Shown piece by piece: positions 1 to 20,019 of a DNA stretch of 20,019 nt. Under the pieces are notes generated by a model, which was not told where the DNA came from, searched no databases, and saw only the letters and a list, made by a program, of their open reading frames with translations. Positions within the stretch are counted from its first letter, which is position 1, and each line of letters begins with the position of its first letter. The position numbers and the translations under genes were made by a program. The stretch is from Actinomycetota bacterium (GTDB taxonomy: Bacteria; Actinomycetota; Acidimicrobiia; Acidimicrobiales; UBA8592), in assembly GCA_002715425.1 (NCBI GenBank), contig PAYW01000006.1:16340-36358 (forward strand), written 5' to 3'.

Positions 1-722
1 ACATTTGGAAGAAGCTCTCGGACAAGAATCCTTGATTTTTTGGATCCAAGCGTTTCAGCTGCAAGAACAAATTCGCGCTCAGCAAAACTAAGCGTTTGAG
101 CGCGCGCAAGACGACCGATCGGGGCGACAGCAAGAATTCCAATTGTTATAGAAATAGTGATCAACGATCGATCGACTAATGCAACCACGAGAATCGCTAA
201 AATTAGCCCAGGAAAACTTAGACTCACTAAGAAAATCGCCGAAATGATTTTGTCCAAAATTCCTTTGAAGTATCCGGCGATCATTCCCAAAGCGCCTCCC
301 ACTATGATTCCAAAGATGGCAGTCAAAGCTCCGACTGCCAAAGATATCCTAGCGCCGTGAATTGACCGGCTTAAGATATCTCGTGCATCCTGGTCGGTCC
401 CAAGCCAATGTTCTCCATTAGGGGAATACGGTGGCTGCACCGGCCTATCCTGAATTTTCCCTGTGATTGGATTTTCTTTTTGTTCAAAGACAATGAAATT
501 CTGATTTGGTTCCTTGAATGGTAGGACTGGGGCAAAGACAGCTAAGAACGTGATAAGAACTAGCCAGAAAGCCGCTATCCAGAAGCCAATTCCGATTTTC
601 TTTTTTTTTGCGAAACCGGATTCTTCCAAACCCGCGTCTGCTGGAGTGGCTTCATCATATTCTTGTTCTACGGATTCTTCCATTTCAGAGGACCCTACTA
701 GTGAATGGTTTTCTTCTGTCAT
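1..722 (-). CDS. Peptide ABC transporter inner-membrane permease, DppC/OppC-like (3' end cut by window edge)
   Basis: I read 240 codons from an ATG at 722 to the left edge with no stop. The product begins with an acidic cytoplasmic tail of about 37 residues, then a lysine cluster (AKKKK) and a first membrane segment (about residues 42-60). An external stretch leads to the family motif HWLGTDQDARDILSR (about 90-105), followed by further hydrophobic segments. The visible part ends in the EAA loop (EFVLAAETLG, then RILVRELLP), which docks the ATPase. Family members usually have 290-330 residues, so roughly 50-90 are missing. The start lies 4 bp after the stop of the upstream permease, indicating one operon and probable translational coupling. 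Established for the family: it forms half of the channel importing di/oligopeptides or similar solutes. The exact substrate cannot be read from sequence. Confidence 0.93.
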   Translation of the reverse strand, partial: MTEENHSLVGSSEMEESVEQEYDEATPADAGLEESGFAKKKKIGIGFWIAAFWLVLITFLAVFAPVLPFKEPNQNFIVFEQKENPITGKIQDRPVQPPYSPNGEHWLGTDQDARDILSRSIHGARISLAVGALTAIFGIIVGGALGMIAGYFKGILDKIISAIFLVSLSFPGLILAILVVALVDRSLITISITIGILAVAPIGRLARAQTLSFAEREFVLAAETLGSKKSRILVRELLPN

Positions 723-726
723 AGAA

Positions 727-1740
727 CTACATGCCCATACTCGTAACTTTGCGTCCTTGCCCTGATTTCTCGGTTCTGACTCTTGGGTCAATCACCGAAT
801 AGAGAAAATCGGCAAGGTAGTTAAAGACCATAAACCCGCAGGAAACGATCATTACAACGGCAAGAACAACGGGGAAATCTTCTCTGAGGGTTGCTTCAAC
901 CACGGCGCTTGCTATTCCCGGTATTCGGAAATATTGTTCAACCACAAGTGACCCCCCAATCATGTAGCCAATATTGATAGCCAGAAGGGTTATTAACGAG
1001 AATAAAGAAGGTCTTAGGGCGTGATAATAAAGAACTCTGCGTTTTGAAACTCCCTTTGAACGAGCCATAAGGATGAAGTCTTCTTGAAGAGTCGTAATTA
1101 AGTCTGTACGAAGAAGGCGCTGGTATCCCGCTGCAGCCCCTAATCCAAGTGTAAATCCAGGGAGAATGAGTTGAATCAGACGATGATTATGCGTGAATCC
1201 CCAGAAGGAGTCAGTGGCGTTATAAACGTCCGGGAGTACGTCAAGACGTATGGAGAAGATATAGAAAAGAATTACTGCCATAGCGAAGCTTGGAATCGAC
1301 ACAAAGGCAAACGCTGTGACTGTGGAAACTTTGTCGGTGCGCTTGTTTGCTCTTGACGCTGCTAAAATAGACCATGGAATGGCTAGTGCGACAGCGATAA
1401 TTTGAGCTACTGCCATCAGTTCCAAAGTTCGTGGTAGCCGCTCTTTTATTAGGTTGCTAACTGGAGGTTGTCCTGAGGAGCTAAACTGCACTCCAAAATC
1501 TCCTTGGACAAAATCCCATGCCCATCGCGCCCAACGTTCGGGGAGCGATTTATCAAGGTGGTACTGGGCTTTAGCTTCTTCAATGATTTTGACACTGTCC
1601 GGATTGTCTACATCTGCAGCGACAGGGCCAAGTATGTTGAATAGTGGATCTCCGAGGAAATTCATAGCTCCAAAAGTGATCATCGAGATCACAATGAGCA
1701 AACCAGTCAGGGCTATTAACCGTTTGATGGCCTTTGGCAC
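727..1740 (-). CDS. Peptide ABC transporter inner-membrane permease, DppB/OppB-like
   Basis: This 337-residue integral membrane protein has a normal length for the DppB/OppB family. The N-terminal segment (about residues 7-28) is the first membrane helix. A periplasmic stretch contains YHLDKSLPERWARW. The EAA loop is EDFILMARSKGVSKRRVLYY followed by HALRPSL, and the C-terminus carries YLADFLYSVIDPRVR, a typical family ending. The start codon is GTG, with an in-frame TAA directly before it, so no earlier start exists. A GGGGA sequence 6 nt upstream serves as ribosome binding site. It lies between the binding-protein gene and the second permease on the same strand, and pairs with the latter to form the transmembrane channel. 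A 145-bp gap holding a strong hairpin separates it from the binding-protein gene, probably setting a lower expression level. Confidence 0.95.
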   Translation of the reverse strand: MPKAIKRLIALTGLLIVISMITFGAMNFLGDPLFNILGPVAADVDNPDSVKIIEEAKAQYHLDKSLPERWARWAWDFVQGDFGVQFSSSGQPPVSNLIKERLPRTLELMAVAQIIAVALAIPWSILAASRANKRTDKVSTVTAFAFVSIPSFAMAVILFYIFSIRLDVLPDVYNATDSFWGFTHNHRLIQLILPGFTLGLGAAAGYQRLLRTDLITTLQEDFILMARSKGVSKRRVLYYHALRPSLFSLITLLAINIGYMIGGSLVVEQYFRIPGIASAVVEATLREDFPVVLAVVMIVSCGFMVFNYLADFLYSVIDPRVRTEKSGQGRKVTSMGM

Positions 1741-1824
1741 TTAAATCCCCAATGTTTCACAGTAGAACCGGCAATATCCCATGCAGGAATACTGCCATGC
1801 CACTTTACCTCAATAAAGTAATAA

Positions 1825-1866
1825 GAACCTAGGTGGCTCTGCATTTGATCAGAGCCACCTAGGTTC
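1825..1866 (-). terminator. Perfect 17-bp hairpin between binding-protein gene and permease genes
   Basis: Left arm 1825-1841 (GAACCTAGGTGGCTCTG) and right arm 1850-1866 are exact reverse complements with an 8-nt loop. Read on the minus strand it starts 19 nt after the stop of the binding-protein gene and is followed by TTATTACTTTATT, a moderately U-rich tail. On the plus strand it is followed by GTTTAGAG and then a longer T-rich run. It sits inside what looks like an operon, so I infer partial termination or 3'-end protection of the upstream transcript rather than a complete stop. Confidence 0.75.
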
Positions 1867-1885
1867 GTTTAGAGTTTTAGTTTTT

Positions 1886-3661
1886 TTATTCAGCGAAGAA
1901 CGTTGATTGGAAGAAGGTACGTCCATTTATCTGACAACGCATCTTCACATCTTCTGCTGTTGTGACTCCGCAGAGATTTTCAACCCCATCTGCCATTGAG
2001 ATTGTCCACAACGTATGGTTGTAGAACACATAGAGGTATTCTTCGTTGATCATCTCTGACAGTTCTTGATACAGAGGTGCTTTTTCTTCAACAGTACTAG
2101 CCGCGTCAGCTTGCAATATTATTGCATCCCTGTCTTCATCACAGTACCGAGGCCAGTTCAGCGATATTCCTCCGATAGCCCTACAGAGTAGCCAAACCCT
2201 ATCGTCTCCAGGGTTAACTGCTCCGAACTGTCGCCAGCCAATGGAGTTGTATAGTCCGAAAGCTGCTTCTTGGATGTGCTGATCTTGAGGAAGTACCTGA
2301 ACTTCTACGTTAAAGAAATCCGACCAGCCCTCTACGAGGAGGTCAGCTACACGTTCACCAACAACAGAAGGACCTGAGTATTGATATTCGATGTTGATCT
2401 TGCCACCCGAACAGCTATCTGGGCTGTCTTGACAATACGCATCAACGAGTGGCCCTGCAAGATCCGGTTTATCTGAAAGCTGCACAATATCCTCATTGAA
2501 GTATGGACTTTCCGGAGTAAACATTTGGTCAGCTTTTCTGGTGACGTCAAGGTTGATAAGCGTGTTGTACCTATCTCTTGGAGTTGCATGCGTGATAGCT
2601 TGTCGTGCCCGAATGTCGTCGAATGGTGCTTTTTGTGAGTTGAGCATAAGGAATGATTCGTCTCCAGTGTCGTCAAAGACCTGAGTAATCGAATCCTCTT
2701 CTGCCAATCGTGCTATTGACTCAACATCGCTTGTGGCCAGAGCATCAAGCTCTCCCTCAAGGAGAAGTTGCGTTCGAACAGCTCCGTCTGTCACAGGGTA
2801 GAACTCAATAGCGTCAAGGTACACGTCTCCACCCCAGTAGTTTTCGTTTCTAACGAACTTTGTTACTGAATCTTCAGTCCGAGACTCAAAGACAAATGGC
2901 CCTGTGCCGACGGGTTGTTGATCAAGCGTCGGATCTTCGAGAGCTGCAGCCAGCCAAGTAGGGGAAGCTGTTGCTCCTAATTGCCCAGTCAAGGCGCTTG
3001 GGAATCCACAGTTTGCATCAGACAAATTAAAGATTACTGTAAGGTCGTCAACGATAGTCAACGCCTCTTCAGCACTTGCGTAATAAGGCCGCACTGCCAA
3101 GCCAACGAGTGGATCCGAGAACTGTGTCAGGAAGTTCACACTTACCGCTTCGGCGTTGAGAGGGGTTCCATCATGGAAGTTAACTCCCTCACGAAGAGTC
3201 ATAGTCCAAGCCTTGCAATCTTCGCTAGAAGCGAAGGATTCAGCGAGGTGAGGTACCCAGTTACCATCTTGATCGAATGCTGCAAGAGTATCAAACACGG
3301 CGTTCATCATTGTCAGGCCAGGCGCTGAAAGCGCAGATGCTGTTGGGTTGATTCCGTCAACCTCAGCTTCTAGGCCCCAACGAAGAGTTCCTCCGAAAAC
3401 AGGTTCAAGAACGCTTTCTTCCTGCGTCTCGACTATAGGAGTTTCCTCTTCCTCAGCTTCCTCTTCCTCAGCTTCTTCAGCTTCCTCTTCTTCAGCTTCC
3501 TCTTCTTCAGCTGGCGCTTCTTCAGTGGTCTCTGAAGCACTACTTTCGGAAGAACTCGACGCCGACGATCCACTGTCGTCATCTCCACCGCCGCAACCAA
3601 TGGCGAAAAGAGAGAATGCGAGCATTAATGCGAGCAATTTCGCGAATTTACTTTTAGACAT
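1886..3661 (-). CDS. Solute-binding lipoprotein of a peptide-type ABC importer (SBP_bac_5 family)
   Basis: The product has 591 residues from the ATG at 3661. A TTG two codons upstream (3667) also fits, but the GGGG ribosome-binding element (AAAGGGGAT) is about 10 nt from the ATG and only 4 nt from the TTG, so I prefer the ATG. A lipoprotein signal peptide ends in FAIGC with Cys23 as the lipidated residue. Then come a Gly/Asp/Ser stretch and a Glu/Ala-rich spacer (about residues 45-75) that probably holds the binding domain away from the membrane. The mature domain shows family landmarks: GGTLRWGLEAEVDGINPTAS, WTMTLREGVNFHDGTPLNAE and PVGTGPFVFES. It captures the substrate outside the cell and delivers it to the permeases encoded downstream. 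The binding pocket specificity is not predictable here. The divergent neighbour is the ABC-AceK gene, 171 bp away. Confidence 0.95.
   Translation of the reverse strand: MSKSKFAKLLALMLAFSLFAIGCGGGDDDSGSSASSSSESSASETTEEAPAEEEEAEEEEAEEAEEEEAEEEETPIVETQEESVLEPVFGGTLRWGLEAEVDGINPTASALSAPGLTMMNAVFDTLAAFDQDGNWVPHLAESFASSEDCKAWTMTLREGVNFHDGTPLNAEAVSVNFLTQFSDPLVGLAVRPYYASAEEALTIVDDLTVIFNLSDANCGFPSALTGQLGATASPTWLAAALEDPTLDQQPVGTGPFVFESRTEDSVTKFVRNENYWGGDVYLDAIEFYPVTDGAVRTQLLLEGELDALATSDVESIARLAEEDSITQVFDDTGDESFLMLNSQKAPFDDIRARQAITHATPRDRYNTLINLDVTRKADQMFTPESPYFNEDIVQLSDKPDLAGPLVDAYCQDSPDSCSGGKINIEYQYSGPSVVGERVADLLVEGWSDFFNVEVQVLPQDQHIQEAAFGLYNSIGWRQFGAVNPGDDRVWLLCRAIGGISLNWPRYCDEDRDAIILQADAASTVEEKAPLYQELSEMINEEYLYVFYNHTLWTISMADGVENLCGVTTAEDVKMRCQINGRTFFQSTFFAE
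3444..3513 (-). repeat. Short 15-nt tandem repeat coding the Glu/Ala spacer of the lipoprotein
   Basis: The plus strand carries four near-identical 15-nt units of the form CCTCTTC(C/T)TCAGCTT plus one shortened unit of 9 nt. On the coding strand each unit reads GAA/GAG codons with one GCT, giving the EEEAE pattern. Shortening by a multiple of three keeps the frame, as expected of a slippage-prone linker. Confidence 0.75.
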
Positions 3662-3832
3662 ATGCAAATATCCCCTTTATGGACCCAGACCTCCTGGGCA
3701 TGTCCACTAGTCTTGCCTGAGGAATAGGCCGGTGCAAGTTGTGGTACTTAATCTAAGGATCCTTTTTCGTGATTTTTAGACTTTTTTTACTGCAAAGCAA
3801 GATAGTAATGAAATTTGAGGCAATATCTAAAT

Positions 3833-6331
3833 ATGAGTGATCCTTTACTTTCCTTGGAAAACGTTGCTTATACCTATTCAGATGGGCATGGGTTGAGCGG
3901 GATTAACATTGAAATAGAACAAGGTGATCGCCTTGCCATAGTAGGGGGCAACGGTAGCGGGAAAAGCACTCTCTCTAGAATTATTACAGGCCAGTTAGAA
4001 CCCACTGATGGGGTTATAGGTGGGACCTGTCGGATTCCTGAGGACGTAGGGACTGCCGCAGATCTTCGACTTTTCAATAAGGACTCAACAGTTACATCTG
4101 TTCTTCAGGCTCTTGGTGGAGGTGAGAGCCCTGAGCTAACTCTTGCAGCGGTTGCCCTAGAACCAGACGTACTACAGCGCCGAATTGGAAAACTTAGCGC
4201 TGGGGAACGATTCCGAATTGCGCTAGCTGTACAACTAGCGAATCAACCCCCGTTGCTTGTCCTAGATGCCCCATCAGCGCTACTGGATGTTCGGTCGGCT
4301 GAAACACTTGTTGATGCTTTAAATAACCGGCACGAGGCTTTGATCGTATTTTCAGCTGATATCACTGTTGCTATTGAAACCTGTCAAAGGGTTATTATTT
4401 TAGACCAAGGGAAGATAGTCGCAGCTGGTTCCACAATCGATCTCCTAACAGATAGTGAGCTTTTGAAACAACACGCTGTAGATATCCCATCGGCACTTTC
4501 GCCAAGTTGGTTGCGGCGTCGAGCTAGGAGCCCCGAAGCAAAACAGCCGCAAGTGCCTATTAGTGAGTTGTTACAGAGGTGGGATTCAACGGGTGCTGTC
4601 TCTGAGGAGGAAGTTGCTGCTGAATCTGCGAAGCGTGTGGAGGAAGCATTTGAAACATATCGGAGTGAATTTAAAAGCATAACGAGAAGAGCTTCAGATA
4701 ATTTTGTGAATAGAAGGTACTCTTCCCAGCAGATTGATGCTCAAATTCGCTTGTTACTGCATCGGCAAAGCGTAAACGTTTGCGTCGAAACAATTAAGGA
4801 CCTTCTTAGCGGCCTTGATGAAACGAAGCGAAGAGAGGTTTGGGTAGACGCACGCCACCTCTTCGCTCAATCTATCGCTTGGCGGTCAGATTCTGAATTG
4901 GCAGAAACACACTTTAATTCAGTTACTCGGAGAGTGTTTCCTATGGTTGGGTTTGATGATGACCTTGAGTTTCGATGGTTTGGGGGGGTTGCCCTTCCTA
5001 TAGTTGATCCTGGGCAAGGGGAAGTACTGACTTTCCGACTCCGGACGATGACGAGTGAACTTGTTCGGAAGGTTTTAGCGTCATACAGCTTGGGTACGGG
5101 GTGGGTAGATCTAGATCGAGACGCAGGAGAAATTGCCTCGGCAATTGATCAACATCTCTCGGAGACTTGGGAATCAACCATGCCGGTTGAGGTTGATATG
5201 CTTAAGCCGGTTTTTTATCGGAATCGAGGTGCATACTTGGTTGGTCGGATACGCCATTTGACTAGAGTCTCTCCCTTTATTATTCCGCTTCGGTCTCTTG
5301 AATCAGGGATTGTGGCAGACGCTGCACTCCTAACCGAAAATGCAACGAGCCGGATATTCGGCTTTACGCGTTCTTATTTCCATGTGGATACTGACGAGCC
5401 GGGAGCGGTCGTGGCGTTCGTAAAGTCGCTCATTCCTTTGAAGCCTGTTGCAGAGTTGTATACAGCTATTGGTCACAGCGCCCATGGAAAGACCAGTCTG
5501 TTTCGGGCTATCTATCGACACCTCTCAAACTCTGCTGACCGCTTCCAGCCAGCTAGAGGGGTGAGGGGTATGGTTATGATTGTTTTTACACTTCCTTCCT
5601 TCGGTGTTGTATTCAAAGTTATAAAAGACACGTTTCCGCCTTCAAAGAAGATCACGAGAACGCAAGTATTAGAGAAGTATCAGATGGTGTTTAGCCATGA
5701 TCGTGTTGGGCGGATGGTAGATGCTCAACTTTTTGAAGATCTAGCTTTCCCTCGAGATCGGTTTGGAGACGAATTGCTCGAAGAACTTGCGAATAAGGCA
5801 TCGCGCTCAGTAACTATCACAGAGACTGATGTTGTCTTCCATCATATTTACACTGAACGTAAGGTCTACCCGCTAGATCTCTATATCGATGAAATGCCGC
5901 GAGACCTTGTCACCGATGCCGTTTTAGATTACGGCAATGCAATAAAGGAGTTAGGTGCAGCAAATATTTTCCCAGGAGATCTATTCACCAAAAATTTCGG
6001 CGTAACCCGTCACGGGAGCGTCGTCTTCTATGACTATGACGAACTTACCTTTTTAAATGAAGTAAATTTTCGCTCCATACCCGAAGCACGAACCTATGAA
6101 GACGAACTCTCATCAGAGCCATGGTTCACTGTTGGTGCGGATGATGTCTTTCCAGAGGAATTTAAAAAATTCTTCCGATTCCCAGAGAAGATCAGCGAAA
6201 AATTCGAACATTCCCACGGAGATCTCTGCGACCCAGAGATGTGGATTCAACTCCAGGAACTCAATCAATCACCGGACTCTGGAGAGTTCTTTCCTTACTC
6301 AGAACAAGTACGCTTTAAACTTCCTGAATGA
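3833..6331 (+). CDS. aceK: ABC-type ATPase domain fused to isocitrate dehydrogenase kinase/phosphatase (AceK)
   Basis: The single frame encodes 832 residues from the ATG at 3833. A TTG at 3815 would add six residues, but the GAGG at 3817-3820 overlaps it and lies upstream of the ATG. Residues about 1-215 form an ABC ATPase resembling EcfA/CbiO types: Walker A GGNGSGKST (38-46), signature LSAGE (121-125), Walker B LLVLD (Asp145). The catalytic Glu position is Ala146, the switch His position is Ala175, and Asn82 sits where the Q-loop Gln is expected. A linker (about 216-260) leads to a full AceK of about 570 residues. K595, D630, D716, K720, N721 and D734 match E. coli K336, D371, D457, K461, N462 and D475 (recalled from memory) with nearly identical spacing. 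AceK phosphorylates and dephosphorylates isocitrate dehydrogenase to divide carbon between TCA cycle and glyoxylate bypass. No frame break is visible. The ABC half's role is inference: probably an adenine-nucleotide sensor. No icd, aceA or aceB is in the window. Confidence 0.93.
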   Translation: MSDPLLSLENVAYTYSDGHGLSGINIEIEQGDRLAIVGGNGSGKSTLSRIITGQLEPTDGVIGGTCRIPEDVGTAADLRLFNKDSTVTSVLQALGGGESPELTLAAVALEPDVLQRRIGKLSAGERFRIALAVQLANQPPLLVLDAPSALLDVRSAETLVDALNNRHEALIVFSADITVAIETCQRVIILDQGKIVAAGSTIDLLTDSELLKQHAVDIPSALSPSWLRRRARSPEAKQPQVPISELLQRWDSTGAVSEEEVAAESAKRVEEAFETYRSEFKSITRRASDNFVNRRYSSQQIDAQIRLLLHRQSVNVCVETIKDLLSGLDETKRREVWVDARHLFAQSIAWRSDSELAETHFNSVTRRVFPMVGFDDDLEFRWFGGVALPIVDPGQGEVLTFRLRTMTSELVRKVLASYSLGTGWVDLDRDAGEIASAIDQHLSETWESTMPVEVDMLKPVFYRNRGAYLVGRIRHLTRVSPFIIPLRSLESGIVADAALLTENATSRIFGFTRSYFHVDTDEPGAVVAFVKSLIPLKPVAELYTAIGHSAHGKTSLFRAIYRHLSNSADRFQPARGVRGMVMIVFTLPSFGVVFKVIKDTFPPSKKITRTQVLEKYQMVFSHDRVGRMVDAQLFEDLAFPRDRFGDELLEELANKASRSVTITETDVVFHHIYTERKVYPLDLYIDEMPRDLVTDAVLDYGNAIKELGAANIFPGDLFTKNFGVTRHGSVVFYDYDELTFLNEVNFRSIPEARTYEDELSSEPWFTVGADDVFPEEFKKFFRFPEKISEKFEHSHGDLCDPEMWIQLQELNQSPDSGEFFPYSEQVRFKLPE

Positions 6332-6358
6332 GTAAAATATAGGTAGTCTGACAGAATT

Positions 6359-6380
6359 TTAGGTAAGAATTAGTTAAGAA
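6359..6380 (+). promoter_or_regulatory. Tandem 11-bp direct repeat, candidate response-regulator operator
   Basis: TTAGGTAAGAA (6359-6369) is followed with no gap by TTAGTTAAGAA (6370-6380), 10 of 11 bases identical. Head-to-tail repeats with an 11-bp period are the usual binding geometry of OmpR/PhoB-family dimers. The next gene, starting at 6457, encodes such a regulator. A TAGAAT at 6422-6427 could be the -10 element, which has no good -35. The repeat would then lie about 55-75 bp before transcription start, fitting an activator site and autoregulation. This is an inference. Confidence 0.5.
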
Positions 6381-6456
6381 CCGAAAAGATACCGTGGCCA
6401 AAAGAAAAATTTAGGACACAATAGAATTCACTCCATGAACTCCAGAGGTGTAGGCG

Positions 6457-7143
6457 TTGTCGTCGCAGAACAGAATTCTCATAGCTGAAGATGATGAAGC
6501 AGTCCGTAGCGCTATAAGACGTGCTCTTGAACATGAAGGTTATGAAGTTACGGTCGCTGAAGACGGTGCTCGCGCACTAGAAATCAGCAAGAATATGCAA
6601 CCCGACCTGTACCTTCTCGATGTCATGATGCCAAAGGTCGATGGTTTGTCTGTATGTAGAACTCTTCGACATAGAGGAGATGCGACACCGATCATTGTTG
6701 TAACAGCCCGCCATCTTATATCCGATCGTGTAGCTGGTTTGGATGCCGGAGCAGACGATTACCTCGTTAAACCGTTCGCCCTAGATGAGCTGCTGGCTCG
6801 AGTTCGCGCTCTTCTTCGGAGGGGGACAATTGGGGAGTCTGAAGGGATTCTCGAAGCTGCAGGAATTCGACTTGACCAAGGCGCTAGAGAGGTCAGCCGT
6901 AATGGAGTATCGATTCAACTGACAAAGACTGAATTCGACCTTCTTGAGCTACTAATGCACAACGTTGGGATTGTTTTAACCAGAGAGACTATCTACGACC
7001 TCATATGGGATTACCGGTTTGAGACAAATTCAAAGTCTCTCGATGTCTATATTGGATACTTACGAAGAAAGATCACCGTTGATGATATGACTGATCCAAT
7101 CCACACGGTCCGGGGTGTTGGATATTGTCTGAGAGAAACATGA
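6457..7143 (+). CDS. Two-component response regulator, OmpR/PhoB family (MprA-like)
   Basis: This 228-residue regulator has an N-terminal receiver domain (about 6-120) and a C-terminal winged-helix DNA-binding domain (about 130-226). All receiver landmarks are present: acidic pair D12/D13, phospho-acceptor D55 in LLDVMMP, T83 and K105 in VKPF. The output domain carries LTKTEFDLLELL and the terminal TVRGVGYCL typical of the family. The start is TTG at 6457, supported by AGAGGTG at 6444-6450 with a 6-nt spacer; an in-frame TAG just upstream excludes earlier starts. Its stop overlaps the start of the histidine kinase gene, so the two are co-translated partners. A tandem direct repeat at 6359-6380 suggests autoregulation. 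It resembles mycobacterial MprA/PrrA types, but target genes cannot be inferred. Confidence 0.96.
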   Translation: MSSQNRILIAEDDEAVRSAIRRALEHEGYEVTVAEDGARALEISKNMQPDLYLLDVMMPKVDGLSVCRTLRHRGDATPIIVVTARHLISDRVAGLDAGADDYLVKPFALDELLARVRALLRRGTIGESEGILEAAGIRLDQGAREVSRNGVSIQLTKTEFDLLELLMHNVGIVLTRETIYDLIWDYRFETNSKSLDVYIGYLRRKITVDDMTDPIHTVRGVGYCLRET

Positions 7144-8486
7144 GTTTGCGGACGAGACTTACAGTGGGGGTAGCCGTCCTTGTTTCTGTAGTCGTTATTT
7201 TAACAGGTGGATTCATGTTCAGAACTGCTAAATCCGAACTACGCGGCGAGATTGATTCATTTTTAGAGCAGCGAGCCGTGGCAGTCAACATGGCAGTTGT
7301 CGACAGAAAAGTGGACAAAAATACTTTGCGGTCGTTTTGGTTTGATAATTACCTTTCTCAGCCTGATGCGGCAACTCAACTTCTTGACGGGAGAGGAGAA
7401 CTCATCTTCAGTTGGCCAATTGAGATTCCTATTGATCTTATAGACCGAGAGATTGCAACTAGAGGAGGCGGAAAGGCTCAGCCCCGTCAACGTTTTACCG
7501 ATAGAAAAATCAACGGTACGAATTACAGAGTCTTATCAAAAGAAGTTCGGCCGGAAGGCCTATTGCTGGTAGGTCGTAACCTTTCCGAAGTAGACGCAGC
7601 ATTAAGCGGAATAAAAAATAGAATTCTCATCTTCGGAGGAAGCGGAATTCTGTTATCTTCACTTATCGCATGGCTCTTTGCATCAAGGTTCACGCGCCCA
7701 GTCGTGCGCTTAACAAAAGCAGCTGAGAAAGTGGCAAAAACTCAGGATCTTGTTGCCTATATTGATGTAGGTGAAGGAGATAGTGAGATTAATCGTCTTG
7801 CGGAAAGCTTCAATATCATGTTGGAGGCTCTAGCTACTTCAAAAGAGCAACAGCGGAGACTTGTTGAGGATGCAAGCCACGAACTTCGAACACCTTTAAC
7901 CAGTCTGCGAACGAATATAGAGGTTCTTCTCCGTGCGCCAACTATGGAGCCAGATCAACAGGCAGAAATCCTGGCCGACGCCAAAAGTGAAATCGAGGAA
8001 CTCGGAATTCTTGTGGTGGAGCTAGTTGAACTCGCGACAGCAACATCAAGACATGAAGAACCCTTTGCTTCGGTTGACCTGGGAGACGTTATTGAAGGAG
8101 TCGTTCATAGATTTCGAAGAAGAACTGAACGAGATATTTCAATTACTATTGAAGGAGACAACATAAGAGAAATTCGTACTACTGGAATAGACCGAGCAGT
8201 TGGGAATCTGATAGAAAACGCCATCAAATTTAATCCGGAAGGACAAGGCATAGAGGTTCGAGTTGAAGATGGTCGTGTTGCTATCCGAGACTATGGGCCA
8301 GGAGTGTCTAAAGATGACAAGTCTAGAGTTTTCGATAGGTTCTTTCGGGCAACGAATACTCGCTCGATGTCCGGTTCCGGATTGGGTCTAAGTATTGTCG
8401 CTGAAATTATTCGCGGACATGGCGGGGAAGTATTCGTTGAAGATCCTCTTGATGGCCCCGGCACAGTTATTGGATTTAGGCTTTAG
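7140..8486 (+). CDS. Sensor histidine kinase, HAMP/HisKA/HATPase type (MprB-like)
   Basis: The ATG at 7140 overlaps the TGA of the response regulator (ATGA), the classic coupling arrangement, giving 448 residues. A TTG at 7125 would extend it by five residues and is less likely. The first membrane segment is about residues 8-27. An extracytoplasmic sensor region of about 130 residues follows, then the second membrane segment (about 162-183), HAMP (about 184-236) and the HisKA dimerisation domain with H247 in DASHELRTPLTSLR. The HATPase domain has an N-box at N356-N360 (NLIENAIKF), G1 at D384 (DYGPG) and G2 at G412 (GSGLGLS). It should sense an envelope signal, autophosphorylate H247 and pass phosphate to D55 of its partner. 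The signal is unknown. Its 3' end meets the next gene tail-to-tail with a 3-bp gap. Confidence 0.96.
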   Translation: MSLRTRLTVGVAVLVSVVVILTGGFMFRTAKSELRGEIDSFLEQRAVAVNMAVVDRKVDKNTLRSFWFDNYLSQPDAATQLLDGRGELIFSWPIEIPIDLIDREIATRGGGKAQPRQRFTDRKINGTNYRVLSKEVRPEGLLLVGRNLSEVDAALSGIKNRILIFGGSGILLSSLIAWLFASRFTRPVVRLTKAAEKVAKTQDLVAYIDVGEGDSEINRLAESFNIMLEALATSKEQQRRLVEDASHELRTPLTSLRTNIEVLLRAPTMEPDQQAEILADAKSEIEELGILVVELVELATATSRHEEPFASVDLGDVIEGVVHRFRRRTERDISITIEGDNIREIRTTGIDRAVGNLIENAIKFNPEGQGIEVRVEDGRVAIRDYGPGVSKDDKSRVFDRFFRATNTRSMSGSGLGLSIVAEIIRGHGGEVFVEDPLDGPGTVIGFRL

Positions 8487-8489
8487 GAG

Positions 8490-9338
8490 CTACAGGGATC
8501 GAAGATTTCGAATTCTTGATTGGACTACTTCGAAATCTTCAGGATTAGTTAGACCGGTCCACTCTTCTTCGCTCGAGAAGGTTTTGATAATAAGGTCTCC
8601 GTCGTTCATCAGGTTATGAATAGATTCAGGGAGAAGGCATTCAGCTTTCTCAGCTGAAGCATTCTCTGAGAAAAACCGAGCCCATTGTCGTTCTAGGGGT
8701 TCCATTATGCTGCTATGGAAACCCCAGAGATTTAAAGAAACGGGTATATCTTTTTCAAGCTGTTCGTTGGTTGAGCCTACTGTGATTTCTCCACTTGAGC
8801 GGAATCCGATGCTCGTAGTTTCTAGGATTTGGGTAAGGTTCCCATTTTCTACATTACATATTCCTCTAGTGACTTCTCCGCTTTTCGGGAGGGTCTTTGC
8901 CAGCTCAAATGTTATTAGCATGCCTATGCCAGGATTTAGCAAAGGAAGTTGGTTTGAAGCTAGTTCGAACGATGCTGGTCCATAATAGTCATCAGCATTG
9001 ACCAAAAGAAAGGAGCTATCTTCAGCGATTACATGTTGGGCAGATAAGACAGCGTGTGTCGTTCCCCAAGGTTTTTCTCTGTGCGGGCCGAAATCATCCT
9101 GACATACAAATGTGCAGTTGTGGTTACTCCCATGAATACTCTCGATATGTGTTTCAATATCGATTGCAATCTCAGTTCTTACTATTAGAACAATGTCCTC
9201 TATACCAGCCGCCTGTGCGTCACGGATTGTGTAATCGAGGATTGCCTCTCCGTTAGGCCCTATATTTGCAAGTTGCTTTGTGCCTCCGAAGCGGCTGCCT
9301 AATCCTGCTGCCATGACAACCAATGACGTTTTTTTCAT
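8490..9338 (-). CDS. Nucleotidyltransferase (sugar-phosphate NTP transferase family)
   Basis: This 282-residue cytoplasmic enzyme starts at an ATG preceded by GGGAG with about 5 nt spacing. The N-terminal pyrophosphorylase signature AAGLGSRFGGTKQ occupies about residues 10-22 (Gly-rich loop, Arg and Lys contacting the NTP triphosphate). GPNGEAILDYTIRDA follows, then KPWGTTHAVL (89-98) and the metal-site region LVNADDYYG (112-120). These are hallmarks of enzymes that join NTP and a sugar or similar phosphate to form an NDP-activated compound plus pyrophosphate. Beyond about residue 200 it lacks the acyltransferase repeats of GlmU, and it does not look like a standard GalU. Substrate is undetermined, and no sugar-pathway gene is adjacent. 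It is divergent from the FKBP lipoprotein gene and convergent with the histidine kinase. Confidence 0.9.
   Translation of the reverse strand: MKKTSLVVMAAGLGSRFGGTKQLANIGPNGEAILDYTIRDAQAAGIEDIVLIVRTEIAIDIETHIESIHGSNHNCTFVCQDDFGPHREKPWGTTHAVLSAQHVIAEDSSFLLVNADDYYGPASFELASNQLPLLNPGIGMLITFELAKTLPKSGEVTRGICNVENGNLTQILETTSIGFRSSGEITVGSTNEQLEKDIPVSLNLWGFHSSIMEPLERQWARFFSENASAEKAECLLPESIHNLMNDGDLIIKTFSSEEEWTGLTNPEDFEVVQSRIRNLRSL
8501..8540. repeat. Perfect 12-bp inverted repeat at a convergent gene junction
   Basis: GAAGATTTCGAA (8501-8512) and its exact complement TTCGAAATCTTC (8529-8540) are separated by 16 nt. It lies inside the last codons of the nucleotidyltransferase gene and directly after the histidine kinase stop. 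Neither side has a T-run. It could act as a hairpin-only bidirectional terminator in a junction with just 3 bp of spacer, or be a protein site; both are inference. Confidence 0.5.
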
Positions 9339-9371
9339 AGCTCTCCCATTTGAAGCACGCTCCTATTCTAA

Positions 9372-9387
9372 TCCTTCTTAAGTAGGA
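9372..9387. promoter_or_regulatory. Imperfect 16-bp palindrome in a divergent promoter region
   Basis: TCCTTCTTAAGTAGGA has 7 of 8 base pairs symmetric around CTTAAG. It lies in the 110-bp region between two divergent genes (nucleotidyltransferase and FKBP lipoprotein), where a shared operator would be expected. There is no other support. Confidence 0.25.
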
Positions 9388-9448
9388 AATATGGAAAGCA
9401 GTTTTTCTCCACTAACATTCTCTAAGCAAGAAATAGTAAGGACCTAAG

Positions 9449-10411
9449 ATGCATCAAGACCGACTTTTAAAGATTATTATTTCTTTGATCTTCTTTGTTC
9501 CTGTGCTGAGTTCGTGTGGTGGCGAGAAAGCGTCGGAGTCGCAGGTGGCGAACTCGGAATCGCAGGTGTCAAGCTCGGAGTCGCAGCAAGTCACCTCCTG
9601 TAGCCCAGACCCTTCGACCACAGAAGGTGAGGTAGACAACACGAACTTGAGTATTAAGCCATCTATCCAAACCCCATCTAAGCCTCCGGTAGATCTTGAG
9701 GTAGAAGACATTGTGGAAGGCTCTGGCCCTCAAGCAAGTGCCGGAAGTTTTCTTGTGATGCAGTACGTCGGAGTTTCATGTTCAACAGGGGTCCAGTTTG
9801 ATGCGTCGTGGGATAGAGGTCAACCATTCAGTTTTGAGCTTGGAGCTGGAAAAGTAATTCAAGGCTGGGATGAAGGGATCGCAGGAATGGCCGTAGGAGG
9901 TCGACGCCTACTAACCATTCCTCCCGAGAAAGCATATGGGTCATCAGGATCAGGGTCAGGATCAATCGGCCCAAATGAAACTCTGCTATTTATCGTTGAC
10001 TTGCTTGCCTTAGTTCCAACGAATCTAGACAAACCTTCAGTTTCAGTACCAAACGAACCAGCTTCTGAACTAATAGTTACAGATATTGCTGAAGGAGAAG
10101 GGCCGGAAGTTCAAAGCGGTGACATCGTATATGTTCACTATGTCGGTTACTCGCAGTCGACAAATACACAATTCGATGCTTCGTGGGATCGCGGGAGAGA
10201 GCAATACATCATATTCCCTCTTGGTCAAGCAACTGTTATAGGCGGTTGGGAAGAAGGGCTTCTTGGTATGAAAGTAGGTGGCCGACGTGAACTTGTAATA
10301 CCTCCAGATCTTGCCTACGGACAAGACGGAGCAGGCGGCGGGCTTATCGCGCCTAATGAAACTCTTGTCTTTGTCGTGGACCTTATTGGCGCAAACGCAT
10401 TTCTGGATTAA
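9449..10411 (+). CDS. Lipoprotein with two FKBP-type peptidyl-prolyl isomerase domains
   Basis: The ATG at 9449 follows AAGGA at 9438-9442 by 6 nt. The 320-residue product has a lipoprotein signal with lipobox VLSSC (Cys23). A Ser/Glu/Gln linker follows, made of three 7-residue repeats (residues 29-49), then two FKBP domains at about 80-187 and 205-318. Both keep the catalytic-pocket pattern: FDASWDRG, then VIQGW or VIGGW, then IPP..AYG and a C-terminal PNETL(L/V)F(I/V)VDL strand. Both therefore look active. The role would be cis/trans-isomerisation of X-Pro bonds during folding of exported proteins at the outer face of the membrane. The shared FDASWDRG suggests internal duplication. Typical bacterial FKBPs have a single such domain, so the tandem form is a mild curiosity. 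It stands alone between divergent and convergent neighbours. Confidence 0.95.
   Translation: MHQDRLLKIIISLIFFVPVLSSCGGEKASESQVANSESQVSSSESQQVTSCSPDPSTTEGEVDNTNLSIKPSIQTPSKPPVDLEVEDIVEGSGPQASAGSFLVMQYVGVSCSTGVQFDASWDRGQPFSFELGAGKVIQGWDEGIAGMAVGGRRLLTIPPEKAYGSSGSGSGSIGPNETLLFIVDLLALVPTNLDKPSVSVPNEPASELIVTDIAEGEGPEVQSGDIVYVHYVGYSQSTNTQFDASWDRGREQYIIFPLGQATVIGGWEEGLLGMKVGGRRELVIPPDLAYGQDGAGGGLIAPNETLVFVVDLIGANAFLD
9533..9595 (+). repeat. Three tandem 21-nt repeats in the lipoprotein linker
   Basis: Units at 9533-9553, 9554-9574 and 9575-9595 begin with TCGGA(G/A)TCGCAG and encode SESQVAN, SESQVSS and SESQQVT. They form a flexible hydrophilic tether between the lipid anchor and the first FKBP domain. 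Confidence 0.75.
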
Positions 10412-10423
10412 CGAAATTTACGG

Positions 10424-10807
10424 TTACCTAGAAACTCCAAAACGATCTAATGCTGCCTGAGTTCGGTCAAGTAAAAGCTGAGGGATTAACACTCCATTAA
10501 CCTCAACTCCTCCACCCGACCCAGCGCTAGAACTTTCCTCATCTGCGGAGTCCGTAGTTTCTTCTAGAGTGAGGTCTTCATCTTCCCGCTCTTCTAGGTA
10601 TAGGTCCCAATCTTCTGCACTGACAAGCTTATTACGGTGCAGACTTCCCATCTCAACACCATTTTCAAACTTCACCCAGTACCTGACCCAGTCCAGACCA
10701 TTTGAAAGCATTATTTTTCCACTGGTTCCTTCAGGCACGCCCTTCAAATTTGTCGCAGCGACAACTTCTTGCTGTTTGGTGAGATCTTTTGTAAATATGT
10801 CCGACAT
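10424..10807 (-). CDS. Small acidic protein with an SH3-like N-terminal half, function unknown
   Basis: The ATG at 10807 is preceded by AGGAAGA with about 5 nt spacing, giving 127 residues. No signal peptide or membrane segment is seen, so it is likely cytoplasmic. Residues about 15-60 (GVPEGTSGKIMLSN, then RYWVKFENG and MGSLHRNKLV) have the alternating pattern of a small beta-barrel, similar to SH3-like domains. A highly acidic, Ser/Gly-rich low-complexity stretch (about 72-100) follows, and a short predicted helix (LIPQLLLDRTQAALDRFGV) ends the protein. I do not recognise a named family. Similar small proteins seem to occur in Actinobacteria, from general knowledge only. Binding to RNA, DNA or a protein through the barrel is conceivable but unproven. 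It is convergent with the FKBP gene (12-bp gap) and divergent from the methyltransferase gene. Confidence 0.8.
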   Translation of the reverse strand: MSDIFTKDLTKQQEVVAATNLKGVPEGTSGKIMLSNGLDWVRYWVKFENGVEMGSLHRNKLVSAEDWDLYLEEREDEDLTLEETTDSADEESSSAGSGGGVEVNGVLIPQLLLDRTQAALDRFGVSR

Positions 10808-10919
10808 GGATCTTCCTGAGGATTAGATATAAAAATAACCTAACACGAAGTAAGTCATGGAGTGACACTTTCAGGTAATGAACGTTTCGTTTCCGATGAA
10901 CCTGTGAGAGCATGTAGCT

Positions 10920-11669
10920 ATGGGATTCCAAGAGCAGGTTTTAGTTATTCACGGTCGAAAGCCAGTACTTGAGGCGTTAACCAGTAGCCAGGAAATTGTG
11001 CGTGTGCATATAAGCTCTCGTGCTGCGGGGAAAATAGTAACTGAAATTGAAAACCTCGCCCGTTCCGGTGGCATACCGGTCGAACGTGTGAGCGATAATC
11101 GAATTAATGCTTTGACTAGAAGCGGACAGCACCAGGGTGTGGCAGCTGATATTCGGGCAAAAAGAATGCAGAGCCTTCCTTCGTTTCTGGAACAACGAAC
11201 TGGCAGAAAGTATGGGTCGGTAGTTCTTGTATTGGATGGGATTCATAATCCGGCGAATCTTGGGATGATTCTTCGAAGCGCAACGGCGGCTGGGCTGGAT
11301 GGTGTCGTTGTCCCAGACGAAGGGACTGCGAGAATTGGAGCAGTAGCGATTAAAGCATCTGCTGGGGTAGCTTTCAAAGCGCCGATTCTTCGCATCGACA
11401 ATGCTCTTAACGCTGTGGCGCTTCTACGGGATGCTCGATTCGATATTGTTGCTTTGGATAGCGGTGGCGAATCAGCTCTCAAAGCAGATTATAGCGACCG
11501 CATTGCTCTGGTCTTGGGGAATGAGACAACTGGAATACAGAAAGAAGTTCTGGACATTTGCGAACGAACTTTTTCTTTGCCGCTATATAACGGCGTTGAG
11601 TCGTTAAATGTTGCAGCAACTGCAGCAGTGGTCTCTTATATTCTCTCAAGCCGTAGGGAAGAAGAATAG
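10920..11669 (+). CDS. rlmB: TrmH/SpoU-family 2'-O-ribose rRNA methyltransferase (RlmB-like)
   Basis: This 249-residue protein combines an N-terminal substrate-binding domain (about 5-80; starts VIHGRKPVLEAL, a typical RlmB opening) with a C-terminal SPOUT catalytic domain (about 98-245). The three SPOUT motifs are visible: DGIHNPANLGMILRSA (catalytic Arg in motif 1), ALVLGNETTGI (motif 2) and LPLYNGVESLNVAATAAVV (motif 3), which form the knotted SAM site. Family members methylate the 2'-OH of a guanosine in 23S rRNA, or sometimes tRNA; exact target is uncertain. The ATG at 10920 has only a weak upstream GAGAG. The gene is tail-to-tail with cysS (9-bp gap). A cysS neighbour is common for this methyltransferase in Actinobacteria, though usually the two point the same way. 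Confidence 0.92.
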   Translation: MGFQEQVLVIHGRKPVLEALTSSQEIVRVHISSRAAGKIVTEIENLARSGGIPVERVSDNRINALTRSGQHQGVAADIRAKRMQSLPSFLEQRTGRKYGSVVLVLDGIHNPANLGMILRSATAAGLDGVVVPDEGTARIGAVAIKASAGVAFKAPILRIDNALNAVALLRDARFDIVALDSGGESALKADYSDRIALVLGNETTGIQKEVLDICERTFSLPLYNGVESLNVAATAAVVSYILSSRREEE

Positions 11670-11678
11670 CGAGCTCAG

Positions 11679-13037
11679 TCAGATTTTTCTCCAGATCGGG
11701 CCGTTAGGGGTATCTTCAATCTCGATGTTCCGGTCCTTAAGAATGTCACGAATTCTGTCGGCAGCAGCAAAATCCCTTGAGGCTCTAGCTGCTTCTCGCT
11801 CTGACACTAATGAATCGATTTCTTCATCGGAGTCAACAGTATCTTTTGAGAGGCCGAGGACTTCGATCAGCTCAGACACTGTTGTAAAGGCCATTGATGC
11901 TTCTTTATTGTTCTTGCTATCAAGAGCAGCGTTCCCTAAATTAATCGTTTCAAAAATAACAGCGATTGCATCAGGGCTGCCTAAGTCATTGTTCATTGCG
12001 GATATAAAGCGATCTTTTGCTTTAGTATCGATGGATGTTTCTCGGATATCCGCTCCAAGCATCCTTCGAAAGAATGCGTCTATTCTCTCGATTCCACCTA
12101 TTGCGCCTTTCATTGTTTCATCAGAGAGTTCCATAATGGAGCGATAGTGAGCTTGGAGCATGGCTAGTCGTAATGGCCTAGATCCGTATTGTGCGAGAGC
12201 GTCACCAAGAGTTCGAAAATTCCCCAAAGATTTTGCCATTTTCTCTCCGTCAACATTTAGCATCGCACTGTGCATCCAATATCGAGCGAATGAGTGTCCA
12301 GATGCTTCTGATTCAGCGCGTTCATTTTCATGGTGTGGAAAGGCAAGGTCAGAGCCTCCTCCATGGATATCGAAGTCATCTCCAAGTATATGCAATGACA
12401 TAGCGACGCACTCTATGTGCCATCCGGGTCGACCAGGCCCCCAAGGGCTATCCCAAGTAGGCTCACCAGGTTTTGCAGCTTTCCACAGGGCAAAATCCAA
12501 AGGATCCTGCTTGTCTTCCTCCGAAGTTACTCTTGCCTGTGCGCTTTCACGAAGTTCATTTACTGTTCGGCCTACAAGCGCCCCATAATCAGCGAGAGAA
12601 TCAACATCGAAGTACACTCCATGTCCCTCAATTTCGTAAGCGGCCCCTTGTTCAACAAGTTGCGTGATGATGGCAAGCATCTCTTCGACATATTCAGTTG
12701 CGAGTGGTCTAAAATCTGGATCTGTAACGCCGAATTCTCGCAGTTGATCGATGTAGATTCTGGTATACGTAGACGAGAGTTCAGTCTCGCTAATACCTTC
12801 TCTAGCAGAACGTTCAATAATCTTGTCATCTATATCTGTAATGTTGCTTGCCAGTGTCACGGTGTATCCCGACCACATCAAAAATCTCTTCAGGAGATCG
12901 TAGGTCAAGGCGGTACGGGCATGACCTAGGTGAGGGACGTCATACACGGTTGGACCGCAAGCATAGATGGATACATGATTTGGATCCCTTGTATTAAGGT
13001 CAACAAGACGATTTTGCATTGTGTCGAATATTTGCAT
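11679..13037 (-). CDS. cysS: Cysteinyl-tRNA synthetase
   Basis: I start at the ATG at 13037 (MQIFDTMQNR), which gives 452 residues and matches the usual N-terminus (short strand, Asn/Asp-Thr, then the zinc/active-site region). ATGs at 13040 and 13043 are equally possible, and a longer open frame to 13154 adds 39 residues unlike the family. The class I signature HLGHA appears in CGPTVYDVPHLGHA, and the KMSKS loop reads KMAKS. Zinc ligands are the Cys of YACGPT, the Cys of WHIECVAMS, and the His/Glu of HHENE. It charges tRNA-Cys with cysteine in the cytoplasm. No ribosome binding site is visible before the triplet of ATGs, so initiation may be leaderless or short-leader. An inverted repeat lies 26 nt upstream of the first ATG. 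Confidence 0.96.
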   Translation of the reverse strand: MQIFDTMQNRLVDLNTRDPNHVSIYACGPTVYDVPHLGHARTALTYDLLKRFLMWSGYTVTLASNITDIDDKIIERSAREGISETELSSTYTRIYIDQLREFGVTDPDFRPLATEYVEEMLAIITQLVEQGAAYEIEGHGVYFDVDSLADYGALVGRTVNELRESAQARVTSEEDKQDPLDFALWKAAKPGEPTWDSPWGPGRPGWHIECVAMSLHILGDDFDIHGGGSDLAFPHHENERAESEASGHSFARYWMHSAMLNVDGEKMAKSLGNFRTLGDALAQYGSRPLRLAMLQAHYRSIMELSDETMKGAIGGIERIDAFFRRMLGADIRETSIDTKAKDRFISAMNNDLGSPDAIAVIFETINLGNAALDSKNNKEASMAFTTVSELIEVLGLSKDTVDSDEEIDSLVSEREAARASRDFAAADRIRDILKDRNIEIEDTPNGPIWRKI

Positions 13038-13062
13038 CATCATAAGGATAGAGAAAAGAACG

Positions 13063-13097
13063 ATATACGAATGGCCAATGCCAATTTTTTCGTATAT
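13063..13097. repeat. 9-bp inverted repeat upstream of cysS
   Basis: ATATACGAA (13063-13071) and TTCGTATAT (13089-13097) are exact complements separated by 17 nt, and pairing extends to CG/CG outside with a one-base bulge. The element sits just before the ATG cluster of cysS. It may be an operator, a leader hairpin or part of the promoter. Confidence 0.4.
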
Positions 13098-13163
13098 TCG
13101 GATAATAGGAAGTTTGCTTTTGCTCGTGAGAAGATGAGGTACAGAGAGTATCATCAGCAGTCA

Positions 13164-13240
13164 GCCCTCGTAGCTCAGTAGGATAGAGCGACCGCCTCCT
13201 AAGCGGTAGGTCACAGGTTCGATTCCTGTCGAGGGCGCCA
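13164..13240 (+). tRNA. tRNA-Arg, anticodon CCU
   Basis: Acceptor arms GCCCTCG (13164-13170) and CGAGGGC (13230-13236) pair perfectly, followed by G and an encoded CCA (13238-13240). The anticodon arm is ACCGC-CTCCTAA-GCGGT with anticodon CCT at 13198-13200, reading AGG. The T arm is ACAGG-TTCGATT-CCTGT, and the D arm contains AGCTCAGTAGGATAGAGC. All cloverleaf elements are intact. It stands alone between divergent cysS and the oxidoreductase gene. Confidence 0.97.
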
Positions 13241-13284
13241 GTAATATTAGAAACTTTGAACACGCGGTTGCTGAATATGAGAGA

Positions 13285-13312
13285 CTTAGCTAAGCGCCTT
13301 TTGCTTTTTTTC
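13285..13312 (+). terminator. Possible weak terminator after the tRNA
   Basis: A 10-bp palindrome CTTAGCTAAG (13285-13294) and a weak AAGC/GCTT pairing are followed by CTTTTGCTTTTTTT. The T-run is good but the stem is poor, so this is only a candidate stop for the tRNA transcript. Confidence 0.3.
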
Positions 13313-13326
13313 TCCTAAGGGATTTC

Positions 13327-16300
13327 ATGTCTGACCTTGATGAGTACCAGATTAATGACAGGTACACACGTGACGATGGCCGCGTCTTTTTGACTGGAGT
13401 GCAAGCACTTGCTCGGATACCGCTTCAGCAGTTACGAGCAGATAAAAACCAAGGAAGAAATACCGCTGCATTTCTTTCGGGGTATCCGGGATCACCTTTG
13501 GCTGGGTTGAACTTTGAAATAGACAAAGCACGATCGCTCGCACCTGATCTTAACATTGTCCACCGACCAGTACTCAATGAGGAACATGGGGCTACTGCTG
13601 TTATGGGTAGTCAGTTAGCGTCAGAACAACCAGATTGCGTATACGACGGGATTGTAGGGCTTTGGTATGGGAAAGCTCCGGGCCTAGATAGAGCAGGAGA
13701 TGCTCTGCGTCACGCTGTATTCACAGGCACTTCGAGACACGGAGGTGCGGTGGCAATTGTGGGCGATGATCCGGCGGCTAAAAGCTCAACCCTTCCCTCA
13801 AGTTCAGATGCAGCGTTGGTAGATCTTCTCATGCCCATCCTTTACCCGGGTGATGTTAAAGAGGTACTAACCCTTGGAATGCATGCGGTTGCATTAAGCA
13901 GGATTACCGGAGCGTGGACAGCCTTAAAAGTAGTTGCAGCAGTTGCGGATGGAAGCGGTACTGTTGACTTGTCTTCATCGGTTGTTCGGCCAAAGGTTCC
14001 TGATTTAACGATTGATGGAGTACCTTATTTACATCAGCCAGATGCTAATTTACTGACGCCAAACAATTTAGACTTGGAGCGGGACCTACGTACTTCTAGA
14101 GCGGAACTAGTTCGAAGGTATGTTGTTGCGAATGAGCTCAACCCCACAACCGTAAACCCACCTGATGCTTGGATAGGAATAATCTCCAGTGGTTTTACTT
14201 ATCACGAGGTAATTCATGCTCTCAATGCACTCGGCCTAAGAAGCCATCATGAAATAGCTTCTGCTGGAATTCGCATACTGCATCTTCAGCTTCCGATACC
14301 TTTCGACCCGCAAAATATTAGAAACTTCGCAAAAGGTTTAGATGAGATAATCGTAGTTGAAGAAAAAAACCCAACAGCAGAATGGCTAGTTAAAGACGCT
14401 CTCTATGGCAGCGCGCATCAACCGAGAGTACTAGGGAAAAATCACCCTGACGGAAGAACCTTAATGCCAAGCCATGGAATTCTTGACGCAAATGCGATGC
14501 TCGAAGGGCTTCACGAACGCTTATCTCAAAAGATCTCTGGCAGGCTTCAACCGCCGCAGCAACCAGAGCAAATAAAGAATCTACTTCCACTTAAGGTTCA
14601 AAGAAGCCCGTACTTCTGCTCTGGGTGTCCGCACAATACAAGTACTAAAGTTCCGGACGATTCCTTAATTGGTGCTGGGATAGGTTGTCATACAATGGTG
14701 CTGCTAATGGATGACGATCGAGTTGGCGATATTTCTGGTGTAACCGCAATGGGAAATGAAGGAATGCAATGGATCGGTATGGAACCATTCCTAGATCGGA
14801 AACATTTCATACAAAACATTGGGGATGGGACCTATTTTCATTCAGGACAATTAACTATTCCCTCAGCTGTTTCTGTGGGGAGCAATATCACATTTAAGCT
14901 TCTCTACAACGGGACGATTGCTATGACAGGTGGCCAAGACCCTAAAGGGGTCTTAAGCGTTCCAGATGTCACTAAGGTGATGATCGCACAAGGTGTTGCC
15001 AAGATCATCGTAACTACTGAAGAGCCAGCGCTATATAAAAAAGTATCATTCCCAGATCGGGTGGAAGTCTGGGGCAGAGATCGTATTGTCGAAGCACAAG
15101 AGCACTTATCAGGATTTGATGGTGTAACTGTTCTTATTCATGATCAGTCTTGCGCCGCACAATTGCGTCGCCATCGCAAACGTGGACTCTTAGAACAGCC
15201 TGACTTCCGTGTCCTCATAAATCATCGGATTTGCGAAGCCTGTGGGGATTGTGGGGAAGTCTCTAACTGCTTATCGGTGCAAACGAAGGAGACAGTATTA
15301 GGGCCCAAAACTTTTATAGAGCAAGGATCATGTAACCTTGATGCTTCATGTCTAGAAGGGGATTGCCCTAGTTTCATTACTGTTACAACGAAACCAGAGG
15401 AAAGCTATCAATCTGACAGCATGCAATCTAATATTTTTGCAGATCTCCCTGTTCCAGAGAAGATCTTTTTCCCTAATGCTCTCGATCTTCGTATGGCTGG
15501 CATAGGGGGCACCGGAGTAGTAACTACAGCACAAATTTTAGCGACCGCAGCAATGCTTGATGGATTTGAAGTTAGGGGACTAGATCAGACTGGCCTTTCA
15601 CAAAAAGCAGGGCCGGTTGTTAGTGATATTCGTTTGTCTAAAGATTTTCCTAGGTCATCTAATCTCTTAACAGATGCAAGCGCTGATGTTATTTTGGCCT
15701 TTGACCTTTTAGTTGGCGCAAGCGAATCTTCCCTTAAGGTGGCGAAACCTGATCACACTATTCTTGTTGCGTCTGATTCGCCCACGCCCACAGGAGCAAT
15801 GGTCGGGAAACCAGATACTCGATTACCCGATGTAACAGATTTGGCTAGGCGTGCCTCCTCTTTCACAAATGAAGAAGAGAACGTTTACGTCAGCGCGGCG
15901 AGCATTTGCGAAGAACTTCTAGGTGATTCCAATTCAGCTAATATCTTTCTTCTTGGGGTGGCTGTCCAAAAGGGGGTCATTCCTGTTTCTCCCGAGTCGG
16001 TTGAGGAAGCGATTACTTTGAACGGGGTTTCAGTCCCAAAAAACCTCAGTGCGTTTAAATGGGGGAGGGCATGGATGCATGACCCCTCAAATGTTGGTAA
16101 ACACTTAATCCCGTCTGCTCCTCAAGTCCCTGTGATGAAATTGAAAGAACTGCCAGAGAAACTCGAAGCTCTAATCGAGTCCTTGAATCTTTCGCCATCT
16201 ACTAGAGAGTTGCTTTATTTTTTCTCCCGAGATCTTGTTGGATTCCAAAATAGTAAATGTGCTGAAGAGTTCTTAATTACTGTCAAAAAAGCTGTAGAGG

Positions 16301-16836
16301 CGGCTCGTTGTCTTGAAGATAACGATTCTGTTACTGAATTAGTTGAAGCTGTTGCGCGGGGAGTTCATAAACTGACTGCATATAAAGATGAATATGAGGT
16401 CGCTCGCTTATTTCTAGATGCAGAAACGAAATCTGAAATGATTGGTCTGCAAGGTTCAACTGGAAGAGCCAGATGGCATCTTCACCCTCCGTTTCTTAGG
16501 GCGCTCGGAATGAAAAACAAGCTCAAAATCCCATTCACTATTGCCGAACCCCTTATGTCGGTTCTCGCTAGTGCCAAAGTTCTTCGGGGTACGCCCTTTG
16601 ACCTATTCGGATATGCGAAAGTAAGAAGAATCGAGAGAGAATTACGCGATCAATATGTATCTTCCTTGCAAAACGCTTTCGAGCTTCTAGATCAAGGCAA
16701 CTACGAATTGATTACTGAACTGGCAGCTCTTGCTTCGGAAGTAAGGGGTTTCGAAGGTATTAAACTCCGCTCGGCAGAGAAATTTTTCACTCGTCTTGAA
16801 GAATTAAATCACGAGATCTCATCAAATCGCAATTAG
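13327..16836 (+). CDS. Indolepyruvate ferredoxin oxidoreductase, fused alpha/beta type
   Basis: The ATG at 13327 follows AAGGGA with 4 nt spacing. The product has 1169 residues, the usual size of the fused single-chain enzyme. The N-terminal pyrimidine-type domain carries SGYPGSPLAG (51-60) and NEEHGATAVMGSQ. The TPP-binding domain has CSGCPHNTS, GNEGMQWIG and IGDGTYFHSG (G499-D500-G501). Cysteines C636, C639, C642 and C648 and then C669, C675 and C680 form a region likely to bind Fe-S clusters. The 2-oxoacid oxidoreductase gamma domain begins around residue 720 (GIGGTGVVTT, then GLDQTGLSQKAGPV). A helical C-terminal extension (about 960-1169) ends the chain. The family decarboxylates aryl pyruvates or related 2-oxoacids to acyl-CoA, reducing ferredoxin, in amino-acid catabolism; other 2-oxoacids are possible. 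The stop overlaps the stop of the convergent next gene. Confidence 0.93.
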   Translation: MSDLDEYQINDRYTRDDGRVFLTGVQALARIPLQQLRADKNQGRNTAAFLSGYPGSPLAGLNFEIDKARSLAPDLNIVHRPVLNEEHGATAVMGSQLASEQPDCVYDGIVGLWYGKAPGLDRAGDALRHAVFTGTSRHGGAVAIVGDDPAAKSSTLPSSSDAALVDLLMPILYPGDVKEVLTLGMHAVALSRITGAWTALKVVAAVADGSGTVDLSSSVVRPKVPDLTIDGVPYLHQPDANLLTPNNLDLERDLRTSRAELVRRYVVANELNPTTVNPPDAWIGIISSGFTYHEVIHALNALGLRSHHEIASAGIRILHLQLPIPFDPQNIRNFAKGLDEIIVVEEKNPTAEWLVKDALYGSAHQPRVLGKNHPDGRTLMPSHGILDANAMLEGLHERLSQKISGRLQPPQQPEQIKNLLPLKVQRSPYFCSGCPHNTSTKVPDDSLIGAGIGCHTMVLLMDDDRVGDISGVTAMGNEGMQWIGMEPFLDRKHFIQNIGDGTYFHSGQLTIPSAVSVGSNITFKLLYNGTIAMTGGQDPKGVLSVPDVTKVMIAQGVAKIIVTTEEPALYKKVSFPDRVEVWGRDRIVEAQEHLSGFDGVTVLIHDQSCAAQLRRHRKRGLLEQPDFRVLINHRICEACGDCGEVSNCLSVQTKETVLGPKTFIEQGSCNLDASCLEGDCPSFITVTTKPEESYQSDSMQSNIFADLPVPEKIFFPNALDLRMAGIGGTGVVTTAQILATAAMLDGFEVRGLDQTGLSQKAGPVVSDIRLSKDFPRSSNLLTDASADVILAFDLLVGASESSLKVAKPDHTILVASDSPTPTGAMVGKPDTRLPDVTDLARRASSFTNEEENVYVSAASICEELLGDSNSANIFLLGVAVQKGVIPVSPESVEEAITLNGVSVPKNLSAFKWGRAWMHDPSNVGKHLIPSAPQVPVMKLKELPEKLEALIESLNLSPSTRELLYFFSRDLVGFQNSKCAEEFLITVKKAVEAARCLEDNDSVTELVEAVARGVHKLTAYKDEYEVARLFLDAETKSEMIGLQGSTGRARWHLHPPFLRALGMKNKLKIPFTIAEPLMSVLASAKVLRGTPFDLFGYAKVRRIERELRDQYVSSLQNAFELLDQGNYELITELAALASEVRGFEGIKLRSAEKFFTRLEELNHEISSNRN

Positions 16837-17369
16837 ACGGTTCTTGCTGCGTCAAGGCCTATTATCACTGCCATCACCACTCCTGAAGCACCAAAGAACC
16901 TAACCACAGCATTTCGTATATTCATATTGGTTACTTTTATAAGAGTGGCCACCCCTAGGATGACGAGCAAGACAATGCAAGCAGTGAGCAGTGGCAGAAT
17001 TCCAGCATCACCACCGCCAGCTATCGCAGCAAAAACAGGCCCAGGGCTCATCATATGAAGAATGATATGAAGTGACTCTCTATCTGAGGCTCCACGGATA
17101 GGTAATAAGTTCGGGGCGACAAGCCATTTCCCGCAGCTCAATCCGATTACAAGTGCTGCTCCAAGTCGAAATGTTGGAGCTGAAACCTCAAGGAGGCTAA
17201 ATATCCCGCCGGCCAGAGATCCAAGAGCAAACAGGATGCCGCTTAATATTGCAATGGCTAGAAGATATATCTGTTTGTTGTTTGTTGGCAGGGGGTTATT
17301 AGGCCAGCAGATCGATGCTGGGTTAACAGTAATTACTAATGAGAGGATGACTGCTAGTGAGTTTTCCAT
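16833..17369 (-). CDS. Multi-pass membrane protein, MarC-like (UPF0056), tentative
   Basis: This 178-residue hydrophobic protein has about five to six membrane segments (approximately 5-20, 33-55, 62-82, 105-122, 124-143, 155-174). Family resemblance to MarC rests on VNPAS near the N-terminus, SAPTFRLGAALVIG in the middle (compare the IPGLRIAGG-type segment) and SPGPVFAAIAGG (compare the conserved Gly-Pro-Gly segment). MarC proteins usually have 200-220 residues, so this one is short. Transport function of the family is not firmly known. The ATG at 17369 has GGAAGGA about 11 nt upstream. The gene begins 35 bp after the alpha/alpha-toroid gene and probably shares its transcript. Its TAA overlaps the TAG of the oxidoreductase on the other strand (16833-16836). 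Confidence 0.6.
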   Translation of the reverse strand: MENSLAVILSLVITVNPASICWPNNPLPTNNKQIYLLAIAILSGILFALGSLAGGIFSLLEVSAPTFRLGAALVIGLSCGKWLVAPNLLPIRGASDRESLHIILHMMSPGPVFAAIAGGGDAGILPLLTACIVLLVILGVATLIKVTNMNIRNAVVRFFGASGVVMAVIIGLDAARTV

Positions 17370-17404
17370 GATTTATTTTTTCCTTCCATTGACCCTATTG
17401 TGGT

Positions 17405-18571
17405 TCACTTATCTAGTGACGAAGCAGCGAACAGTAATCCACTTAATGCGTGCTGTTGTCCATCGACTCGAGATGTACCACCGGTGAACCACCCGCCATC
17501 AAATTCAATGACTCCAGTTCCTGTCGTTTGTTTCACACGCATTCTTCCAGCGCCACATAATAACCTATCTTTCAGTGGATTTTTGAGGTCTTCTAAGCGT
17601 GATTCATTTTCTGCTAACTGATGCAGCATCCCAATTGCCTCAAGCCAAGTTCCTTGTCCAGCAGCTATGGGTTCGGGGGAGTGAACAAGCCCATCCAAAC
17701 CTCCGTTACGCTGTGATTCCCATCTCACTGCTATTCCAAACTGAGCTGCAAGCTCCTTCGCGTAGTTAATATGGATTTCGTTTAAACCCCATTCGGACAT
17801 TTCGTTAAGGCTGTAGGCAGCCCATTGATCAGCCCATGGTCTTGGCCATACGTTTTCGTCTTCGTCTCGCTGAGTTGCCATATAATCCAAAGTTAGAAAT
17901 GCTGCTTGATCCCAGCCGTTCTCTGGGAACAAATTATGGAGGCTAGCTAAAGCCCAAAGTGCTTCACCTGTGGCGAATAACGAGGTTATATCGGGGACTG
18001 GGGAGTTTGTTTCCTGATCCCAGAAATACAACATGCTCCCGTCCTCTCTTTGCATCTCAAGGATAAAGGCTCCGACCTGCTCCAAAGCGTTATCGTATTT
18101 CTTGTCATTAGTAGCAGCTCTTCTTTTAATTAAAGAAATAGCAAGTAATGAAGCGGTCCCTAGTTTCGCATTTGCAGATCCTTCTGCGATCGCAAGAATT
18201 TCTTCAGTACCCACTGAGCGATCTAGAAGATATTTAAGCCCTGCATCTGCCGCTTCTAGGTACTGATAGTCACCTTCTTCCACTATCTGGTACAAGGCCA
18301 TTGTGGTCCCAGCATGACGGACAAGATTGTACTCATCGGAAATAATTGGGTTTCCTGTTGCGCTAATTTTTACTTCGTAGAGATAACGTCCATCGTTTGA
18401 TTGGTTTTGAGAAATCCAATTTGCTGCTTCTTGAGCGGATAAATATAGCTCTTCTTTCGTAGAAGAAGGACAGATTTCTGCTGCAAGTAGCGTCGCCCGA
18501 AGAGACCCGATAGTGAGAAGCCAGATGACGCCCCAAGCGATAAGACGATATGACTTTCTCTTCCTCTTCAT
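17405..18571 (-). CDS. Exported or membrane-anchored alpha/alpha-toroid-like protein, function unknown
   Basis: From the ATG at 18571 the product has 388 residues. The frame stays open 34 codons further, to a possible start at 18673, but that part overlaps the upstream gene and encodes an Arg/His-rich stretch unlike a real N-terminus. A basic start (KRKRK), a hydrophobic helix (about 10-30) and ATLLAAE suggest a signal peptide or anchor. The remainder has repeated helix pairs with Gly-Thr/Gly and DGS/DGR turns (ISQNQSNDGRYLY, RHAGTTMALY, GTASLLAISL, MQREDGSMLYFWD, FATGEALWALASL). This is the pattern of alpha/alpha-barrel enzymes such as glycosidases, uronyl epimerases and terpene cyclases. 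No catalytic motif assigns it to one of these. The ATG lies 2 bp after the FG-GAP gene's stop, so translation is likely coupled. Confidence 0.75.
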   Translation of the reverse strand: MKRKRKSYRLIAWGVIWLLTIGSLRATLLAAEICPSSTKEELYLSAQEAANWISQNQSNDGRYLYEVKISATGNPIISDEYNLVRHAGTTMALYQIVEEGDYQYLEAADAGLKYLLDRSVGTEEILAIAEGSANAKLGTASLLAISLIKRRAATNDKKYDNALEQVGAFILEMQREDGSMLYFWDQETNSPVPDITSLFATGEALWALASLHNLFPENGWDQAAFLTLDYMATQRDEDENVWPRPWADQWAAYSLNEMSEWGLNEIHINYAKELAAQFGIAVRWESQRNGGLDGLVHSPEPIAAGQGTWLEAIGMLHQLAENESRLEDLKNPLKDRLLCGAGRMRVKQTTGTGVIEFDGGWFTGGTSRVDGQQHALSGLLFAASSLDK

Positions 18572-18573
18572 CT

Positions 18574-20019
18574 TTAGAGGTCGAGGTAGTAGAAGGCTCC
18601 GGCGTTTGCGAGTCCTGAAACGGTGCGTCCGGGTGAGCCTATGATGAGGTTTCCGTTGAGGACGCTGAACCATGCGCCGAATTCTGCGTTAGCTTCTGAA
18701 TCTCCGGTGAATATGCTCTGGTTCGCGTAGAAGAGCTGATCTTCGGCGGTTGTTATTTGTCCTCCGACGCTTTTGAAGATAGCGACAGCTCCCGCGTCTG
18801 GGCGAGTAGCGATAGATTCACCGGGAACACCAACAATGAGATCAACGTTGCTATCGCCGGTCACGTCCGCCATTTCAAGGTGAGCGCCGAACCGGTCACC
18901 GGTCTCGACCTTATTTTGAACCCCAGCCAGGTTCTGATACAGGGTTTGGACGCTCGCTGGTGTCTGCGACCAATCGCCGGGGTTATAGCGGATCTGGACC
19001 TGCCCAGCTTCAGTGTGGCTTCCGAGTTTCTCGCCGGGGACACCCACGACAAGATCCCCGATGCCGTCCCCATCGATATCGCTCACAGCGATCGATGAAC
19101 CGAACCGGTCGTTAGTCTCTGACCGTCCAGGCCATCCGGGAGAGTTCTGATAGAACCATTGGCTTCCCGTTCCCGACGCTCCCGACGCTGAACCGTAAAT
19201 AACATGGACCGCACCAGCATTCGATTGGGCTCGCGCCCCCCAGCCGACACCTTCACCGGGGACACCCACGATCACGTCATCGTAGCCATCGCCGTTAATA
19301 TCTGCCGCTTCGACAGCTTCTCCGAACGCGTCATCAACTTCAGCCTTGCTTTTCACCCCGCGGGCATCCTGATGCAATAAATCACTATCCACTCCGGTCA
19401 ATCCCGAAGCGGACCCGTAAATGACATGGACGGCCCCAGCCCGGTCACGTTTCGATATGCCCTCACCGGGAACACCCACAACCACGTCATCGTAGCCGTC
19501 GCCGTTAATATCGCCGGAAGCTAGAGAAGCTCCAAAAAGGTCCCCTGATTCCGAATTGGTTCCCACACCGGGACTGTACTGATGCATGTTCACGGGGCTA
19601 GTCAACCCTGAAGCTGAACCGTATGCGATAGTGATAATGCCAGCGTCAATCAGCTGGTTTGAACCGCCGAGATCCTCATAGGGGACACCGACCACCATGT
19701 CGTCATACCCGTCATTGTTGAAATCGCCTGTCGTGAGCGCTGAACCAAACCGATCTCCCGATTCTGAAGTATCCGGCCACCCAGACGTATTCTGATAGAA
19801 ACCATCATTATTACTCCACCCGCCGGAACCATAAATCACATGCACTAAACCAGCGTCACCGATAGACCCAACGCTTTCCTCAGGAGCGCCAACAAGAAGA
19901 TCCATCCTTCCATCACCATCAAAATCACCAGTATCAGTCACCGAACCGAACCTGTCACCACTCTCAGCACCAATCCAACCCGCAGACAAAAATCCAGGCG
20001 TATCCTGATCAATCTGATT
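18574..20019 (-). CDS. FG-GAP/integrin-alpha-like repeat protein (5' end cut by window edge)
   Basis: The frame is open from the stop at 18574 to the right edge. A TTG at 19989 could be called a start, but the ten codons before it continue the repeat (QDTPGF), so the gene extends outside the window. At least seven repeats of about 60 residues are visible. Each has the core [E]SGDRFG, then D-x-[DN]-x-DG-xx-D and [LV]VGVPGE, the cation-binding FG-GAP blade motif of integrin-type beta-propellers. The last repeat (EFGAWFSV, then IIGSPGR) has lost the calcium loop, and the chain ends seven residues after AGAFYY, fitting propeller closure. A seven-bladed, secreted or surface protein is likely; binding partner unknown. 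Hand-counted lines inside it have about 55-62% GC versus about 48% in lines of the oxidoreductase, partly because of Gly/Asp-rich codons. Confidence 0.9.
   Translation of the reverse strand, partial: NQIDQDTPGFLSAGWIGAESGDRFGSVTDTGDFDGDGRMDLLVGAPEESVGSIGDAGLVHVIYGSGGWSNNDGFYQNTSGWPDTSESGDRFGSALTTGDFNNDGYDDMVVGVPYEDLGGSNQLIDAGIITIAYGSASGLTSPVNMHQYSPGVGTNSESGDLFGASLASGDINGDGYDDVVVGVPGEGISKRDRAGAVHVIYGSASGLTGVDSDLLHQDARGVKSKAEVDDAFGEAVEAADINGDGYDDVIVGVPGEGVGWGARAQSNAGAVHVIYGSASGASGTGSQWFYQNSPGWPGRSETNDRFGSSIAVSDIDGDGIGDLVVGVPGEKLGSHTEAGQVQIRYNPGDWSQTPASVQTLYQNLAGVQNKVETGDRFGAHLEMADVTGDSNVDLIVGVPGESIATRPDAGAVAIFKSVGGQITTAEDQLFYANQSIFTGDSEANAEFGAWFSVLNGNLIIGSPGRTVSGLANAGAFYYLDL

Follow-up and report, generated by a model that had tools for sequence, protein, structure and literature searches.

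Does a single open reading frame in an Acidimicrobiales genome join an ABC ATPase to isocitrate dehydrogenase kinase/phosphatase (AceK), and what could an ABC domain do at the front of such an enzyme? The question is raised by a stretch of 20,019 nucleotides (the window), positions 16,340 to 36,358 of contig PAYW01000006.1 (assembly GCA_002715425.1), in which a sequence-only reading had recognised the two halves and suggested that the ABC half could serve as an energy-charge input or as a dimerisation switch. AceK from Escherichia coli (PDB codes: 3eps, 3lcb, 6k5l) is without the 236-residue ABC domain and the linker of the window protein, and its PDB chain of 578 amino acids aligns from window residue 267 onward only.

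The fusion gene and its domains

The ABC-AceK frame is open throughout its 832 codons, from ATG 3833 to the stop codon at 6329-6331, with no break. ATG 3833 is preferred as the start because the mechanical ORF start, TTG 3815, overlaps a GAGG that may be the ribosome-binding site. The features of the gene are as follows.

3817..3820, plus strand: GAGG, possible ribosome-binding site, 12 nt 5' of ATG 3833 (sequence read)
3833..6331, plus strand: ABC-AceK fusion gene, 832 aa, stop included (ORF, Pfam, homologue search)
3833..4540, plus strand: ABC (CbiO/EcfA-like) half, residues 1-236 (PF00005; fold matches)
4541..4618, plus strand: variable linker, residues 237-262 (lowest conservation; low pLDDT)
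4628..5533, plus strand: AceK regulatory domain, residues 266-567 (PF20423)
5537..6301, plus strand: AceK kinase/phosphatase domain, residues 569-823 (PF06315)

In the chain, the ABC domain is followed by a short variable linker and then by a complete AceK, with both its regulatory and its kinase/phosphatase domain. ABC_tran (PF00005) matches residues 21-148 with 78.4 bits. AceK_regulatory (PF20423) is matched with 267.6 bits over profile positions 1-301 of 302, and AceK_kinase (PF06315) with 345.9 bits over positions 1-255 of 256; both are full length, as had been read from the sequence. The NCBIfam model of bifunctional isocitrate dehydrogenase kinase/phosphatase, NF002804, gives 633.8 bits, its cut-off being 488.

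Occurrence and origin of the fusion

The window protein was searched against about 5.8 billion proteins, and the best 120 of 5422 matches were listed. Among these 120, the ABC, regulatory and kinase domains occur together in 79 clusters (P0002-P0080) with 56-100% identity to the window protein; P0002, the window's own sequence, is counted among them, and all residue counts out of 79 below refer to these clusters. Coordinate strings aside, their source names read isocitrate dehydrogenase kinase/phosphatase. The matches used for comparison are 41 AceK-only (P0081-P0121) and 109 ABC-only (P0133-P0241) proteins. A search with residues 1-400 of P0077 recovered these 79 clusters again, and its best 120 of 407 matches include no other ABC-AceK protein.

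A search of the genome collection gave nine loci. The fusion is whole, with a continuous ABC/AceK junction in the contig, in three separate genome records (L001, L003 and L004); a contig end cuts it inside AceK in L002 and L005, and the remaining four loci are other ABC proteins. L001 is from isolate AG-410-G14, by its name presumably a single-cell genome, and L003 and L004 are from Acidimicrobiaceae MAGs. The single-chain fusion is thus real and not an assembly error, the earlier claim that it is no chance join is borne out, and relatives share its architecture.

Within the same order, AceK is present in 33 of 298 sampled genomes. Eight of the 33 (G001, G004, G081, G117, G149, G200, G260 and G297) have the ABC fusion; G005 is cut by a contig end, in G175 the ABC half is replaced, at the start of a contig, by a cytochrome P450 fragment, and no ABC half is seen in 23, of which 22 were judged by BLAST and G265 by open-frame length alone. 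Long open frames with AceK in G101 and G211 have no similarity to the ABC half. A quick tree of the AceK half (SH-aLRT only, midpoint root) was built from 27 of the 79 fusions, G175 and 51 AceK-only rows, namely 38 matches (P0084-P0121) and 13 of the 22 AceK-only loci; P0081-P0083 were excluded as partial. The 27 fusions fall on one side of one branch with an SH-aLRT of 98, G175 among them, so that on this sampled tree a single origin is the simplest reading.

The P450-bearing frame (L067, G175:C55, 3-2336) has a fusion-clade AceK behind a P450 fragment with PDB matches to 1e-20 and no Pfam match; the two meet close to the LTDxE(L/M)L tail, at the contig start. As the tree places this AceK inside the fusion clade, an assembly chimera is probable.

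The ABC half: origin and motifs

The ABC half is CbiO/EcfA-like by its fold matches and its tail, in keeping with the sequence-only reading, and in structural alignment PhnK and 2ihy tie with CbiO. Its score against TIGR04521 (ECF transporter ATPase) is 113.7 bits, below the cut-off of 330. The short Q-loop region and an NF000355 score of 103.6 bits could suggest an ABC-F origin; the CbiO tail and the Foldseek order make CbiO/EcfA the more probable source. The motifs that were compared are located as follows.

3944..3970, plus strand: Walker A GGNGSGKST, residues 38-46, with Lys in 79/79 (fusion comparison)
4061..4063, plus strand: Q-loop position, residue 77, Asp in the window (fusions against stand-alone relatives)
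4193..4207, plus strand: ABC signature LSAGE, residues 121-125 (fusion comparison)
4253..4273, plus strand: Walker B LLVLDAP, residues 141-147, with catalytic position 146 at 4268-4270 (fusion comparison)
4355..4357, plus strand: H-loop position, residue 175, Ala in the window (fusions against stand-alone relatives)
4499..4528, plus strand: junction motif SPSWLRRRAR, residues 223-232 (fusions against AceK-only and ABC-only proteins)

The residues that hold nucleotide are kept in the fusions: besides the Walker A Lys, the signature Ser and the Walker B and D-loop Asp are present in 79/79, and the signature Gly at residue 124 in 76/79. The residues of hydrolysis are lost. At the catalytic position the fusions have Ala in 76, Asp in two and Glu in one (P0077), whereas Glu is found in 84/84 stand-alone ABC relatives. 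The H-loop position is Ala in 75, Ser in three and Thr in one, with His in 0/79 fusions as against 81/84 stand-alone relatives. In the Q-loop column, picked as the one richest in Gln among the 84 stand-alone relatives, these have Gln in 73 and the fusions in none (Asp 74, Glu 4, Thr 1), and the fusions have a shorter stretch ahead of the Q-loop. Therefore, the earlier view of the ABC half as complete is not supported in the sense of an intact ATPase, and its hydrolysis-dead state, as read from these residues, is what the present comparison adds.

The 84 stand-alone controls are those of 200-330 amino acids among P0134-P0241. The closer ABC-only matches P0122-P0132 were excluded because they resemble pieces of fusions; the tails of nine of them were read, and the junction motif is present in P0123, P0128 and P0130. 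No stand-alone source with the same lost residues is found among the 84.

The conserved substitutions at the catalytic, H-loop and Q-loop positions point to ATP binding without turnover. It appears as if the ABC half has been selected to bind, and probably to sandwich, nucleotide, and not to hydrolyse it or to drive a transporter. An EcfT/CbiQ partner was found in none of the 11 fusion-clade genomes searched, whose assemblies may be incomplete; the same search had a match in 10 of 14 control genomes, over the cut-off in nine. A transporter function was rejected on the loss of the Q-loop, catalytic Glu and H-loop residues together with the failure to detect EcfT.

Two variants may be recorded here. 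P0077-P0079 have Arg for Gly at Walker A residue 41 and an altered signature, so ATP binding may be weaker or decaying in them. P0130 is an ABC-only frame of 258 amino acids with the Ala residues of the fusion and the junction motif, and it stops soon after the motif; its contig, at 162,264 bases, is too long to explain the early end, and both a frame break in a fusion and a real split gene are possible.

Junction, selection and structure model

The pattern SP[ST]WLRR is found in 79/79 fusions, in 0/41 AceK-only proteins (P0081-P0121) and in 0/109 ABC-only proteins (P0133-P0241). Mean conservation is 0.68-0.76 in the ABC half (residues 1-205) against 0.79-0.85 in AceK (residues 263-832). The ABC tail (residues 206-238) differs from the rest of its half in reaching 0.80, and conservation in the fusion is lowest over residues 239-262, at 0.41. 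Purifying selection acts on both halves: nine pairwise comparisons of the ABC half, some of them saturated at synonymous sites, give dN/dS values of 0.035-0.116, similar to or somewhat higher than the 0.023-0.107 of the AceK domains where these were computable. Since the fusion occurs in so many clusters, has one origin on the sampled tree and is under selection in both halves, it is biology and not an accident.

A structure model of the monomer has a mean pLDDT of 84.4 and a pTM of 0.68, with pLDDT under 50 at residues 234-237. It supports both predicted folds, and not a particular arrangement of the two halves. The VIA-align rows for CbiO cover model residues 2-364, a span that gives a weak hint that helices of the regulatory domain may lie near the ABC tail.

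The AceK half, its substrate and its pathway

Two features locate the active site of the AceK half.

5615-5617, plus strand: K336 equivalent, residue 595, in 79/79 fusions (alignment to E. coli AceK)
5978..6043, plus strand: AceK catalytic core, residues 716-737 (alignment to E. coli AceK)

The equivalents of E. coli D457, K461, N462, D475, D477 and E478 are each present in 79/79 fusions as well. With seven catalytic or metal-binding positions kept, the AceK active site is, by alignment, intact. Numbering and roles of the E. coli residues follow excerpts of PMC3747045 and PMC6591243.

The expected substrate is widespread in relatives. All evidence on isocitrate dehydrogenase (IDH) comes from the genomes of relatives, not from that of the window. 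Of 35 AceK genomes, 31 have an E. coli-type NADP-IDH that scores above the family cut-off; there is no match in G001 and G002, and only a partial one in G101 and G200, that in G200 being a fragment. Matches below the cut-off are unspecific, as all 14 control genomes have a match, which in seven exceeds the cut-off. The loop TTP[IV]GGG[FI]RSLN, with the equivalent of Ser113, occurs in 20/20 IDH loci read, including those of six fusion-clade genomes (G005, G081, G117, G149, G175 and G297); 13 further genomes with an IDH match lie outside these 20.

In the order sample, isocitrate lyase (under 1e-40) is found in 30 of 33 AceK genomes compared with 31 of 265 others, an association with a Fisher p of about 6e-21 when kinship is ignored. 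Isocitrate lyase was detected in 7 of the 11 fusion-clade genomes (the G297 match is partial) and not in G002, G003, G004 and G117; malate synthase was detected in six and not in five. In these same four genomes neither enzyme was detected, and the genomes without detected shunt enzymes include the closest relatives of the window. Incomplete assemblies may explain the missing enzymes.

Gene neighbourhood

The fusion gene is flanked by the following genes.

1886..3667, minus strand: solute-binding protein of a Dpp/Opp-type importer, divergent neighbour (PF00496; synteny)
6457-7143, plus strand: response regulator, conserved downstream neighbour (domain search; synteny)
7125-8486, plus strand: histidine kinase, conserved downstream neighbour (domain search; synteny)

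Of the 11 fusion-clade genomes whose contigs continue downstream, 10 have the same genes for a response regulator, a histidine kinase and a nucleotidyltransferase after the fusion (loci L001-L005 and L062-L066; L068 and L069 are second copies), and the two-component pair is perhaps co-transcribed with it. The exception is L067, in which the pair is missing and the genes beyond are kept. Upstream, the divergent Dpp/Opp importer operon is present in 7/7 fusion genomes with upstream DNA (L003, L062-L066 and L070). The operon of L003 has two ATPase genes of its own with oligo_HPY domains, and therefore the fused ABC domain is not needed as the importer motor; in a pattern check of Dpp ATPases, the H-loop His was present in 6/6 frames and a DEPT Walker B in 3/6. 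None of the 11 AceK-only context loci (L071-L081) has these neighbours. Near its N-terminus, the solute-binding protein of the window has a long acidic repeat of Glu and Ala.

What the ABC half may do

Sequence comparison brings us to put at about even the chance that this protein is a working AceK whose N-terminal CbiO-like ABC domain has turned into a non-hydrolysing nucleotide-sensing module. Sensing of energy charge or switching by dimerisation, as had been suggested, would still be the best reading. One possible scheme is as follows. Two ABC halves would close on ATP into a head-to-tail sandwich dimer that is unable to fire, and the dimer would open only if ATP falls or ADP replaces it, giving an equilibrium reading of ATP/ADP. 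The conserved SPSWLRRRAR tail would relay the state of the dimer to the regulatory domain, which is helical, and this would bias AceK between kinase and phosphatase. E. coli AceK has a known AMP site, beside which the choice between the TCA cycle and the glyoxylate shunt would gain a second energy input. Sandwich dimerisation without turnover, transmission through the tail and the effect on the kinase/phosphatase balance are steps that we infer. Against this reading stand the lower conservation of the ABC half, its dN/dS at or somewhat above that of AceK, the altered Walker A and signature of P0077-P0079, the fusion-clade genomes in which isocitrate lyase or malate synthase was not detected, and the missing IDH match in G001 and G002 and the fragment in G200. 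The corresponding history, in which AceK captured a transporter ATPase that lost hydrolysis and kept its grip on ATP to become a clamp or sensor setting IDH phosphorylation, is tentative, at somewhat under an even chance.

The ABC half may instead be a structural or dimerisation scaffold that does not sense energy charge and either keeps ATP bound for good, as a folding cofactor, or binds none. This is unlikely, at rather more than one chance in four. It would fit the loss of the hydrolysis residues and the further decay of Walker A in P0077-P0079, and cellular ATP is usually well over the affinity of ABC nucleotide sites. Against a scaffold speak the retention of Walker A, signature Ser and D-loop Asp, the signature and D-loop being motifs that matter where two ABC units share ATP, and the purifying selection on this half. 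It is improbable that the ABC half pairs with another nucleotide-binding domain, such as DppD or DppF of the divergent importer, and thereby tethers AceK to a transporter. The conserved importer operon speaks for such a tether, but the other flank is conserved equally, which makes the synteny unspecific, and the importer has its two dedicated ATPase genes in L003 while the fusions have lost the Q-loop Gln throughout.

The CbiO/EcfA-like fold and tail and the intact nucleotide-binding motifs would also be expected of an active ATPase, serving an ECF or other transporter or coupling hydrolysis to AceK switching; the substitutions at the catalytic, H-loop and Q-loop positions, the lack of a detected EcfT/CbiQ and the low ECF ATPase score leave this a very slim chance. 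Hardly any probability at all is given to an assembly or prediction artefact that merged two adjacent genes. One apparent case exists, the P450 fragment of L067 at the same junction, but the 79 clusters come from several sources (among the best 120 of 5422 matches), the single open frame and the selection on both halves argue against a merger, and the junction motif is universal in the fusions; the independent copies in three genome records already refute it.

Comparison with known systems

In heterodimeric ABC exporters, a degenerate site loses the catalytic Glu and keeps nucleotide binding, and the other site is active. The ABC half resembles such degenerate sites in the lost Glu and in the predicted retention of nucleotide binding; unlike in the exporters, both sites of an ABC-AceK homodimer would be dead. 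PhnK is an active ATPase. PhnK and PhnL on C-P lyase (PDB codes: 7z15, 7z16) are separate subunits whose partner is C-P lyase and no protein kinase, and the title of 7z16 gives an E171Q change. In comparison with CbiO/EcfA of ECF transporters (PDB codes: 5x40, 5x3x), the window protein has lost the catalytic Glu, H-loop His and Q-loop Gln, has a shortened helical region and no EcfT found, and scores under the NCBIfam cut-off.

Among the open-licence papers on AceK that were listed, none describes an ABC-AceK protein, in line with the earlier reading, which was not aware of one; a description may exist elsewhere. If the sensing module is real, the ABC fold would have gained a new role in regulation, with an ABC domain retained for binding alone, and AceK a second energy input. 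A natural AceK with an extra nucleotide module would also offer a handle on which of the two activities moves if the module is removed or blocked.

Other features

P0094 (816 amino acids) has GntR and UTRA regulator domains and a full AceK in one frame; it is a second, unrelated N-terminal AceK fusion or a joined neighbour. Elsewhere in the window, a protein of 1169 amino acids (13327-16836, plus strand) has TPP_enzyme_C, POR and DUF6537 domains, which we take to mark an indolepyruvate oxidoreductase type; it is syntenic in several loci whose contigs extend that far. Two minus-strand frames (17405-18673 and 18574-19989), for an FG-GAP repeat protein and for a product with no Pfam match, overlap by 100 bases.
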